From Maribacter huludaoensis (GTDB lineage: Bacteria; Bacteroidota; Bacteroidia; Flavobacteriales; Flavobacteriaceae), in NCBI RefSeq assembly GCF_029350945.1, contig NZ_JARKMS010000001.1, positions 648,313 through 712,312 on the forward strand: a stretch of DNA of 64,000 nt. Direction: 5' to 3'. The notes beneath the pieces were generated by a model, which had not been told where the DNA came from, ran no database searches, and saw nothing but the letters and a program-made list of their open reading frames with translations. Shown piece after piece: positions 1 through 64,000 of this stretch. How positions within the stretch are numbered: the stretch's first letter is position 1; each line of letters begins with the position of its first letter. A program made the translations under genes and the position numbers.

Positions 1-80
1 ATTTGTTTGAGCTTGAAGCTGAAAGGATTGTAGACCAAAAAATAAAATTAGTAAAAGGTAGCGCATACGTGGAATTTTAG
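1..80 (+). CDS. 3' end of an unidentified gene cut by the window edge
   Basis: Frame 3 is open from the window edge to a TAG at 78-80. It encodes about 25 residues rich in Glu, Lys and Val that read like the C-terminus of a soluble protein. The fragment is too short to assign to a family. It would converge with the receiver gene that ends at 139. A random open stretch of this length is possible, so this is tentative. Confidence 0.35.
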   Translation, partial: LFELEAERIVDQKIKLVKGSAYVEF

Positions 81-138
81 CTAAAGATAATGAAGCTAAT
101 TCTTGTATGTACTCAAAATAATAACAGAAAAAGTGTTT

Positions 139-549
139 TTATATGGTTTGATTTTGTTCAAACTTAGCTTTTATACTGTCCTTTATTCCTTTTAATAGAA
201 ACTCGGTAATTGGTTTGGTAACAAAATCGGCAACTAAAGGTTTTTTCTTAAGTCTATCTATATCTTGTTGGTATGCTGAGGAAGTGAGAACAAAAACCAT
301 ACAATTGTTTGTAGAGGCAAACGTTTCTAGTTGATCCATAAATTCCCAACCGTTCATTACAGGCATATTAAGGTCTAGAAAAATAATGTAGTTTTTGTCA
401 TTGGAATATTCATTGTTCAAATACTCTATAGCAGGTTTTCCATTGGTGAAATTAATGGTCTCCCCTTTTAACTGGGCATGCTTAATGCCTTTTTCAAGTA
501 AAAAAGTAAATATAGGGTCGTCCTCAATTAGTAATATTTGGTAATTCAT
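139..549 (-). CDS. Stand-alone response regulator receiver domain (CheY/Rcp1-like)
   Basis: This 136-residue protein is a receiver domain and nothing else. The acidic pocket is D10/D11, the phospho-acceptor is D59 in FLDLNMP, the switch Thr is T89 in VLTSS, and the conserved Lys is K112 in the TKP motif. There is no DNA-binding or enzymatic output domain, so it should act by protein-protein contact or as a phosphorelay shuttle. Its ATG overlaps the stop of the PAS sensor gene upstream (ATGA overlap at 546-549), so the two are almost certainly co-translated partners. The domain call is secure; the downstream target is unknown. Confidence 0.93.
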   Translation of the reverse strand: MNYQILLIEDDPIFTFLLEKGIKHAQLKGETINFTNGKPAIEYLNNEYSNDKNYIIFLDLNMPVMNGWEFMDQLETFASTNNCMVFVLTSSAYQQDIDRLKKKPLVADFVTKPITEFLLKGIKDSIKAKFEQNQTI

Positions 550-3200
550 TTTATATCTTCTATATCAATCGCATTAATAGTATTTTCAACAATATCTTTT
601 ATAACATGATCAATTTCATCTGCCGAAGTGATTATAAAGTTAAGAATTTGTTCTCTTTCTTCGGGTTTTAATTTCTCTTTATCATCCCTTAATAAATCTA
701 CCAAGCCCATTAATCTAGCAACAGGAGCCCTTACAATATGAGACTGGGTCCAAGCAATTTTTTTGAGTTGGGCATTTTGTTCTTCTATGGCATTTAAGTG
801 TTGCACCTTTGTAGTAACGTCTTTAGAATTAATTACGATACCTTTTATGGTAGGTTCATCGAACTTGTTTGTAATGGCGGTTTCTAGCCAAACGTAATGA
901 CCGGCGCCATGTCTAAATCTAAATGGTTTAATATTTACCTGTGATACCTCTAAGATTTTCATGAATTCATTGTAAACGGTATCATAATCATCTGGATGAA
1001 TATAATCGAAAGCACTAGTGCCAACAAACTCTTCTGGTGTAATCTCCAATACTCTTGTAGAAGTTGGGCTTGCATAGGAGAAAATAGCATTTTTATCAGC
1101 AATACAGATCATATCGCTGCCTTCCTGTACTAAAGTTTTATATCTACGTTCACTTTGTATTAATTGCTCTTTCGCATTTTTAGTTTCATTGATATCTCTA
1201 GAGGTTATAATGACACCTTGTATTGAAGGTTCGTGTAATTGGTTGGATACATTGGCTACAAACCACCGCCATTCGCCAAATTTATTTTTAAATCTAAACG
1301 GTTCGATCTTTATAGAATCATTTTGGGTAATTTGGTTGAACTTTGTTTTTACACGCTCTAAATCATCTGGATGTATGTAGTCAAAAGCGTTTTGTCCTTC
1401 AAATTCTTCAGGGCTTATTTGAATGACCTTCGTTGAACTTGGGCTTACATATTTAAAGTTGGCATCTGCATCTAGTATACTAATGATATCACTACTCTCT
1501 TGTACCAGAGTTTTAAATCTGCGTTCACTGTTTTCTAATTGAAGTTCGGCTTTTTTCTTTTCGGTATTATCTCTAGAAATACAATAGTAAACACGATCTT
1601 TCTCGTCCCAATTAGATGACCACAACATGGGTACGGTATGACCGTCTTTATGAACGTATCTATTTTCAAAATTTACTACTTTGTTTCCTGACAATACAGA
1701 TTCGGCATTTTTTTCTGTAGAAATTATGTCTTCTTCATAGATTAGTTCAGTATATCTGGTACCTATTATATCTTTTGGTGCATATCCCCAAATATCTTCA
1801 ACGGCCTTGTTTATGCTTATAAAGTACCCTTCCTCATCAAGGGTGCAGATAATATCTAAAGAAGTATCCATAATTTTTTGCATCTCTTCCTTTGCACTTA
1901 ACAGTACTTGTTGAGATAAAATTTCTGAAGTTATGTCTTTAGAAAAACAGGTTATACCAATTGCTTCACCATCTTTATTATACATTAGGTCAAAGGAAGT
2001 TAGGCCATATGTGGTCCAAAATTTACTGGGGTCTTGTATTTTCTGTTTTACGGAAAATCTTCCAGTGCTAAGTGCTCTTTTGTAATATTCTTTCCATTTA
2101 TCGGTTACTTGTTGTGGCACGGCATCAGAAAATACAGGGTCGCCTTCCTTAAAGGGTTGTCCTTGAATTTTCTCAACTAAATCGTGAAAGGCGGTATTGG
2201 CGGTAATTAGATTAAAATCCAGATCAATGGACCACATTAAGTCGCGTGAACTATTGATCATTGCATCTAGATTGTTTTTTACCCTTTGAAGCTCTGCGGC
2301 AAAAGTTTTCTTTTCGGTAACATCTTGTATGGTTCCATACATTAACAAAGGTTGCTTGTCTTCACTCCATTCTAGTACCTTGCCCTCTTCATAAATCCAT
2401 TTGTACTTGCCATTTTTAAGTAGTAATCTGTACTGTACATTACAACCATTTGAAGGGTAGTTTAGGCAATCATGCATTTTTTTCTTTACCTCGGGCAGAT
2501 CATCTGGGTGAATACGGCTAAACCAATCTTCGGTCTTAAAACCTTTTAGCGCATTCTTGTCCAAATCAAAGATTTGCAGACCTTGTTCGTTCAAGGTAAG
2601 GCTGTCATTGGCAAGATTTCGTTCCCAAATACCAATACCGGTCGCAGAAACAATATTATCCAATAATTTACCTTTTCTTTCTAGGTCTAACTTTTGGTCT
2701 AATTCTAATTTTTTTGCTTTTCGTAATTCAAATAAATGCACCACTTGCTTGGCCAAAGTCTTAAGCCCATCAATTTGTGTGTCATCTAATTGTCTCACTT
2801 TTGTATCAAGAACACATAAGGTGCCTAGACGGTGACCGTCTGGAGAGGTTAGCGAAGCACCGGTATAAAATCTAATACCTGGATCATTTTTAACTATAGA
2901 GAAATTTTTAAATCGATCGTCATTTTCGGCATTTTCTACTGTTAAAAGGTCTACGTCATCATTAATAATATATTTACAAAAAGAATTACTTAACGGAGTT
3001 TCGTTATAGTCTACACCAAAATGAGATTTAAAAAATTGTCTTTTATCGTCAACTAAAGAAATTAGGCTAATAGGTACATTGCAGATGCTGGCCGCCAATG
3101 ACGTAATTTCATCATAGATTGCCTCATGGTTAGTATCCATAACATCAAATGACATTAGTGCCTTTAATCTATTCGTATCTAAAATATTACTCCCTTTCAT
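546..3200 (-). CDS. GAF/multi-PAS sensor protein ending in a DHp-like helix, without an ATPase domain
   Basis: This is an 884-residue cytoplasmic sensor. Residues ~20-160 are a GAF domain. About five PAS/PAC units follow between ~180 and ~805, recognisable by repeated HPDD motifs and by I-x-D-x-T/N-E endings. The last ~70 residues form a DHp-like hairpin with a candidate phospho-acceptor His821 in QSHIVRAP, a variant of the usual SHxLRxPL. The protein stops there: no N, G1, F or G2 boxes of a HATPase domain follow. It therefore cannot autophosphorylate by the standard route and may take phosphate from another kinase or act as a His phosphotransfer scaffold for the overlapping receiver gene. 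There are no membrane segments or signal peptide. A frameshifted ATPase domain is excluded because the receiver gene begins at once. Confidence 0.88.
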   Translation of the reverse strand: MKGSNILDTNRLKALMSFDVMDTNHEAIYDEITSLAASICNVPISLISLVDDKRQFFKSHFGVDYNETPLSNSFCKYIINDDVDLLTVENAENDDRFKNFSIVKNDPGIRFYTGASLTSPDGHRLGTLCVLDTKVRQLDDTQIDGLKTLAKQVVHLFELRKAKKLELDQKLDLERKGKLLDNIVSATGIGIWERNLANDSLTLNEQGLQIFDLDKNALKGFKTEDWFSRIHPDDLPEVKKKMHDCLNYPSNGCNVQYRLLLKNGKYKWIYEEGKVLEWSEDKQPLLMYGTIQDVTEKKTFAAELQRVKNNLDAMINSSRDLMWSIDLDFNLITANTAFHDLVEKIQGQPFKEGDPVFSDAVPQQVTDKWKEYYKRALSTGRFSVKQKIQDPSKFWTTYGLTSFDLMYNKDGEAIGITCFSKDITSEILSQQVLLSAKEEMQKIMDTSLDIICTLDEEGYFISINKAVEDIWGYAPKDIIGTRYTELIYEEDIISTEKNAESVLSGNKVVNFENRYVHKDGHTVPMLWSSNWDEKDRVYYCISRDNTEKKKAELQLENSERRFKTLVQESSDIISILDADANFKYVSPSSTKVIQISPEEFEGQNAFDYIHPDDLERVKTKFNQITQNDSIKIEPFRFKNKFGEWRWFVANVSNQLHEPSIQGVIITSRDINETKNAKEQLIQSERRYKTLVQEGSDMICIADKNAIFSYASPTSTRVLEITPEEFVGTSAFDYIHPDDYDTVYNEFMKILEVSQVNIKPFRFRHGAGHYVWLETAITNKFDEPTIKGIVINSKDVTTKVQHLNAIEEQNAQLKKIAWTQSHIVRAPVARLMGLVDLLRDDKEKLKPEEREQILNFIITSADEIDHVIKDIVENTINAIDIEDIK

Positions 3201-3265
3201 CTTATCCCTATAAAAAGATATTCACTTAATCTAATACTTTAATATTAAAGTAAGAAATTTCTTCA

Positions 3266-3325
3266 AAAAAAAGAGGCAAAAATAAGGTGTAAGTTTGAAT
3301 TATACTTACAAAAACCTCTTTTTTT
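3266..3325 (-). promoter_or_regulatory. Nested hairpin with U-run in the leader of the PAS sensor operon
   Basis: An 11-bp outer stem pairs 3266-3276 (A-run plus GAGG) with 3315-3325 (CCTC plus T-run). A perfect 7-bp inner stem pairs TGTAAGT at 3288-3294 with ACTTACA at 3304-3310. Read on the minus strand the stem is followed by about eight U residues some 65 nt before the sensor start codon, which looks like an intrinsic terminator or attenuator. On the plus strand it also ends in a U-run. Its function is inferred only. Confidence 0.45.
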
Positions 3326-3496
3326 AATGCTTTTTAAGATATTTTTTGTTCTATAACTGCTTATTTTTCAGGTTAATAAATTATTATTTTTCATAAACTG
3401 TTAAGAATTTATGAAGTTACCATAATTAATGCGGTAAACCGATAGCAAAAATTTTAGGAAATCGTTAAATAGATTAGAATCGTTTCATAGAAAAGC

Positions 3497-3504
3497 TATT
3501 TTTG
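3497..3504 (+). promoter_or_regulatory. Bacteroidota -7 promoter box for bioF
   Basis: TATTTTTG matches the TAnnTTTG consensus of the Bacteroidota primary sigma factor. It lies only 4 nt before the bioF ATG at 3509, so the transcript would start at or within a few nt of the start codon, making a leaderless or nearly leaderless mRNA. No good TTTG -33 box was found. Confidence 0.45.
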
Positions 3505-3508
3505 TTCC

Positions 3509-4666
3509 ATGAACCAATTCCCTGAAAAATTACAACGTGCTTTGGCTGCTCGTAAAAGAGAAAAGACCTTTCGTTCCCTACAAACTTTAGATGGTTTAAT
3601 TGATTTTCTTTCTAATGATTATTTAGGTTTTGCAACAAATGAAATTTTATTTTCAAAAACCTTTCAATTACTACTTACGGAGAATGTTGCATCAAACGGA
3701 TCTGGGGGTTCAAGGCTTCTGTCTGGCAATCACAAATTGTATAATACGTTAGAGCCATTGTTGTGTGATTTTTATAAATCTGAAGCAGCTTTGGTCTTTA
3801 ATTCCGGCTATGATGCCAACATGGGGTTGTTCAGTGCCTTGCCGCAAAGAGGAGACTTGGTATTTTATGATGAATATGTACATGCCAGTATAAGAGAGGG
3901 TATACGAATGAGTCATGCAAAGTCTTATAGTTTTTCTCATAATGATTTAGCAAGTTTAGAAAAGAAAGTAGCATTAAATGTATCTAGAAATGAACATGCT
4001 GATAGTGCCGTATATATTGTAACTGAAAGTGTTTTTTCAATGGATGGCGATACGCCACCTTTAAAAGCTTTTGCAAAGTTTGCCAAAACTAACGGCTACC
4101 ACCTAATTGTAGATGAAGCCCATGCCGTTGGTGTATTGGGTAAGAACGGCGCAGGATTAATACCGGAATTAAAACTAGAGAAAGAGGTTTTTGCAAGAAC
4201 GGTAACTTTTGGGAAGGCATTTGGTTGCCATGGGGCGGCAGTACTTGGTTCCAAAAATTTAAAAGATTACTTGGTAAATTTTGCCAAGCCGTTAATTTAT
4301 ACTACCGCATTAACACCACATACACTGGCAACGATAATTACGGCCCATGAATATATTGGCGAACTAGGAAAAGAACCTAACGCGTCGTTAAAAAGAAATA
4401 TAGATTTTTTTAAAAAACAATTGACCATACATAAAATAAAAGAACATTTTATACCTAGCGATACGGCTATACAGGGTTGCATTATACCAGGTTCAAAAAT
4501 GGCAAAAGAAGTTTCTAAAAAACTGATCGATAAAGGCTTTAATATTAAGGCTATACTTTCGCCTACGGTACCGGATGGTCAAGAGCGCTTAAGGATATGT
4601 CTACATAGTTTTAATTCTACAGAAGAAATAGGGTTATTGGTAAAATTATTAGCTAGTTTTATTTAA
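3509..4666 (+). CDS. bioF: 8-amino-7-oxononanoate synthase (BioF)
   Basis: PLP-dependent alpha-oxoamine synthase that condenses pimeloyl-ACP or -CoA with L-alanine to give 8-amino-7-oxononanoate, the first committed step of biotin ring assembly. The 385 residues match the family length. The Schiff-base lysine is K236 in TFGKAFG. The cofactor-binding DEAHAVG motif and the GSGGSRLLSGN substrate loop are intact. It opens a forward run with a DUF2007 gene 6 bp downstream and then bioD. Paralogs such as 2-amino-3-ketobutyrate CoA ligase look similar, but the presence of bioD, bioA and bioB settles the role. Confidence 0.95.
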   Translation: MNQFPEKLQRALAARKREKTFRSLQTLDGLIDFLSNDYLGFATNEILFSKTFQLLLTENVASNGSGGSRLLSGNHKLYNTLEPLLCDFYKSEAALVFNSGYDANMGLFSALPQRGDLVFYDEYVHASIREGIRMSHAKSYSFSHNDLASLEKKVALNVSRNEHADSAVYIVTESVFSMDGDTPPLKAFAKFAKTNGYHLIVDEAHAVGVLGKNGAGLIPELKLEKEVFARTVTFGKAFGCHGAAVLGSKNLKDYLVNFAKPLIYTTALTPHTLATIITAHEYIGELGKEPNASLKRNIDFFKKQLTIHKIKEHFIPSDTAIQGCIIPGSKMAKEVSKKLIDKGFNIKAILSPTVPDGQERLRICLHSFNSTEEIGLLVKLLASFI

Positions 4667-4672
4667 ACAAGT

Positions 4673-5062
4673 ATGGAAGATAAGTTTTATCAGTTGGCTT
4701 CTTTTGAATATGTTGCCGATGTGCAGATCGTAAAAGGAAAATTGGAGTCTGAAGGCATACCAGTGTTTCTTAGGGATGAAAACACCCTAAACTCTGACCC
4801 TTTAATTAGTAATGCCATTGGCGGGGTAAAATTGCAGGTGTATACTAAAGATAAAGAAAGAGCCATTGCCATTTATAACGAGATCAGGGCTTATGCAGTA
4901 GATGATAATGGAAATGCCGTTGTTTGTCCTAATTGTAAGGCTCAAAAATCAGAGCCATATTATAACAGCACAGGATTATTTTATAAACTTTTTCCATTTT
5001 TTGAAAAAAGAAAATATAAGTGCCTAAATTGTGGTATGATCACTAATTCAAAGATAGAATAG
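4673..5062 (+). CDS. DUF2007 protein with C-terminal zinc ribbon
   Basis: This 129-residue cytoplasmic protein has two parts. Residues ~1-75 form a DUF2007 domain (putative signal-transducing, PII-like fold), with a segment that starts at VQIVKGKLESEGIP and runs to the ERAIAIYNEI helix. Residues ~88-129 carry two CxxC pairs (CPNC and CLNC), a probable zinc ribbon. It sits 6 bp after bioF and 1 bp before bioD, so it is transcribed with them. The family has no established reaction and a part in biotin synthesis is only suggested by position. Confidence 0.8.
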   Translation: MEDKFYQLASFEYVADVQIVKGKLESEGIPVFLRDENTLNSDPLISNAIGGVKLQVYTKDKERAIAIYNEIRAYAVDDNGNAVVCPNCKAQKSEPYYNSTGLFYKLFPFFEKRKYKCLNCGMITNSKIE

Positions 5063-5063
5063 C

Positions 5064-5681
5064 ATGCAAAAGATATTTGTGACCGGAATTTCAACAGAGG
5101 TAGGTAAAACAATTGCCTCGGCAATTTTTACGGAAGCTTTACAAGCAGATTATTGGAAGCCTGTACAGGCGGGTGATCTGGATAATACCGATACCGATAA
5201 GGTAAAAAGGTTGATCTCTAATGATAAATCTAAATTTCACGACAGTAGTTATAATCTTAAAGCGGCTATGAGTCCGCATGCTGCGGCTGAAATAGAAGGT
5301 ATTAAAATTGACAGATTTCATATCAATGAGCCACAAACAGATAATCATTTAATTATTGAAGGTTCCGGTGGTATTTTGGTTCCCTTAAACGATGAAGATA
5401 CCATGTTCGATATTATTATGCCCGATTATAAAGTAGTTGTCGTTTCTAGAAATTATTTAGGGAGTATAAATCATTCACTTCTTACTATTAAATGGTTGTT
5501 GCAAAAGGGGTATGAAGTTTCGGTCTTGTTCAGTGGAGAGGCCAACCCGCATACCGAGAACATTATACTCCACAAAACGGGAGTATCCTTAATCGGGAGA
5601 ATAGACGAAGAGAAAAAATTTACCAAAGAAGTGATTAAAAAATATGCCAATAAGTTTCAGGGAATATTGAAAACTTTATAG
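5064..5681 (+). CDS. bioD: Dethiobiotin synthetase (BioD)
   Basis: ATP-dependent carboxylase that closes the ureido ring of 7,8-diaminononanoate to dethiobiotin. The P-loop is in GISTEVGKT with G8, G14, K15 and T16, close to the first residues as in all BioD. The GSGG motif is in IEGSGGILVP. At 205 residues it is slightly short for the family but complete. It begins 1 bp after the DUF2007 gene, so it belongs to the bioF transcript. Its last 6 bp overlap the 3' end of the convergent membrane protein gene. Confidence 0.94.
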   Translation: MQKIFVTGISTEVGKTIASAIFTEALQADYWKPVQAGDLDNTDTDKVKRLISNDKSKFHDSSYNLKAAMSPHAAAEIEGIKIDRFHINEPQTDNHLIIEGSGGILVPLNDEDTMFDIIMPDYKVVVVSRNYLGSINHSLLTIKWLLQKGYEVSVLFSGEANPHTENIILHKTGVSLIGRIDEEKKFTKEVIKKYANKFQGILKTL

Positions 5682-7157
5682 GCGTTGTAGAATATCGGCA
5701 TTATCTACCGTAGTAATTACCTTGTAATATTTAGCTAAATAGGCGTCAATATATTCGTTTTCGTTAATTTCCTTTTTATCGAAAATTCGTTTTCCTTTTC
5801 TAATAACAACTGTTTGGGGCCGTAATTCATGCATGATATACTTAATTTCTTCAACAGAGTTTTTTCTAGGGTTGCCGTAGAAAGTAAATAGTTCATCTCT
5901 ACAAATGTTACTTGGGTGTGTAGAAGCGGTAGTAGGTGGTAAGGTATCTAAATTCCAATACCCAATATGGTACTCAAAAAACACAATGTTTTTAGTGTCT
6001 AGCCCATGGTCCAATATATATTGCGGTACGGTAAAACCTTCACCATTGAAAAAGGTACCTTTTTTGTAGATGTTCTTTGCAACGTTTATATATTCCAAAT
6101 AGCTTTCAGCAGGAATCAATACTACAATAAAAGCCAAGTACATAGGTAGTTTTGGTTTGTACTGTTGTATTATGCTATAGATGACTATACCAACTAGAAT
6201 AAGTAACATTGGGTGTAATTGAATAAGGTAATGACCGTTTATTCTACCACCTTTTGCGAAAGAGAATAATACCCCAATTACAGCTGTTACCAACAATTGA
6301 ACGGTTTTATTCTTAAAATCTAGCCTTATGCTTTTATAGGCATATACCAGAAAGAGTGCCGTAATTACAAAAATAGGAGCTAACTTAAATATAGAATGCC
6401 TTCTTGCTCCTGTATATTCCAGTGGTGCCAATACTACGGAATACCACCAAATATAGGTTTGGTCGGTCAAGTAGTATGGTATAATGGTCGCTATAATTAC
6501 TGCTATTACTCCTACGGCAAATACAGTAACATGAAGGAGTGATATGTTTTCTTTTTTAAAAATAGACGCATAGGTCAAGAACATGCCCATAAATAGAATT
6601 GGGAAGGCCATGTTCAATTTTACCATAACCGTAGCGCCCATTAAAAGTCCGGCCAATAAAAAGTAACCTAGAGAGTTTTTAGTTTGTAAAAGATAAATGG
6701 CCGGCACAAAAAGCGCAATACAAATATGTTCTGACATTACCCCTTGTAGGCTACCAAATAAGCTTAGTAGAAAAATACAGCATATGCCTACCGCAATAGA
6801 AGCATTTTTAGAAATTATGCTTACTGCAATCCTATAGGTAAAATATGCGGTAATGCCCACAAGTAGAACACCTGCAAATCTAATGGCGATAAAACTTTTA
6901 CCGAAAATAGAGATGATAGAGGCAAAGAATGCAAAGGTCAACGGTGGTTTTAAGTCCCATAATTGTGTGTACGGTAGAAAACCATTTGCCCAAGATTGAC
7001 CTAAAAGAATAAAGGTACTTTCATCGCGATCAATGTAGTCTCTAAAGAAAAATGGAAAACGTATAAAAAAGGTAAGTATCGATAAAACGATAAATACCGT
7101 ACTATTTTTCATTTCGGAGAAATTTAAAAATGCTTTTTCGTTTCTTTTTGGGGGCAT
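5676..7157 (-). CDS. GT-C type (family 39/ArnT-like) membrane glycosyltransferase
   Basis: A 493-residue polytopic protein with roughly ten or more hydrophobic segments starting near residue 17. The first periplasmic loop has the acidic DRDE motif followed by LKPPL, typical of GT-C transferases that use polyprenyl-phosphate sugars (ArnT, PMT, GT39 families). A soluble C-terminal portion (~residues 375-493) follows the last membrane helix. The acceptor and sugar cannot be told from sequence. It is on the opposite strand inside the biotin cluster and splits bioD from bioA; no biotin role is implied. Confidence 0.78.
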   Translation of the reverse strand: MPPKRNEKAFLNFSEMKNSTVFIVLSILTFFIRFPFFFRDYIDRDESTFILLGQSWANGFLPYTQLWDLKPPLTFAFFASIISIFGKSFIAIRFAGVLLVGITAYFTYRIAVSIISKNASIAVGICCIFLLSLFGSLQGVMSEHICIALFVPAIYLLQTKNSLGYFLLAGLLMGATVMVKLNMAFPILFMGMFLTYASIFKKENISLLHVTVFAVGVIAVIIATIIPYYLTDQTYIWWYSVVLAPLEYTGARRHSIFKLAPIFVITALFLVYAYKSIRLDFKNKTVQLLVTAVIGVLFSFAKGGRINGHYLIQLHPMLLILVGIVIYSIIQQYKPKLPMYLAFIVVLIPAESYLEYINVAKNIYKKGTFFNGEGFTVPQYILDHGLDTKNIVFFEYHIGYWNLDTLPPTTASTHPSNICRDELFTFYGNPRKNSVEEIKYIMHELRPQTVVIRKGKRIFDKKEINENEYIDAYLAKYYKVITTVDNADILQRL

Positions 7158-7220
7158 CTAATTATTGAAGTTTATTTCCCGATCTTTGCAAGATAGATAA
7201 AATGAAGAATTATAAATTCT

Positions 7221-8495
7221 ATGAAAGAGGAAAATCTATCTAGTCGTGATAAAAAATTTTTATGGCATCCATTGACCCAACATAAGTTGGGTAAGCCGCA
7301 GTTACCCATAACCAGGGCAAAAGGTGCTTTGTTGTTTGATGAGGAGGGAAAAGAATATATTGACGGTATAGCATCTTGGTATACCGTAATGTACGGTCAT
7401 GCAAATGAAACCATTATTTCGGCATTGACCCAACAGATGCAAACTTTAGATTTCGTTATGTTCAGTGGTCTTACGCACGAACCTGCAATAGCATTGTCAG
7501 AGAAATTAATGGAAATATTACCAAGTAACCAGGCTAAGATTTTCTTTAATGACAACGGTTCAACGGCTATAGAAGCGGCAATAAAAATGGCCTTACAGTA
7601 TTTTCATAATAACGGTGAAAAGAGAGATACCTTAATAGCTTTTGAAGATGGTTTTCATGGCGATACCTTTGGGGCTATGAGTGCATCTGGCTTGTCATCT
7701 TACAATGGTCCGTTTGAAGATTTCTTGTTAAAGGTGGTGCGAATTCCTGTTCCACAAGAAGATAATTTAAAGGAGGTTAAAAGTAAGCTTTCTCAAATTT
7801 TGGATGAAAACGAGTGCGCAGCTTTTGTATTTGAACCTTTAGTACAAGGTGCTGCCGGAATGAAATTTCATTCTGCAAAAGGATTAGATGCTTTAATAGG
7901 TCTTTGTCAAGAATATGAGGTTTTATGTATTGCCGATGAAATAATGACAGGTTTTGGTAAAACAGGAAAGAATTTTGCTTCTGATAATTTAATGAACAAG
8001 CCAGACATAATTTGCTTGAGCAAGGCGTTGACGGCAGGTATGTTTCCTTTGAGCATTACCAGTTGTTCGCAAAAAATATACAATCGTTTTCTTAGTGATG
8101 AGGTTCATAAAGGCTTTTTCCATGCCCATACGTACAGCGCCCATCCCTTAGGTTGTGCTGCGGCATTGACAGGTATTGAGTTATTGAATTCTCCGGAAAT
8201 TTCAGAAAGAAGAGATTATATAGCAAAAGCTCATTGTTCATTTTTAGATAAAATCAAAAATCATGTAAAAGTGAAAGAGGCTAGAACAATTGGTGTCATT
8301 TTGGCCATTGATCTACAAATAGAAATGGAACGTTATGGTAGTTTACGTGATGAGCTTTATAATTTCTTTTTACAAAGAGGAGTTTTGTTAAGGCCATTGG
8401 GCAATACGGTGTATGTATTACCGCCTTACATTATTTCAAATAAAGAATTACAAAAAGTTTACGACACCATTACAGAGGCGTTAAATACATTTTAG
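7221..8495 (+). CDS. bioA: Adenosylmethionine--8-amino-7-oxononanoate aminotransferase (BioA)
   Basis: Class III PLP aminotransferase that converts 8-amino-7-oxononanoate to 7,8-diaminononanoate with SAM as amino donor. It has 424 residues. K268 in LSKALTAG is the Schiff-base lysine, and ADEIMTGFGKTG is the conserved cofactor segment. The N-terminal WHPLTQH motif and the YGHAN segment are BioA hallmarks that separate it from other class III aminotransferases. It starts a second forward run, 63 bp from the start of the divergent GT-C gene, with the ketoacyl synthase 8 bp downstream. Confidence 0.94.
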   Translation: MKEENLSSRDKKFLWHPLTQHKLGKPQLPITRAKGALLFDEEGKEYIDGIASWYTVMYGHANETIISALTQQMQTLDFVMFSGLTHEPAIALSEKLMEILPSNQAKIFFNDNGSTAIEAAIKMALQYFHNNGEKRDTLIAFEDGFHGDTFGAMSASGLSSYNGPFEDFLLKVVRIPVPQEDNLKEVKSKLSQILDENECAAFVFEPLVQGAAGMKFHSAKGLDALIGLCQEYEVLCIADEIMTGFGKTGKNFASDNLMNKPDIICLSKALTAGMFPLSITSCSQKIYNRFLSDEVHKGFFHAHTYSAHPLGCAAALTGIELLNSPEISERRDYIAKAHCSFLDKIKNHVKVKEARTIGVILAIDLQIEMERYGSLRDELYNFFLQRGVLLRPLGNTVYVLPPYIISNKELQKVYDTITEALNTF

Positions 8496-8503
8496 TCAAG
8501 AAA

Positions 8504-9697
8504 TTGAAAAATAAAATATCAATAACATCCATAGCTTCACTTTCACCGCTAGGAAGTACATTAGAAGAAACCTGGAAAGCATATCAAGATAAGGACCATT
8601 ACTTTTCCTTAAAAGAAATAAATGGTTCTGAAACTTGGGTAGCACCCTTGTCTGTATCTGCAAAGGAATTGGTAGATAAACTTAGAAAATCTGATGGCAA
8701 GTACAAAAAACTAGATAATAGTGTACTATTCGCAATGGTTGCATCTAGATTGGCGGTAGCAAAATCTGGCTGGGAGAACTCTTCTGAATTCGGAATCAAT
8801 ATGGGGTCCTCTAGAGGGGCTACAAAATTGTTTGAAGAATACCATGCCGAATATTTAGAAACGGGAGTTTCGTCAACATTAAGTTCGCCAACTACTACAT
8901 TAGGTAATGTTTCGTCATGGGTTTCCCATGATTTGGGCGCTTCAGGACCAGAAATATCGCATTCCATTACCTGTTCTACGGGTCTACATTCGGTATTGAA
9001 CGGAGTAGCATGGCTTAATAGCGGAATGTCAAATAAGTTTTTGGTAGGAGCCAGTGAAGCTCCGCTGACCAATTTTACCATTGCCCAAATGAAGGCATTA
9101 AAGATATATGCAAAAGCACCTGAATCGAAAGCAGATTCGGTAACTGAGCGTAGCCGAAGTTACCCGTGCCAGGCCTTGAACATGAAAAAGGAATACAATA
9201 CCATGATATTGGGCGAAGCGGCATCAGTTGCGTGTTTAGAAACAGGGGTTGTAAAAAATGCATTAGCAGTGATCGAAGGTGTAGGCTTTGCTACAGAAAT
9301 TTTAAAGCATAATACTTCCATTTCAGCTAATGCAATATGTTTCCAAAAATCCATGAAAATGGCTTTGGGAAATATGAATTCTGCTGAGGTAGATGCTATT
9401 GTAATGCATGCACCGGGAACTATAAAAGGTGATTCATCAGAATATAATGCCATTAAAGAAGTATTTGGTGATGTTATGCCTCAATTGACCACCAATAAAT
9501 GGAAGATTGGTCACACATTTGCGACGTCAGGTATGCTAAATTTGGAACTGGCAATATTAATGTTGCAGAAGAATAAGATGGTTCACGTTCCTTTTATAGA
9601 GAACAAATCCAAAGAAAGAAACCTTAGAAAAATACTTGTAAATGCCGTTGGTTTTGGAGGTAATGCAGTAAGTATTTTGATAAGTAAAAGCGAATAG
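8504..9697 (+). CDS. Beta-ketoacyl synthase family protein in the biotin cluster
   Basis: A 397-residue thiolase-fold condensing enzyme. The Cys-His-His triad of FabB/FabF-type synthases is intact: C157 in ITCSTGLHS, H302 in MHAPGTIKGD and H337 in IGHTFATSG. I take the TTG at 8504 because translation from it gives the standard N-terminal strand (ITSIASLSPLG) 8 bp after bioA. It lies between bioA and bioB, and no bioC or bioH is present, so it could help make the pimeloyl precursor; that is inference. Residues ~207-220 come from a palindromic insertion in the gene (see the repeat entry). Confidence 0.85.
   Translation: MKNKISITSIASLSPLGSTLEETWKAYQDKDHYFSLKEINGSETWVAPLSVSAKELVDKLRKSDGKYKKLDNSVLFAMVASRLAVAKSGWENSSEFGINMGSSRGATKLFEEYHAEYLETGVSSTLSSPTTTLGNVSSWVSHDLGASGPEISHSITCSTGLHSVLNGVAWLNSGMSNKFLVGASEAPLTNFTIAQMKALKIYAKAPESKADSVTERSRSYPCQALNMKKEYNTMILGEAASVACLETGVVKNALAVIEGVGFATEILKHNTSISANAICFQKSMKMALGNMNSAEVDAIVMHAPGTIKGDSSEYNAIKEVFGDVMPQLTTNKWKIGHTFATSGMLNLELAILMLQKNKMVHVPFIENKSKERNLRKILVNAVGFGGNAVSILISKSE
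9122..9164 (+). repeat. Palindromic repeat element inserted in frame in the ketoacyl synthase gene
   Basis: Two adjacent inverted repeats lie inside the coding sequence. GAATC/GATTC pairs 9122-9126 with 9134-9138. GGTAACT/AGTTACC pairs 9139-9145 with 9158-9164 around the core GAGCGTAGCCGA. The core resembles a palindromic repeat I recall as dispersed in flavobacterial genomes. Read in frame it encodes the peptide VTERSRS (residues 213-219), between the KIYAKAP segment and YPCQALN, where ketoacyl synthases normally have a short loop. No frameshift or stop results. That it is a mobile element is inference. Confidence 0.65.
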
Positions 9698-9777
9698 CCT
9701 ATTTTAGATAACGATTGAATTGGACGGTAAATCATTATTTTAAAAACATCCAATTATTTTTTCAATTTAAATTCCGT

Positions 9778-9785
9778 TATTTTTG
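9778..9785 (+). promoter_or_regulatory. Bacteroidota -7 promoter box for bioB
   Basis: TATTTTTG fits TAnnTTTG and is 25 nt before the bioB ATG at 9811. The 113-bp gap after the ketoacyl synthase gene suggests bioB has its own promoter. No clear -33 box or repressor palindrome was seen. Confidence 0.5.
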
Positions 9786-9810
9786 AACTCTGGTAACAAC
9801 CTAAGATTAT

Positions 9811-10905
9811 ATGAGCATAGCAAGACATAATTGGTCAAAAGAAGAAATCCTAGAAATATATAACAAGCCTTTAATGGAGCTACTTTATGAAGCTGCCACT
9901 GTACACAGGAAAAATCATGATCCCAATACAGTACAAGTTTCTACATTGCTCTCTATAAAAACAGGCGGTTGCCCAGAAGATTGTGGCTATTGTCCGCAAG
10001 CTGCACGTTACCATACGGATATTGAAGGTAATGACCTTATGGCCGTTTCTCAAGTAAAAGCTCAAGCACTAAGGGCAAAAGCATCTGGTAGCTCTCGTGT
10101 ATGCATGGGTGCTGCGTGGAGAAATGTAAAAGATGGTCCTGAGTTTGATCAAGTATTGGAAATGGTGCGTACCATTAACAAGCTTGATATGGAGGTGTGT
10201 TGTACCTTGGGTATGATTACCGAGAATCAGGCAAAACGTTTGGCAGAAGCAGGCTTATATGCTTACAATCACAATTTAGATACTTCAGAAGATTACTATA
10301 AAGACGTTATTTCTACACGTGCATTTGAGGATCGTTTAGATACTATTGAAAATGTTCGTAAAAGTAATGTAACCGTTTGTAGCGGTGGTATTATTGGTAT
10401 GGGCGAGGCATTGGAAGATAGAGCAGGTATGTTAGTTGCTTTGACATCATTGAACCCGCAACCAGAATCAGTTCCTATTAATGCATTAGTTGCCGTAGAA
10501 GGTACGCCAATGGAAGATATTGAGCCCGTTTCAATTTGGGACATGATTCGCATGGTAGCTACTACAAGAATTGTAATGCCAGAGACTCAAGTGCGTTTAT
10601 CTGCAGGTCGTACAGAAATGAGTAGAGAAGGGCAGGCAATGTGTTTCTTTGCTGGTGCCAATTCTATTTTTGCAGGCGATAAGTTATTGACGACTCCAAA
10701 TCCTGATGTAAATGAAGATATGGAAATGTTCAAGATGTTAGGTCTTAATCCGCAAAAACCGTTTACAAAAGTATCTCAGCCAAAAACGGTAGAAGCAGAA
10801 GACTCTCAAATAGAAGCTTTAGGAGAGAAGCCGAAATGGTCTAGACCGGGTCACGCTATTGAGCGTAATGAAAAGGCAAAACAAAAGGCTAAAATTGTTG
10901 AATAA
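9811..10905 (+). CDS. bioB: Biotin synthase (BioB)
   Basis: Radical SAM enzyme that inserts sulfur into dethiobiotin. C54, C58 and C61 in GGCPEDCGYC form the CxxxCxxC motif for the [4Fe-4S] cluster. The residues expected for the [2Fe-2S] site are present: Cys in SRVCMGAAW, CCTLG and VCSGGIIGMGE, and Arg in VRLSAGR. The 364 residues include a Lys/Glu-rich C-terminal tail of about 40 residues beyond the barrel, common in Bacteroidota homologs. It is the last gene of the biotin region. Confidence 0.96.
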   Translation: MSIARHNWSKEEILEIYNKPLMELLYEAATVHRKNHDPNTVQVSTLLSIKTGGCPEDCGYCPQAARYHTDIEGNDLMAVSQVKAQALRAKASGSSRVCMGAAWRNVKDGPEFDQVLEMVRTINKLDMEVCCTLGMITENQAKRLAEAGLYAYNHNLDTSEDYYKDVISTRAFEDRLDTIENVRKSNVTVCSGGIIGMGEALEDRAGMLVALTSLNPQPESVPINALVAVEGTPMEDIEPVSIWDMIRMVATTRIVMPETQVRLSAGRTEMSREGQAMCFFAGANSIFAGDKLLTTPNPDVNEDMEMFKMLGLNPQKPFTKVSQPKTVEAEDSQIEALGEKPKWSRPGHAIERNEKAKQKAKIVE

Positions 10906-10950
10906 TACTACATTAATACATTTTTAAGAAATTATTTTCTTAACGTTAAT

Positions 10951-10958
10951 TACCTTTG
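10951..10958 (+). promoter_or_regulatory. -7 promoter box upstream of the cupin-like gene
   Basis: TACCTTTG matches TAnnTTTG 24 nt before the TTG start at 10983. An AT-rich hairpin (10923-10942, TTAAGAAA/TTTCTTAA) lies just before it and may end the bioB transcript. Confidence 0.4.
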
Positions 10959-10982
10959 GCATCCCTATAAAACCATTAGTAA

Positions 10983-11855
10983 TTGAAGTTAACAGATATC
11001 CCCAGGGTAAAACATATTACCAAGGAAACTTTTCTTAACGACTACTTTAAGCCTCAAAAACCTGTTGTTTTAGAACAGGCAATTGAAGATTGGCCTGCTT
11101 TTAAAAAGTGGAATCTAGATTATATTAAGGAAATCGCTGGTGATATCACGGTGCCTTTATATGACGATAGACCAGTACAGCATAAAGATGGTTTCAATGA
11201 ACCACATGCCAAAATGAAAATGGCGGCATATGTGGATTTATTGAAGAAAGAGCCTACCAAGTATAGAATATTTCTGTGGAATATTTTGAAGGAAGTGCCT
11301 GCGCTACAAAAAGACTATAAGTTTCCAGACTTCGGGTTAAGGCTTTTGAAAGGAGTGCCAATGATGTTTTTTGGTGGGCGTGATTCGTACACTTTTATGC
11401 ATTATGACATTGATCTTGCCAATATTTTTCATTTTCATTTTGATGGAGAAAAAGAGGTGATACTTTTTCCACAGTCAGAAACAGAAAAACTTTATAAAGT
11501 TCCACATTCTCTAATTACGCATGAGAGCATAGATTTCTCTAATCCTGATTATGGCAAATGGCCAGCTTTGAAAAAGGCAAACGGATTTAAAACAACACTC
11601 TCCCATGGTGAAGTTTTATATATGCCAGAAGGTTATTGGCATTATATGAAATACAATACACCTGGTTTTTCAATGAGTTTACGGGCATTGGCGCGTAATC
11701 CTAAAAATTTAGGTAAGGCATTTTATAATATATTGATCATGCGCCATTATGATGTATTAATGCGAAAAATTAAAGGTCAAGATTGGATAGACGCTAAAAA
11801 TAAAAAGGCAATTGCCAACACCAATAAAAATGTTGAATCTTTAATTAGAAGCTAA
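10983..11855 (+). CDS. Cupin-like (JmjC/FIH-type) Fe(II)/2-oxoglutarate oxygenase family protein
   Basis: A 290-residue soluble protein of the cupin_8 (JmjC-like) family. The iron-binding HxD pair is H140/D142 in MHYDIDLAN and the distal histidine is H220 in EGYWHYMKYN, so the facial triad is intact. The N-terminal segment KPVVLEQAIEDWPAFKKWN is the typical entry of this family. The start is a TTG; no ATG fits in frame before the conserved N-terminus. Known members hydroxylate proteins or RNA; the substrate here is unknown. It runs convergent with recX. Confidence 0.8.
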   Translation: MKLTDIPRVKHITKETFLNDYFKPQKPVVLEQAIEDWPAFKKWNLDYIKEIAGDITVPLYDDRPVQHKDGFNEPHAKMKMAAYVDLLKKEPTKYRIFLWNILKEVPALQKDYKFPDFGLRLLKGVPMMFFGGRDSYTFMHYDIDLANIFHFHFDGEKEVILFPQSETEKLYKVPHSLITHESIDFSNPDYGKWPALKKANGFKTTLSHGEVLYMPEGYWHYMKYNTPGFSMSLRALARNPKNLGKAFYNILIMRHYDVLMRKIKGQDWIDAKNKKAIANTNKNVESLIRS

Positions 11856-11862
11856 AAAAATC

Positions 11863-12348
11863 TTAGGGAATAAGCTCTTGCAATTTTTCATACACCAAGT
11901 GACTTTCCCACCCCCTGTATAATAGGTAATCTGCTAGTTTTTTTCTGCGCTTTTGAATATTGGTTTCGCTAATTTGTTGCAATCTTTTATGGGCCAAGTC
12001 ATCTAAAGTAGTCAAGTATGCTTGAGGTTCAATCTCTTTTAAAGCTGATGTGATATTGTATTTAGAGATGTTTCTAAATTTCAATTCCCTGACAATTCTA
12101 TTTTTTCCCCATTTTTTAATATTGAATTTGCCACGGACAAAGCTCTTTGCAAAACGCTCTTCGTTTAAGAATCGGTCTTCAATAAGTTGGGCAATAATAG
12201 TATCTATCGCTAATGGAATCATACCCATGTCTTTCAATTTCGCAACTACTTCTTTGTGGCAGCGATCTTGGTAAGCACAGTAGCTTTCTATCTTTTTAGT
12301 AGCTTCTTGAACAGTGTAGCCTTTAGTTTTTTGGTTCATAATTTTCAA
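11863..12348 (-). CDS. recX: Regulatory protein RecX
   Basis: A 161-residue, basic, all-helical protein that modulates RecA filaments. The family signatures are visible: an N-terminal helix (AYQDRCHKEV), the L-I-E-D-R-F-L-N-E-E-R-F segment near the middle, and a C-terminal LADYLLYRGWE helix. Length and order match RecX. It is followed convergently by the cupin gene 7 bp away and lies downstream of the terminator after the RNase gene, so it is probably transcribed on its own. Confidence 0.9.
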   Translation of the reverse strand: MKIMNQKTKGYTVQEATKKIESYCAYQDRCHKEVVAKLKDMGMIPLAIDTIIAQLIEDRFLNEERFAKSFVRGKFNIKKWGKNRIVRELKFRNISKYNITSALKEIEPQAYLTTLDDLAHKRLQQISETNIQKRRKKLADYLLYRGWESHLVYEKLQELIP

Positions 12349-12360
12349 AAATACTAAACA

Positions 12361-12393
12361 AAAAAAGCGACTCCGTAAGGAAATCGCTTTTTT
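12361..12393 (-). terminator. Intrinsic terminator after the RNase E/G gene
   Basis: A perfect 10-bp stem (AAAAAAGCGA at 12361-12370, TCGCTTTTTT at 12384-12393) with a 13-nt loop, just past the stop codon at 12396. Confidence 0.85.
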
Positions 12394-12395
12394 CG

Positions 12396-13943
12396 TTAAT
12401 ATATTGTTTTGCCGTCTTTATTTTTAAAACGGTATTCAAGATACGTATACGCATCGCGCGGTTGAATTTTAATCCATTTTTTATACTCTAAGAACCATTT
12501 TGTCCTCAAAGATGGAAAACCTTTTGTAATATAGGCTGCTATAAAAGGGTGTATATTTAAAGTTATACTGCTATCCTTTTTAGGGCCTTTAAGAAGTTTT
12601 TCAAGGTCCGCTGTAATTTTATCTATTAAAACAATAGGTGCTTCCACCTGTTTCCCTGCATTGTTAGGGTCCTCTTCAGTTGTTTTAATATTCATTTCAG
12701 GTCGTACCCTTTGTCGGGTAATCTGAATTAAACCAAATTTACTAGGAGGTAGTATTTTGTGTTTGGCACGATCGTCTTTCATCTCATCTCTAAGATGTTC
12801 AAAAAGCTTTTTTCTATGCTGAGGTTTTACCATATCGATAAAATCTACAACTATAATTCCGCCCATATCACGAAGGCGAAGTTGCCTTGCAATTTCTGAT
12901 GCGGAAAGGAGGTTTACCTCTAGGGCAGTATCTTCCTGGTTTTTAGCTTTGTTTGATCTGTTGCCACTGTTAACGTCTATAACATGAAGTGCTTCGGTAT
13001 GCTCTATAATTAAATAGGCGCCTTTGCTCATAGCTGCAGTACGGCCAAAAGACGTTTTAATTTGTCTTTCAATACCAAACTTTTCAAAAATAGGTACGTT
13101 GGTGTTATAGTGCTTAACGATGCTCTCTTTTTCTGGAGCGATCTCTGCCACGTAATCCTTAATTTCATTAAATAAGGTGGCGTCATCTACATGTATACCT
13201 GTAAAACTATCATTAAATACATCTCTTAGTATAGAAGATGCCCTGTTTAGTTCTACGAATACTTTTGATGGTGTTTGAGCACGATGTAATTTTTTGCACA
13301 TTGCTGTCCATTTGTTCAGCAAGTTTTCTAGATCTTTGTCCAGTTCTGCGACTTTTTGTCCTTCTGCGACCGTTCTTATAATAACACCAAACCCTTTAGG
13401 TTTAATACTTTTAACGAGTCTTTTTAACCTGTCTTTCTCTTCTTTGCTACCTATCTTTTGAGATACGGATACGCGATCGGAGAAAGGAACCATTACCAAG
13501 TAACGCCCGGCTATTGATAACTCAGAACTAATTCTTGGTCCTTTAGTAGATATAGGTTCTTTTACAATTTGAACCAATAATGATTGGTTCGCTTTAATGA
13601 CATCGGTAATAACACCGTTTTTGTCAATATCGGTTTCAAACGGGAAATTTTCTAAAGTGTAATCCTTTAGTTTTCCGGTGCTCACTTGTTTAATGAACTT
13701 AAGCATTGAGGATAACTGCGGTCCAAGGTCATGGTAATGCAAGAATGCATCCTTTTCATAACCAACGTTTACGAACGCTGCGTTAAGACCGGTTACGGGC
13801 TTTCTTATTTTGGCAAGAAAAATATCGCCAACAGAAAAGTCGTTACTGTTCTCCTCTTTATGTAGTTCAGTGAGTTTTCCGTCCTTTAGCAAGGCAAAGT
13901 CAACAGATTGGGAACTAGATCTTACGATTAATTCTCTATTCAC
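12396..13943 (-). CDS. rng: Ribonuclease E/G family protein
   Basis: A 515-residue endoribonuclease that processes rRNA precursors and starts mRNA decay. It has an S1 RNA-binding domain (~residues 35-135, with VGDIFLAKI and AAFVNVG), then the catalytic DNase I-like region with IDVNSG and VDFIDM, which contribute the Mg-binding aspartates. The length is that of RNase G; the long C-terminal scaffold of enterobacterial RNase E is absent. The upstream gap holds the small basic gene and HU on the same strand. Confidence 0.92.
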   Translation of the reverse strand: MNRELIVRSSSQSVDFALLKDGKLTELHKEENSNDFSVGDIFLAKIRKPVTGLNAAFVNVGYEKDAFLHYHDLGPQLSSMLKFIKQVSTGKLKDYTLENFPFETDIDKNGVITDVIKANQSLLVQIVKEPISTKGPRISSELSIAGRYLVMVPFSDRVSVSQKIGSKEEKDRLKRLVKSIKPKGFGVIIRTVAEGQKVAELDKDLENLLNKWTAMCKKLHRAQTPSKVFVELNRASSILRDVFNDSFTGIHVDDATLFNEIKDYVAEIAPEKESIVKHYNTNVPIFEKFGIERQIKTSFGRTAAMSKGAYLIIEHTEALHVIDVNSGNRSNKAKNQEDTALEVNLLSASEIARQLRLRDMGGIIVVDFIDMVKPQHRKKLFEHLRDEMKDDRAKHKILPPSKFGLIQITRQRVRPEMNIKTTEEDPNNAGKQVEAPIVLIDKITADLEKLLKGPKKDSSITLNIHPFIAAYITKGFPSLRTKWFLEYKKWIKIQPRDAYTYLEYRFKNKDGKTIY

Positions 13944-14073
13944 CTGAATATATTTTTAGTCGTTTACCTAAAAAAAAGGTAACGAACTGATTAAACAATA
14001 CCATAGACAAATACAAATGTATCTGCCGAAATCCAAACTCTGAATCTCTATGTCAATGAACGTATTTTAAAAA

Positions 14074-14101
14074 GAAAAAGTAGTTATAAAACTACTTTTT
14101 C
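14074..14101 (-). terminator. Intrinsic terminator at the end of the small basic protein gene
   Basis: A perfect 12-bp stem (14074-14085 paired with 14090-14101, 4-nt loop). On the minus strand the stem ends in CTTTTTC and is followed by TTTTT. The stem includes the stop codon of the 29-residue gene. Confidence 0.75.
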
Positions 14102-14181
14102 TTGTGTCGGTTAGCTCTTCTACGCTTCTTGCGCTTGTGTGTAGCTACCTTATGTCTCTTTCTTTTCTTACCACTTGGCAT
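14092..14181 (-). CDS. 29-residue very basic protein, probably ribosome-associated
   Basis: An ATG at 14179-14181 opens 29 codons ending in TAG at 14092. About two thirds of the residues are Lys, Arg or His; the N-terminus is MPSGKKRKRHK and the end is NRHKKK. Such a composition fits a small ribosomal or rRNA-binding protein, and I recall similar short basic ORFs from other Bacteroidota genomes. It lies 21 bp after the HU stop, is read in the same direction, and has its own terminator right at the stop. Whether it is one of the extra small proteins reported for flavobacterial ribosomes cannot be decided here. Confidence 0.75.
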   Translation of the reverse strand: MPSGKKRKRHKVATHKRKKRRRANRHKKK

Positions 14182-14202
14182 AAAGTTCTTTTTTTAAGTT
14201 AA

Positions 14203-14493
14203 TTATTTTACGTGTACGTTGCTCTTAACCCCTTCAACAAAAACCTTTGCAGGCTTAAATGCTGGGATGTTGTGAGCGGGTATTTTAATAGTTGTGTTCT
14301 TGGAAATGTTTCTACCGGTTTTTTCGGCTCTAGTTTTAATGATAAAACTACCGAAACCTCTTAGGTAAACATTATCACCACTTTCTAATGATGTTTTTAC
14401 CTCTTCCATAAAAGATTCAACAGTTGCCTGTACATCTCCTTTTTCAATTCCCAGCTTATCTGAGATCTTCGATACAATTTCCGCTTTCGTCAT
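14203..14493 (-). CDS. HU family DNA-binding protein
   Basis: A 96-residue histone-like protein that binds and bends DNA as a dimer. It begins with MTKAEIVSKISDKLG and has the GFGSF motif followed by the basic DNA-binding arm (KTGRNISKNTTIKIPAHNIP), ending in AFKPAKVFVEGV. The PAHNIPAFKPAK form is typical of HU/IHF proteins of Bacteroidota. The small basic gene follows 21 bp downstream and may share the transcript. Confidence 0.93.
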   Translation of the reverse strand: MTKAEIVSKISDKLGIEKGDVQATVESFMEEVKTSLESGDNVYLRGFGSFIIKTRAEKTGRNISKNTTIKIPAHNIPAFKPAKVFVEGVKSNVHVK

Positions 14494-14531
14494 CTTTCAA
14501 TATTAGATTTTCTGTATGTTTTTTCGGGTTG

Positions 14532-14539
14532 CAAATATA
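14532..14539 (-). promoter_or_regulatory. -7 promoter box for the HU gene
   Basis: On the minus strand TATATTTG (CAAATATA on the plus strand) matches TAnnTTTG, 38 nt before the HU start at 14493. The spacing suits a normal leader. Confidence 0.55.
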
Positions 14540-14620
14540 TAAATTAAATTCAATCTTTCTTTCTAATGGGTTAATTTTAAGTGTATAAACTGCTACTTTT
14601 ATGACTTAGTATTTAAGAGC

Positions 14621-15670
14621 ATGTCATTTTCGGGTAAAATTTTAGATTGGTATCATAAAAATAAGCGCGTTTTACCATGGCGTAAAACCACTGATCCATA
14701 CAAAATATGGCTATCGGAAATTATACTTCAGCAAACGCGGGTTGCCCAAGGAACCCCGTATTACCTTAGGTTTGTAGAAAATTTTCCCACTGTAAAAGAT
14801 CTTGCAGATGCAGATGAGGAACAGGTTTTAAAACTTTGGCAAGGTTTGGGCTATTATTCTAGGGCAAGAAATCTGCACGCTTCCGCTAAAATGGTAGTAG
14901 AAATGTACAATGGTGAATTTCCTGACAATTATAAGGGTCTTTTAACTCTGAAAGGTGTAGGTGATTACACGGCTAGTGCGATTTCTTCTATTTGTTTTAA
15001 TGAACCGCAGGCCGTAGTAGATGGAAATGTATACAGGGTGCTTGCTAGATATTATGGTATAGATATACCTATTAATAGTACTGAAGGTATCAAATATTTT
15101 AAGTCTCTGGCTGAAAAAGTCATGGATGAAAAAGAAATAAGAGACTATAATCAAGGTATTATGGAGTTTGGTGCCATACAGTGCTCACCTAAAAAGCCGC
15201 TTTGCTTACTTTGTCCTTTAAATGATAGTTGTGTGGCCTTAGAAAAAGGCTTGGTAGATGCTTTGCCGGTAAAATTAAAGAAGACAAAAGTGCGTACCAG
15301 GTACTTCAATTATCTTATACCTATATATAAGGATATAAATGGTAAACAATTTACTAGGCTCGATCAGCGAAAAGGGAAGGGTATTTGGCAAAACCTCTGG
15401 GAGTTTCCACTTTTAGAGTCCAAAGATCATATGGAAATAGATAGCATTACTATAAGGTATAAAGAGGTGCTAAATAATATAAAGGCTGAAGAAATCCTAT
15501 CTTTCAATGAGGATGCAATAGTTCATAAATTATCTCATCAGCATTTAAACACCAAGTTTTGGCTGGTTTACGTAAACGAAGAATTTGATGATATGATTCC
15601 GGTTGAAAGAATAACCGATTTTCCCGTACCTGTTTTAGTCGCAGATTTTATCAAAGCATTTAAATTTTAG
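14621..15670 (+). CDS. mutY: A/G-specific adenine glycosylase (MutY)
   Basis: Removes adenine mispaired with 8-oxoguanine. It has 349 residues: an HhH-GPD domain with LTLKGVGDYTASAIS (helix-hairpin-helix and catalytic Asp), a [4Fe-4S] loop with the Cys spacing C-x6-C-x2-C-x5-C in the CSPKKPLCLLCP region, and a C-terminal NUDIX-like domain (~residues 225-345) that reads 8-oxoG. The N-terminal LPWRKTTDPYKIWLSEI is a MutY signature. It leads mutY-ssb-gldE-gldD, an order known from gliding flavobacteria. Confidence 0.96.
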   Translation: MSFSGKILDWYHKNKRVLPWRKTTDPYKIWLSEIILQQTRVAQGTPYYLRFVENFPTVKDLADADEEQVLKLWQGLGYYSRARNLHASAKMVVEMYNGEFPDNYKGLLTLKGVGDYTASAISSICFNEPQAVVDGNVYRVLARYYGIDIPINSTEGIKYFKSLAEKVMDEKEIRDYNQGIMEFGAIQCSPKKPLCLLCPLNDSCVALEKGLVDALPVKLKKTKVRTRYFNYLIPIYKDINGKQFTRLDQRKGKGIWQNLWEFPLLESKDHMEIDSITIRYKEVLNNIKAEEILSFNEDAIVHKLSHQHLNTKFWLVYVNEEFDDMIPVERITDFPVPVLVADFIKAFKF

Positions 15671-15678
15671 TACTTTTG
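15671..15678 (+). promoter_or_regulatory. -7 promoter box upstream of ssb
   Basis: TACTTTTG matches TAnnTTTG and begins right after the mutY stop codon, 20 nt before the ssb ATG. It suggests ssb can be transcribed independently of mutY. Confidence 0.45.
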
Positions 15679-15697
15679 ATTTTTATATCTTTAAGTT

Positions 15698-16162
15698 ATG
15701 AGCGGTACATTGAATAAGGTAATGTTAATTGGGCATTTAGGTGATGAAGTTAAAATGCATTATTTTGAGGGAGGCGGTAGTATTGGTAGATTTCCAATAG
15801 CTACAAATGAGACATATACCAATAAATCTACCGGAGAACGTGTTACAAATACAGATTGGCACAATGTAGTGGTTAGAAACAAAGCTGCCGAAATCTGTGA
15901 AAAATATTTGAGCAAGGGAGATAAGGTATATGTTGAGGGAAGATTGAAAAATCGTCAATGGCAAGGTGAAGATGGTAATACCAGATATTCTACCGAGGTG
16001 CATGTGCAAGAATTTACATTTTTGAACACAAAGAAAGAAGGTATGCAGAATAATGGTGGTTCTGCCCCCGTTGCCCAAAAACCGGCAAGTACTGAAAATA
16101 AAGCATCATCGTCTGCGCCTGCACCTGCAAGTTCAGAAGAGGATGATGATTTACCGTTCTAA
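15698..16162 (+). CDS. ssb: Single-stranded DNA-binding protein (SSB)
   Basis: A 154-residue SSB. The OB fold spans ~residues 1-108, starting NKVMLIGHLGDEV and including NTDWHNVVVRNKAAEICEKY and VEGRLKNRQW. A low-complexity Ala/Ser/Pro linker follows, and then the acidic tip EEDDDLPF that recruits replication and repair partners. It sits between mutY and gldE on the same strand. The same C-terminal tip recurs in the DUF3127 protein at 46.1 kb. Confidence 0.96.
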   Translation: MSGTLNKVMLIGHLGDEVKMHYFEGGGSIGRFPIATNETYTNKSTGERVTNTDWHNVVVRNKAAEICEKYLSKGDKVYVEGRLKNRQWQGEDGNTRYSTEVHVQEFTFLNTKKEGMQNNGGSAPVAQKPASTENKASSSAPAPASSEEDDDLPF

Positions 16163-16182
16163 CAATAATTAAATAGTAACTA

Positions 16183-17511
16183 TTGGACCCAGACCCCTTA
16201 CCGTTATTGATGACAACGTTGGTTGTAAACGGTGTTTTTGCAATGAACATAGTTGTACTATTTGTACTGCTTATTTGCTCTGCACTCATTTCTGGTGCCG
16301 AAGTGGCTATGTTTGGCTTGTCCACGACCGAAATTAAAGAGTTGCAGGATGAGAAAACGGCCAAAAGCGCTATCCTTATTAAACTTCTAGAACGGCCTAA
16401 GAAATTGTTGGCTACTATATTGATAGCAAACAATGCTATAAATATTGGTGTAGTTTTATTGTTCAGTGTTATAGGCGATACTCTTTTTGAAAATATTGAT
16501 CGAATATGGTTTGGTGTTCTGTCTGAGCGATTTTTGTTAGAAGTAGTAGTGGCAACCTTTCTGATTCTAATGTTCGGTGAAATTCTACCTAAGGTATATG
16601 CCAATAGAAATAGAATGAGTTTTGCGCATTTTATGGCTTATCCGTTAAGAGTGTTAGATTTCATTTTTTCACCATTAAGTTTACCAATGCGTTCAGGTAC
16701 CTTGTTTTTATATAACAAGCTTGGCAAGCAAAAATCAAGTTTAAGTGTAGATCAGCTGTCACAGGCGCTAGATTTAACCTCTCAAGGCGATACTACCAAA
16801 GAGGAAAAGAAAATTTTGGAAGGTATTGTAACATTTGGTAATACCGATACCAAACAGGTAATGAGGCCTCGTATAGATATTTTTGCGCTAAATGACCAAA
16901 TGAAATTTCCTGAAGTTTTAGGAGAGATCAAAAAGCATGGATATTCACGAATTCCTGTGTTTGGTGAGAATATAGATACGGTTAAAGGCGTACTTTATGT
17001 AAAAGATTTATTACCGTATTTAGACCGAAAGACTTTTAATTGGATGACCTTGATAAGGGAGCCTTATTTTGTTCCTGAGAATAAGAAGTTAGATGACCTA
17101 TTGGGAGAGTTTCAAGAAAAGAAGAACCATCTGGCCATTGTGGTAGATGAATATGGCGGCACCTCTGGGTTGGTTTCTTTAGAGGATATTATTGAAGAAA
17201 TCGTAGGTGATATCAGTGATGAGTTTGATGATGAAGATTTAATTTATTCCAAGTTAGATGACTTCAATTATGTTTTTGAAGGCAAAACTCCGCTTAAAGA
17301 TTTTTATAGGGTCATCAAATTAGAGGATAATGAATTCTTTGAGGATAACAAAGGTGAGTCTGAAACCCTGGCTGGCTTTGTTCTGGAAAAAGCAGGCAGT
17401 TTTCCAAGGCGAGGAGAGAAAATAGTGTTCGGCTCTTATACCTTTGTTGTAGAGGCTATGGATAAGAAAAGATTAAAACAAATAAAAGTAACCTTACCAC
17501 ATGAAGAGTAA
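16183..17511 (+). CDS. gldE: Gliding motility-associated protein GldE (CNNM/CBS family)
   Basis: A 442-residue inner-membrane protein of the HlyC/CorC family: a CNNM domain with about four hydrophobic segments (~20-190), two CBS domains (~205-330, containing AIVVDEYGGTSGLVSLEDI) and a C-terminal CorC_HlyC domain. I accept the TTG start at 16183, 20 bp after ssb, because it gives the MDPDPLP N-terminus I recall for GldE proteins; an ATG at 16210 is possible. Its stop overlaps the gldD start by 11 bp. In Flavobacterium johnsoniae GldE is linked to GldD function in gliding and type IX secretion. Confidence 0.9.
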   Translation: MDPDPLPLLMTTLVVNGVFAMNIVVLFVLLICSALISGAEVAMFGLSTTEIKELQDEKTAKSAILIKLLERPKKLLATILIANNAINIGVVLLFSVIGDTLFENIDRIWFGVLSERFLLEVVVATFLILMFGEILPKVYANRNRMSFAHFMAYPLRVLDFIFSPLSLPMRSGTLFLYNKLGKQKSSLSVDQLSQALDLTSQGDTTKEEKKILEGIVTFGNTDTKQVMRPRIDIFALNDQMKFPEVLGEIKKHGYSRIPVFGENIDTVKGVLYVKDLLPYLDRKTFNWMTLIREPYFVPENKKLDDLLGEFQEKKNHLAIVVDEYGGTSGLVSLEDIIEEIVGDISDEFDDEDLIYSKLDDFNYVFEGKTPLKDFYRVIKLEDNEFFEDNKGESETLAGFVLEKAGSFPRRGEKIVFGSYTFVVEAMDKKRLKQIKVTLPHEE

Positions 17512-18061
17512 GTCATTCGTTAAGTTTTTAGCAGTTTTCCTTTTGGTAACAAGCTGTAAAAATGAGCAAGTGCTACCCAAGCCAAAAGCGAAAATGAGAT
17601 TGGAATATCCGCAAGGGAAACTGGCAGATTTAGAGACAGAAAATTTTAAATTTAAGTATAACGAACTGGCAAGAGCAGAGCCAAATGGCGATCAGGCCTA
17701 TACTATTTCATACCCAGAAATGAAAGGAGCTATTTTTTTAAGCTATAAGAAGATAGACGGTAATTTATCTCAGTTGATCAATGATTCAAAAAGATTAAGT
17801 TATGAGCATGCCGCAAAGGCAGATAATATTGTAGAGCAACCTTATGTAAATCCTAATGAGAAAGTTTACGGCGCCCTATTTGAAGTTCAAGGTAATGCAG
17901 CTTCGCAATCTCAATTTTTTGTTACGGATAGTACCAAGCATTTTCTTACTGGATCGGTTTATTTTTATACCAAACCTAATTATGATTCCATTCTTCCGGC
18001 GGCATCATATCTTCAGAATGATATCAGGGGAATTATTGAAACCTTACGTTGGAAAAAATAG
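17501..18061 (+). CDS. gldD: Gliding motility lipoprotein GldD
   Basis: A 186-residue lipoprotein: a hydrophobic signal of about 15 residues ends in a lipobox at C19 (LLVTSC), followed by the soluble GldD domain (RLEYP near the N-terminus; GALFEVQGNAASQSQFF in the middle). GldD is required for gliding in F. johnsoniae. The gene overlaps gldE by 11 bp, consistent with translational coupling and with a shared role. Confidence 0.92.
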   Translation: MKSKSFVKFLAVFLLVTSCKNEQVLPKPKAKMRLEYPQGKLADLETENFKFKYNELARAEPNGDQAYTISYPEMKGAIFLSYKKIDGNLSQLINDSKRLSYEHAAKADNIVEQPYVNPNEKVYGALFEVQGNAASQSQFFVTDSTKHFLTGSVYFYTKPNYDSILPAASYLQNDIRGIIETLRWKK

Positions 18062-18067
18062 CTGTGT

Positions 18068-19018
18068 ATGTTAACAAAACAAGACCTATTAGATTGTCAT
18101 AAACGAATAGCTCCATTTGTTCACAATACACCCGTATTAACATCTAGATTAATTGACGAAAAGGTCAATGCACAAGTTTTTTTCAAGTGCGAGAATTTTC
18201 AAAGGGCAGGAGCTTATAAAATTCGAGGTGCTACCAATGCTATTCTACAATTATCAGAAGAACAAAAGAAAAGCGGAGTAGTAACCCATTCATCAGGTAA
18301 TTTTGCCCAAGCCTTATCTCTTGCCGCACAGAATGTAGGAGTTGCGGCACATATTGTGATGCCGAATACCGCCCCTGAGGTTAAGAAAATAGCCGTTAGG
18401 GAATATGGTGGTAAGATATACGAGTGCGAACCAACAGTAGAAGCTAGACAGTCATTGGCAGATGATATCGCCGCTAGAACTGGTGCAACTTTTGTACACC
18501 CTTCAAATGATAATAATGTAATATTAGGTCAAGGTACTGCGGCTCTAGAGTTGTTGGAAAACCTACCCGACCTAGATTTTATATTCTGCCCGGTTGGTGG
18601 TGGCGGTCTAATTGCCGGTTCTGCATTGTCGGTAAAATATTTTACCCATAATTGTAAAGTTTATGGTGCCGAACCTTTTGAGGCAGATGATGCCTACCGT
18701 TCTTTGCAAAGCGGTGCAATAGAAAGTAATGAAAGCACTAATACTATTGCAGACGGATTAAAAACCATGTTGGGCGACAAGAATTTTCCAATAATATTAA
18801 AGTTGGTCAGTGGTATTGTTAGAATTACAGAAGACGAAATAGTGGCCGCTATGAAACTGGTTTGGGAACGTATGAAGATTATAATAGAACCTTCTAGTGC
18901 GGTAACGGTAGCTGCAGTTTTAAAATGCTCAAAAGCACAGCCAGGAGTTTTTCAGAATAAAAAAATTGGAATTATCATTTCAGGTGGTAATGTAGATCTG
19001 TCTAAATTACCCTTTTAG
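18068..19018 (+). CDS. Fold-type II PLP threonine/serine dehydratase or racemase
   Basis: A 316-residue PLP enzyme of the threonine dehydratase/serine racemase group. The Schiff-base lysine is K51 in RAGAYKIRGA, the SSGNFAQA loop binds the substrate carboxylate, and PVGGGGLIAG is the phosphate-binding glycine loop. It lacks the C-terminal ACT regulatory domain of biosynthetic IlvA, so a catabolic dehydratase or a serine racemase is more likely; sequence alone does not decide. The gene starts 6 bp after gldD and probably shares its transcript without a functional link. Confidence 0.88.
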   Translation: MLTKQDLLDCHKRIAPFVHNTPVLTSRLIDEKVNAQVFFKCENFQRAGAYKIRGATNAILQLSEEQKKSGVVTHSSGNFAQALSLAAQNVGVAAHIVMPNTAPEVKKIAVREYGGKIYECEPTVEARQSLADDIAARTGATFVHPSNDNNVILGQGTAALELLENLPDLDFIFCPVGGGGLIAGSALSVKYFTHNCKVYGAEPFEADDAYRSLQSGAIESNESTNTIADGLKTMLGDKNFPIILKLVSGIVRITEDEIVAAMKLVWERMKIIIEPSSAVTVAAVLKCSKAQPGVFQNKKIGIIISGGNVDLSKLPF

Positions 19019-19027
19019 CAAAAATAA

Positions 19028-19453
19028 TTATTGTTGCTTGTCAAGAATAGCTTCTGCACGTTCAATGCTAGAATTAATATTTTCTTTTACTTGTTTAACT
19101 TTTGCTTCCTCCTCTTTTAGCCACTCTTTCTTTTCGTCAGAAAGTGCTTTGCCGTTCATAATCTCTTCGGAATCAAAACGGTCTCCAAAACCTTGCATCC
19201 AATCCATCATAGATTTATTGGCATCTTGAAGGTCTTTCATTGCCTTTGCTTCGACTGATTCTGCTCCAAGCGAATCTGCCATTGGTTTTAATTGACCTAC
19301 TAATTTTCCTATAGTACCCATTTTTGGCATCACTTCATCATGAATGCTCATTACGTGCTCCATTTTAGAAGGTTCTTCTGTTTTCTTGGTTTCTTGGCAG
19401 GCTACAAAAACAAAAAAAGCTGCTATGGTAAGTATGTGAAGTATTTTTTTCAT
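19028..19453 (-). CDS. Small helical lipoprotein of unknown function
   Basis: A 141-residue protein with a signal peptide and lipobox at C19 (FVFVACQE). The mature part is charged, rich in Glu, Lys and Met, and predicted all-helical with possible coiled coil (repeated MxxH and KxW segments around DEVMPKMGT and MMDWMQGFGD). I do not recognise a named family. It lies 1 bp downstream of the HMA-domain gene, so both are exported products of one transcript; a joint role in metal handling at the envelope is conceivable but only positional. Confidence 0.7.
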   Translation of the reverse strand: MKKILHILTIAAFFVFVACQETKKTEEPSKMEHVMSIHDEVMPKMGTIGKLVGQLKPMADSLGAESVEAKAMKDLQDANKSMMDWMQGFGDRFDSEEIMNGKALSDEKKEWLKEEEAKVKQVKENINSSIERAEAILDKQQ

Positions 19454-19454
19454 T

Positions 19455-19826
19455 CTAATTGCTTTGCGGGTTAATGGCCGTTATTGTTTTGGTAGACGTA
19501 ATACTATAACTGTAATCTTTGACCTTGGTGTCCGTAATTATTTTTTTTACTTCTTCTGTAGTAATTATTGAAGGGTCAAAAGTTATTAATCCGCTTTTGT
19601 TTTTAAAATTAATATCAGAAGAAACCACACCTTCGGTTTCCATTAAATTTGATGAGATTTTATCCGCGCAACCTTCTTGACAGGTCATCCCTTCAATTGT
19701 AAGTAATATTGTAGTGCTATTGCCTACCAAAATTTCATTAGGTAAAGTTTCTCCCTCTTGGGCAAAAGATGCACTTGTAGATATCGTAAATATGGTAATA
19801 AAAAGAATTAATATTTTAAATTTCAT
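19455..19826 (-). CDS. Secreted heavy-metal-associated (HMA) domain protein
   Basis: A 123-residue protein with an N-terminal signal peptide (~22 residues, ending SASFAQ) and one HMA domain. The metal-binding loop is GMTCQEGC, a CxxxC spacing instead of the canonical CxxC, a form common in envelope HMA proteins of Bacteroidota. The HMA fold is supported by VSSDINFKNKSGLITFDPS. It probably binds copper or a similar soft metal in the periplasm. It is the first gene of a pair with the small lipoprotein. Confidence 0.8.
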   Translation of the reverse strand: MKFKILILFITIFTISTSASFAQEGETLPNEILVGNSTTILLTIEGMTCQEGCADKISSNLMETEGVVSSDINFKNKSGLITFDPSIITTEEVKKIITDTKVKDYSYSITSTKTITAINPQSN

Positions 19827-19983
19827 ATCTGTAGATTTAGCAGATGCCTTTTAAAAGCAATTATAGTTACAATGTAAAGATACCAAATATGTAAAACGCT
19901 TTGGTAATAGCGGTATAAAAATTACAGGAAAGGAGGCTGGTTTATTTAGAAAAAAGCCCACTTTTGTTTTAAAATCATGAGCA

Positions 19984-20874
19984 TTGAAGAATATAGATCA
20001 AAAATGGATTTACCTAATACTTCTATCATTTATATGGGGTTCTTCCTTTATATTGATTAAAAGGTCTTTGGTTGGCTATTCGCCTTTACAAGTTGGCGGA
20101 TTACGAATTGTATTTGCTTCGGTATTATTATTTGTTTTGGGTTTTAGATCTTTGAAAACACTTTCTAAAACAGATTGGAAATGGGTAGCCATTGCGGGGT
20201 TGTGCAGTTCATTTTTTCCTCCCTTTTTCTTTGCCTTGGCACAGACGGAAATAAGTAGTGGTATTACTTCAATTTTAAATTCTGTAGCACCTTTGTTTAC
20301 CACGTTGGTGGGCTTGGCGCTTTTTGGGCTATCCTTAAAGGGCAGGCAAGTTCTTGGGGTTTTAATTGGTTTGTTCGGTACTGTTGTATTGATTGCGGCA
20401 GGCATGGAGAATAATGACGACCAGAATTATTGGTATTCGTTGTTCATTATTTTCTCGGCCTTGGGATACGCATTTAACATTAATATTATAAAAAAGTATT
20501 TAGCACATTTGACTCCCCTTGCAGTAACCACGGCAAGTTTTGGGGTTGCGGTTCTTCCGGCATTTGCGGTTTTGTTGTATACAGGGGTTTTTGTGCAATT
20601 TTTGGATAATAGTGCTATGCATGAAGCGGTTTGGTATATAATGGCATTGGCTTTTTTGGGTACGGCTTTGGCAAATATTCTATTCAACAAATTAATAAAA
20701 TTGTCCAGCCCTGTATTTGCTGCTTCTGTTACCTATTTAATACCTCTGGTAGCGGTGTTGTGGGGCTTTTTAGATGGGGAGAATATAAGTGTTCTGCAAT
20801 TGCTTGGCGGATTTATTATTTTGTTTGGAGTTTGGCTTGTAAATAAGAAAAAAAGGATTGTTCAGCAGAAATAG
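19984..20874 (+). CDS. EamA/DMT family permease
   Basis: A 296-residue inner-membrane protein with ten hydrophobic helices in two EamA repeats (~10-140 and ~150-288). The conserved WGSSFILIK near the N-terminus and PLFTTLVGLALFG in the first repeat are typical. The start is TTG at 19984, directly before the first helix. DMT permeases export metabolites or amino acids; no substrate can be assigned. It stands alone between two divergent or unrelated genes. Confidence 0.86.
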   Translation: MKNIDQKWIYLILLSFIWGSSFILIKRSLVGYSPLQVGGLRIVFASVLLFVLGFRSLKTLSKTDWKWVAIAGLCSSFFPPFFFALAQTEISSGITSILNSVAPLFTTLVGLALFGLSLKGRQVLGVLIGLFGTVVLIAAGMENNDDQNYWYSLFIIFSALGYAFNINIIKKYLAHLTPLAVTTASFGVAVLPAFAVLLYTGVFVQFLDNSAMHEAVWYIMALAFLGTALANILFNKLIKLSSPVFAASVTYLIPLVAVLWGFLDGENISVLQLLGGFIILFGVWLVNKKKRIVQQK

Positions 20875-20942
20875 CAAATTGAGTGTAACAAAATTGATAT
20901 TGGCTTGTCTTTGTATAGAACTAATCAAAAAAAACGAAAATC

Positions 20943-21686
20943 ATGAAAAAAATACTATTTGTACTTCTTGCGGTAACTCTTGTTGTAGGCGTGACCAATG
21001 GGCAAGAAAAAACGTTTAACGTAAAATCTTTTGATAAGTTGATTGTAAGTCCCCATATAGCGGTAAATCTGGTAGAAGGGGAAGAAGAGGGTGTGGTCAT
21101 AGAAAATGCCAAAGTTTCTTTAGATAAAATAAATGTAGAAGTAGAGGGTAGAACATTGCGTTTGTATTTAGACGGTGCCAAAGTGGTAACAAAATCTGAA
21201 CGAATATCTACGGATAAATGGCGTGGTAGTAAGTCACTATATAATGGTACAATGGCAACTGCAACCGTTACCTATAGAAAATTAGAAAATTTATCCATAA
21301 GAGGAGAAGAGGTCGTTAGATGTAAAGATCATTTCAATGCAGATGATTTCAAGATGTCCTTATACGGTGAGGCAAAAGTATATTTCGATTCGGTTTCTAT
21401 AGATGAACTTACAGTTGCTATTTATGGTAGCAGCTATTTGGAAATTGGTGAAGGAGCTGTGGCTCGTCAGGTATTTAGGGCCTATGGCGAAAGCGAAGTA
21501 AATACGGTGGGTATGATGGCAGATGAGACAAAAATTACCGCTTACGGCGAAAGTAATTTTAGGGTCAATGTAAAAGACCGGTTGAAAGTTACATGTTACG
21601 GAGAAACAAATGTGAATTACACCGGCAGCCCGGAAGTGGATAAAGGATTGATTTTTGGAGAAGCAAGAATTAGAAAAATAGGTTAG
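20943..21686 (+). CDS. DUF2807 (head-GIN) secreted protein
   Basis: A 247-residue exported protein: signal peptide (~20 residues ending TNGQ), then a right-handed beta-helix of the DUF2807 type. Visible repeats include LSIRGEEVVRC, SLYGEAKVYF, AIYGSSYLEI, RAYGESEVN, TAYGESNFRV and TCYGETNVN, each a short YGE/YGS rung. Such proteins are frequent in Bacteroidota and are thought to sit in the periplasm or on the surface; no activity is known. A bidirectional terminator follows. Confidence 0.85.
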   Translation: MKKILFVLLAVTLVVGVTNGQEKTFNVKSFDKLIVSPHIAVNLVEGEEEGVVIENAKVSLDKINVEVEGRTLRLYLDGAKVVTKSERISTDKWRGSKSLYNGTMATATVTYRKLENLSIRGEEVVRCKDHFNADDFKMSLYGEAKVYFDSVSIDELTVAIYGSSYLEIGEGAVARQVFRAYGESEVNTVGMMADETKITAYGESNFRVNVKDRLKVTCYGETNVNYTGSPEVDKGLIFGEARIRKIG

Positions 21687-21713
21687 GAGTTAAACTTAAA
21701 ATTTAAAAAACAA

Positions 21714-21737
21714 AAAACCCGCTAATTAGCGGGTTTT
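21714..21737. terminator. Bidirectional intrinsic terminator between convergent genes
   Basis: A 24-bp perfect palindrome (AAAACCCGCTAA and its complement) lies between the DUF2807 gene and the M16 protease gene, with T-runs on both sides. Confidence 0.88.
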
Positions 21738-21758
21738 CTTTATTTACATAAATATATA

Positions 21759-23837
21759 TTACTCAAAATCTGTAGGTGATACACCCTCATTTACTTTAAT
21801 TTCAGAAACTATGAATTCAAATGATTGTGGACCTACGGTCTGTATAATTTTATAAGGGAACAATATGCCCGAGACTTCTTTGTAATCTTCAAAATTAGAA
21901 GTACTGGCAATTTGTTGGCCTTGCATTTCGGTTACGGTAACCTCCTGTAGTTTTAGTCCGGTTTCAACGTCAAAGAATGCAGATTTGTTTTCTCCAACCT
22001 TTAATTTGTACGCATTTTTATCGCCAATCATTTCCATGCCCTCTATAACTACAGAGTCATCGTTCAGTAATTGAAGCTCAGTAAATGGAGCAGATTCTTT
22101 TTTAATGGCATCCAGTTCTTTTTCTTCTAGATCTTTACGTTGTCCTTGCATAATCATATAAGCGGTATCTCCGTTAAGAACTTGTTTACTTACAGAGTTA
22201 CCCATCATTTGTACGTCTTGCATCAATTGGCTGCTAGATGTTTTTTTAATGTTTAAGTCTAATTTCATTCCTTGCATTTCTGCTGCTGCCATCATGGCTA
22301 AGGTATTTACGCTCTCAAGTTTGTCTTTGCCGCCAATAGCTGTAATATACTTTTCAATTACGGATTTTGCAGAAATATCGGTTGGTACGGCAGCATTGTA
22401 ATCTGGAGTTTCAACTCTGTCGGCAGTTTTTGAATATGCAAGTACCGGAAGTTTTTTGCCCTTATAGTCAATATTTTGGAGACCGGAAAGAATATCACTT
22501 CCTTTGCCTACGACGATTACCCTGGCATTGTTAACGTTAAAATATTTTTTTGCGGCAGCTTCTACCTCTTCTTTACTGACCTTGTCTAGCTTCTCTAGGA
22601 ATGTTTTATAAAAATCTTTGGGCAGGTTTTCTTTTTCGATATTCAAGGCATATCGGGCAATTGTTTCTGGATCTTCTAGCGCCATAATAAAACTACCGGC
22701 ATAAAGTGCTTTTGTATTATTTAATTCCTCATCGGTAACAGGTGCGGTGACAATGATATCAAGTTCTTTTAACATTTCTACTACAGAACTGTCTGTCACC
22801 ATATTTCTAACTTCTGCAGTTGCACTAAATCTAGATGGACCATATTTGTCGTTGCCAATAGAAGAATAGGCACCGTAAGTATAACCTTTGTCTTCTCTAA
22901 GATTTGAGTATAATCTGCTGTCCGCTCCCCCGCCCAAAATTTCATTGGCCAAAAGTGCGGCGATATAATCTTCGTCTTTCATTTTAAGGTTCACGATATT
23001 CTGAACTGTAATTTCAGACTGTACCGCATTTGGCATATCAACAAAGTTGATTTGCGTATTTGGTACATTTTTAGGTTGAGAATAAGAGAAACTTGGTGGT
23101 ACGGCTTTTGTCCAAGAGGTAAAGTATTTCTCGGTCAATGACTTTACTTCTTCAAGGTTCACATCACCAATAATAATTAGGTATGCATTAGCCGGTACAA
23201 AATAATCTCTGTAAAATTCTTCAACATCATTTAGAGTTACATTGTTTACGGTTTCTTCTGTAGTGAATTCACCATAAGGGTGGTTTTTACCGTAAGCTAA
23301 AGCACGTTGTACTCTACTGGAAATTGAGGAAACTACTTTCTCTTCGGTTTTTAATCCAGTAATAAGTTTTTCCTTTTCTTTGTCAAATTCCTCTTGCGTA
23401 AAATTTGGATAAATAGCGGCATCGGCCATTAGCTCCATCATTCTAGAAAAATATTTGGAAAGAGATTGGGCATAAGCACCTTGAGCGCTAAAATAAAGTC
23501 TGGCCCCTAAAAAATCGATTTCTTCATTGAATGCTTCTTTCGTTATATTTTTAGATCCTAGTCCTAATAGACTACCTGTTAAGCTCGCAACACCAGCTTT
23601 GTCGCCTTCTAATATTGGCGGGTTATCTATAGATAGTTGCATAGAAACTCTAGGTAATTTATGATTTTCTACTACAAGTACTTTTAAGCCATTGTTAAGG
23701 TTGAATGATTGTGGTACTCCTAGGTTAATTTCAGGTGCTGGCCCTGGTTTAGGCATAACCGTACGGTCTACCTGTGCTTGTACGGCAATAAAGGAGAATA
23801 ATGTTAGTAGTAATATATATGTATTTTTCATAGTCAT
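21759..23837 (-). CDS. M16 family protease-like protein without zinc site, with extra C-terminal domain
   Basis: A 692-residue exported protein (signal peptide ~21 residues ending VQAQ). Residues ~30-450 have the two-lobe M16 fold, but the first lobe has GVASLTGSLLGLG where active enzymes carry HxxEH, so it cannot bind zinc. It therefore resembles the non-catalytic subunit of a heterodimeric M16B protease. Residues ~490-692 form an additional lipoprotein-carrier-like (LolA/outer-membrane) domain. The active partner is encoded by the gene that ends 1 bp upstream, which supports a heterodimer. Confidence 0.85.
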   Translation of the reverse strand: MTMKNTYILLLTLFSFIAVQAQVDRTVMPKPGPAPEINLGVPQSFNLNNGLKVLVVENHKLPRVSMQLSIDNPPILEGDKAGVASLTGSLLGLGSKNITKEAFNEEIDFLGARLYFSAQGAYAQSLSKYFSRMMELMADAAIYPNFTQEEFDKEKEKLITGLKTEEKVVSSISSRVQRALAYGKNHPYGEFTTEETVNNVTLNDVEEFYRDYFVPANAYLIIIGDVNLEEVKSLTEKYFTSWTKAVPPSFSYSQPKNVPNTQINFVDMPNAVQSEITVQNIVNLKMKDEDYIAALLANEILGGGADSRLYSNLREDKGYTYGAYSSIGNDKYGPSRFSATAEVRNMVTDSSVVEMLKELDIIVTAPVTDEELNNTKALYAGSFIMALEDPETIARYALNIEKENLPKDFYKTFLEKLDKVSKEEVEAAAKKYFNVNNARVIVVGKGSDILSGLQNIDYKGKKLPVLAYSKTADRVETPDYNAAVPTDISAKSVIEKYITAIGGKDKLESVNTLAMMAAAEMQGMKLDLNIKKTSSSQLMQDVQMMGNSVSKQVLNGDTAYMIMQGQRKDLEEKELDAIKKESAPFTELQLLNDDSVVIEGMEMIGDKNAYKLKVGENKSAFFDVETGLKLQEVTVTEMQGQQIASTSNFEDYKEVSGILFPYKIIQTVGPQSFEFIVSEIKVNEGVSPTDFE

Positions 23838-23838
23838 T

Positions 23839-25161
23839 TTAGTTTGCGGTATTTTGTTCAGGTAAATATTCTAGAACCAATCTTTGGCTGGGCTTTAAAT
23901 ACTTGTTGGCGACTTCTTTTATTTCTTCTCTTGTAATAGACCTGTAAACTTCTATTTCCTTGTTTATTAGAGATGTATCGCCATAAAGTGCATAATATTT
24001 GGCAAGAGATGATGCAATACCTTCAACACTGGCATTACTGTTTACAAACTTATTTTCAAACTTGTTCTGTAGTTTTTGATAATCGTTTTCGGATATAAGC
24101 TCGTTCCTCAATTTTTCAACTTCTGTCTCAATAGAAGTATTAAGTGTATTTAAACCAGTTTCGCCTACCGGAAGAGCAAAAACAATGTACATACCGTAAT
24201 CTTCTAATGTAACTGGTATTGCGCCAATTTGTAAGGCCTGCTTTTCTTCGTCGACCATTTTCTTATAAAGTTTTGAAGAAGGACCATCAGATAAATAGGT
24301 AGAAATCATTTCTAACACCTGGCTATCTCTATCTTTAAGACCGGGAGTTCTGTAGGCGATCATAGTAGCCGGTATTTGAATATTGGAATCGTAGGCCTTT
24401 GCGTTGATCTGTGATGTAATTGGAGCTTCTTTTGGAAAGTTTCTTTCAATTTCTGCTCCCTTGGGGATATCCTTAAAATAATCAGAAATTAGCTTTTTTG
24501 CATTTTCCTTTTCAAAATCGCCTGCTATGACCAAAACGGCATTGTTCGGAGAATAGAATTTTTTCTGGAATGCAATGAACTCATCTAAGGTAGCGGCATC
24601 TAAGTCTGCCATTTTTCCAATAACCGTTTCTTTATATGGATGGTTTTTAAAAAGATTCTTCTTAATGTTTTCAAGGAATTTACCGTAAGGAGAGTTATCT
24701 ACACGTAGTCTTTTTTCTTCTTTGACAACTTCGTTTTGAGTATCGACACCTTTCTGGTTAATTACCGGATGTAACATTCGTTCAGACTCTAACCAAAGGC
24801 CCAATTCCAAATTATTGGAAGGAAAAACTTCATAGTAATAAGTTCTGTCTTCATTGGTAGTGGCATTACCTGAGCCACCGTTGGCAGATACAATTTTGTC
24901 CCATTCACCTTTCTTAATGTTCTCTGTACCCTCAAATAACAAGTGTTCAAAAAAGTGTGCAAAGCCTGTTCTTTGTGGGTCTTCGTCCTTTGATCCTACG
25001 TGGTACAATACCGAGATGGAAATAATTGGGGCGGTGTTATCTTGATGTAGAATAACGTGCAAATCATTTTCAAGGTTGTACTCTTCGTAGGCAACCTCTT
25101 GGGCGAGTCCGGCAAATCCAAAAACGGACAGGGCCGAAACCAGTAGTGATTTCATTTTCAT
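23839..25161 (-). CDS. Zinc protease, M16 family (catalytic subunit)
   Basis: A 440-residue exported M16 metallopeptidase with a signal peptide (~20 residues ending GLAQ). The inverted zinc motif HxxEH is H69-F-F-E72-H73, and the distal Glu lies in NEVVKEEKR. Both M16 lobes are present. It probably degrades peptides in the periplasm together with the catalytically dead 692-residue partner, whose start codon follows 1 bp after this stop. The gene is first in a two-gene operon. Confidence 0.92.
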   Translation of the reverse strand: MKMKSLLVSALSVFGFAGLAQEVAYEEYNLENDLHVILHQDNTAPIISISVLYHVGSKDEDPQRTGFAHFFEHLLFEGTENIKKGEWDKIVSANGGSGNATTNEDRTYYYEVFPSNNLELGLWLESERMLHPVINQKGVDTQNEVVKEEKRLRVDNSPYGKFLENIKKNLFKNHPYKETVIGKMADLDAATLDEFIAFQKKFYSPNNAVLVIAGDFEKENAKKLISDYFKDIPKGAEIERNFPKEAPITSQINAKAYDSNIQIPATMIAYRTPGLKDRDSQVLEMISTYLSDGPSSKLYKKMVDEEKQALQIGAIPVTLEDYGMYIVFALPVGETGLNTLNTSIETEVEKLRNELISENDYQKLQNKFENKFVNSNASVEGIASSLAKYYALYGDTSLINKEIEVYRSITREEIKEVANKYLKPSQRLVLEYLPEQNTAN

Positions 25162-25343
25162 TTAAACATTTTTAAGTTAGTGATTATATGTTCTGTGTTA
25201 TTAGTATCTGGTATATTCAATTTGTTACATAAATAGCGTTTTTTGTAAGAACAATCTTCAAAATAAGTATTCTTTAACAAAAATTATTTTAATATATTTT
25301 GTTTATTGATTATCTTAAAAGTCTAAACAAAAAAATATTCGTT

Positions 25344-25808
25344 ATGAAAAATTATGCCTTGCCCATTAGATTTGGTGTTGCCGCCAGTGGATCGTTAATA
25401 GCTTATTTTCTAATACTATCGTTGCTTGGGCTGCACGTAAATGTATTCTATAGTTTGTTCAATGCCGTAATTACCGGTTTCGCGATTTTTGAGGCGATCA
25501 AATATTATAAGTTAAAAAAAGGAAGCGAATTTAATTATGCAGGAGGTTTTATGGCAGGTTTAATTACAGGTGGCGTGGCAACTTTGATCTTCACAATCTT
25601 TTTTGCCTTTTATTCTACAGAGCTACAGCCTGGTTTCTTAGAAGAGTTGTCTACAAAATGGGCTAATACATATAGAAGTTTTGAAGCTATTGTTTTTTTG
25701 GTAGTTGCAACTATGGGTTTTACCAGTAGCATTGTTTTAACTCTTGCATTTATGCAACTCTTTAAAACTTCGAACACTACATTGGTAAAGAGTGTGCAAA
25801 ATATATAA
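25344..25808 (+). CDS. DUF4199 family membrane protein
   Basis: A 154-residue integral membrane protein with four hydrophobic helices (roughly 8-28, 35-53, 68-92 and 118-142). I choose the ATG at 25344 because it gives the DUF4199 N-terminus (MKNYALPIRFG) right before the first helix; an in-frame ATG at 25299 would add 15 polar residues. The YAGGFMAGLITG stretch fits the family. Function unknown. It lies upstream of rplU but has its own spacing of ~90 bp. Confidence 0.8.
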   Translation: MKNYALPIRFGVAASGSLIAYFLILSLLGLHVNVFYSLFNAVITGFAIFEAIKYYKLKKGSEFNYAGGFMAGLITGGVATLIFTIFFAFYSTELQPGFLEELSTKWANTYRSFEAIVFLVVATMGFTSSIVLTLAFMQLFKTSNTTLVKSVQNI

Positions 25809-25815
25809 AAAAGAC

Positions 25816-25845
25816 TTGTTATTTCAGGATTTAGATCTATATTTG
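25816..25845 (+). promoter_or_regulatory. Promoter of the rplU-rpmA operon
   Basis: TATATTTG (25838-25845) matches the -7 consensus exactly and TTG (25816-25818) lies 19 nt upstream, the spacing expected for the Bacteroidota -33 element. It drives a ~45-nt leader before rplU. Confidence 0.65.
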
Positions 25846-25895
25846 CACCCGCCTATGGAAAAAATCCATCAGGTTTAATCATTACATTTAACAAT

Positions 25896-26564
25896 ATGTA
25901 CGCAATTGTAGAGATGGCAGGGCAGCAATTTAAAGTTGCAAAAGACCAGAAAGTGTACGTTCACCGTTTACAGGCAGAAGAAGGTAAGAAAGTTACTTTT
26001 GACAATGTTCTTCTTTTAGCTGATGGATCGAACGTTACTATCGGCGCCCCGGCTATAGACGGAGCCGCAGTAGAGGCTAAAGTCGTTAAACACCTAAGAG
26101 GTGACAAAGTAATCGTTTTTCACAAGAAAAGACGTAAAGGTTACAAAAAGAAAAATGGACATCGTCAGTCTTTAACAGAGATTGTAATCGAATCTATTAT
26201 TTCTAAAGGAGCGAAGAAATCTGAAACTAAGAAAGCTGAACCAAAGGCTAAAAAAGTTGAAGAAAAAGCAGCTCCGGTAGCTGCACCAAAAGCAAAAGCA
26301 AAAAAGGCTGGCGCTAAAGGTGATGATTTGAAAAAAATTGAAGGTATCGGTCCAAAAATTGCCGAGACTTTAAACAATGCAGGTATTTCTACTTTTGCTG
26401 AATTGGCAAAAACAGACGCAGCTAAGATTTCTGAAATTATAGCGGACGTTCGTGGAAATCACGTAACCGATACATGGCCAAAACAAGCGGAATTAGCTGC
26501 TGATGGTAAATGGGACGAGTTACAAAAATGGCAAGACGAATTAGACGGTGGTGTAGCTAAATAA
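25896..26564 (+). CDS. rplU: 50S ribosomal protein L21 (bL21) with C-terminal helix-hairpin-helix extension
   Basis: Residues 1-103 are a normal bL21 (start MYAIVEMAGQQFKV; KKRRKGYKKKNGHRQ rRNA-binding loop). A Lys/Ala/Pro-rich linker (~104-142) joins it to a second domain (~143-222) with a helix-hairpin-helix core, LKKIEGIGPKIAETL, and a Trp-containing C-terminal helix. Canonical bL21 is only about 103 residues, so the protein is twice the usual length. The extension is in frame and uninterrupted, with no stop or restart, so it is real. rpmA follows 41 bp downstream. Confidence 0.95.
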   Translation: MYAIVEMAGQQFKVAKDQKVYVHRLQAEEGKKVTFDNVLLLADGSNVTIGAPAIDGAAVEAKVVKHLRGDKVIVFHKKRRKGYKKKNGHRQSLTEIVIESIISKGAKKSETKKAEPKAKKVEEKAAPVAAPKAKAKKAGAKGDDLKKIEGIGPKIAETLNNAGISTFAELAKTDAAKISEIIADVRGNHVTDTWPKQAELAADGKWDELQKWQDELDGGVAK

Positions 26565-26605
26565 GCTAGGTCATCAAAGTATAATAATATTTAAAACCTT
26601 AGACA

Positions 26606-26866
26606 ATGGCACATAAGAAAGGTGTAGGTAGTTCGAAAAACGGTAGAGAATCAGAATCGAAACGATTAGGAGTTAAGATTTATGGTGGTCAAGCTGCTAT
26701 CGCTGGTAACATTATTGTTAGACAGCGTGGAACAAGACACAATCCTGGTGAAAATGTTTACGCAGGAAAAGACCATACATTACACGCACGTGTAGATGGT
26801 TTAGTTAAGTTTGAAAAGAAAGCAGGTGGAAAATCATTTGTTTCCATTGAGCCTTTTGAAGCTTAA
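26606..26866 (+). CDS. rpmA: 50S ribosomal protein L27 (bL27)
   Basis: An 86-residue ribosomal protein beginning [16 protein letters not shown], with the conserved [22 protein letters not shown] core. Unlike Firmicutes L27 it has no cleavable N-terminal extension. It is co-transcribed with rplU, as in most bacteria, and a strong bidirectional terminator follows. Confidence 0.97.
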
Positions 26867-26884
26867 GCTTAAAAAAGTTATTTA

Positions 26885-26918
26885 AAAAAACCCCCTTCAG
26901 TAATGAAGGGGGTTTTTT
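26885..26918. terminator. Bidirectional terminator after rpmA
   Basis: A perfect 15-bp stem (26885-26899 with 26904-26918) with GC-rich CCCCCTTCA core, 4-nt loop and A/T tails on both sides. It serves rpmA and the convergent nucleotidase gene. Confidence 0.93.
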
Positions 26919-26944
26919 ATATCCTATCGTTTAAGATATAGTAA

Positions 26945-27469
26945 TTATTGCAAAAGTTTCTCCCCAATCTCAAACCAAGTATTCACACGTTCAAACCCTT
27001 CTGTATGTACGTTGTGTGGTGAGGTAAACTGTAAACTTCTACCATCAAAATTCTCTAAATTGAAACTACGGTCATCTATCAGAATGTCTCCTTTAAGAAT
27101 GTGCTTATGGCCGCAAAGTATACGGTTTTGCCAAGTTATAAAAGGAAAGTGCTCATCTAGCCATTCACTTTTTTCTTCCAAGGAATTTGGAAATTGCATG
27201 GCAGCAGATGCTATGTAAACTTGGTGCTTATCGGCTAATTGTGCAAGTATTTCTTGACTGCCTGCTATAGGTTTCAGATTTCTAAAAAATCCTCTTCTAG
27301 TGGCATGTTTACGAACACTTTCTTGGTGCGCTTCCGGCACCATTCGCCATACTTCGGTGCCTGCACATAGATCTTTAGTCAATTCGCCATTAAATTCTTT
27401 ATTGTATAGTTCAATATGGGCACCATAGGTATCTGCAATTACCTCGTCCATGTCAACAAATAGTATCAT
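26945..27469 (-). CDS. 5'(3')-deoxyribonucleotidase (NT5C type, HAD superfamily)
   Basis: A 174-residue HAD phosphatase that dephosphorylates (deoxy)nucleoside monophosphates. Motif I is D6-M-D8-E-V near the N-terminus; motif II is in VYIASAAMQFP; motif IV is ILIDDRSFN. The YNKEFNGELT segment and the overall length match the NT5C family of small bacterial nucleotidases. It stands alone and convergent with rpmA. Confidence 0.85.
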   Translation of the reverse strand: MILFVDMDEVIADTYGAHIELYNKEFNGELTKDLCAGTEVWRMVPEAHQESVRKHATRRGFFRNLKPIAGSQEILAQLADKHQVYIASAAMQFPNSLEEKSEWLDEHFPFITWQNRILCGHKHILKGDILIDDRSFNLENFDGRSLQFTSPHNVHTEGFERVNTWFEIGEKLLQ

Positions 27470-27619
27470 AGTGTTTTTTTAACGAAGTACGTAAAATCAT
27501 TGCTTGGATAAAAGGGATTCGCAAAAAGTAAATACACTATTGGCAAAATTTTACAAAAACTTGGAACAAGATTTTTGTTATTAATATTTTTAAGGGAACA
27601 AATTTTATAAATCCAATAT

Positions 27620-27952
27620 ATGCATACCAAGAAACTTCCAAATTCTTCTCTAATTTATATTTTATCAATGTTAAGTTGTTTTGTGTTTTGTTTAGGTGGT
27701 TTTGGTATTATTCCTGCAATTATATCCTACTATTTGGCATCTAAATCTGAGGGGATTTATAAAATGAATCCAGATGCCTACAGCAATTTTGGTAAAATAA
27801 AAAAAGGAAAGATTATTGCTGTCATAGGTATAGTCTTAAATATTATTGTAATTGGTATTACCATTTGGACATTAAGCACAATTGGATGGGATGCATGGTC
27901 AGATGAATTTGTCAGAAAATGGAATGAGGGTATGCAAAATGGTAGAGGTTAA
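27620..27952 (+). CDS. Small two-helix membrane protein (CCC-motif type)
   Basis: A 110-residue protein with two hydrophobic helices (~10-40 and ~60-85) separated by a polar loop containing MNPDAYSN. The first helix has Cys residues in LSCFVFCLGG, resembling the flavobacterial CCC-motif membrane proteins, where a cysteine cluster precedes a glycine-rich turn. Its function is unknown. It is flanked by ~150-bp spacers and appears monocistronic. Confidence 0.68.
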   Translation: MHTKKLPNSSLIYILSMLSCFVFCLGGFGIIPAIISYYLASKSEGIYKMNPDAYSNFGKIKKGKIIAVIGIVLNIIVIGITIWTLSTIGWDAWSDEFVRKWNEGMQNGRG

Positions 27953-28081
27953 TAGGATAAAGGTCATTTGCGTAGTTGTTATTCCTATAATTAATGGATA
28001 TCGTTAATAATTAAGTTGTTTCAGTTTACAATATTTTGAGTAAAAGACTAATTTGTACAACTAATTCTAAACGATAAAATC

Positions 28082-28666
28082 ATGAAAAAATCAGTTATCT
28101 GCGTTGCAATGGCGAGTACGCTATTATTCTCTAGTTGCTTGGGGTCATTTAGTGCTTTTAATAATTTAAAGGACTGGAACCAAGGAGTCTCGGATAGTAA
28201 GTTTGTTAATAATCTGGTATTTTGGGGGTTAAACATAATTCCTGTTTATGGACTATTCTTTTTGGGTGATGCCGTTATTTTCAATGTTATTGAATTTTGG
28301 AGCGGATCTAACCCAATTGCTATGGAAGAAGGAGAGTCTGAAACTCAAATGGTAGAAAGAGACGGTAATACCTTTGAAATGACCGCTACTAAAAATAGGA
28401 TGCAGGTAACTGTAGTCGATGGTCCTAAAAAGGGTAAGAAAATTGATTTGGTATATAAGCCAAGCGAAAAATCATGGAATGCGGTAAGACCTAATGGAGA
28501 GATTATAAAACTATCATCTTTTGAAGAAGGTTTTTACATTGTTTACATGCCAAACGGTAAAGAGGTGAAAATTGATCCGTTAAGTTCTAAAGAACAAGGT
28601 TTGGCTCAATTAAAGGAGCAAACAGATTGTTATTATTTAGAAGGTATGTTGGCAGAAAACTACTAA
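28082..28666 (+). CDS. DUF3332 family lipoprotein
   Basis: A 194-residue envelope protein. The N-terminal signal carries a lipobox-like SSC with C19. The N-terminal part (LGSFSAFNNLKDWN, then a hydrophobic stretch NLVFWGLNIIPVYGLFFLGD) is the DUF3332 signature; the C-terminal half is a soluble beta-rich region. DUF3332 proteins are common in Bacteroidota and uncharacterised. An intrinsic terminator lies directly downstream. Confidence 0.82.
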   Translation: MKKSVICVAMASTLLFSSCLGSFSAFNNLKDWNQGVSDSKFVNNLVFWGLNIIPVYGLFFLGDAVIFNVIEFWSGSNPIAMEEGESETQMVERDGNTFEMTATKNRMQVTVVDGPKKGKKIDLVYKPSEKSWNAVRPNGEIIKLSSFEEGFYIVYMPNGKEVKIDPLSSKEQGLAQLKEQTDCYYLEGMLAENY

Positions 28667-28683
28667 CTGGAAAAGTATAGAAC

Positions 28684-28717
28684 AAAAAAAGGTCTCGATG
28701 TTATCGAGACCTTTTTT
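28684..28717. terminator. Bidirectional terminator between the DUF3332 gene and ahcY
   Basis: GGTCTCGAT (28691-28699) pairs with ATCGAGACC (28703-28711) with a 3-nt loop, flanked by seven A and six T residues. Confidence 0.92.
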
Positions 28718-28734
28718 ATTTATAGGACTATAAT

Positions 28735-30051
28735 TTAGTATCTATAGTATTCCGGTTTAAAAGGACCTTCAACCGTAACACCGATATAATCGGCTTGGTG
28801 TTTCTTTAATTCGGTCAATTCTGCACCTAAACGAGACAAGTGTAATTTTGCAACCTTTTCATCTAAATGCTTTGGTAACATATATACTTCGTTCTTGTAG
28901 TTTTCACTATTCTTCCAAAGTTCAATTTGCGCCAAAGTTTGGTTGGTAAATGAATTACTCATTACAAAACTAGGGTGTCCGGTAGCACAACCTAGGTTTA
29001 CCAATCTACCTTCCGCCAATATAATAATATCTTTACCGTCAATTGTATATTTATCTACCTGAGGCTTAATTTCATCTTTAGTGTTTCCGTGGTTTTTGTT
29101 CAACCAAGCCATATCAATTTCATTGTCAAAATGCCCTATGTTACAAACAATGGCTTTATCCTTTAGAGCTTCAAAATGTTCGGCTCTAATAATATCCTTG
29201 TTACCGGTAGTAGTAATTACGATATCCGCATTACCAATAACGGTTTCCAATTTTTTAACCTCAAACCCGTCCATACAGGCTTGTAGTGCACAAATAGGAT
29301 CAATTTCCGTAACGGTAACAATAGAACCGGCACCCTTAAAAGAAGCAGCGGTACCTTTACCAACATCACCATAACCGGCTACAACAACGCGCTTGCCTGC
29401 AAGCATGGTATCCGTAGCTCTACGTATAGCATCAACAGCACTTTCTCTACAACCGTATTTGTTATCAAATTTAGATTTGGTTACAGAATCGTTTACGTTA
29501 ATAGCGGGCATAGGTAAAGTACCATTTTTAACACGCTCATATAAACGGTGAACACCTGTAGTGGTTTCTTCTGAAAGTCCCTTAACATCAGACGCCAATT
29601 CTGGATATTTATCTAAAACCATGTTGGTAAGATCACCACCATCATCTAAGATCATATTCAATGGTTTTCTGTCCTCGCCAAAGAATAAGGTTTGCTCAAT
29701 ACACCAGTCAAACTCCTCTTCGTTCATACCTTTCCAGGCATAAACAGGTACACCTGCAGCAGCAATAGCGGCAGCGGCTTGATCTTGTGTAGAGAATATA
29801 TTACATGAGCTCCAAGTAACATCTGCACCCAAAGCGGTTAACGTTTCAATTAAAACGGCAGTTTGTATGGTCATGTGAAGACAACCTGCAATACGTGCCC
29901 CTTTTAAAGGTTGCTCGTCTTTGTATTCTTCACGAAGGGCCATTAGGCCTGGCATTTCAGCTTCTGCCAATTCAATTTCTTTTCTTCCCCAATCGGCAAG
30001 GGTAATATCCTTAACCTTATAAGGCACATACGGAATAGTTTTCGTGCTCAT
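28735..30051 (-). CDS. ahcY: Adenosylhomocysteinase (AhcY)
   Basis: NAD-dependent hydrolysis of S-adenosylhomocysteine to adenosine and homocysteine, completing the methyl cycle. The 438 residues are the usual length. [17 protein letters not shown] is the NAD-binding Rossmann loop, [13 protein letters not shown] the substrate domain, and KYGCRES and the C-terminal PFKPEYYRY are family hallmarks. The gene is divergent from the phosphopantetheinyl transferase gene, whose true start lies ~80 bp away. Confidence 0.97.
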
Positions 30052-30133
30052 ATCTTTATTATTTTATACTTTCGTTTATCTGTGTACAGCAATTTTTAAT
30101 TCGTGCAAAGGTACGAATAACACAAAGAAACCC

Positions 30134-30772
30134 ATGCCGCTTTACAAAACTATAACAGTAAATGAAAAAACCTCTTTGGCCATTTGGAAGGTTGAAGAGA
30201 CCGAAGATAAACTTTGGGAAGGTGTTGAGCTAACACCATATTGCCAGAATAGGTTCAATGGTATGAAATCTGAGCTTCATCGAAAAGCTTTCTTGAGTAT
30301 AAGACACTTACTTGCCAAGTATGGCTATACAGATGCCGATTTGATCTATGATGAAAATGGAAAACCACATTTAAAGGATGGTAAGTTTATTTCCATAACA
30401 CATTCTCATAATTTTACGGGCATCATCATAAGTTCTGTGGAACATGTAGGTATCGATATTGAAATGCAGCGTGATAAAATTTTGCGCATAGCACATAAAT
30501 TTACACCCTTTGAAGAATACAAAACATTGGCAAATACCGCAGCCGTAGTTAGAAAGTTGACCATTGTATGGGGAGCAAAAGAATCACTCTATAAAATTTA
30601 TGGGCATAGGGGAGTTAGTTTCTTGCATCACATAAATGTTCAGGATTTTAAGTTCGATGCCAATAATACCACGGCACAGATTATTTTTCAAGGGAACTTA
30701 TCAAACTATAAAATTAGATTTATGGAGTTTGAACAGTTCACTTGCGTTTATGCAACAAGGAACAGAGAATAA
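30134..30772 (+). CDS. 4'-phosphopantetheinyl transferase superfamily protein
   Basis: Transfers phosphopantetheine from CoA to a carrier protein Ser. The Mg-binding signature is intact: HVGIDIEM followed by WGAKESLYKIYG. I choose the ATG at 30134 (212 residues, MPLYKTITVNE), because an upstream in-frame ATG at 30044 would run into the ahcY start and add 30 residues without family features. Sfp/AcpT-like enzymes of this size serve fatty-acid or secondary-metabolite carriers; the target is not evident here. Confidence 0.88.
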   Translation: MPLYKTITVNEKTSLAIWKVEETEDKLWEGVELTPYCQNRFNGMKSELHRKAFLSIRHLLAKYGYTDADLIYDENGKPHLKDGKFISITHSHNFTGIIISSVEHVGIDIEMQRDKILRIAHKFTPFEEYKTLANTAAVVRKLTIVWGAKESLYKIYGHRGVSFLHHINVQDFKFDANNTTAQIIFQGNLSNYKIRFMEFEQFTCVYATRNRE

Positions 30773-30798
30773 ATTAAAATATAAATAGCGCGTTATAA

Positions 30799-31059
30799 AT
30801 GAATATATCGGTAGAATTAACATTTTCGCCATTGCAGGACGATTTTGAACAGCACATTATAAATTTTATAAAAAAACTGCGTGCCTGTGGTTTAACTGTT
30901 TTAGAGAACCCGCTAAGTACACAAGTATTTGGTTCGTATGATGAAGTAATGAACGTATTGAATACTGAAATTAAAACAGCATTTGAACTTATGGATCGCG
31001 GGCTTTTATTCATGAAAATAGTGAAATCTGATAGAAGCGACTATGAGCCCCATTTTTGA
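30799..31059 (+). CDS. YkoF/MTH1187-like thiamine-binding family protein
   Basis: An 86-residue cytosolic single-domain protein. The pattern of alternating strands and helices, ISVELTFSPL at the start and TQVFGSYDEVMNVL in the second half, resembles the YkoF/DUF77 fold known to bind thiamine or its pyrimidine precursor. It overlaps the following pnuC-like gene by 17 bp, so the two are translationally coupled. That points to vitamin uptake or salvage; thiamine is suggested by the fold, not shown. Confidence 0.7.
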   Translation: MNISVELTFSPLQDDFEQHIINFIKKLRACGLTVLENPLSTQVFGSYDEVMNVLNTEIKTAFELMDRGLLFMKIVKSDRSDYEPHF

Positions 31060-31675
31060 TTATCTCTTTGGTCAATATGCCGACTATGATACTTTAGATA
31101 TTGTCCTTGAGATCGTAGCGGTCGTTTTTGGGCTGTTATCGGTGTGGTTTTCCAAACAAAACAAAATTTTGGTATACCCCACGGGGTTAATAAGTACTTC
31201 TATATTTGTATACCTCCTTTTAAAATGGGGGTTGCTGGGCGATATGATGATCAACGCCTACTATTTTATTATGAGTTTGTATGGTTGGTATATATGGACA
31301 AGAAAAGTAGATGCAGAACATTACACACCAATAACAAGAGTAACCAAAAAGGAAAATAGAACCTCGGTTTTTATTTTTATAGGTACCGTTATTTTTGTAT
31401 TCACCGTATACCAATTTTTTGATAAGTGGAATAGCTGGACGGCCTATGTTGATACCATAACAACAGCTATATTTTTTGTGGGTATGTGGCTGATGGCCAA
31501 AAGAAAAGTAGAAAATTGGATATATTGGATCATTGGAGATTTAATATCTATTCCATTATACTTTTATAAAGGATTTACGTTTACTAGTTTTCAATATCTC
31601 ATTTTTACAATATTGGCCTTTTACGGGTATAATGCATGGAAGAAAAATATAAGCAAGAACCTTCAGATATCTTAA
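31043..31675 (+). CDS. pnuC: PnuC-family vitamin transporter
   Basis: A 210-residue inner-membrane protein with seven hydrophobic helices and the family motif SLYGWYIW near residue 80. PnuC proteins facilitate entry of nicotinamide riboside; a Bacteroidota branch (PnuT) carries thiamine. Here it is wedged between a YkoF-like gene (17-bp overlap) and a NadR-like kinase gene (40-bp overlap), so context supports both substrates. The family is certain, the substrate open. Confidence 0.88.
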   Translation: MSPIFDYLFGQYADYDTLDIVLEIVAVVFGLLSVWFSKQNKILVYPTGLISTSIFVYLLLKWGLLGDMMINAYYFIMSLYGWYIWTRKVDAEHYTPITRVTKKENRTSVFIFIGTVIFVFTVYQFFDKWNSWTAYVDTITTAIFFVGMWLMAKRKVENWIYWIIGDLISIPLYFYKGFTFTSFQYLIFTILAFYGYNAWKKNISKNLQIS

Positions 31676-32199
31676 AAGTGGTTCTTTTTGGTCCGGAATC
31701 TACTGGAAAAACAACCTTGTCAGAGCAATTGGCAAGACATTACCATACCGTATGGGTACCGGAATATGCCAGGGAATATCTACAGGATAAATGGAACAAC
31801 GAACGTAAAACTTGCGAACCTCATGACTTACTGCCAATTGCTGAAGGGCAAATGCGTTTAGAGAACAGTTTAACCAAAAAAGCTACGGATATTCTCATTT
31901 GCGATACAGATTTATTGGAAACCAAAGTATATTCGGAAGCTTATTACATAGGTAATTGTGATCCTATTTTAGAAAAATATGCATTGCAGAATACATATGA
32001 CCTTTATTTATTGACCTATATTGATATTCCTTGGGAAGCAGATGATTTAAGGGACAAGCCAAATGAAAGGGAGCAAATGTTCAATTATTTTAAGGACACT
32101 TTAGAAAAATACGGTAAAAATTTTATTACCTTGAAAGGGAACAAAAAACAACGTTTAAATAAAGCCATTAACCATATAGATACCTTATTAGAGCAATGA
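31636..32199 (+). CDS. NadR-like nicotinamide riboside kinase / P-loop protein
   Basis: A 187-residue P-loop kinase with GPESTGKTT (residues 19-27) as Walker A and WVPEYAREYL, the same arrangement as the C-terminal ribosylnicotinamide kinase domain of NadR. It lacks the NadR helix-turn-helix and adenylyltransferase domains. Phosphorylation would trap the vitamin brought in by the adjacent PnuC. The ATG at 31636 lies inside the pnuC end (40-bp overlap); a GTG at 31678 would leave no room for the P-loop strand and is less likely. It overlaps the DUF4301 gene by 4 bp. Confidence 0.82.
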   Translation: MEEKYKQEPSDILKVVLFGPESTGKTTLSEQLARHYHTVWVPEYAREYLQDKWNNERKTCEPHDLLPIAEGQMRLENSLTKKATDILICDTDLLETKVYSEAYYIGNCDPILEKYALQNTYDLYLLTYIDIPWEADDLRDKPNEREQMFNYFKDTLEKYGKNFITLKGNKKQRLNKAINHIDTLLEQ

Positions 32200-33734
32200 T
32201 AGAACTTACAGATAAAGACCAAAAGCAACTAGAGAGAAAAGGAATCTCTAAGGACACAATGTTGGGTCATATTAATACATTTAAAGAGGGTATACCTTTT
32301 GTTAAATTAGAGAATGCCGCCGTAATAGGTAATGGTATTCTTAAATTTTCTGAATCTGAAGAAAAGGAACTCAGTGCATTTTATGATTCAAAACTAAAAG
32401 GACTTGATATTTTAAAATTTGTGCCCGCTTCTGGTGCGGCATCTAGAATGTTCAAAGCTTTGTTCAGCTTTTTAGGTGCGTATGATCCAGCAGAAGAGAC
32501 TTTGGATGCATATTTATCAAGAACTAATGACAAGGATATAAAAAAGTTCTCTGAAGGATTGGAGCGCTTTCCGTTTTATCAAAAAGTAATGGATAGGATA
32601 GCTGTAAAATCTGATTCTCAAGGAGAAAAGGTTTATGGTTTTATTTCGGAACTTTTAGGTGAAAATGCCTTAAACTATGGTTTTTTTCCAAAGGGATTAT
32701 TGCCATTTCATAAATATGGTTCTTCTACTGCAACTCCTTTTGAGGAACATTTAAAAGAGGGGGCTCTATATGCCGGTTCTAACGGAAAAGCGAATCTGCA
32801 TTTCACAATTTCAGAACAGCATGAAGAAATGTTCAAGGAAGAGTTTAAAGCGGCAGGACCAAAGGTAACGGGCGATACCGGTATTTCCTATAACGTAGAC
32901 TATTCATTTCAAAAACCTTCTACAGACACCTTGGCGGTAGATATGGAAAATAAACCGTTTAGAAATGAGGATGGTTCTGTGTTGTTTAGACCAGGTGGTC
33001 ATGGTGCCTTGATCCAAAATTTAAATGAACAGGACGCCGATGTAATTTTTATTAAGAATATAGACAACGTTGCTGTAATGAAAGATGCAAAAGCAGTTGC
33101 CGACAGTAAAAAGGTTTTGGCAGGTGTACTACTAAAAGAGCAGGAAAAAGCTTTTGAATATGCAGCGTTACTTGATCATGACAATGTAGATGATACGCAA
33201 ATAGAAGAAATAAGAAACTTTTTGGTAACGAATTTAAATGTTCGTTTTACAGATGATTTTGATTCAATGCCAAACACTGAAAAAGTAGCTGTTTTAAAAG
33301 ACAAGCTCAATAGACCAATTCGTGTTTGCGGTATGGTTAAAAATGAAGGCGAGCCAGGTGGCGGTCCGTTTTGGGTAACCAATGGTAAAAGAGAAGTTTC
33401 TTTACAGATTATAGAATCTGCCCAAATAGACATGGATGATCAGCAGCAGGCAGACATATTAAAAAATGCTACACATTTTAATCCAGTAGATTTGGTCTGT
33501 GCTGTGCGTAACTATAAAGGTGAGAAATATGACCTGTTGAAGTTCGTAGATGAAAAGCAGGGTTTTATAACGGGTAAAACTAAAGATGGTAAAGAGTTAA
33601 AAGCTCTTGAGCTTCCAGGTTTGTGGAACGGGGCAATGGCGTTTTGGAACACCATATTTGTAGAAGTTCCATTAGTGACTTTTAATCCGGTAAAAAGTGT
33701 AGTAGATCTTTTAAAAGATTCGCATCAGGCATAA
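32196..33734 (+). CDS. DUF4301 family protein
   Basis: A 512-residue soluble protein. The N-terminal ~120 residues contain FVPASGAASRMFK, a conserved nucleotide-sugar/NTP-transferase-like glycine motif characteristic of DUF4301; central segments include LPFHKYGSSTATPFEEHLKE and FRPGGHGALIQNLN, and the C-terminal half has GEPGGGPFWV. The fold recalls nucleotidyltransferases but no reaction is established. The ATGA overlap with the kinase gene makes it the last gene of the 30.1-33.7 kb operon, and a terminator follows. Confidence 0.85.
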   Translation: MIELTDKDQKQLERKGISKDTMLGHINTFKEGIPFVKLENAAVIGNGILKFSESEEKELSAFYDSKLKGLDILKFVPASGAASRMFKALFSFLGAYDPAEETLDAYLSRTNDKDIKKFSEGLERFPFYQKVMDRIAVKSDSQGEKVYGFISELLGENALNYGFFPKGLLPFHKYGSSTATPFEEHLKEGALYAGSNGKANLHFTISEQHEEMFKEEFKAAGPKVTGDTGISYNVDYSFQKPSTDTLAVDMENKPFRNEDGSVLFRPGGHGALIQNLNEQDADVIFIKNIDNVAVMKDAKAVADSKKVLAGVLLKEQEKAFEYAALLDHDNVDDTQIEEIRNFLVTNLNVRFTDDFDSMPNTEKVAVLKDKLNRPIRVCGMVKNEGEPGGGPFWVTNGKREVSLQIIESAQIDMDDQQQADILKNATHFNPVDLVCAVRNYKGEKYDLLKFVDEKQGFITGKTKDGKELKALELPGLWNGAMAFWNTIFVEVPLVTFNPVKSVVDLLKDSHQA

Positions 33735-33755
33735 TTATCAATGCTTACATAAGGT

Positions 33756-33787
33756 AAAAAAGTGTGTAGATTCTACACACTTTTTTT
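33756..33787 (+). terminator. Intrinsic terminator after the DUF4301 gene
   Basis: GTGTGTAG (33762-33769) pairs with CTACACAC (33773-33780) with a 3-nt loop; A-run before and seven T after. Confidence 0.88.
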
Positions 33788-33885
33788 GTTTCTGCACAAT
33801 TTTACACAGGGAAAGAAAGTGCCGTGAAAATCACAAGATATTGTAAGTCAATAATTTATATCTATAAAACATGTAAGTTACAAGG

Positions 33886-33901
33886 TTGGCATAATTCTTC
33901 T
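33886..33901 (+). promoter_or_regulatory. Possible sigma-54 promoter before the first secreted paralog
   Basis: TTGGCATAATTCTTCT resembles the -24/-12 sigma-54 element (TGGCAC-N5-TTGCW): the -24 half is good, the -12 half reads TTCTA and lacks the GC. It sits 41 nt before the ATG at 33943. It is supported mainly by the nearby NtrC-type activator gene. Confidence 0.35.
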
Positions 33902-33942
33902 AATATACCTATCAAGAATGTTTAATTTTAAAACGTAGAAAG

Positions 33943-34245
33943 ATGAAAAAATTAGTTTTTGCCACAGCTTTAGCAATAGGTAGTTTAACAATAGGTACTG
34001 CAGCTACACCAATTATATTTCACGATGGTATCATGGAAGATGTATTCATTCAAGATTATACAGAGGTAGCAACTTCAGATTTACCTACACCAATTGTAAA
34101 TGCCCTAGCATCAGATTACCAAGGTGCAATGTTGAATAAAGCATATGTTGATGATGAAAATAACTATAAACTAGAAATTACTTCTCAAGATGGTTCTTCT
34201 GTAGTGTTGTATGCAGATGAAGAAGGTAACTGGTTAGAAATGTAG
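33943..34245 (+). CDS. Small secreted protein, paralog 1 of 3
   Basis: A 100-residue exported protein with a signal peptide (~21 residues ending GTAA). The mature part carries SDLPTPIVNAL, a central KAYVDDENNYKLEI and a C-terminal VVLYADEEGNWLEM. The same order of SDLP/SELT/AEVP, Lys-Ala-Tyr/Phe, YKL/FKL, VLY/TVY and GNW elements recurs in the genes at 34398 and 35321, so the three arose by duplication. The pattern is reminiscent of PepSY-like secreted domains. Function unknown. A terminator follows at once. Confidence 0.8.
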   Translation: MKKLVFATALAIGSLTIGTAATPIIFHDGIMEDVFIQDYTEVATSDLPTPIVNALASDYQGAMLNKAYVDDENNYKLEITSQDGSSVVLYADEEGNWLEM

Positions 34246-34273
34246 AAATTATAAGTTTGAGTTAGTTGTTTGT

Positions 34274-34298
34274 AAAAAGCTGCCTAGGCAGCTTTTTT
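34274..34298. terminator. Intrinsic terminator after paralog 1
   Basis: AAAAAGCTGCC and its complement GGCAGCTTTTT form a perfect 11-bp stem around a TA dinucleotide centre, so it can work on both strands. Confidence 0.9.
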
Positions 34299-34397
34299 CA
34301 GTTTAGCGCCTTTAAATAATGGCAATGGATAATCCATATGTCAGATTCTTCCGTAAATAATTATAGAAGTAGAGTTATTAACGATTAAAACATTGGC

Positions 34398-34700
34398 ATG
34401 AAGAATTACGCATTATTGGTATTCTTGATTTTAGGAATAACATTGAACAGTTCAGCAATGACTGGTTCAAATTTTATAGAAGAAGAAATTACTATCATAA
34501 CAGATGAGTACGTAAAAATAAAATCTAGCGAATTAACCCCGCCGGTTATTGAAGAAATATTAAAGCAATACCCAACATCTAAACTTGGGGGTGCTTTTAA
34601 AAATGATAAAGGAGAGTTCAAATTGATCATGGTACTTAAAAGCGGAACAAGAAAGACCGTATATATAGACCAGTACGGTAATTGGATCAACAAAAGATAG
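34398..34700 (+). CDS. Small secreted protein, paralog 2 of 3
   Basis: A 100-residue exported protein (signal peptide ~20 residues ending NSSAM). The mature part has SSELTPPVIEEILKQYP, GAFKNDKGEFKLIM and TVYIDQYGNWINK, which align with paralogs 1 and 3, but its sequence is more basic and more divergent (Lys-Arg end instead of Asp/Glu-Met). It has its own terminator and sits between terminators on both sides, so it must be transcribed from its own promoter in the 100-bp gap before it. Confidence 0.78.
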   Translation: MKNYALLVFLILGITLNSSAMTGSNFIEEEITIITDEYVKIKSSELTPPVIEEILKQYPTSKLGGAFKNDKGEFKLIMVLKSGTRKTVYIDQYGNWINKR

Positions 34701-34720
34701 TCTGCATTACAGACGGAAAT

Positions 34721-34751
34721 AAAAAAAAACTGCTAAATGCGGTTTTTTTTT
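34721..34751 (+). terminator. Intrinsic terminator after paralog 2
   Basis: A-rich 5' arm ending ACTGC pairs with GCGGT plus a nine-T run across a TAAAT loop (one G-U pair). Confidence 0.8.
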
Positions 34752-34812
34752 ATTTAAAATGTGACCTATCAAAAAATGTTGTGTCTAAATAAGTGAAGCA
34801 AGTTATGAAACA

Positions 34813-34899
34813 ATGGTCACATTAGTATTTATTTTAGTCTTAAGCACAGTTCTGATTTTTTCGTTAAGTGTCATATCAAAACTATGTTTAGAGAAATAA
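34813..34899 (+). CDS. Possible 28-residue hydrophobic peptide
   Basis: ATG at 34813 to TAA at 34897-34899. After MVTL come about 17 mostly hydrophobic residues (VFILVLSTVLIFSLSVI) and then a short tail with K, C, L, E, K: a single membrane helix with a charged end, the layout of known small membrane proteins. It lies ~170 nt upstream of an orphan terminator. No similarity is recognised and the frame could be fortuitous. Confidence 0.25.
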   Translation: MVTLVFILVLSTVLIFSLSVISKLCLEK

Positions 34900-35069
34900 A
34901 TGATTAAAATATCACTTTCGCGTAAACACTAACCGTTAACTATGAAAGTGCCACCAAATAATTGTAGTTGAAATAATCCCCCGGATTAGCATTGCCCAAT
35001 TTTAGTTGTTGTTGAATTGATTGAGGTGTTGATTTAAAATTTTAAGACAAGAGTTTGATAGGTGGTTTG

Positions 35070-35104
35070 AGGGGGGCTGCAATTTGCAGCTCCTTTTTTT
35101 TTGT
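35070..35104 (+). terminator. Orphan intrinsic terminator
   Basis: GGGGCTGCAA pairs with TTGCAGCTCC (10 bp including one G-U) around one T, followed by about ten T residues. It is a textbook terminator with no annotated gene upstream in its own direction until paralog 2, which already has one. Confidence 0.82.
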
Positions 35105-35259
35105 CCTCATTGCAGGAAAGCAATTTTATCTCAAGTAATAGATAAATTGAGTAAAAATTACACAGAAGAAATTATTAGATACAATTTTACCCAACTACAC
35201 ATAAAACTTAAATCACATAAATACCTGATAATCAGTAACATTATTGTCTATTGGTTTAC

Positions 35260-35275
35260 TGGCATTCTTTTTTCT
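35260..35275 (+). promoter_or_regulatory. Possible sigma-54 promoter before paralog 3
   Basis: TGGCATTCTTTTTTCT has the TGGCAT -24 half followed, after 5 nt, by TTTCT in the -12 position (expected TTGCW). It lies 45 nt before the ATG at 35321 and resembles the motif before paralog 1. Confidence 0.32.
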
Positions 35276-35320
35276 TAGTTAATAGTATTGAAAAGTAGTA
35301 TTAACTTAAATATTAGAAAG

Positions 35321-35638
35321 ATGAAGACTTTATTTTTATTAGGAGCATTGACATTAGGTGGTTTTACAATGAGCGCACAAGATGTATTAATGGCAGAAAA
35401 CGGAATCCAACATAATCAAATAAATGAAACGTTGGTCGTGGCCGATGATTTTAAGGAAATTTCAGTAGCAGAAGTTCCTCAAGCAGTATCAGATGCAGTA
35501 GCTAAGAATTTCCCGACTGCTAGTCTAGATAAAGCATATACGAACAGTGAGAAACAGTATAAGTTGATATTGTCTCTTGAAGATGGAACACAAGGAACCG
35601 TATATGCGGATGAAAATGGGAATTGGATAGATATGTAA
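35321..35638 (+). CDS. Small secreted protein, paralog 3 of 3
   Basis: A 105-residue exported protein. I take the ATG at 35321, directly before the signal peptide (MKTLFLLGALTLGGFTMSAQ); an in-frame TTG at 35288 would add 11 residues that are not signal-like. The mature part has VAEVPQAVSDAVAKNFP, DKAYTNSEKQYKLIL and GTVYADENGNWIDM, closest to paralog 1. It is the last of the three before the sigma-54 activator gene, with a terminator in between. Confidence 0.8.
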   Translation: MKTLFLLGALTLGGFTMSAQDVLMAENGIQHNQINETLVVADDFKEISVAEVPQAVSDAVAKNFPTASLDKAYTNSEKQYKLILSLEDGTQGTVYADENGNWIDM

Positions 35639-35673
35639 TTATAGAGAAACTTGTTTGTTCAAGTTGGTTTGGT

Positions 35674-35713
35674 CAGGAAAGGATAGCTAAGTGCTATTCT
35701 TTCCTTTTTTTTT
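35674..35713 (+). terminator. Intrinsic terminator after paralog 3
   Basis: GGAAAGGATAGC pairs with GCTATTCTTTCC (12 bp, one G-U) across a 5-nt loop, then about nine T residues. Confidence 0.87.
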
Positions 35714-35812
35714 GCTCTATCGAATTGATTAAATAAGCTTTATGATAATTTTAAAATACAAATAGTCGTCTTATGGTATTTTTACGTAAATACTTAGAAT
35801 ACCAAACTTACT

Positions 35813-37171
35813 ATGTCCAAAATTTTAATTTTAGAAGACGATACTTCTTTTGCTCAAATGCTAAAAAAATTTTTGGAAAGAAATGGTTTTGACATTGTGG
35901 TAAGTCAGACCGGGTTAGATGGTGAAAATCAACTCAAAGAGCAAAATTTTCAATTAGTAATTACAGATCTGCGTTTACCGGATTATGATGGCATTAAACT
36001 CGTTTCTCAACTAAAGGACAGTATTCCGGTAATAGTAATGACGGGTTATGCGGAAGTATCTACCGCAGTTAAAGCCATGAAAATGGGTGCGTATGATTAT
36101 ATTTCAAAACCATTTACGCCAGATCAAATGTTAGCTGTAATTGATGGTGCATTACACGCTAAACCAATTACTTCCAAAGAAACGGCTATTACAACAAAAA
36201 AAGACTCAAAATCAACTGTAGAAAATGAAAATAAGTCGTCAAGTTCTAATGACTTGGAGTTAATTAGTGAAGCTGCGCAAAAATTAGATGAACATATTGC
36301 CTTGGTGGCACCTACAGACATGTCTGTTTTAATTATTGGTGAGAGTGGCACTGGGAAAGAGGTTACGGCTAAAGCAATTCATCAAAAAAGCAATCGTAAA
36401 GAAAAACCGTTTATAGCGCTAGACTGTGGGGCAATACCAAAAGAACTTGCCGCTAGTGAATTTTTTGGTCATTTGAAAGGAAGTTTTACTGGAGCTATAG
36501 CCGATAAAATAGGAAGTTTTGAAGCGGCAAATGGGGGAACCTTGTTTTTAGATGAAGTTGGTAATCTTTCTTATGAGAATCAAATACAACTATTAAGAGC
36601 TTTACAAGAGCGTAAAATTAAAAGGATCGGTAGCAATACTGAAGTGGAGGTTAATGTCAGAATTTTATCGGCCACCAATGAAGATTTAAAAGCAGCAGTG
36701 GAAAAAGGTAATTTTAGAGAAGATCTATATCATAGGTTAAATGAGTTTTCCCTTCAAATACCTGCTTTAAAAGACAGGCAGGGAGACTTAGCTGTGCTAG
36801 CATCTCATTTTTTGAAAAAGTTCAACCAAAAATTAAACAAGCAGATTCTTGATTTTTCAGATGAGGTGTGGAATGTTTTTAATACATACCACTGGCCAGG
36901 TAATATAAGGGAATTGCAGAATGTTATTCAACGTGCAGTGTTATTGACTACCACCAATGAGGTACAAGTGAATACTTTGCCAGAAGAGCTCATGGAGTCA
37001 AAGCCGGAAAGAATCGACTTAGGTAGCGTCTCTAAGGCAGATTTTGAAAAAGAACAAATTGTTAATGCTTTAAAACGTACTAATTACAACAAGTCTAAAG
37101 CGGCCAAGTTATTACAAGTAACCAGAAAAACGCTGTATAATAGAATTAACTATTATGATTTAGACCTGTAG
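35813..37171 (+). CDS. Sigma-54-dependent response regulator (NtrC family)
   Basis: A 452-residue activator. The receiver (1-115) has phospho-acceptor D52 in ITDLRLP, T77 and K99. The AAA+ domain (~148-380) has Walker A GESGTGKE (176-183) and, at 223-228, GSFTGA in place of the usual GAFTGA loop that contacts sigma-54. A Fis-type helix-turn-helix closes the protein (NKSKAAKLLQVTRKTLYNRI). It should switch on sigma-54 promoters when phosphorylated. Its 3' end overlaps the convergent hybrid kinase gene by 26 bp, which makes that kinase its likely partner. Confidence 0.94.
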   Translation: MSKILILEDDTSFAQMLKKFLERNGFDIVVSQTGLDGENQLKEQNFQLVITDLRLPDYDGIKLVSQLKDSIPVIVMTGYAEVSTAVKAMKMGAYDYISKPFTPDQMLAVIDGALHAKPITSKETAITTKKDSKSTVENENKSSSSNDLELISEAAQKLDEHIALVAPTDMSVLIIGESGTGKEVTAKAIHQKSNRKEKPFIALDCGAIPKELAASEFFGHLKGSFTGAIADKIGSFEAANGGTLFLDEVGNLSYENQIQLLRALQERKIKRIGSNTEVEVNVRILSATNEDLKAAVEKGNFREDLYHRLNEFSLQIPALKDRQGDLAVLASHFLKKFNQKLNKQILDFSDEVWNVFNTYHWPGNIRELQNVIQRAVLLTTTNEVQVNTLPEELMESKPERIDLGSVSKADFEKEQIVNALKRTNYNKSKAAKLLQVTRKTLYNRINYYDLDL

Positions 37172-39605
37172 AGATTTCCTGTGAAATTGCTTCTATAACA
37201 TCGCATATTTCTTGCTCCAGCTTCGCGTATATTTCTGATATTGATTTGTGGGTTAAATCATTTTTTTTCAGGGTTTCAAAAGTTTCTAAATTGGGTACAA
37301 TTTGGTTCACATGCAATTGCCTGAACATAGGTAGCATTCTATGAGCAGAACTATTTATTTGAGCAATATTGTTTGTAGCTACCGCTAATTTTAATTCATG
37401 TAAATTTTTCCCTGTATCATTTTTAAATGTCAGCAAAACCTCGTCAATAGCGGTTTTGTCTTTTCCTAGAAAGAGTTCAATGGTTTCTAAACTGTAAAGG
37501 TTTTCGTTGTTATTTCTAGAAATGAAAGGTTTTTCATGAGTATGTTCAAAGTCCATTTCAAACATGTTGTTTAGTTTTTGTAAAAGATCGGTTTTTGAAA
37601 ATGGTTTTCGGATTAGTCCAGTAAATCCTTTTTCCATAAAGTGATCTACCGTAAGATCTCGTCTTCCGGTCATCGCTAAAATGGGTTGATTTTCATAATA
37701 TTTTAATGTTCCTGATTTAAGTTGGTCAACAATGTCATAGCCAGAGACCGTAGGCATTTCAATATCGGTCAAAACCATATTGAATTTAAAATCTGAATCG
37801 GGTTGAAAAGCATTGAAATCGGTAAAAAGTAAAACTTCTATTCCGGCTGACTTTAGCATTTCCCCAATTAGTTTCAAAAACGAAGTGTCATCATCAAAAA
37901 CAATAATTTTTAACCTATCCGGTTTTAAAGCGATTTTTGTTTCAACAGATGATTTTTCACCATAAGCAATAGGTATTTTAAGTGTAAAGGTGCTGCCTTT
38001 GTTCAAATTGCTGTCAAGCGAGATTGTACCGCCTAACAATTCGGTAAGTTTTTTGGTAATGGTGAGTCCTAATCCATAACCGCCGTACTTTTTGTCGGTA
38101 TCGTTTTCTGCCTGTGTAAATTCTTTAAAGATCAGTTTTTGCTTCTCTTTTGATATCCCTATGCCGGTATCGGAAATTTTCAGGAAAAGTTGTTTTGTTT
38201 TTTGTTTTTCAATGATATTGCCCGTTAAGGTGATAGAGCCTTTATCGGTAAACTTATAGGCATTGCCCAGTAAATTTGTAATAATTTGACGTAATCGAAA
38301 AGCATCTGAAATAACAGGATGTTCTAAAGACTCATCTAAATGAAGAATTAAATCAATATCCTTGGCTGTATACTGTGCGGCAATACTATTAGCAGTTTCG
38401 GAAATTAAGTCATTTACCTCAAAAGTAGATTTTTTGACTACCATTTTACCGGCCTCCAATTGAGAAAAATCTAGCAAATCGTTTACCAGATTGTTCACAT
38501 ATGTGGTAGCGGATTTTATTTGGTCAATATGCTTTTTATTAACGGTTCCATGGTCATTTTCCTCTATAATATTAGTGTAACCGCTTATAGTGTTTAATGG
38601 GGTGCGTAAATCATGACTTACCGTTGCAATCAATTGTTCCCTACTTTTTAATAAAGAGTCAGAGTAGGCCTTCTCTTTTTCAAGTTTCTCTCTGTATACA
38701 TTTGCTTTCCAGAAATCTCTATTTATAATAAAAGTAAAAATACCAACCACTAGAAAACCGAGTATTGCTGCAATAACGGCAAGGCGAATACTTCTTTTTA
38801 ACAAGGTCTCCTTTTTAATGGAGTTGTTGATGCTGTTGGTAATAATCTCTTGTTCAAATGAAGAGAGGATGGTACGTAACTGCTGCGAAAGTTCAAGATC
38901 GGTTTTATTGATATTGGTCTCTCTAATGGCCAAGGTGTTTTCGTTTATGGCATTTTCCTGTTTAACATCTTTCAATAGATTTTTAGAGACTTGTAGAACA
39001 CTGTCCATAGTCTGTGTATTGCTTTGTGAATTACTGTTTGTGGGGACATTGGCATTAAGATAATCCGCAACCTTTTTTATGGTACTTTGGGCCTTGGGTG
39101 AAAGTTCTTCTAAATTAGGAGCTAAGCCTTCCGGTTTAATAATTCCTAAAGATTCCTCTAACTTATCAAATTCCGCTAGTGCAGAATTTATAGCGGTCCC
39201 TGTTTGGTCCTTAAGTCTAATGGCTCTTAAGGCATTAATATTTGTCACTTTTTTATCTAAAAGTGTGCTAAGGCTGTCTAAAAGGTTGTGTTGATATTCA
39301 CTGTCCGTTAGCGTTTTTATTTCTTGAATATTGGTGCGTATGGAGTCTATTTTGTTCTCATAGGCGCTAAAATTAATTCTACTTTTGGTTTGCAATGCAA
39401 GTTTAGAGAGACTTTCTGCTTCATATAATTGGGCTAAAAAGGAGTTTGTTTTAAGTAATTTGTTGTCTTTTTCCGTTGTGTTTTCAGTAGCAATGTATTC
39501 TTGAACCTCCGTATAGATATAGTATGATGCAATAATGCCCAATATGACCAAAAGCAAGTAGCTAATAGTAATTTTAAGGGTGAACTTGTTTTTCTTGGAA
39601 TCCAT
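37146..39605 (-). CDS. Hybrid sensor histidine kinase with receiver and Hpt domains
   Basis: An 819-residue membrane kinase. TM1 (~12-30) and TM2 (~275-294) enclose a long, helical periplasmic sensor (~31-272). The HisKA domain has H331 in TVSHDLRTPL, the HATPase has N444 in TNLLGNAYKF and DTGIGIS. A receiver follows with D614 in LTDIEMP and K667, and the C-terminus is an Hpt domain with H755 in SAHRMLPMF. That is a complete phosphorelay (His-Asp-His) able to pass phosphate to a separate receiver. It converges with the sigma-54 regulator gene and shares its last 26 bp. Confidence 0.93.
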   Translation of the reverse strand: MDSKKNKFTLKITISYLLLVILGIIASYYIYTEVQEYIATENTTEKDNKLLKTNSFLAQLYEAESLSKLALQTKSRINFSAYENKIDSIRTNIQEIKTLTDSEYQHNLLDSLSTLLDKKVTNINALRAIRLKDQTGTAINSALAEFDKLEESLGIIKPEGLAPNLEELSPKAQSTIKKVADYLNANVPTNSNSQSNTQTMDSVLQVSKNLLKDVKQENAINENTLAIRETNINKTDLELSQQLRTILSSFEQEIITNSINNSIKKETLLKRSIRLAVIAAILGFLVVGIFTFIINRDFWKANVYREKLEKEKAYSDSLLKSREQLIATVSHDLRTPLNTISGYTNIIEENDHGTVNKKHIDQIKSATTYVNNLVNDLLDFSQLEAGKMVVKKSTFEVNDLISETANSIAAQYTAKDIDLILHLDESLEHPVISDAFRLRQIITNLLGNAYKFTDKGSITLTGNIIEKQKTKQLFLKISDTGIGISKEKQKLIFKEFTQAENDTDKKYGGYGLGLTITKKLTELLGGTISLDSNLNKGSTFTLKIPIAYGEKSSVETKIALKPDRLKIIVFDDDTSFLKLIGEMLKSAGIEVLLFTDFNAFQPDSDFKFNMVLTDIEMPTVSGYDIVDQLKSGTLKYYENQPILAMTGRRDLTVDHFMEKGFTGLIRKPFSKTDLLQKLNNMFEMDFEHTHEKPFISRNNNENLYSLETIELFLGKDKTAIDEVLLTFKNDTGKNLHELKLAVATNNIAQINSSAHRMLPMFRQLHVNQIVPNLETFETLKKNDLTHKSISEIYAKLEQEICDVIEAISQEISTGLNHNS

Positions 39606-39999
39606 GTAATATTTCTAATTGTATAGTAAAGACAGATTGAAATGTATATTTAAATACGACAAAACAGGGATAATAAGTTCTAAAATGATGTTAATTAAAC
39701 AAGATGTTATTTTTTCAGATTTATTTATGAGAGTTAAAATTACTGCATTACATTTGCGGCATCTCAAAGGGGTGCCAAAATCCTAATATTTTTTAGGACA
39801 AAGCTGAGATTATACCCAAAGAACCTGGGCGGGTAATGCTGCCAAGGGACCGAGCGTTAAAAAAATGTCCGGTGGACATTTTTAGCGAGGGGCCAGCCAG
39901 CGTAATGGCTGACTTCATTTTGGAAAACAAAGTCTTTAAATAGGCAAAATCAATTTTTATTTAGAATAATAGCCCCTTTTATTCGTATTTAATTTACGA
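39606..39999. other. Riboswitch-bearing leader region
   Basis: A 394-bp gap between the divergent hybrid kinase and the TonB-dependent receptor gene. Besides the riboswitch and its two downstream hairpins I see no ORF. The stretch at 39610-39750 is AT-rich and should hold the promoter, but no clear TAnnTTTG box was found. Confidence 0.75.
39762..39850 (+). promoter_or_regulatory. TPP (THI-box) riboswitch
   Basis: The conserved blocks are in order: GGGGTGCC (39769-39776), CTGAGA (39804-39809), ACCC (39814-39817), GAACCTG (39821-39827) and GGGTAATGC (39831-39839), with a P3 hairpin TCCTAA/TTAGGA between the first two. This is the thiamine-pyrophosphate aptamer. Downstream hairpins at 39861-39883 (AAAAATGTCC/GGACATTTTT) and 39894-39911 (CAGCC/GGCTG) may form the expression platform. 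It controls the TonB-dependent receptor gene 150 bp downstream. Confidence 0.94.
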
Positions 40000-42162
40000 A
40001 TGAAACTTACTATTTTCACAATTGCGGCGTTTTTTGCGTTTAGTCTTGGAGTTAGTGCCCAAGAACAAGTAACTGATTCTCTAGAGGGTCAAAAAGTAGT
40101 CTTAGACGAAGTGTTCGTCTCTGCGGTAAGGGTAACCAAGCAATCTCCGGTTACATTTTCAAATCTTACAAAAGAGGAAATTAAACCAAGAAACCTTGGG
40201 CAGGACATTCCTGTATTAATGAACTTTTTACCATCTGTGGTAACTACTACAGATGCTGGTGCCGGTGTAGGTTATACTGGGCTTAGAGTAAGAGGTAGTG
40301 ATGCTACACGTGTAAATGTGACCATTAACGGAATACCTTATAACGATGCCGAGTCACAAGGTACATTTTGGGTCAATATGCCAGATTTTGCTTCTTCAAC
40401 TGAGAGTTTGCAATTGCAACGTGGTGTAGGTACATCTACCAATGGTGCAGGTGCTTTTGGGGCAAGTTTAAACTTGTTGACAGACGGTTTTTCACAAGAC
40501 GCGTATGGTCAAATATCAACTTCTATAGGTAGCTATGGTACGTTAAGAAATAATTTAAAGTTTAGTACCGGATTATTAAATGATCATGTGGAAATTTCAG
40601 GTAGACTATCTAAAATTAAATCAGATGGTTATATAGATAGAGCAAGATCGGATTTGGAATCTTATTTTTTACAAGCGGCTTATAAAGATGACAATACTTT
40701 GATCAAGGCATTGATGTTTGGGGGCCATGAAATTACGTACCAAGCTTGGTACGGTATAGATGGTCAAACTTTGAGGGATAATAGAACTTTTAATCCTTCA
40801 GGTATTTATACTGATTTAGATGGTAATACCCAGTTTTATGATAATGAAGTGGATAATTACAAGCAAGACCATGCACAATTATTATGGAACGAACAGATTT
40901 CTGATTTTTGGAGTACAAATATTGCGTTGCACTATACAAGAGGAAGAGGTTATTTTGAGCAGTATAGAGAAGCCGATGATTTTTCTACCTATGGTTTTGA
41001 GCCACTGATTGTAGATGGTGAAGAAGTGAATACTACTGATTTAATTAGAAGACGTTGGTTGGATAATGATTTCTACGGAACTGTTTTTTCTGCGAATTAC
41101 AAGAAAGAAAAGTTAGATTTAATAATAGGTGGTGGTCTTAATAAATACGAAGGCGATCATTTTGGAGAGGTAATCTGGGCTAGATATGCTAGTAATAGTA
41201 GTTACAAAGATCGGTACTATGATGATAGTTCGTCTAAAACAGATTTTAACTTATACACAAAGGCAAATTATCAATTAACAGATCAGTGGTCATTGTATGG
41301 AGATGTTCAATATAGAACAGTTGGGTATAAAGCAAACGGGGAAGATACCGGTCTTGTTGATGATACGTTCAATTTTTTCAATCCAAAGGCAGGAGTAACC
41401 TTTGATCTTAATGCCAATAATAATTTTTACTTGTCTTATGCGGTAGCTAATAGGGAGCCCAATAGGAACGATTATGAAAATGGTAATCCAAAACCTGAGA
41501 AACTAAATGATTTTGAATTGGGATGGAGATACGTTTCTCCTTCAGTTCAAGTAAATACCAATGTATATTACATGAACTATAAAGATCAGTTAGTGGTTAC
41601 TGGTGAGTTAAATGACGTTGGTGCACCATTAAGGGAAAATATTGGCGATAGTTACAGGCTAGGTTTGGAAGTTGATGCAAATATAATATTGGGTGAAAAA
41701 TTCAACCTAAGGCCTAACATAGCCATCAGTCAAAATAAGAACAAAGATTTCTTTATTGATAGAGATGGTATGCTACAAGGTTTAGGAGATACCAACATTG
41801 CTTACTCTCCGGGCTTGGTGGCGGGTAACGTTCTTAGTTATATGCCATGTGATGCTATGAATATTTCGCTGTATTCAAAGTTCGTAGGTGAGCAATATCT
41901 AAGCAATACAGATACAGAAGCATCTAAGCTAGACTCTTATTTTACCACAGATTTCAATATTACTTATGAGATCAACATGAATAGCATTGTAAAGTCTATC
42001 GTGTTTTCAGGTTTGGTAAATAACATCTTCAATGAAAAGTATGTTTCTAACGGGTATACTTATGTAGATAGTTGGTCTACACCTGGTAATTCATTTGAAG
42101 TGCAGGGTTATTATCCACAAGCAGGAACTAACTTTTTATTAGGTGCAACAGTGAATTTTTAA
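40000..42162 (+). CDS. TonB-dependent outer-membrane receptor, predicted for thiamine or a precursor
   Basis: A 720-residue protein: signal peptide (~20 residues ending VSAQ), plug domain (~40-150, with LRVRGSDATRVNVTINGIPYND) and a 22-strand barrel ending in the aromatic-rich strand NFLLGATVNF. It has no N-terminal CarboxypepD_reg domain and no SusD partner, so it is not a glycan (SusC) receptor. The TPP riboswitch upstream makes thiamine, or its phosphates or precursors, the probable cargo. Confidence 0.88.
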   Translation: MKLTIFTIAAFFAFSLGVSAQEQVTDSLEGQKVVLDEVFVSAVRVTKQSPVTFSNLTKEEIKPRNLGQDIPVLMNFLPSVVTTTDAGAGVGYTGLRVRGSDATRVNVTINGIPYNDAESQGTFWVNMPDFASSTESLQLQRGVGTSTNGAGAFGASLNLLTDGFSQDAYGQISTSIGSYGTLRNNLKFSTGLLNDHVEISGRLSKIKSDGYIDRARSDLESYFLQAAYKDDNTLIKALMFGGHEITYQAWYGIDGQTLRDNRTFNPSGIYTDLDGNTQFYDNEVDNYKQDHAQLLWNEQISDFWSTNIALHYTRGRGYFEQYREADDFSTYGFEPLIVDGEEVNTTDLIRRRWLDNDFYGTVFSANYKKEKLDLIIGGGLNKYEGDHFGEVIWARYASNSSYKDRYYDDSSSKTDFNLYTKANYQLTDQWSLYGDVQYRTVGYKANGEDTGLVDDTFNFFNPKAGVTFDLNANNNFYLSYAVANREPNRNDYENGNPKPEKLNDFELGWRYVSPSVQVNTNVYYMNYKDQLVVTGELNDVGAPLRENIGDSYRLGLEVDANIILGEKFNLRPNIAISQNKNKDFFIDRDGMLQGLGDTNIAYSPGLVAGNVLSYMPCDAMNISLYSKFVGEQYLSNTDTEASKLDSYFTTDFNITYEINMNSIVKSIVFSGLVNNIFNEKYVSNGYTYVDSWSTPGNSFEVQGYYPQAGTNFLLGATVNF

Positions 42163-42258
42163 TTGATAATAGAAAGATATAAAGTTGTCTTAAATATTTG
42201 TTGAGAATGTAAGGCGCATAGTGGAATAATCTAAATTAGGAGACTAATTCTCAGGTTT

Positions 42259-42924
42259 ATGGAGCGCAACATTCCAGTTTTTGGCAGTAGGTTAAGAAAC
42301 AATATAGTAACGGTGCCAGAGGTCATTTCTCAATGCTCTGGCATTCGTGTTTTTGGGCAATCTATAAAGTCGTTTTTATTTTGTACTGACGTAGCTATTA
42401 TAAGAAATACCAATGCCAATGCAATTATAGCGGTATATCCGTTTACACCGCAACCGGTAATATCAAATGCTTTGATATTGGCTGCCGACAAACCTATATT
42501 TTGTGGGGTCGGTGGCGGATTAACAACCGGGGTACGGTCTTTAGAGTTGGCAATACATGCAGAATTTCAAGGTGCTTTAGGGGTGGTTTTAAATAAGCCT
42601 ACCCCTAACAGCCTTATAACCATGCTCAAGGAAAAAATTGATATACCGGTAACCATTACGGTGGTTTCGGAAAAAGATGATATTAAAGGTAGAATAGATG
42701 CAGGTGTAGATATATTCAATGTGTCCGGCGCAGCTAAAACTGCAGATATCATTAAAAAAATTAGGGATTTAAATGATAAGGTCGCCATCATTGCCACGGG
42801 TGGAAAATCTGACGATTCTATAGTTGCAGCAATAGATGCCGGGGCAAATGCAATATCGTATACACCACCAAGTACAGGTGAGCTGTTCAAGGAAATAATG
42901 GAGAAATACCGCGCTGAAGAATAA
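42259..42924 (+). CDS. TIM-barrel protein of unknown function
   Basis: A 221-residue soluble protein with a phosphate-binding TIM-barrel look: GVGGGLTTGVRS early, GRIDAGVDIFNVSGAAKTADII, then IIATGGKSDDSIVAAIDAGANAI and a C-terminal SYTPPSTGELFK. It resembles proteins usually called hydrolases in databases, for which I know no demonstrated activity, and shares motifs with ThiE/ThiG and RPE-like barrels. It follows the riboswitch-controlled receptor by 96 bp on the same strand and may be co-regulated. Confidence 0.6.
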   Translation: MERNIPVFGSRLRNNIVTVPEVISQCSGIRVFGQSIKSFLFCTDVAIIRNTNANAIIAVYPFTPQPVISNALILAADKPIFCGVGGGLTTGVRSLELAIHAEFQGALGVVLNKPTPNSLITMLKEKIDIPVTITVVSEKDDIKGRIDAGVDIFNVSGAAKTADIIKKIRDLNDKVAIIATGGKSDDSIVAAIDAGANAISYTPPSTGELFKEIMEKYRAEE

Positions 42925-42927
42925 TGC

Positions 42928-43365
42928 TTAATTAGAGATTATTACGCTGCCACCACTTAAAACTGCACGATATTCTAACATATCATAATAGCGATTTTCA
43001 TCCTCGGGTCTATTAAACAGTTGACCCGTAAATAGAAGGTATTCAAAATCTTCGCAAGAACAAGTAACAGTTTGCCCGTTCAACACCATTGTAGAGCAAT
43101 CATTAGGGGCGTGATTTGGGCAGCTACCTTCAAAAGCTCTAAATTGATTAATGCTTGATTGAATTACAAAAACACCTCTTGTGCCGGCAAGATCACTTGG
43201 AATATAGATCGCACTACCAATATTTGTAAGAGGACTATATAAAGGCAGGTTTAAATTAGCTTCAAAACGAAAATTGATTTCCTGTAAATACGGATTTCTG
43301 TTTGTACCATCATTACTGCAAGCGGTGATAATCAATAGAATTACGATGCTTAATCTCTTTATCAT
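42928..43365 (-). CDS. Lipoprotein with a degenerate Rieske-like domain
   Basis: A 145-residue lipoprotein (lipobox C16 in IITAC). The C-terminal half looks like a Rieske fold: GSCPNHAPNDC then a hydrophobic segment and VTCSCEDFEY. But a Rieske [2Fe-2S] site needs Cys-x-His plus Cys-x2-His. Here C82 and H85 are spaced C-x2-H and the second pair reads C102-S-C104-E105 with no histidine, so a standard cluster is unlikely. Possibly a structural descendant or a different metal site. It converges with the TIM-barrel gene 3 bp away. Confidence 0.68.
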   Translation of the reverse strand: MIKRLSIVILLIITACSNDGTNRNPYLQEINFRFEANLNLPLYSPLTNIGSAIYIPSDLAGTRGVFVIQSSINQFRAFEGSCPNHAPNDCSTMVLNGQTVTCSCEDFEYLLFTGQLFNRPEDENRYYDMLEYRAVLSGGSVIISN

Positions 43366-43415
43366 GGTTAAAATTTAGTTTTAAAAAACTTCAGCAAATG
43401 TGCGTAAAAATTATG

Positions 43416-43423
43416 TATATTTG
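43416..43423 (+). promoter_or_regulatory. -7 promoter box for greA
   Basis: TATATTTG matches TAnnTTTG, 76 nt before the greA ATG, leaving a leader of about 70 nt. Confidence 0.5.
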
Positions 43424-43498
43424 TGTTAAATCCTCTCTTAAAAAGCCGAATTAACAGGCATTTGCAGAGGATTTGTCTATTTATAAAACGAGGAAGTT

Positions 43499-43975
43499 AT
43501 GAGTAACATATCATACTATACTGTCGAAGGGTTAAAAAAACTTAAGGCAGAACTAAATCATTTACGTGATGTTGAACGCCCAAAGGCATCTCAAGCAATT
43601 GCAGAGGCAAGGGATAAAGGAGATTTGTCAGAAAACGCAGAATATGACGCTGCCAAAGAAGCACAGGGTCTTTTGGAAATGAAAATTTCCAAGATGGAAA
43701 ACACCGTGGCCAATGCACGTATAATTGATGAGTCGCAATTAGATACCTCTAAGGTTCTGGTACTTTCTACCGTGAAGTTAAAAAATCAAAACAATGGCAT
43801 GGAAATGAGCTATAAATTGGTAGCGGAAAGTGAGGCGGACCTTAAAACGGGCAAAATATCTGTAAGCTCACCAATTGGCAAAGGACTTTTAGGTAAAAAA
43901 GTGGGAGATACTGCTGAAATTACTGTTCCTAGCGGAGCAATAAAATTTGAAATTCTTGAAATAACAAGAGCTTAA
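43499..43975 (+). CDS. greA: Transcription elongation factor GreA
   Basis: Rescues backtracked RNA polymerase by stimulating transcript cleavage. The 158 residues have the N-terminal coiled coil (~1-75) with the acidic tip DLSENAEYDAAKE, and the C-terminal FKBP-like domain ending GAIKFEILEI. A terminator follows, so greA is probably monocistronic, with HIT next. Confidence 0.96.
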   Translation: MSNISYYTVEGLKKLKAELNHLRDVERPKASQAIAEARDKGDLSENAEYDAAKEAQGLLEMKISKMENTVANARIIDESQLDTSKVLVLSTVKLKNQNNGMEMSYKLVAESEADLKTGKISVSSPIGKGLLGKKVGDTAEITVPSGAIKFEILEITRA

Positions 43976-43996
43976 AATTTTTAAATAACTATATTT

Positions 43997-44031
43997 AATC
44001 CTATCCTTTTTAAAAGGGTAGGATTTTTTAA
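43997..44031 (+). terminator. Intrinsic terminator after greA
   Basis: AATCCTATCCTTTT pairs with AAAAGGGTAGGATT (one G-U pair), followed by a T-run. Confidence 0.85.
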
Positions 44032-44054
44032 TTTCCATTAAATAGCAAACGACT

Positions 44055-44444
44055 ATGCCAACGATTTTTACCAAGATCATAAATGGTGAAATACCATGCT
44101 TTAAAGTAGCGGAAGATGAAAATTTCTTAGCATTCTTGGATATCAACCCAAACGCTAAAGGGCACACCTTGTGTATACCTAAAAAAGAGGTAAATAAAAT
44201 ATTGGACTTGGATGAGAAAACGTACCTTGGTCTCATGTCATTTTCAAGAAAAGTGGGCAAGGCGCTGGAAAAAACTGTTGAATGTAAGCGAATTGGCATG
44301 TCTGTTATTGGGTTAGAAGTACCGCATGTGCATGTTCATTTAATTCCGTTGAACGAAATGAAAGATGCAACTTTTCAACACAAGGTTAAGCTAAGTAATG
44401 AAGAGTTGGCAGAACTGGCCCAGGAAATTGGAGCTAAGATTTAA
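44055..44444 (+). CDS. HIT family nucleotide-binding protein
   Basis: A 129-residue histidine-triad protein of the HinT type, which hydrolyses AMP-amino acid or AMP-lysine conjugates. The triad is in VPHVHVHLIPL (His-x-His-x-His-x-x). The N-terminal IFTKIINGEIPCFKV and the LDINPNAKGHTL segment are conserved. Its last 4 bp overlap the convergent zinc-ribbon gene. Confidence 0.94.
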   Translation: MPTIFTKIINGEIPCFKVAEDENFLAFLDINPNAKGHTLCIPKKEVNKILDLDEKTYLGLMSFSRKVGKALEKTVECKRIGMSVIGLEVPHVHVHLIPLNEMKDATFQHKVKLSNEELAELAQEIGAKI

Positions 44445-44791
44445 ATGGCACCAGAAATAAAAAGGTAAATAGCTCCTGCTACCAAGGCAATCATAGCTAA
44501 CAAAAGTCCATAAAAAAATAGTGTTGGTTGAGATGATTTTTTGGCTGGAACAGCCGTTTTTTGATAATAGTTGAACATACGCTCTATATCATCCGTCCAA
44601 CTTACTGGGTAGATTGTGGTGTGGCAAGTATTACAGACTAATTTATTGCTGAGGTCTCCAGTAATTTTATGAAAAAAGCTACCGTAGGTGTGTTTTTGAT
44701 AAAAAGTAAGACTTAAATCCTGATTAAAACACTCCGGACAGTTATTCGTTAGTTTGGCTTCTTTAATAACTTCTAATTTTTCCTTGGCCAT
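44441..44791 (-). CDS. Zinc-ribbon protein with C-terminal membrane anchor
   Basis: A 116-residue protein. Two CxxC pairs, CPEC (~19-22) and CNTC (~53-56), make a zinc ribbon; the last ~25 residues (LFFYGLLLAMIALVAGAIY) form one membrane helix. No named family is recognised. It begins 2 bp after the sensor kinase stop, so the two share a transcript; it might be an accessory or sensor partner, but position is the only hint. Confidence 0.7.
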   Translation of the reverse strand: MAKEKLEVIKEAKLTNNCPECFNQDLSLTFYQKHTYGSFFHKITGDLSNKLVCNTCHTTIYPVSWTDDIERMFNYYQKTAVPAKKSSQPTLFFYGLLLAMIALVAGAIYLFISGAI

Positions 44792-44793
44792 AA

Positions 44794-45942
44794 TTATTGA
44801 GACACTTTTAAAGAAATTTGCATTATAGTTCCTTCTTTGCCAGATGATAATACTTTTATTTTACCGTCATGATATTCTTCAACAATACGCTTAACCAAAG
44901 AAAGTCCTAAGCCCCAACCTCTCTTTTTTGAGGTGAAACCGGGTGTAAAGATACTATTATAGTTGCTTTTTGAAATTCCATGCCCTGTATCGGCTATTAA
45001 AATGTTTACATATTTATGATCTTGAACTAATTCTATGGCAATACTGCCTTTGCCTCTCATGGCGTCAATTCCGTTTTTAACTAAATTTTCTATGGTCCAA
45101 TTGTACAATGAACTGTTTAACATTACCGGTAGGTGATCCACTTTTGTACTAAATGAAAAATGAATCAGTTTTGAACTTCTTCGCTTTAAGTACTCAAAAG
45201 CATCTTTCGTTTCTTTTACAATATCACTTTCTACCAGTTTTGGTAAAGAACCAATTTTAGAGAAACGCTCTGTAATAGTTTGCAATCTATCAATATCCTT
45301 TTCTATTTCTTTGGTTATGCTTGGGTTAATGGCCTCAGATTTTAAAAGCTCGTTCCAGCCCAAAAGAGAAGAAAGTGGTGTGCCTATTTGGTGTGCGGTT
45401 TCTTTTGCCATACCTGCCCATAATTTATTCTGTTCAGAGGCTTTGTTGGTTCTGAACAAAAAATAGATAACCGCTGCAAAAAGAAAAATAATAAGGAGTA
45501 AGGCAATAGGATAATATTTGAGTTTGGTTAAGACGTCAGAATTTCCATAATATAAAGTAGCCAAATGTTCACCTTGCTGATCTATAGAGATCGGTGTGTT
45601 TTCATTCTTAAATTTTCGAAGTTGGCTTTGAATGTATGCAGAGTCCTTTAATTTATTAGGAGGAAAGTTGTTGACCCTTATCGATTTGTCCTTGTTGATA
45701 AGAATCATTGGGGTAGAGGTGTTATTCTGAAAAACCTTTAAATGCAAACTGCCTAAATCAACGGTTTCTGAAGATTGTAGAAATTCTGATTGGGCGGTGG
45801 CCCAAATTTCCATTTTAAGGCGTTCTTCTTCTTTAAATTGTTTAAAAAAGCTATTGGTATTCCATAAGATAAGGCTCACAACTAGAAAGGAGCCTATCAA
45901 TAGAAAAATGTTGGAAATTTTGTTTTTAGGAATAAAGTTCAT
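44794..45942 (-). CDS. Sensor histidine kinase
   Basis: A 382-residue kinase with TM1 (~11-27), a periplasmic region (~30-143) and TM2 (~145-163). The DHp helix has H184 in ETAHQIGTPL, and the ATPase domain has ENLVKNGIDAMRG and DTGHGIS with a G2 box GWGLGLSL. No receiver or response-regulator gene is adjacent, so it is an orphan kinase. The zinc-ribbon membrane gene follows 2 bp downstream. Confidence 0.92.
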   Translation of the reverse strand: MNFIPKNKISNIFLLIGSFLVVSLILWNTNSFFKQFKEEERLKMEIWATAQSEFLQSSETVDLGSLHLKVFQNNTSTPMILINKDKSIRVNNFPPNKLKDSAYIQSQLRKFKNENTPISIDQQGEHLATLYYGNSDVLTKLKYYPIALLLIIFLFAAVIYFLFRTNKASEQNKLWAGMAKETAHQIGTPLSSLLGWNELLKSEAINPSITKEIEKDIDRLQTITERFSKIGSLPKLVESDIVKETKDAFEYLKRRSSKLIHFSFSTKVDHLPVMLNSSLYNWTIENLVKNGIDAMRGKGSIAIELVQDHKYVNILIADTGHGISKSNYNSIFTPGFTSKKRGWGLGLSLVKRIVEEYHDGKIKVLSSGKEGTIMQISLKVSQ

Positions 45943-46035
45943 CCAATAGTTATCTAATACTAAAGATAACCCTAATTGTGAATAATTGTTGTGTGGTTAT
46001 CGTTGTAGTCTGTTTTATAACAACATCATTTTATG

Positions 46036-46043
46036 TATTTTTG
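46036..46043 (+). promoter_or_regulatory. -7 promoter box for the DUF3127 gene
   Basis: TATTTTTG matches TAnnTTTG, 26 nt before the ATG at 46069. Confidence 0.5.
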
Positions 46044-46068
46044 GACTCTATTGTAAAAAGAGTTCAAG

Positions 46069-46446
46069 ATGGAAATAGAAGGTAAAGTAAAATTGATAGG
46101 AGAAACCCAAACTTTTGGGTCTAATGGCTTTAGAAAAAGAGAATTGGTAGTTACTACAGATGAGCAGTATCCACAACATATAATGATAGAGTTTGTTCAA
46201 GATAAATGTGATTTATTGAACAACTATGGCGTAGGCCAAGATGTAAAAGTGAGCATTAACCTTAGAGGTAGGGAATGGACAAACCCTCAAGGACAGGTAA
46301 AATATTTCAACTCTATTCAAGGGTGGAGAATTGAAGGAGCATCTCAAGGAGCGCCAGCTGCTGGTATGCCACCGGTTGCACCAATGGAAGCTTTTGAGCC
46401 TGCGGATAATTTAAATGAAGAAGATCATGATGATCTTCCTTTCTAA
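46069..46446 (+). CDS. DUF3127 OB-fold protein with SSB-like acidic tip
   Basis: A 125-residue protein whose first ~90 residues match DUF3127, a predicted OB fold (VKLIGETQTFGSNGFRKRE; VKVSINLRGREWTNPQGQ). A Pro/Ala linker follows and the chain ends EEDHDDLPF. The genuine SSB of this window ends EEDDDLPF, so both carry the partner-recruiting acidic tip. This suggests a DNA-binding role in replication or repair, which is inference. Monocistronic, with a terminator downstream. Confidence 0.85.
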   Translation: MEIEGKVKLIGETQTFGSNGFRKRELVVTTDEQYPQHIMIEFVQDKCDLLNNYGVGQDVKVSINLRGREWTNPQGQVKYFNSIQGWRIEGASQGAPAAGMPPVAPMEAFEPADNLNEEDHDDLPF

Positions 46447-46490
46447 GAATAACATATAGATATTTTAGGACGTTAAGTCTTTATAATAGT

Positions 46491-46528
46491 AAACTTGTTT
46501 AGCTTTAAATAGTTAAACAAGTTTTTTT
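46491..46528 (+). terminator. Intrinsic terminator after the DUF3127 gene
   Basis: AAACTTGTTTA (46491-46501) pairs with TAAACAAGTTT (46514-46524) over a 12-nt loop, then a T-run. Confidence 0.85.
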
Positions 46529-46577
46529 GTTCTAGGTCCTTTATTTATTTTCAATAGACCAAAAGCTTTGGCCAGTC

Positions 46578-47210
46578 ATGTACTTTTTGAACGATGAACT
46601 TATTTTTCCGCCAGTAGATAGTGCCAATACAGAAGGCTTATTGGCAGTTGGTGGCGATCTTTCTCCAGAACGGTTGCTCTTGGCATATCAAAGTGGAATT
46701 TTCCCTTGGTTTGATAATGATTCGATCATTTTATGGTGGAGTCCTGATCCTAGAATGATTCTGTATCCCCATCAAATAAAAATATCTAAAAGCATGCGCA
46801 AAGTTATTCGGAGCAATCAGTTTCGTTTAACCAAAAACACATGTTTTAAAGAAGTTTTGGAGTATTGCTCATCAGTACCAAGGGAAGGACAAGATGGTAC
46901 ATGGATTACAACCGACATGAAAAATGCATATTTAAAATTACATGAAAAGGGTATTGCAAAATCATACGAAGTATGGGAAGGCAATAAATTGGTGGGTGGT
47001 TTATACGGTGTAGATTTAGGTGATATTTTCTGTGGCGAAAGTATGTTCAGTTTAACGTCGAACGCATCTAAATTCGCCTTTATCAAACTTGCGGAAGAGT
47101 TACAGTCCAAAAATTATAAGTTGATAGATTGTCAACTACATACCGATCATTTAGAAAGTATGGGTGCGCAAGAAATACCAAGAAAGGAATTCATCAAATA
47201 TTTAAATTGA
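46578..47210 (+). CDS. aat: Leucyl/phenylalanyl-tRNA--protein transferase (Aat)
   Basis: Adds Leu or Phe to N-terminal Lys or Arg of proteins, marking them for ClpAP in the N-end rule. The 210 residues match the family, with GLLAVGGDLSPERLLLAYQSGIFPW (quoted here in part: GGDLSPERLL, SGIFPW), WWSPDPR, WITTDM and CGESMFS motifs. The 3' end overlaps the convergent DUF2490 gene by 9 bp. Confidence 0.94.
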   Translation: MYFLNDELIFPPVDSANTEGLLAVGGDLSPERLLLAYQSGIFPWFDNDSIILWWSPDPRMILYPHQIKISKSMRKVIRSNQFRLTKNTCFKEVLEYCSSVPREGQDGTWITTDMKNAYLKLHEKGIAKSYEVWEGNKLVGGLYGVDLGDIFCGESMFSLTSNASKFAFIKLAEELQSKNYKLIDCQLHTDHLESMGAQEIPRKEFIKYLN

Positions 47211-47894
47211 GATAACCAAACTGTTCAAGAAAAGGAACACATGTTCTGTATGCTCCGTATAGTTTTCCATTCTAAACTGTATACCAAGTTGGGCCTTTAG
47301 GTTTTGAGATATAGACCAACCAATTTGAGAGGTAAGTCGTTGATCGTACATAGGTTTTTCGCTTTTGCCCATGCTTATCAAAGATTCTGTAGTAGCTACC
47401 AAATAGGGCTCGCCAACATCCATTTTTAAACCTTTTAACGGAATATCTATAGCAAAACGATATCTAAAACGATGCACAGTCTTAGAGGGTTGAATGCGTT
47501 GCTCAATTCTAAATCTATTACCAAAACGTGCACTGGTCGTTTGTTTTATGATATTGAATTGTTGGGTTAGTCTAAGTTCATTTTCCTTAGTATTTTCAAA
47601 TGCCTCCCTAAACCTGTATTGAATTCCTAGACCTATAGATTTGTTAGGGTCAATGGCCAATGAAGAAAAATGGGCAATCTCTATTTGTCGTATGTCAAGT
47701 TGCGCCTTGTTATCACGATAGGTATAATTTCGGTTAGTTAAAGAAAAGTTCTGTTTAAGTAGTGGGGTCAGTTTATAGTTTAAGGCAACTTCAGGTTCCC
47801 AATATGTTGTGCTACTATTTTGTGAAATTACGTAGTTGACACTAAATAATAGGAAGGTAATGATAAGCCAAACCCTAATACAGAACGTGGTCAT
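47202..47894 (-). CDS. DUF2490 outer-membrane barrel-like protein
   Basis: A 230-residue exported protein (signal peptide ~24 residues ending VISQ) with the repeated amphipathic strands of DUF2490, e.g. SIGLGIQYRFREAFE, RFGNRFRIEQRI and LKAQLGIQFRMENY. DUF2490 proteins are thought to be outer-membrane barrels of unknown function. The start overlaps the end of the upstream secreted gene by 20 bp, so they form one operon. Confidence 0.82.
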   Translation of the reverse strand: MTTFCIRVWLIITFLLFSVNYVISQNSSTTYWEPEVALNYKLTPLLKQNFSLTNRNYTYRDNKAQLDIRQIEIAHFSSLAIDPNKSIGLGIQYRFREAFENTKENELRLTQQFNIIKQTTSARFGNRFRIEQRIQPSKTVHRFRYRFAIDIPLKGLKMDVGEPYLVATTESLISMGKSEKPMYDQRLTSQIGWSISQNLKAQLGIQFRMENYTEHTEHVFLFLNSLVISI

Positions 47895-48462
47895 AATTTG
47901 GTGGAAGAGAAGTTCTTATTTTTTTAAAGTTTCCATTGGCATCAAACAGAATTTCATAATCTAAATAGCCCTCGTCTTTCTTGCCAACAACCATAATTTC
48001 ATAATTATTAGAGGAAAGAATTAGATTTTGAAATGCGTTTTTAAAAATATCCTTTACCTGTTCTTTATTTGAAGGATATTGCTGTTGAAGTCTTTTTATT
48101 TTATATTTTGTGAAATTATTGTTCAAATAGTCAGTTATTTTGGCATAAGTATCATTGGGTACATCTGTAGGTTCAATTAGAACTTCTATATCTTCTAACA
48201 TGCCTTCTTCATTAAATTCTATACTGTACCAAAGCTTGTCTTTTTTAAGTTTTACTTCATAACTAACTTTAGTACTATCCGTCTCTTTATAAAATTTAAT
48301 ACGCTTAAAGTCGGTTACATTCTCATAAATGTTCGCAATCGCTAAAGCTGGAAATTGAGATTTTAAAATGCGGTGTTCCCTCTCATATTTGTATTGGGAA
48401 TAATTTATCTGAAAACAAAAAAGTAAACCGATGAATGCTATTTTTTTAAGCGTATTTTTCAT
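47875..48462 (-). CDS. Secreted protein of unknown function, operon partner of the DUF2490 gene
   Basis: A 195-residue protein with a signal peptide (~22 residues ending INYS). The mature region is charged and looks like two repeated PepSY-like alpha/beta units, one around YEVKLKKDKLWYSIEFNEEG and one near VGKKDEGYLDYEILFDANGN, each with a strand pair then a G/N turn. I do not recognise a characterised family. It overlaps the downstream DUF2490 gene by 20 bp. Confidence 0.7.
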   Translation of the reverse strand: MKNTLKKIAFIGLLFCFQINYSQYKYEREHRILKSQFPALAIANIYENVTDFKRIKFYKETDSTKVSYEVKLKKDKLWYSIEFNEEGMLEDIEVLIEPTDVPNDTYAKITDYLNNNFTKYKIKRLQQQYPSNKEQVKDIFKNAFQNLILSSNNYEIMVVGKKDEGYLDYEILFDANGNFKKIRTSLPPNYDHVLY

Positions 48463-48483
48463 GTTGATTGTAATTGGTTTGTG

Positions 48484-49047
48484 CTATACCTCATGATATC
48501 TAAAACAATCTATTTGATGGTCGTTTACCATGCCAGTGGCCTGCATAAACGCATAAATAATAGTACTGCCTACAAATTTAAAACCGCGCTTTTTTAGGTC
48601 TTTACTAATGGTATCTGATATGGGTGTATTGGCAGGGGCATCTTTGTAATTTATTACTTTGTTCGTAATAGGTTCATTGTTTACAAATTTCCAGATATAG
48701 CTACTAAAACTACCAAATTCTTTCTGAATTTCCATGTAGGCAATGGCATTGGTCACCGTAGCCCTTACTTTAAGTTTGTTTCTAATAATCCCCTCATTTT
48801 GTAGTAAAGTTAGAATTTTGGTTTCAGGATATTTAGCAATTTTTTTATAATCGAAATGATCGAATGCTACCCTAAAATTTTCTCGTCTCTTTAAAATGGT
48901 AATCCAACTTAAACCAGCTTGAAAAGTTTCTAATACTAAAAATTCGAACAACAGATTATCGTCTTTAACGGGTACCCCCCATTCCTGGTCATGATAAGCT
49001 TCGTAAAGAGCATCACCTTTGCACCAGCCACATCTTTCTTTATTCAT
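48484..49047 (-). CDS. tag: DNA-3-methyladenine glycosylase I (Tag)
   Basis: Removes 3-methyladenine from alkylated DNA. A 187-residue HhH enzyme with the N-terminal zinc motif CGWCKG, then YHDQEWGVP, and the ETFQAGLSWITIL segment; the C-terminal His/Cys zinc ligands are in NDHQIDCFRY. The length is typical. It lies between the secreted-protein pair and the permease gene on the same strand, with gaps of 20-40 bp. Confidence 0.95.
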   Translation of the reverse strand: MNKERCGWCKGDALYEAYHDQEWGVPVKDDNLLFEFLVLETFQAGLSWITILKRRENFRVAFDHFDYKKIAKYPETKILTLLQNEGIIRNKLKVRATVTNAIAYMEIQKEFGSFSSYIWKFVNNEPITNKVINYKDAPANTPISDTISKDLKKRGFKFVGSTIIYAFMQATGMVNDHQIDCFRYHEV

Positions 49048-49085
49048 GAAATAAAAGTACTATTAATTGAGTTCTGGTCAAATTA

Positions 49086-50045
49086 TTACCAGTTAACAAT
49101 ACATAAATAAAGGGGCATACCCAAGGTTATGTTGAAGGGAAACGTAATAGCAAGTGCCATGGGTAAATACAAGCTAGGGTTTGCTTTTGGTGCTGCTAGG
49201 CGCATAGCGGCCGGTACGGCAATGTAAGATGCACTGGCCGCTAAGATGGCAAATAGAAATCGATTACCAACGCTTTCGGTAAATATTGAGCTTACCATAG
49301 CAACCAAGCATCCGTTCATTATTGGGATCACTATGGCAAAAAGGAATGCGAACCAACCCTTTTTGAGGAAATCTGCTAATTTTTTACCACTTGTAATACC
49401 CATGTCCAAAAGGAACACCGCTAAAAAACCTTTAAAAATATCAGTTGTAAATGGTGCTATGCCCCTTGCGTGTTGGTCACTGGCCAAAAAACCAATGATC
49501 AAGCTGCCTATGATTAGAAGAACACTACCATTGGTAAGAGAATGTCTTAAAACATTAGGTAAGGATATTTTATTTTGTTTATTTTTTTGGAAATATGACA
49601 TTAACAGTACTCCAATAATTATGGATGGAGCTTCCATAAGTGCCATTACAGCTACCATATGCCCGCCAAACTCAATTTGTTCCATTTCAAGAAATGATAC
49701 CGCTGTTACAAAAGTTACGGCACTTACAGAACCATAAGAAGCTGCTATGGCTCCAGAGTTGGCGACACTAAATTTTCTTCTTAATATAAAATAGGTATAG
49801 ATAGGTACGAACAGTGCCAAGAATATACCGAATAATAAAGACCATAGAATTTCTATGTCCATATTGCTGTGTGAAAGTTCCTGGCCACCTTTAAACCCTA
49901 TTGAAAACATTAAGTAAAGTGATATGAATTTTGATGAATTAGGAGGAATTTCCAGGTCACTTTTTAGTTGAACGGCTATAACTCCCAAGAAGAAAAAGAG
50001 CAGGGCCGGGTTGGTCAGATTATCTAACAATAAATTCAAATCCAT
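49086..50045 (-). CDS. sbtA: SbtA-family sodium-dependent bicarbonate permease
   Basis: A 319-residue membrane protein with about ten hydrophobic helices. It belongs to the SbtA family of sodium/bicarbonate symporters: GFKGGQELSHS near residue 50, YGSVSAVTFVTAVSF and the later ASYIAVPAAMRLAAPKAN segment are characteristic. In cyanobacteria SbtA is regulated by the PII-like SbtB, but no SbtB gene is present here. A LysR gene is on the other side of two small genes and diverges from them. Substrate in this organism is inferred. Confidence 0.86.
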   Translation of the reverse strand: MDLNLLLDNLTNPALLFFFLGVIAVQLKSDLEIPPNSSKFISLYLMFSIGFKGGQELSHSNMDIEILWSLLFGIFLALFVPIYTYFILRRKFSVANSGAIAASYGSVSAVTFVTAVSFLEMEQIEFGGHMVAVMALMEAPSIIIGVLLMSYFQKNKQNKISLPNVLRHSLTNGSVLLIIGSLIIGFLASDQHARGIAPFTTDIFKGFLAVFLLDMGITSGKKLADFLKKGWFAFLFAIVIPIMNGCLVAMVSSIFTESVGNRFLFAILAASASYIAVPAAMRLAAPKANPSLYLPMALAITFPFNITLGMPLYLCIVNW

Positions 50046-50068
50046 AAAAGTATATTTAGAAATTGGTT

Positions 50069-50100
50069 AAAGGGAGCTTTAAATATTGATGCTCCCTTTT
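50069..50100 (-). promoter_or_regulatory. Hairpin upstream of the SbtA gene
   Basis: AAAGGGAGC (50069-50077) pairs with GCTCCCTTT (50091-50099). On the minus strand it follows the 54-residue membrane gene and precedes sbtA by 24 nt; only a short T-run follows, so it is either a weak terminator or an sbtA leader structure. Confidence 0.5.
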
Positions 50101-50130
50101 ACTTGTATATTCAGAAGAACAACTTGTTTT

Positions 50131-50295
50131 TTAGTTTTCGTTACCTCTTGTTCTAATGAATATTATTAAGGTGATAAGGCTACAGGAAATCAGAATTTGA
50201 TTTAAGAAAAGAGCATTGTTCTTATATGAAATAAGTACTAATGTAGCCATGAACAGAAATGTTGCTAAAACAGAAAGATTTGCTTTTTTATACAT
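50131..50295 (-). CDS. 54-residue two-helix membrane protein
   Basis: ATG at 50293-50295 opens 54 codons to a TAA at 50131. The protein starts MYKKANLS and has two hydrophobic stretches (LATFLFMATLVLISY and ILISCSLITLIIFI) joined by a short polar loop with KNNALFLNQ, ending in basic RTRGNEN. It lies between the SbtA gene and the 106-residue gene on the same strand. No family is recognised. The double-hairpin membrane layout and its position make it a real candidate gene. An apparent plus-strand frame over the same bases is its shadow. Confidence 0.62.
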   Translation of the reverse strand: MYKKANLSVLATFLFMATLVLISYKNNALFLNQILISCSLITLIIFIRTRGNEN

Positions 50296-50314
50296 ACAGA
50301 TTTTTTTAAAGAGA

Positions 50315-50635
50315 TTAGGCGTTTTCGTTTACCGTTATTTCCAAAACCCCATTAATGGAAATAGTGAAATTTTTACCATACTTGTCCTTAAAAAAATCAT
50401 TTGAAGTAATCTTGTCGTTTTCAAGTTGTTTAATACGGTCATCGGCGAATTCTGTATTTGATTTTGATGAACCTTCATAAAGGGCAAGACGTTGTAGCTT
50501 ATGAAAATTTATTTTTTCATTAATAAGATTTTTGACAATGTCATTTGCTTCAGAAACTGTAAACTCACCGTCCACAAGTTGAATTTTCTGTTTCTTGGTA
50601 GTTTTTTTGACTTCATTTTTAATTACTGCATCCAT
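50315..50635 (-). CDS. 106-residue cytosolic protein of unknown function
   Basis: A charged, soluble protein without signal peptide or membrane segment. A Lys-rich head (KNEVKKTTKKQK) precedes a region with GEFTVSEANDIVKNLINEKINFHKLQ (cited in parts: GEFTVSEAND, INFHKLQRLALYEG), then Lys/Asp-rich helices, ending ISINGVLEITVNENA. It is not PII-like (no SbtB motifs). I do not recognise a family. It is the first of the minus-strand genes beside the SbtA gene and diverges from the LysR gene. Confidence 0.7.
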   Translation of the reverse strand: MDAVIKNEVKKTTKKQKIQLVDGEFTVSEANDIVKNLINEKINFHKLQRLALYEGSSKSNTEFADDRIKQLENDKITSNDFFKDKYGKNFTISINGVLEITVNENA

Positions 50636-50724
50636 AATTTTAAGTTTTAATTCGGTTGCAAATCTTATATTTTTTATTCATTAAATTTTATTTATATTTA
50701 TTATGGTATACATAAAAAATATTT

Positions 50725-51648
50725 ATGAATTATACATTGCATCAGTTGAGAATATTTCTGCAAATAACAGAAAGTCAGAGTATTACAAAGGCTTCTGAAG
50801 AGTTGTTTTTAACCCAGCCTGCGGTATCCATTCAATTAAAAAATTTTCAAGATCAGTTCTCTATTCCCTTGACGGAAGTAGTAGGAAGAAAGCTGTATGT
50901 GACCGATTTTGGAAAAGAAATTGCAAGTGCCGCCAAAAAGATTCTGAATGAAGTAGATGCTATTAATTATAAAATTCTTTCCTATAAAGGAGAGCTGGCG
51001 GGTAAATTAAAATTTTCAGTAGTTTCTACCGGTAAATATGTTATGCCGTATATGCTCTCTAATTTTTCTCATCAAAATAAGGGTGTTGATTTAATAATAG
51101 ATGTTACAAATAAAACACAGGTAGTAGAAAGTCTTGAATTGAATGCGGTGGATTTTGCCATGGTATCGGTTCTGCCAAAAAAATTGAAAGTAGAACGCGT
51201 AGAGCTTATGCAGAATAAACTGTATTTGATTGCCGGTAAAAAAGGCTTGAATAATAAAAATCTCTCTCGAAGGAAAATTTTTGAGCAATCGCCCTTAATA
51301 TATAGGGAAGTAGGTTCGGCAACAAGAGCTGCAATGGAAACCTTTATAATTAAGAACAAATTTGAAGTTAGAAAGAAAATTGAGTTAACTTCTAATGAAG
51401 CCGTTAAACAAGCTGTAATCGCTAGTTTGGGTTTTTCAATTATGCCAATAATTGGGTTAAGGAATGAATTAAAAAATAATGATGTACAGATAATTCCGGT
51501 CAAAGGTCTGCCAATAGAAACAAAATGGAACTTAATTTGGCTTAAATCAAAAAAATTATCGCCTACTGCCTTGGCATTTTTGGATTATCTTGAAAAAGAG
51601 AAGCATCAGGTAATTCAAGATAATTTTGACTGGATTAGTGCTTATTAA
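50725..51648 (+). CDS. LysR-type transcriptional regulator
   Basis: A 307-residue regulator with an N-terminal winged helix-turn-helix (residues ~1-60: LHQLRIFLQITESQSITKAS, here LRIFLQI and ITKASEELFLTQPAVSIQLK region) and a two-lobe effector-binding domain (~90-295). It resembles the CbbR/CmpR group, which controls carbon-uptake genes in other bacteria. It diverges from the gene block that ends with the SbtA gene, the usual arrangement for a LysR regulator and its target; that it controls sbtA is inference. Confidence 0.9.
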   Translation: MNYTLHQLRIFLQITESQSITKASEELFLTQPAVSIQLKNFQDQFSIPLTEVVGRKLYVTDFGKEIASAAKKILNEVDAINYKILSYKGELAGKLKFSVVSTGKYVMPYMLSNFSHQNKGVDLIIDVTNKTQVVESLELNAVDFAMVSVLPKKLKVERVELMQNKLYLIAGKKGLNNKNLSRRKIFEQSPLIYREVGSATRAAMETFIIKNKFEVRKKIELTSNEAVKQAVIASLGFSIMPIIGLRNELKNNDVQIIPVKGLPIETKWNLIWLKSKKLSPTALAFLDYLEKEKHQVIQDNFDWISAY

Positions 51649-51807
51649 ACAAATTTTAAACCTTAGCTGTCCGTTCTCGTAATGGTTTAATTTGTTTGTC
51701 ATCCATGTATATAATTGGTATGGCAAACAGCAATGGCATGTGTTAAAAATTGTTTTCTTTTCGTAACATTAACTGCACTAAGGAGCAATACTTCGTCTTT
51801 CCTTATT

Positions 51808-52062
51808 TTAAAGTTTGCTTTTAGACTTTATTTCATTCGTCTGTGAATTTTTGCTAAATACTTTATGACGAGAAATACTGGTTCTGTATATTAATTCTTG
51901 TGTCAGTAATGGTTTAATAATTGCTTTTGCCTGATTTTTTTTGTTTTGACCATAATACAGGCTAGAATCATAATTTCTATTTGTAACGCTATCAATTCTT
52001 TCTTTAGAATCTTAAAAGTTAGATGTACGAACTCTTTTTAGATAGAAATTTACAGAGAACAT
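51808..52062 (-). pseudogene. Possible decayed small gene with one in-frame stop
   Basis: ATG at 52060-52062 reads 16 codons, then TAA (52012-52014), then 67 further codons to a TAA at 51808. The post-stop part is hydrophilic (GQNKKNQAKAIIKP; RTSISRHKVFSKN). No similarity is recognised. An 84-codon stretch with a single stop in such AT-rich DNA can arise by chance, so this is a weak call. Confidence 0.18.
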
Positions 52063-52114
52063 AAAATTTAGATTGTTTTACTTTTATAAATAAATGTTAA
52101 ACTATTACTACATG

Positions 52115-52127
52115 ATAGTATTACTAT
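52115..52127. promoter_or_regulatory. Palindromic operator candidate in the tetR promoter
   Basis: ATAGTA-T-TACTAT is a perfect 13-bp palindrome ending exactly at the -7 box (TATATTTG, 52128-52135). A related half-site ACTATTAC lies at 52101. A repressor bound here would block the promoter, the usual TetR self-control. Confidence 0.5.
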
Positions 52128-52135
52128 TATATTTG
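52128..52135 (+). promoter_or_regulatory. -7 promoter box of the tetR-ABC-hlyD-tolC operon
   Basis: TATATTTG matches TAnnTTTG, 22 nt before the tetR ATG. Confidence 0.55.
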
Positions 52136-52157
52136 TAATCGTTATAATCAAAATAGT

Positions 52158-52844
52158 ATGGATAGGCTATTGCAAGGAGTTCAAATAAGAATCAATGAGA
52201 AGCTATATGTAAAAGACCCTGAGTCTTCGGGTCTTGGTAAAAAAATTATTGAATTTAGTATTCAATTGATCAATGATATAGGCTTTGAAAGTTTTACCTT
52301 TAAGAAGTTGGGTGTTCAAATAGGATCAAATGAAAGCTCCATTTATCGGTATTTTGAAAATAAGCACAAATTACTATTGTATTTAACCTCTTGGTATTGG
52401 GGTTGGATGGAGTATCAATTGGTCTTTGCTACCAATAGTATTAAAAATCCTAAGGAAAAGTTGCTAAAGGCTATATTCATAATGACCAAAACAACTAAAG
52501 AAGATTCGGATTTTTCTCATATCAATGAAATTTTATTGAACAATATTGTTATAAACGAATATTCAAAATCTTACCTGACAAAGGAAGTAGATGCAGAGAA
52601 CAAAGAAGGGTTCTATGCAATTTATAAAAGATTGGTGAGTAGATTGGCAGAAATGATAATTGAGGTAGATGCTTCCTATGAGTACCCTACTAGTTTGGCA
52701 AGTACCATTTTAGAAAACGGTCTACATCAACATTTTTTAAAAGAGCATTTTCCGTCGTTGACAGATTGCACCAACAAAATAACACCTACACAATATTTGA
52801 CACACCTTGTGTTCAACACCCTAAACAGCACTACAGATGAATAA
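52158..52844 (+). CDS. TetR family transcriptional regulator
   Basis: A 228-residue regulator. Residues ~25-75 are the TetR helix-turn-helix (IIEFSIQLINDIGFESFTFKKLG, cited here in part: GFESFTFKKLG, then IGSNESSIYRYFENKHKLL). The C-terminal part is an all-helical ligand-binding domain. It is first in an operon with ABC, HlyD and TolC genes (8-bp overlap with the ABC gene) and has a palindromic operator candidate in its promoter, so it probably represses its own export operon until an inducer binds. Confidence 0.88.
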   Translation: MDRLLQGVQIRINEKLYVKDPESSGLGKKIIEFSIQLINDIGFESFTFKKLGVQIGSNESSIYRYFENKHKLLLYLTSWYWGWMEYQLVFATNSIKNPKEKLLKAIFIMTKTTKEDSDFSHINEILLNNIVINEYSKSYLTKEVDAENKEGFYAIYKRLVSRLAEMIIEVDASYEYPTSLASTILENGLHQHFLKEHFPSLTDCTNKITPTQYLTHLVFNTLNSTTDE

Positions 52845-54519
52845 AAATATATTGACCGCCTGGCAACGTTTTCTGGGTCTTTTAAAATTAGACAAGAAAG
52901 ACGTATTTCAGGTATTCTACTACGCAATTTTTGCCGGTGTAGTAAACCTTTCTTTGCCTTTGGGGATACAGGCCATTATCAATTTAATGCAGGGCGCACA
53001 GATAAGTACATCATGGATCGTTTTGGTCATTGGTGTTACTATTGGTGTAGCTTTTGTAGGTATTCTGCAATTAATGCAAATACGTATAATTGAAAATGTG
53101 CAGCAAAAGATTTTTACCCGGGCCTCATTTGAATTTGCGTATCGTTTTCCTAAAATCAAAATGAGTGAGTTGTACAACTATTATCCACCGGAATTGGCAA
53201 ACCGGTTTTTTGACACCCTTACCATCCAAAAATCATTGTCAAAAGTTTTAATAGATTTTCCCGCCGCTTTGTTACAGATCGTTTTTGGTTTGTTACTACT
53301 GTCGTTCTACCATCCGTTTTTTATTGTCTATGGACTTTTGTTGTTGCTGTTGATTTATGTAGTGTTCAAATTCACGGCGCAACGTGGTTTGGATACCAGT
53401 TTAGATGAGTCTAAGAGCAAATACAAAGTAGCGCATTGGCTGCAGGAAATAGCCCGTTCTATTGTCAGTTTTAAATTATCGGGCAAAACTTCCCATGCGT
53501 TGGATAAGAACGATACATTGGTAGTTGAATATTTGAATGCTAGGGAAAGTCACTTTAGGGTAATTGTTCTACAGTTTATTCAAATGATCGGTTTTAAGGT
53601 ATTGGTAACGGCAGGGCTTCTGCTTATTGGTGGGTTGCTGGTCTTAAATCAAGAAATGAATATAGGTCAGTTTGTTGCTGCGGAGATTATTATTCTTTTG
53701 GTCATCGGTTCTGTAGAGAAATTGATCCTTGGTTTAGAAACTTTCTACGATCTTTTAACTTCATTGGAGAAGATGGGTCAAGTAGTAGATAAAGAGCTTG
53801 AAATCCAAGAAGGGGAAAAACCATTTTTAGAGAATCAGTCGTTTACGGTAGAGTTGAGCAATATCTCTTATAGTGTGCCAGATCCCAAAAGAGAGATCAT
53901 TACCAACTTAAGTTTAACCATTTCACCTACGTGTACCATATTGTTAAGAGGAAATAGTGGCTCTGGTAAAAATACCTTATTGCGTTTGATCGCAGGTATT
54001 ATTGAGCCAGATAGCGGCGGGGTATTTGTAAATGGTGTTTCTTTAAAAGGAATGAACTTAAATTATTATCGTTCTCACCTTGGTCAATCCTTACCGGAAG
54101 AATCCCCTTTTGAAGGGACTATTTTACACAACATTACATTTGGTGATAAGGACACGACCAACGAGCAAGTATATTGGGCTTTGGATAAAGTAGGGCTTAC
54201 GGATTTTGTAAAAAAACAGCCCGAAGGACTTAATACCGTTCTTTATCCAGAAGGGAAACAAATACCTTATACGGTTTCAAAAAAGATCGTTCTGGCCAGA
54301 AGTATTGTTCGCAAACCAAAACTCCTAATTTTAAAAGATCCGTTAGATCAATTTAATAGTGAAGAAGCAGATAGGATTCTAAGCTTTTTAAGTGACCCTT
54401 CTAACGGTTGGGCATTACTTGTGGTAAGTGAAAATGATAAATGGATAAAAAAATGTTCTCGAATTATTACGATGGACAAAGGACAGATTATTAACGAAAT
54501 CTCAGGAAAAGATGCTTAA
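52837..54519 (+). CDS. ABC transporter half-molecule with a degenerate nucleotide-binding domain
   Basis: A 560-residue protein with five or six membrane helices (~25-300) like the type I secretion/lipid-flippase ABC family, but no N-terminal C39 peptidase. In the ATPase domain Walker A is G372-NSGSGK-N379, with Asn where a Ser/Thr should hold Mg. The signature region (476-480) is IPYTV instead of LSGGQ. Walker B reads LLILKD: K500 replaces the Asp and D501 the catalytic Glu. The H-loop (VVSEN) has no His. ATP hydrolysis by the known mechanism is unlikely. The frame is clean and coupled to its neighbours, so it is not a decayed gene. Confidence 0.86.
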   Translation: MNKNILTAWQRFLGLLKLDKKDVFQVFYYAIFAGVVNLSLPLGIQAIINLMQGAQISTSWIVLVIGVTIGVAFVGILQLMQIRIIENVQQKIFTRASFEFAYRFPKIKMSELYNYYPPELANRFFDTLTIQKSLSKVLIDFPAALLQIVFGLLLLSFYHPFFIVYGLLLLLLIYVVFKFTAQRGLDTSLDESKSKYKVAHWLQEIARSIVSFKLSGKTSHALDKNDTLVVEYLNARESHFRVIVLQFIQMIGFKVLVTAGLLLIGGLLVLNQEMNIGQFVAAEIIILLVIGSVEKLILGLETFYDLLTSLEKMGQVVDKELEIQEGEKPFLENQSFTVELSNISYSVPDPKREIITNLSLTISPTCTILLRGNSGSGKNTLLRLIAGIIEPDSGGVFVNGVSLKGMNLNYYRSHLGQSLPEESPFEGTILHNITFGDKDTTNEQVYWALDKVGLTDFVKKQPEGLNTVLYPEGKQIPYTVSKKIVLARSIVRKPKLLILKDPLDQFNSEEADRILSFLSDPSNGWALLVVSENDKWIKKCSRIITMDKGQIINEISGKDA

Positions 54520-55864
54520 TATATCTCATAAAACATTGAACAAAAAAGTGTCTATTGAACGATTTAAATCTGTTCAAAAAGTAAATCATAAAAGGCATTA
54601 CAAGCATTTTAATAGATTCTTGTTCGCATTTGCCGTGGTAGGGGTAATCGTATTGTTTTTGCCATGGACCCAGACCATAAACGCAAGAGGGTATTTAACT
54701 ACTCTTACACCGGGCCAAAGACCACAAACAATTCAATCTCAAATACCGGGCAGAATTGAGAAATGGTATGTGCAAGAAGGTGATTATGTAAAAAAAGGAG
54801 ACACTATACTTTTTATATCTGAGATTAAATCAGAGTATTTTGATCCTAATTTGGTAGAGAGAACAGGGCAACAATTAAAATCGAAAGCATCTTCTGTTAC
54901 ATCATATGGCGATAAGGTAAAGTCCTTGAATAATCAAGTAGCTGCGTTGATCAATGAAAGACGATTAAAATTGGAGCAGGCCAAGAATAAATTGATGCAG
55001 GCCAAATTGAAAGCGCAAAGTGATAGTATAGATTTTGAAGCTGCAAAGACCAACATACAGATTGCCGAGCGTCAATATGAACGTACGGCACAATTACAGA
55101 GCGAAGGTTTAAAGGCTGTTACAGATGTTGAGGCCAAGCGTTTAAAGCTACAGGAAACCCAGGCAAAGTTACTTTCTCAAGAAAATAAGTTACTGGCGGC
55201 CAAGAATGAGATCATCAATGCAGAGGTTGAGATCGGTAGGGTGCAGGCATCGTATACCGATAAGATTTCAAAAGCGCAGAGCGATAAGTTCACTGCAATG
55301 TCTAATCAGTTCGATTCGGAAGCTCAGGTAAGTAAGCTTGAAAACGATTATACCAATTATCAAATGCGAAACCAGCTTCGTTATGTTAGGGCGCCACAAA
55401 ACGGTTATATCAACAAAGTGCTTACCGCCGGTATAGGAGAGACTTTTAAGGAAGGTACGCCATTGGTGGGTATTATGCCGGCAGATTATGATATGGCGGT
55501 AGAAACTTTCGTAGAACCAATAGACTTACCGCTGATCCATTTAGGGGAAAGTGTTAGAATTCAATTTGATGGCTGGCCTGCCATAGTATTCAGTGGATGG
55601 CCTAATGCATCATACGGAACGTATGCAGGTAAGGTCGTGGCAATTGAAACTTTTATAAACCCTAATGGAAAGTACAGGGTACTGCTTTCTCCAGATAAGG
55701 ACGATCAGGCGTGGCCGGAAGCGCTTCGCGTAGGTTCTGGGGCAAATACCATTGCCCTGTTGGAAGATGTTCCTATTTGGTATGAACTTTGGCGTCAGTT
55801 GAACGGTTTTCCTGCCAATTATTATCAGCCGGAAGGGGCTCAAGATAAACCTGTAAAAAAATAA
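54512..55864 (+). CDS. HlyD-family membrane fusion protein
   Basis: A 450-residue periplasmic adaptor anchored by one N-terminal helix (~32-52). Residues ~60-110 begin the biotinyl/lipoyl half (QSQIPGRIEKWYVQEGDYVKKGD, cited in part), a long coiled coil spans ~120-285, the second lipoyl half and a beta-barrel follow (~290-430, with VRAPQNGYINKV). It would link the ABC half-transporter in the inner membrane to the TolC-like channel; it overlaps the ABC gene by 8 bp and the TolC gene starts 2 bp after it. Confidence 0.92.
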   Translation: MLNISHKTLNKKVSIERFKSVQKVNHKRHYKHFNRFLFAFAVVGVIVLFLPWTQTINARGYLTTLTPGQRPQTIQSQIPGRIEKWYVQEGDYVKKGDTILFISEIKSEYFDPNLVERTGQQLKSKASSVTSYGDKVKSLNNQVAALINERRLKLEQAKNKLMQAKLKAQSDSIDFEAAKTNIQIAERQYERTAQLQSEGLKAVTDVEAKRLKLQETQAKLLSQENKLLAAKNEIINAEVEIGRVQASYTDKISKAQSDKFTAMSNQFDSEAQVSKLENDYTNYQMRNQLRYVRAPQNGYINKVLTAGIGETFKEGTPLVGIMPADYDMAVETFVEPIDLPLIHLGESVRIQFDGWPAIVFSGWPNASYGTYAGKVVAIETFINPNGKYRVLLSPDKDDQAWPEALRVGSGANTIALLEDVPIWYELWRQLNGFPANYYQPEGAQDKPVKK

Positions 55865-55866
55865 GG

Positions 55867-57270
55867 ATGAACAGAATTATTATCTTTTTCTATCTATTAT
55901 TTGGGTTGTTTGTGAACGCCCAGACCGTAGATTCTGTGCAGCTTAATTTTAGGGAGTATTTGGGGTACGTAAAAAAGTACCACCCTGTAGCCAAACAAGC
56001 AGAAATGGTAATGAGCGTAGGTCAGGCAAATCTAATGAAGGCGCGTGGCGGTTTCGATCCCAAAATAACCTTGGATTATTCTACAAAAGAGTTTAAAGGG
56101 TCAGAGTATTATGATTTATTGAATTCTACCTTTAAAGTACCAACATGGTACGGAATTGAGTTAAAGGGTGAATTTGAGCAATATTCTGGAGAATATTTGA
56201 ATGCAGAAAGAAATGTACCCGATGACGGATTATATAGTGCAGGGGTGGCCCTTTCATTAGGTCGTGGATCATGGATCAATGAGCGTATGGCCACGGTTAA
56301 AAAAGCAAAGTTTTTTAGGGAGCAGTCCAAAGCGGATAGGGATTTGTTGGTCAACCAAATATTGTTCGATGCCTCATTGGCGTATTTCAATTGGTTGCAA
56401 GCTTATAGAAATAGTTTGCTCTTCAATGATTTTTTGTTGAATGCCAAGGTGCGGTTAAAAGGGGTCAACCGTAGTGCGCAATCAGGGGAAATTGCCGCTA
56501 TAGATACGGTTGAGGCAAAAATTGCGGTTCAAAACAGAGCATTGGAAAGAGAGCAGGCAAACGTAACCCTACGTAATGCAAGGTTAGAGCTTTCCAACTA
56601 TTTGTGGATGGGCGATAATATACCTATGGAGTTGCAGGAAGGGGTCGTGCCAGATACATCCTTGGATACTGAAATAGACCAAGCTTTGGAAATTTTAGGA
56701 AAGCCTTTGGATAGTTTTGTGTTAGAGAACCATCCAAAGTTAAGGTCCTTAAGTTATAAAATTGATGGCCTGGTCGTAGACAAGCGTTTAAAAACGAATA
56801 AGCTTTTGCCTAGAATTGACGTAGAGTATAAGTTCATTACGGATGAACCTGAATATCTAAATTCTTTTGAAACACAGAACTACAAAGCAGGTCTAAATTT
56901 TGAATTGCCCTTGTTTCTTAGAAAAGAACGTGGAGATTTGAAATTGGCAAAACTAAAATTAAGGGACGCACAGTTTGAGCTTGACAATGCCGAAGTGCAG
57001 ATTCAGAATAAAATAACGGCCATTTATAATGAGTTGGATTCTTTTGAAAATCAGAATGTGCTTATAGATGAAATAGTATCTAGCTATGCGGCATTATTGG
57101 CGGCAGAAGAACGAAAATTCAGTTTTGGAGAAAGTTCCCTGTTCTTGATAAACTCTAGGGAGAGTAAGTTGATAGACGCCGTTCTAAAACAAAATCAGGT
57201 AGAGAACAAATATTTTACGGCAAAGGCGAAGCTATTCAATAGTCTTGCTGTAAATCCTGAGAATTTGTAA
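55867..57270 (+). CDS. TolC-family outer-membrane channel
   Basis: A 467-residue exported protein with signal peptide (~18 residues ending FVNA) and two OEP repeats rich in coiled coil, e.g. QAEMVMSVGQANLMKARGGFDPK early, LSLGRGSW, and AEERKFSFGESSLFLINSRE late, the latter a conserved TolC turn motif. It completes a type I-like trans-envelope export line with the ABC and HlyD genes. Confidence 0.91.
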   Translation: MNRIIIFFYLLFGLFVNAQTVDSVQLNFREYLGYVKKYHPVAKQAEMVMSVGQANLMKARGGFDPKITLDYSTKEFKGSEYYDLLNSTFKVPTWYGIELKGEFEQYSGEYLNAERNVPDDGLYSAGVALSLGRGSWINERMATVKKAKFFREQSKADRDLLVNQILFDASLAYFNWLQAYRNSLLFNDFLLNAKVRLKGVNRSAQSGEIAAIDTVEAKIAVQNRALEREQANVTLRNARLELSNYLWMGDNIPMELQEGVVPDTSLDTEIDQALEILGKPLDSFVLENHPKLRSLSYKIDGLVVDKRLKTNKLLPRIDVEYKFITDEPEYLNSFETQNYKAGLNFELPLFLRKERGDLKLAKLKLRDAQFELDNAEVQIQNKITAIYNELDSFENQNVLIDEIVSSYAALLAAEERKFSFGESSLFLINSRESKLIDAVLKQNQVENKYFTAKAKLFNSLAVNPENL

Positions 57271-57328
57271 GCATTGCACTTTTAATACTACTAAAGCGTT
57301 CCATTACAGATATTAAAATAGTAAACGC

Positions 57329-57943
57329 ATGGAATTAGTTATAGAGGATTTAATAAAAAAGGGATTGGAAACCGGTTTTAGCTATGCGGAATATAGGGCC
57401 CTTGTAGCGGATTTAGCTGAGAAAGGAACGTCTACCGGACCTGAGCAAACTGAGGCACTTACACAATACACGCAGTTAAATAACAGCCGTATGCGTAGAT
57501 GGGACAAAACTTTGAAATTTAGTGATGAGGCGGTTGCCAAAATTAAATCTGTTGATCAAAAAATTTCATGGTTGGTACTGTCCGAAAGTTGGTGTGGCGA
57601 TGCTTCACCTGCATTGCCGGTAATGAATAAGATTACAGAAATTAATCCCAATATAACTTTATCTATCATTCTTCGAGATGAAAATTTAGATCTCATGGAT
57701 CAGTTTTTAACTAACGGAGGTAGATCTATTCCTAAGTTGATTGCTTTTAAGGAAGAGAAAGGTAGTTTAGTTTCCACATGGGGTCCACGATCGGCAAAAG
57801 CTACGAGATTAGTAGAAGATTATAAGGCGGAACATGGTAAATTAACACCAGAGTTCAAACAAGAACTTCAATTGTTTTATAATAAGGACAAAGGGCAAAG
57901 TATTTTAGAAGACCTGTTGTTGTCGTTGCAAAATCAAGAATAG
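57329..57943 (+). CDS. Thioredoxin-family protein with a single active-site cysteine
   Basis: A 204-residue cytosolic protein. The thioredoxin-like region (~75-150) has SESWCGDASPALPVM with Cys followed by Gly-Asp, not CxxC, so it is a monothiol type. A preceding helical segment (residues 1-70) and the PKLIAF cis-Pro loop fit the family. It is 58 bp after the TolC gene and on the same strand; a role in the export operon is not evident. Confidence 0.83.
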   Translation: MELVIEDLIKKGLETGFSYAEYRALVADLAEKGTSTGPEQTEALTQYTQLNNSRMRRWDKTLKFSDEAVAKIKSVDQKISWLVLSESWCGDASPALPVMNKITEINPNITLSIILRDENLDLMDQFLTNGGRSIPKLIAFKEEKGSLVSTWGPRSAKATRLVEDYKAEHGKLTPEFKQELQLFYNKDKGQSILEDLLLSLQNQE

Positions 57944-57969
57944 ATTCTTAGCGGTTTATGTGTACTTAC

Positions 57970-58698
57970 TTATTTGCCTTGAAATAAATAGGTAATCGTA
58001 CCTTTTTGAGATTCTTTGCTAGAAGAATTGAATCTTGCCTTCAATGCGTAGTTAATGGCGTTATCTACTAGACAACCATTGGAAGTTCCAGAGCTTTTTG
58101 CGTTAAAATCTGCTTCGGTAACATAACCTAGGGCATTTACTTCAATATTGATAACAACTTTACCACCTTCTATGCATGTGTATATTGGTGGAGGTAATTT
58201 GTAGTTGTTTCTGTCTACTAAAGAGTAAGAAACAGAGGTTCTTCTTGCGGCTAGATTGTTGGTAAATTCTTTCTTTTGAGCTTCCTTTTCTCCTAAAAGT
58301 TGTTTTTTCTCTTCACGTTTTTTTGCCAAAGCTTTAACCCTTTCGGAATAACCGTCATCAGCGATCATATGTTCTGTCGGGTCGCCATCGCTCATTTCAT
58401 TACGCTCGGCCATAAGCTCCTCTAACGTTTGTAGCGGTTCAGGATTACCATAACTGGGCTTGGCGGTTTCATTATAGGCTAAATGACTTTTAATGGGGTC
58501 AGACTCAACTTGCTCTTCTAAGGGTTCTTCCTCTTTTAAAATTTCTTCCAGTACTTCTGGGTCCATGACCATTTCAACCACATAATCTTCGTGAGATTCT
58601 TCTTGTGCGCCAAACTGAATATTATACAACACCAATACCACAATAGACATGCTAAAGACAGTGGCAAGTAGTGATAGTTGTTTTCTGTTCAGATTCAT
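57970..58698 (-). CDS. TonB-like energy transducer
   Basis: A 242-residue protein with one N-terminal membrane helix (~10-29), an acidic and Pro/Glu-rich periplasmic stretch (EEILKEEEPLEEQ), a coiled region with charged repeats (KKREEKKQLLGEKEAQKK, cited in part) and a C-terminal TonB-like domain (~160-242, with VVINIEVNALGYVTEADF). It may energise one of the TonB-dependent receptors, but no exbB/exbD lies nearby. Confidence 0.85.
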   Translation of the reverse strand: MNLNRKQLSLLATVFSMSIVVLVLYNIQFGAQEESHEDYVVEMVMDPEVLEEILKEEEPLEEQVESDPIKSHLAYNETAKPSYGNPEPLQTLEELMAERNEMSDGDPTEHMIADDGYSERVKALAKKREEKKQLLGEKEAQKKEFTNNLAARRTSVSYSLVDRNNYKLPPPIYTCIEGGKVVINIEVNALGYVTEADFNAKSSGTSNGCLVDNAINYALKARFNSSSKESQKGTITYLFQGK

Positions 58699-58762
58699 GG
58701 GTATATAACCTTAATTATACCAAAATATTTTAGAAGATCGATAAATGGTAATCAATAGTTGG

Positions 58763-59476
58763 CTACCTATTTTCTTCTTTACCTAACAAGATATCGGCGA
58801 AAACCAAAGGGTCTTGAGCATTATCTACGTTAAAATCACCTATTTTGGTTCTTCTCAGTGCTGTTAAATGTGCTCCAGAATTTAGGGCCTTTCCAAAATC
58901 ATGAGCCATAGATCTTATGTAGGTGCCTTTACTGCATGCAATTCTAAAATGAACGTTTGGGCCGTCAATATCCGTAATTTCAAAAGCGCTGACATTTACC
59001 TTGCGTTTTGGAATTTCAACAGATTTTCCTTCTCGTGCCAGTTCATATAAGCGCTTGCCATCTTTTTTAAGAGCTGAAAAAACGGGCGGTGCCTGTTCAA
59101 TATCACCTATAAATTCTTGGGTAGTGGCCTTAATAAGTTCTGGCGTTATATGTTCGGTAGAAAAAGTTTCGTTGATTTCAGTTTCCAGGTCATATGATGG
59201 TGTGGTGCTTCCTAAGGTGAAAATTCCCGTATATTCCTTTTCTTGACCTTGGTAATCGGTAATTTTTTTGGTGAACTTCCCTGTGCAGATTACCAAAAGA
59301 CCTGTTGCCAAAGGATCTAACGTTCCTGCATGACCTATTTTAAATTTCTTTAAGCTGAATTTTTTTCTAATAGCCCATTTCAATTTGTTGACCGCCTGAA
59401 AAGAGGACCATTCCAATGGTTTATCGATCAATAATACTTGACCGTTTAAATAGTCTTCTTTGGTCAAATCTTTCAT
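58763..59476 (-). CDS. truB: tRNA pseudouridine-55 synthase (TruB)
   Basis: Makes pseudouridine 55 in the T-loop of tRNAs. The 237 residues hold the catalytic aspartate D54 in GHAGTLDPLATGLL and the SSFQAVNKLKW entry segment; the conserved KGTYIRSMAHDFG motif is near the C-terminus. It is shorter than E. coli TruB, which has an extra PUA domain. It is followed by uppP, DUF3098 and ftsX on the same strand in a conserved flavobacterial order. Confidence 0.95.
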   Translation of the reverse strand: MKDLTKEDYLNGQVLLIDKPLEWSSFQAVNKLKWAIRKKFSLKKFKIGHAGTLDPLATGLLVICTGKFTKKITDYQGQEKEYTGIFTLGSTTPSYDLETEINETFSTEHITPELIKATTQEFIGDIEQAPPVFSALKKDGKRLYELAREGKSVEIPKRKVNVSAFEITDIDGPNVHFRIACSKGTYIRSMAHDFGKALNSGAHLTALRRTKIGDFNVDNAQDPLVFADILLGKEENR

Positions 59477-59498
59477 GAATTTGGGTGTTTAGATGGTA

Positions 59499-60296
59499 CT
59501 ACGGATTAGTGAATCCGTAAATAACGGCAATCAATCCTACTATAAGACAATAAATGGCAAAATAGGATAACTTACTTTTGCGTACCAATTGTATCATCCA
59601 GGTACAAGCGGCAAGTCCGGCAACAAAGGCGGCAATAAAACCGGCACCCATTGCAACGTTATTTTCTCCGTCAAATGTTAAGTCTCCGCTCATAAGGTCT
59701 TTCGCAATCTTACCAAAGATCAACGGAACCACCATTAAGAATGAGAATCTTGCGGCTTTAGATTTGTCTACGCCTAAAAGAACAGAGGTAGAAATAGTAG
59801 CTCCACTTCTTGAAATACCAGGTAGCATAGCTATAGCTTGAGAGATGCCAACTATAAAGGCATTACCAAAACTTACTTTCTTTTCAGTGTCTTTGGCCTT
59901 ATCTGCAAAGTATAGCAGTACTGCGGTAATGATTAACATAAAGCCCACAAATCTAATATTACCTCCAAAAAAAGCTTCTAATTGTTCTTCAAAGAACAGA
60001 CCTACAAATACTGCAGGTAGCATGGAAATTATGATTTTAGCGGAAAACTGACTTTCCTCGTTCCATTTAAACTGAAACAGGCCGCTTAAAATTTCCCATA
60101 TATCTTTTCTGAAAACCACAATAGTACTTAGTGCGGTCGCAAAATGTAGTACAACGGTAAACAGTAAACTTTCTTCTTGTACAGAGTTATCTCCTAAAAT
60201 GGCTTTGCCCAATTCTAAATGCCCACTTGAAGAAACGGGTAGAAACTCGGTCAATCCTTGAATAATACCGAGTATAATAGCATCTAAAGTATCCAA
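59499..60296 (-). CDS. uppP: Undecaprenyl-diphosphate phosphatase (UppP/BacA)
   Basis: Recycles the lipid carrier of peptidoglycan synthesis. A 265-residue membrane protein with about eight helices and both signature motifs: EFLPVSSSGHLELG (first, with catalytic Glu/Ser) and PGISRSGATIS (second). Its stop lies 22 bp upstream of truB and it begins 1 bp after the DUF3098 gene. The order truB-uppP-DUF3098-ftsX is typical for the group. Confidence 0.96.
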   Translation of the reverse strand: MDTLDAIILGIIQGLTEFLPVSSSGHLELGKAILGDNSVQEESLLFTVVLHFATALSTIVVFRKDIWEILSGLFQFKWNEESQFSAKIIISMLPAVFVGLFFEEQLEAFFGGNIRFVGFMLIITAVLLYFADKAKDTEKKVSFGNAFIVGISQAIAMLPGISRSGATISTSVLLGVDKSKAARFSFLMVVPLIFGKIAKDLMSGDLTFDGENNVAMGAGFIAAFVAGLAACTWMIQLVRKSKLSYFAIYCLIVGLIAVIYGFTNP

Positions 60297-60560
60297 TTAA
60301 TTTTTCTTTTTGTGTGGGTTCAACAAAATGGCATAAATTTCTATACCTAAGCCAATAAGAACTAAAGTAGGCGCAAGTCTTATTCTTCTAAAATTATATA
60401 TTTCAGGATTAAAAACATTAGGGTCATCACTACCGCCGCCGCTCATTAAGATAAAACCTATTGCAATACAGGCAATACCTATAAACATGAACATGTAATT
60501 TTTCTTTTGAAAAATAAATTCTTGTTTAGAATGCTGTTCTACTTTGTTGTTTTTACTCAT
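60297..60560 (-). CDS. DUF3098 small membrane protein
   Basis: An 87-residue protein with two membrane helices (~23-42 and ~62-80) separated by a polar loop with SGGGSDDPNVFNPEIYNFRR (cited in part: SGGGSDDPNVF). DUF3098 proteins occur next to ftsX and uppP across Bacteroidota, so a role in cell-wall growth is likely, but no function is proven. It starts 9 bp downstream of ftsX and abuts uppP. Confidence 0.88.
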   Translation of the reverse strand: MSKNNKVEQHSKQEFIFQKKNYMFMFIGIACIAIGFILMSGGGSDDPNVFNPEIYNFRRIRLAPTLVLIGLGIEIYAILLNPHKKKN

Positions 60561-60569
60561 GTCGCAAAT

Positions 60570-61448
60570 TTAATAATATAATTCGTCCGTTCTAAGATTT
60601 AAGAAGCGTTGGGTCGCGAAATAAGTGCTAATAAACGAAATAAGTATTCCCAATAGAAAAACACTGACAAATAAAATCATCATTATATATGGTTCGTCTA
60701 ACAATCCCAAATCTTGAAAATTGGTGTTTACATAATATACCACTCCGCCTATGGCCAATAGTGCAATTGCCGCACCGATCATACCAAGTTTAATATTTTG
60801 CCATATAAACGGTCTTCTGATAAAGGTCTTGGTAGCCCCTACCATTTGCATGGTCTTTATGATAAACCGTTTAGAATAAATTGATAGACGTATAGAGCTA
60901 TTGATCAATAGTACGGCTATAAATGTAAATACGGCACTGGCAACTAAAATCCAAAAGCCAATTTGTTCAACACTTTTGGCTACCATGCTTACTAGAACAC
61001 GATCATAGCTTACTTCATCTACAAAGCTCTTCTCCGAGAGGGTATTTGCAATTTCTTCAACTTTTTCGGCGGTAACAAAATCGGCATTCAATTTTACGTC
61101 GATAGAGTTTTTTAGTGGGTTGTATCCTAAATAATCAATAAAATCTTCACCAATATCTTCACTGTGCTGTTTGGCTGCGTCCTCTTTGGATACATACGTT
61201 GAAGATTTGGTGTATTCTGACATTGCCAAGGTTTTTTGAAGCTGTTCCACTTCAATTTCTTTGGTATTTTCTTTTAGAAAGACAGAAATGGTAATCTGCT
61301 CTTTGGAACGATCTGCCATTTTTTTGGTATTTAAGACCAATAGTCCTAAAATGCCCAGTAGAAATAGGACCAATGCAATACTTAGCACCACTGAAAAATA
61401 AGAGGAGATGAGTTTGCGTCTTTGATAATTTTCGAAGGAGTTTGCCAT
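60570..61448 (-). CDS. ftsX: Cell division protein FtsX
   Basis: A 292-residue permease-like protein of the FtsEX complex, which activates peptidoglycan hydrolases at the septum. It has TM1 (~20-40), a periplasmic domain (~45-150) and three helices at the C-terminus (~170-290, with the FtsX segment ATKTFIRRPFIWQNIKLG, cited in part). No ftsE lies beside it; ftsE is often elsewhere in flavobacterial genomes. Confidence 0.93.
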   Translation of the reverse strand: MANSFENYQRRKLISSYFSVVLSIALVLFLLGILGLLVLNTKKMADRSKEQITISVFLKENTKEIEVEQLQKTLAMSEYTKSSTYVSKEDAAKQHSEDIGEDFIDYLGYNPLKNSIDVKLNADFVTAEKVEEIANTLSEKSFVDEVSYDRVLVSMVAKSVEQIGFWILVASAVFTFIAVLLINSSIRLSIYSKRFIIKTMQMVGATKTFIRRPFIWQNIKLGMIGAAIALLAIGGVVYYVNTNFQDLGLLDEPYIMMILFVSVFLLGILISFISTYFATQRFLNLRTDELYY

Positions 61449-61511
61449 AGTACTTAAAAGTGTCGTAAAAATAGCAAAGTATTGTTAAATGGAACTTAAA
61501 AAAACAAAGCC

Positions 61512-63386
61512 TTAACGTTTTAAGCTAAAGTGTCCTTTAAATTGGGTGGTATCTGCCTTAATGCTATACCAATAATCGTCTTCTGGCATTGGTTCACCTT
61601 CAAAAGTGCCGTCCCAGCTAGTGTTGTTTGTATTCCCGAATTTAAGAAGCTTACCGTAGCGATCAAAAATTGAAATGGTAACCGCATTAAAAACTTCTAA
61701 TCCGTCAGGTTCAAAAAAATCATTGAACGTATCTCCATTGGGCGTAAAGAATTTTTGAATGACCAAATGATAAAACTCTTGGGTTACTACGCCGCAATCC
61801 GTATTGTCCCGAACGTAAATAGTGTAAAATCCACCTTCGACAGCTTCAAAAATATTGTTGGGTTGAAATGAAATTCCATCCAATGAATATTCAAAATTTC
61901 CTTTGTTAGATGTAGAAACAACTATTGATGGTCCGTCAGATGTAATATTTTCAATTTGTGGTAAATCTATCTGGTCGACTGTAATGGTGCGTGTGGCTGA
62001 GCATCCATTTGTATTAGTTACAACGACTTCGTATTCGCCAGCTTCGGTAACATCGATCATTTGGGTAGTAGCACCTGTAGACCATTGGTAGGTGACATTC
62101 TCAACTTCGGCGTCTAAAGTGATAAAAGAGTCTTCACATAGAAAAACACTAGCATCTTCAGGTATTACCGGTAATGGATTAACGGTTAAACTGACTGCAG
62201 TTCTTGTAGTGGAAGCACATTCAATTTCGGTAGAATTGGCTTCTGCATAATATGTACCTGCAACTCCAATTTCTAAATTTTGGCTATTGGATACTATTAA
62301 ATTTCCACCGGTAGGGGCGTCATACCAATTTATAGCGTATAGTGATGGTGTATTTACTGATATAGTCCCTATATCGCCTTCGCAAATTTCAACATCCCCG
62401 TTGCTAACAGGTGCAGGAGGAATAGGTAATACGATAATGTCAAAAACATCGGATACCACATTGCATAGATTGTTATTGACGTTAACAATGTCCTCTGCTA
62501 TTTTTGTCCTAAAATAGGTGGTTGTGGTGACGGTAGGTGTATTTAGAATAGCATTGTTTTCTCCCGGTATATCTGTCCATGTTTGTTGATCTGTACTTTG
62601 CTGCCATTGGTAGGCATGAGAACTAAAAACGGAAGAGTCCGGTGTTGCGGTAAGCGTTGTGGATACTCCGCCCTGGTCTTCGCAGACTACCAAACTAGCT
62701 TCGTTGGTAGGTGTTGAGACCGTAACGTTGTCTCCACAGGATCGAAATAAAATATCATCTATGGCAACATCATTCCCACAGCCACCGTTACTGTTGTTTC
62801 TCATCTTAAGGATAACGGATGTTTGGCCAGGTTCGGTTTTAAAAACCAAGGCATATTGTTCCCATACGGTTGTACCGGTTCCTGGTATACTGCCGGTATC
62901 TCCTTGGGCCAGCAAATTAGTGTCCGTTGCGTCCCAAATTTGAAAACGGACGTTAACAGGTATGCTGTTGCCGTCACAGCTATTCGCTGGTTGAAGGTTG
63001 ATCAGCCAAGATGAAAATTCATAAGTAGTATTCTCACATAGGCCCGTAACCTGTCTTTGGTAGAACTCGCCGGCGGTAAAACTGGCATTGACGATAAATG
63101 CTTTACCATTGGTATCGCCAGGTGTGTGGTCTTCAATGGATATCCAGTCGAAATAATTAGTAGTGCTAGATACAGTATAATCACCGTCATTGGGCGTGCC
63201 TGTGGTAAAATTATAGGTTGTGGTGCCGGGTGCCAGCATAGGACCGTCTGTGGTGCCCGCTCCAAAGTCCTCGGTAAAAATAGGATCGCCAGAGCTACCA
63301 CCGCAAAAACCTAGCTGCGCCTGAAGTATGGTAATACTGCAGCAGGTAAATAATAATATAAGTAAAATTGTTTTGGGGCACTTCAT
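61512..63386 (-). CDS. Large surface protein with Ig-like repeats and a type B type IX secretion domain
   Basis: A 624-residue exported protein (signal ~23 residues ending LQAQ). The N-terminal half has a concanavalin/jelly-roll-like region (VNVRFQIWDATDTNLLAQGDTGS, cited in part), then three or more Ig-like or PKD-like repeats with the pattern C-E-D/E-x-x (VCEDQGG, ICEGDIG, LCEDSF), and the last ~85 residues (from FFTPNGDTFNDFFEPDGLE) are the CHU_C type B sorting domain of the type IX system. It is probably secreted and attached to the cell surface; ligand unknown. Confidence 0.9.
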   Translation of the reverse strand: MKCPKTILLILLFTCCSITILQAQLGFCGGSSGDPIFTEDFGAGTTDGPMLAPGTTTYNFTTGTPNDGDYTVSSTTNYFDWISIEDHTPGDTNGKAFIVNASFTAGEFYQRQVTGLCENTTYEFSSWLINLQPANSCDGNSIPVNVRFQIWDATDTNLLAQGDTGSIPGTGTTVWEQYALVFKTEPGQTSVILKMRNNSNGGCGNDVAIDDILFRSCGDNVTVSTPTNEASLVVCEDQGGVSTTLTATPDSSVFSSHAYQWQQSTDQQTWTDIPGENNAILNTPTVTTTTYFRTKIAEDIVNVNNNLCNVVSDVFDIIVLPIPPAPVSNGDVEICEGDIGTISVNTPSLYAINWYDAPTGGNLIVSNSQNLEIGVAGTYYAEANSTEIECASTTRTAVSLTVNPLPVIPEDASVFLCEDSFITLDAEVENVTYQWSTGATTQMIDVTEAGEYEVVVTNTNGCSATRTITVDQIDLPQIENITSDGPSIVVSTSNKGNFEYSLDGISFQPNNIFEAVEGGFYTIYVRDNTDCGVVTQEFYHLVIQKFFTPNGDTFNDFFEPDGLEVFNAVTISIFDRYGKLLKFGNTNNTSWDGTFEGEPMPEDDYWYSIKADTTQFKGHFSLKR

Positions 63387-63500
63387 AATCTAAGGTTAAA
63401 GATATACTTTTTAAAAAGATGAATAGTTGTAGTATAGCTTTCATGGCATAGTAGTGTCAAGTAAAGTATTTTTACGAAGATGTGAACTTAACCCAATTGT

Positions 63501-64000
63501 ATGTTGAATTTGTTGGACTTAAAAATTTCCAGGCCTGGACTTTGGTTTCCTACCATTTGGATCTATTTAGTTCCTTTTGCGAATCAGGTAGATTATTGGC
63601 AGTCGTTCAATTTTTGGCTAGGTCTATTTTTTGTCACCTTTCCCTTAAACTATCTGGTCTACGGTCTTAATGATTTAAATGATGTTGGTGCAGATGCGGT
63701 AAATGATAGAAAAGGAAACTTTCTCTTTGGTGCAAAGGCTTCAAAGTTGCAACTTAAAGGTGTGCTCACTAAAATAATTGTACTTACGACTGTGTTTGTA
63801 ACTGCGTTTACTTTTATAGCCGGATTAAAAATGTTTTTGTTATTGGTGTTTATGGTCGTCGTAAACATTCTCTATAATTTTAAGCCGTTCAGAATAAAAG
63901 AGAGGCCTCCGTTTGAAATATTGATACAGGTTGGGTACGTAGTTACTGTATTCTTTTCTATAGAACTGAATAATTTGGAAACATTGCCATGGCAGACATT
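63501..64000 (+). CDS. UbiA-family prenyltransferase (partial, runs off the window)
   Basis: The frame starts with ATG at 63501 and is open to the window end (166 residues so far). It begins MLNLLDLKISRPGLWF, has hydrophobic helices and the first UbiA aspartate motif in NDLNDVGADAVNDRKGN (N-D-x-x-D-x-x-x-D), which binds the prenyl diphosphate, and YNFKPFRIKERPP, a conserved loop. UbiA relatives make quinones, hemes, or carotenoid-like products; the product cannot be told from the fragment. Confidence 0.88.
   Translation, partial: MLNLLDLKISRPGLWFPTIWIYLVPFANQVDYWQSFNFWLGLFFVTFPLNYLVYGLNDLNDVGADAVNDRKGNFLFGAKASKLQLKGVLTKIIVLTTVFVTAFTFIAGLKMFLLLVFMVVVNILYNFKPFRIKERPPFEILIQVGYVVTVFFSIELNNLETLPWQT

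Follow-up and report, generated by a model that had tools for sequence, protein, structure and literature searches.

The catalytic residues of the nucleotide-binding domain (NBD) are missing, as judged from sequence, over a large clade of ABC half-transporters, and in one branch of this clade the NBD itself is absent and the gene for the transmembrane domain (TMD) is joined directly to a gene for an HlyD-type adaptor. The member of the clade considered here is encoded in a 64,000-nucleotide stretch (hereafter the window) of the 4.24-Mb genome of Maribacter huludaoensis. In the reading that we regard as reasonably probable, it forms the inner-membrane part of a tripartite exporter that depends on TolC, was derived from a type IV (HlyB/PCAT-like) ABC exporter, works without ATP hydrolysis and is most likely driven by an ion gradient.

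The half-transporter is a 560-aa protein (positions 52837–54519 of the window). A first-pass annotation of this DNA had described an intact gene, coupled by 8 bp at both ends, within a TetR-ABC-HlyD-TolC line. Both the coordinates and the Pfam matches (TetR_N, ABC_membrane plus ABC_tran, HlyD and OEP) agree with that description: the ABC gene overlaps the TetR gene at its 5′ end and the HlyD gene at its 3′ end by 8 bp each, and a 2-bp gap separates HlyD from TolC. The features of the locus are as follows.

52158..52844, + strand: TetR-family regulator, first gene of the operon, overlapping the ABC gene by 8 bp (PF00440, 30.6 bits)
52837..54519, + strand: ABC half-transporter with an NBD devoid of catalytic residues (PF00664 and PF00005; AlphaFold2 model)
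52837..53826, + strand: TMD, residues 1–330, the part retained by the NBD-less branch (AlphaFold2 model; NBD-less loci)
Helices of the TMD (AlphaFold2 model): elbow helix 8–18; TM1 20–52, TM2 58–106, TM3 117–158, TM4 161–207, TM5 220–270, TM6 276–317
53461..53478, + strand: coupling helix 2, residues 209–214 (AlphaFold2 model)
53662..53787, + strand: TM6, residues 276–317 (E283 at 53683–53685; E294-K295 at 53716–53721)
53848..54504, + strand: degenerate NBD, residues 338–556 (Pfam, motif counts and model)
53950..53973, + strand: P-loop GNSGSGKN (372–379), with N379 in the place of Ser/Thr (sequence)
54262..54276, + strand: IPYTV (476–480) where the LSGGQ signature is expected (sequence)
54334..54339, + strand: K500-D501 at the Walker B Asp and the catalytic Glu (sequence; 29/29 in the genus set)
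54430..54432, + strand: E532 at the H-loop His (sequence)
54512..55864, + strand: HlyD-type periplasmic adaptor (PF13437, PF13533; TIGR01843 at 100 bits, under the cut-off of 208.65)
55867..57270, + strand: TolC-type outer-membrane factor (PF02321, 122 bits)

The adaptor and the outer-membrane factor are regular neighbours, being found in 56 and 57, respectively, of the 60 larger related loci listed. TetR is an inconstant partner, present in 27 of these loci and beside 9 of the 55 NBD-less genes in named genomes, there always on the opposite strand. From the TetR-family control in the window, the substrate may be a small molecule or a peptide.

The substitutions N379, IPYTV (476–480), K500, D501 and E532 are all found at the positions where they had been claimed. 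Comparison of the window protein with its best 120 homologs (81–97% identical) showed that position 500 is Lys or Arg in all 121 sequences and position 501 is Asp in 120 of them; Ile-Pro occupies positions 476–477 in 121/121, and position 532 is Glu in 98/121 and never His (0/121). N379 is a more local trait (88/121 close homologs, 19/29 sequences of the genus set, 3/97 of the wider fused set described below). The first-pass description of a protein that has lost nearly all ATPase motifs is borne out for the catalytic residues, which are gone, but is too strong as a whole, as all 121 close sequences retain the Lys of the P-loop and the Tyr of the A-loop (Y345). Since many relatives carry identical losses, a sequencing error is excluded. 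The gene is in two pieces in one genome of the genus (G787), as might be expected if the window gene were a decayed allele or an artefact, but a match is present in 34 of the 36 genomes of the genus (E ≤ 1e-60), the gene is under purifying selection, and the conservation of the same losses across the clade rules out a decayed allele, so that we give this explanation practically no credence.

In Maribacter, purifying selection is strong on the TMD (median dN/dS 0.0215) as well as on the NBD (0.0348), in a shallow comparison with 17 usable pairs of 406. Alignment of the NBD with its homologs, as had been suggested at the outset, found the substitutions to be conserved clade-wide and dN/dS in the genus to be well under 1. 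When each sequence is set against the window protein, the NBD has changed more than the TMD in 26/27 cases (median NBD/TMD ratio 2.28), whereas a canonical exporter from the same genome has an NBD/TMD divergence ratio of 0.88 (exceeding 1 in 10/27), in a control that uses one reference protein per set and in which the two sets partly differ in genomes. Together, these values indicate that selection does act on the NBD, although its constraint compared with that on its TMD is weaker than in a functioning exporter.

In searches at E ≤ 1e-40 the protein was found in 85 of 149 genomes of the family and in 76 of 296 genomes of a phylum-wide sample. The 176 proteins read from DNA comprise 97 fused members with a degenerate NBD, 15 members with the Walker B Asp-Glu pair and 64 members without an NBD; this set omits the duplicate loci L001, L068, L125–L128, L130, L133–L135, L137, L141 and L187, the partial loci L108 and L160 and, among the genus loci L207–L234, all except L225, L230 and L234. 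In the 97 fused degenerate members the Walker B Asp is found in two, the catalytic Glu in 11, the second Gly of the signature in one and a His in the H-loop region in five; Asp, Glu and His never occur together (0/97), and the most frequent Walker B pairs are ED (42) and KD (21). An NBD with Walker A, Walker B, LSGGQ and H-loop suited to hydrolysis is absent in the window protein and in the entire 97-member set, which extends down to 37% identity to the window protein (87 of the 97 compared). A further 25 fused loci came from named genomes; their motif columns were readable in 11, none of which has the Asp-Glu pair, and misaligned in the other 14. The family is masked in public databases by the names 'ABC transporter ATP-binding protein', given to some NBD-less members, and 'peptidase domain-containing ABC transporter', given to fused ones.

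The 15 Asp-Glu members (28–37% identical) come from genomes of the same phylum but of another class. They have the Asp and the Glu in all 15 cases and the His in 13; the Q-loop Gln is absent, and a signature recognizable by pattern is present in 4/15. Same-operon homologs with normal motifs had been named in the first-pass annotation as the mark of a decayed copy; these 15 distant members do keep the Asp-Glu pair, but the degenerate state spans the whole clade.

The AlphaFold2 model of the window protein has a full exporter fold (mean pLDDT 90.8, pTM 0.82), in which the six-helix exporter TMD retains its coupling helices (residues 109–112 and 209–214), as seen in the monomer model and by Foldseek. 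The closest folds in the PDB (Foldseek) are TmrAB, TAP, PCAT1 (TM-score 0.90) and HlyB (0.88), with chain B of TmrAB at 0.86–0.88, and sequence profiles hit PCAT1, ComA and HlyB; the NCBI type-I-secretion model gives the protein 182 bits against a cut-off of 693. Given this confident fold and the motif losses, the NBD is predicted to fold, yet without catalytic residues. Retention of the P-loop (GxxxxGK[ST] in 86/97 fused degenerate members) and of an aromatic A-loop residue (Tyr or Phe in 90/97), combined with the catalytic losses, makes the fused NBD look like a nucleotide-binding platform unable to hydrolyse its ligand, and with both elements kept in approximately 90% of fused members nucleotide binding may matter there.

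It has to be considered whether the fused transporter is gated by nucleotide that is bound but not hydrolysed, the level of ATP or ADP being sensed and the TMD serving as a gated channel or facilitator. Besides the two retained elements, the NBD dN/dS of ∼ 0.035 in Maribacter speaks for such a role; against it, the second glycine of the signature survives in a single member, the P-loop Lys or more is missing in 6/97, the Ser/Thr that ligates Mg is gone from most genus sequences (Asn in 19/29), and such gating is impossible in the NBD-less branch. We therefore regard it as an unlikely account of the family. Under the preferred reading of an ion-driven exporter, the NBD of the fused members would be a non-catalytic appendage, either structural or nucleotide-sensing.

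Members without an NBD are a minority. In the phylum-wide search, 4 of the 76 matched genomes carry open frames of only 334–349 aa, and among the matches listed for three families, searched around three of these hits, the TMD-only form is present in 23/151, 33/101 and 23/100 genomes. In all 63 TMD-only loci that were fetched, the protein ends behind the TM6 linker and the HlyD frame starts between −52 and +119 nt relative to that end; the overlap with HlyD is exactly the 8 bp of the window in 39 of the 63. The best 80 loci of named genomes include 55 TMD-only (330–369 aa) and 25 fused ones, the former belonging to Pedobacter, Mucilaginibacter, Sphingobacterium, Nubsella, Chitinophaga, Paraflavitalea, Dyadobacter, Hymenobacter, Spirosoma, Larkinella, Fibrisoma, Fibrella and some MAGs. 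HlyD is the next gene in 55/55 of these TMD-only loci and TolC is present in 53/55, once split in two frames, the stretch ending before TolC at the remaining two; the 63-locus and 55-locus sets partly overlap. The Pfam domain ABC_membrane stands alone in 3/3 TMD-only proteins scanned. Two further candidates were rejected: in G575 the match reaches the end of the contig, and in G580 a short TolC-like stretch comes after the TMD, which may reflect an assembly fault or a large deletion. The existence of the NBD-less branch makes the case for transport without hydrolysis far stronger than it would be from the window alone.

At 16 of the 55 named NBD-less loci, the longest upstream ORF, considered as a possible new small partner, encodes 110–130 aa that are hydrophobic over a stretch near the N terminus and carry a PPP motif at the C terminus; an EPPE variant is present at three further named NBD-less loci. 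By the same measure (longest upstream ORF per locus), the PPP ORF was not seen at the Hymenobacter and Spirosoma-type loci.

The NBD-less proteins are monophyletic on the TMD trees (64/64, support 0.999; 119/119 with the named loci, 1.0; 16/16, UFBoot 100), and their sister is a degenerate fused protein of 728 aa (UFBoot 98). Degenerate and NBD-less proteins form one clade (0.90, 0.89 and UFBoot 100) in which none of the 15 Asp-Glu proteins is found. The IQ-TREE set consisted of 65 of the 176 proteins, and the tree with 119 NBD-less tips adds the 80 named loci, some of which share genomes with earlier loci. By parsimony on a tree rooted on L112/L114, we infer that catalysis was lost first, in the common ancestor of the clade, and that the NBD was deleted later, once; this root is a choice, and with another root the Asp-Glu state must be regained.

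The NBD-less model is most similar to PCAT1, HlyB and TmrAB (Foldseek, PDB), with no SbmA chain among its 50 best matches, and the TMD-only profile finds ComA best by sequence (E 1.3e-6), followed weakly by ABCB10 and PCAT1. The coupling helices are retained in the NBD-less model (113–116 and 213–217, mean pLDDT 77). Sequence entropy is lower in the NBD-less set than in the fused degenerate set for 28 of 34 TMD blocks, as expected for a less divergent set (effective number 26.8 versus 53.6), so that only the rises are informative. The biggest rise is in block 211–220 at coupling helix 2 (2.51 bits in the NBD-less set versus 1.98 in the fused degenerate set) and the second in block 171–180 (2.21 versus 1.90 bits); intracellular loop 1 (ICL1) is strongly conserved.

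These observations bear on a rival reading in which the pump would still be driven by ATP, the TMD being served in trans by an ABC NBD from another place in the genome or by a second half-transporter. In exporters that are known to have a degenerate site, the other site is active. The corresponding passages of a review of degenerate sites concern heterodimers (PMC7756269). As the model of the NBD-less protein still has its coupling helices and ICL1 shows high conservation, unlike in the SbmA type, something may still dock there; in addition, 2 of the 79 NBD-less genomes (G612 and G644) also carry a fused relative. On the other side, the coupling-helix-2 block is the part of the TMD that gained most variability after NBD loss, and 77/79 NBD-less genomes have no fused relative at E 1e-40. 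An active partner within the operon was rejected, there being no other ABC gene in it. In 16 NBD-less and 4 other genomes, a search with the NBD of an Asp-Glu-His member (limit 1e-18), which covers the HlyB type only, gave no free HlyB-type NBD among the matches listed (to E 1.8e-22), each of which lies in a fused frame of at least 553 aa. The window genome was also looked through for further half-transporters, again following the first-pass annotation, and four were found, 22–25% identical over the matched part, none of them adjoining the HlyD/TolC pair of this operon. They look ordinary: Walker A Ser, Walker B Asp and H-loop His are all kept, the exceptions being Asp at the catalytic Glu in L003 and LSSGQ in L005. 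Service in trans is thus, in our estimate, improbable. The first-pass annotation had left a choice between pairing with a second, active ABC subunit encoded elsewhere and function without ATP hydrolysis; the former is disfavoured by these results, and the latter is strongly supported at the sequence level by the conserved loss of catalytic residues and by the branch without an NBD.

If ATP is not hydrolysed, the energy probably comes from an ion gradient acting through two acids of TM6 that are specific to the family, E283 (96/97 fused degenerate and 64/64 NBD-less members) and E294 (97/97 and 62/64). Together with E86, K295, D305 and K312, they are invariant or nearly so in both sets; the TMD charges invariant in both are E86, K132, K295 and K312. 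The four other exporters of the genome have no acid at columns 86, 283 and 294 (one being gapped at 86). E283 is present in 14/15 and E294 in 12/15 Asp-Glu members, which indicates that the acids did not arise with the loss of the ATPase. Precedents are available in passages of three papers: NBD-deleted MsbA is reported to transport with a pH gradient (PMC4979069), LmrA without its NBD is likewise reported to transport with an ion gradient, E314 in TM6 being essential for proton-coupled transport by LmrA (PMC6155054), and SbmA is described as a natural, ABC-derived, proton-driven transporter that has lost the NBD and the coupling helices (PMC13316013). The conserved acids and these precedents favour an ion gradient as the probable driving force.

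The same TMD residues bear on the suggestion that the ABC protein no longer transports anything and merely scaffolds HlyD and TolC. The protein does lack catalytic residues while its operon partners persist, but the four invariant TMD charges and a TMD dN/dS of ∼ 0.02 seem to exceed the needs of an anchor, and we consider this possibility very improbable. In the mechanism that we propose instead for an ion-driven exporter, a type IV (HlyB/PCAT-like) ancestor would have lost ATP hydrolysis, and the TMD dimer would use alternating access to deliver its substrate to the conduit formed by HlyD and TolC, a mode of transport for which the TMDs of MsbA and LmrA offer a precedent, with a proton or sodium gradient coupled through E283, E294, K295 and E86.

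Several known systems share parts of this arrangement. Type I secretion and tripartite ABC exporters (HlyB-HlyD-TolC, PCAT1/ComA-type) have the same fold, with HlyD and TolC in one operon, but differ from the present family, whose fused members are without catalytic ATPase residues and one branch of which has no NBD. The TmrAB and TM287/288 heterodimers resemble the window protein in fold and in possessing a catalytic site that is degenerate; theirs comes with an active partner, whereas none was found for the window protein in the operon or among the four other half-transporters. EmrAB-TolC and AcrAB-TolC combine an ion-driven inner-membrane pump with an adaptor and TolC, their inner-membrane parts being of the MFS and RND types and not derived from ABC proteins. 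We propose them as a functional analogy for a putative ion-driven pump of ABC origin. The SbmA-like peptide transporters (SLiPT) are, in the passages available, likewise exporter TMDs without an NBD (PMC13316013), in which they match the NBD-less relatives but not the window protein, which has an NBD. Acids carry protons in them, forming a glutamate ladder that lines the cavity, and the conserved E86, E283 and E294 are candidates for a similar role here. They are importers with extra TM0 helices and without coupling helices, whereas coupling helices are kept here in the models. NBD-deleted MsbA and LmrA, in which the TMD alone is reported, in the excerpts cited above, to transport with an ion gradient, LmrA needing Glu 314 in TM6, are laboratory constructs; here the same deletion is natural and stands beside HlyD and TolC.

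By title or opening of the abstract, none of the papers listed in searches of open-licence PMC full texts deals with an NBD-less or ATPase-dead tripartite ABC exporter. The first 300,000 characters of a review of tripartite systems (PMC8277102) do not contain 'SbmA', 'lacking NBD' or 'ATP-independent', and degenerate sites are treated there for heterodimers; 'both degenerate' and 'two degenerate' are absent from the available portions of the degenerate-site review (PMC7756269), and those of a paper on HlyB chimeras (PMC11026475) hold nothing bearing on ATPase-dead exporters.

The monophyletic NBD-less branch beside HlyD is new here. The accepted view of tripartite ABC exporters is that ATP energises them; the data presented here suggest that across a large family the ATPase has apparently been dead for a long time and that the pumps are powered by a source that is not ATP. 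That the family arose when an ABC exporter was converted for a second time, independently, to secondary transport driven by ions, and that it operates as the motor of a complete tripartite exporter with HlyD and TolC, seems to us an evenly balanced proposition. The stages of such a conversion would all be found in living members, from the Asp-Glu-His ATPase through a dead but nucleotide-binding NBD and an eroded P-loop to the clean deletion of the NBD. If this is true, a lineage that first killed and then deleted its ATPase would reveal the TMD as a transporter in its own right, the family would provide a comparative series for the change from primary to secondary transport, and natural proteins would bear on the transport reported for NBD-free MsbA and LmrA.

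Immediately beyond the TolC-type gene, the window carries a gene for a thioredoxin-fold protein:

57329-57943, same strand as the TolC gene and 3' of it, thioredoxin-fold gene (PF14595)

Among the compared loci of relatives, we found no frames that matched this gene at an E-value of 1e-8, and it therefore does not seem, judging from these sequence comparisons, to be a regular neighbour of the operon. In another genome of the same genus (G787), HlyD and TolC were matched over almost their full length, with the ABC gene (L347:2680-4561) split into two pieces whose query ranges overlap.

Four fused members, i.e. those with the transmembrane domain (TMD) and nucleotide-binding domain (NBD) in one protein, lack the P-loop itself (L097, L119, L120 and L121). 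Many fused proteins are publicly annotated as 'peptidase domain-containing ABC transporter', although a Pfam scan of the window protein revealed no such domain; some NBD-less proteins bear the name 'ABC transporter ATP-binding protein'. Members of about 690-830 aa have an N-terminal extension, which had no Pfam match in any of the four proteins scanned (L086, L087, L101 and L107). The extension is missing from the NBD-less branch and present in its sister, L086.

Loci of members with the N-terminal extension: L086-L088, L091, L093, L096, L098-L101, L103-L107, L109, L110

Two distant relatives, L105 and L106, have a further, larger ABC gene immediately 5' (953 and 987 aa, respectively), an arrangement that we take to be reminiscent of two-ABC bacteriocin exporters.

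Directly 5' of the TMD-only gene, many loci of Pedobacter and Mucilaginibacter, along with a few others, carry a small ORF of about 110-130 aa, which has a hydrophobic stretch at its N-terminus and a proline motif at its C-terminus:

just upstream of the TMD-only gene, small ORF with a PPP end: L235-L243, L245-L247, L249, L252, L259, L260
just upstream of the TMD-only gene, small ORF with an EPPE end: L255, L258, L263

The product of this ORF is possibly a secreted substrate or an accessory protein.
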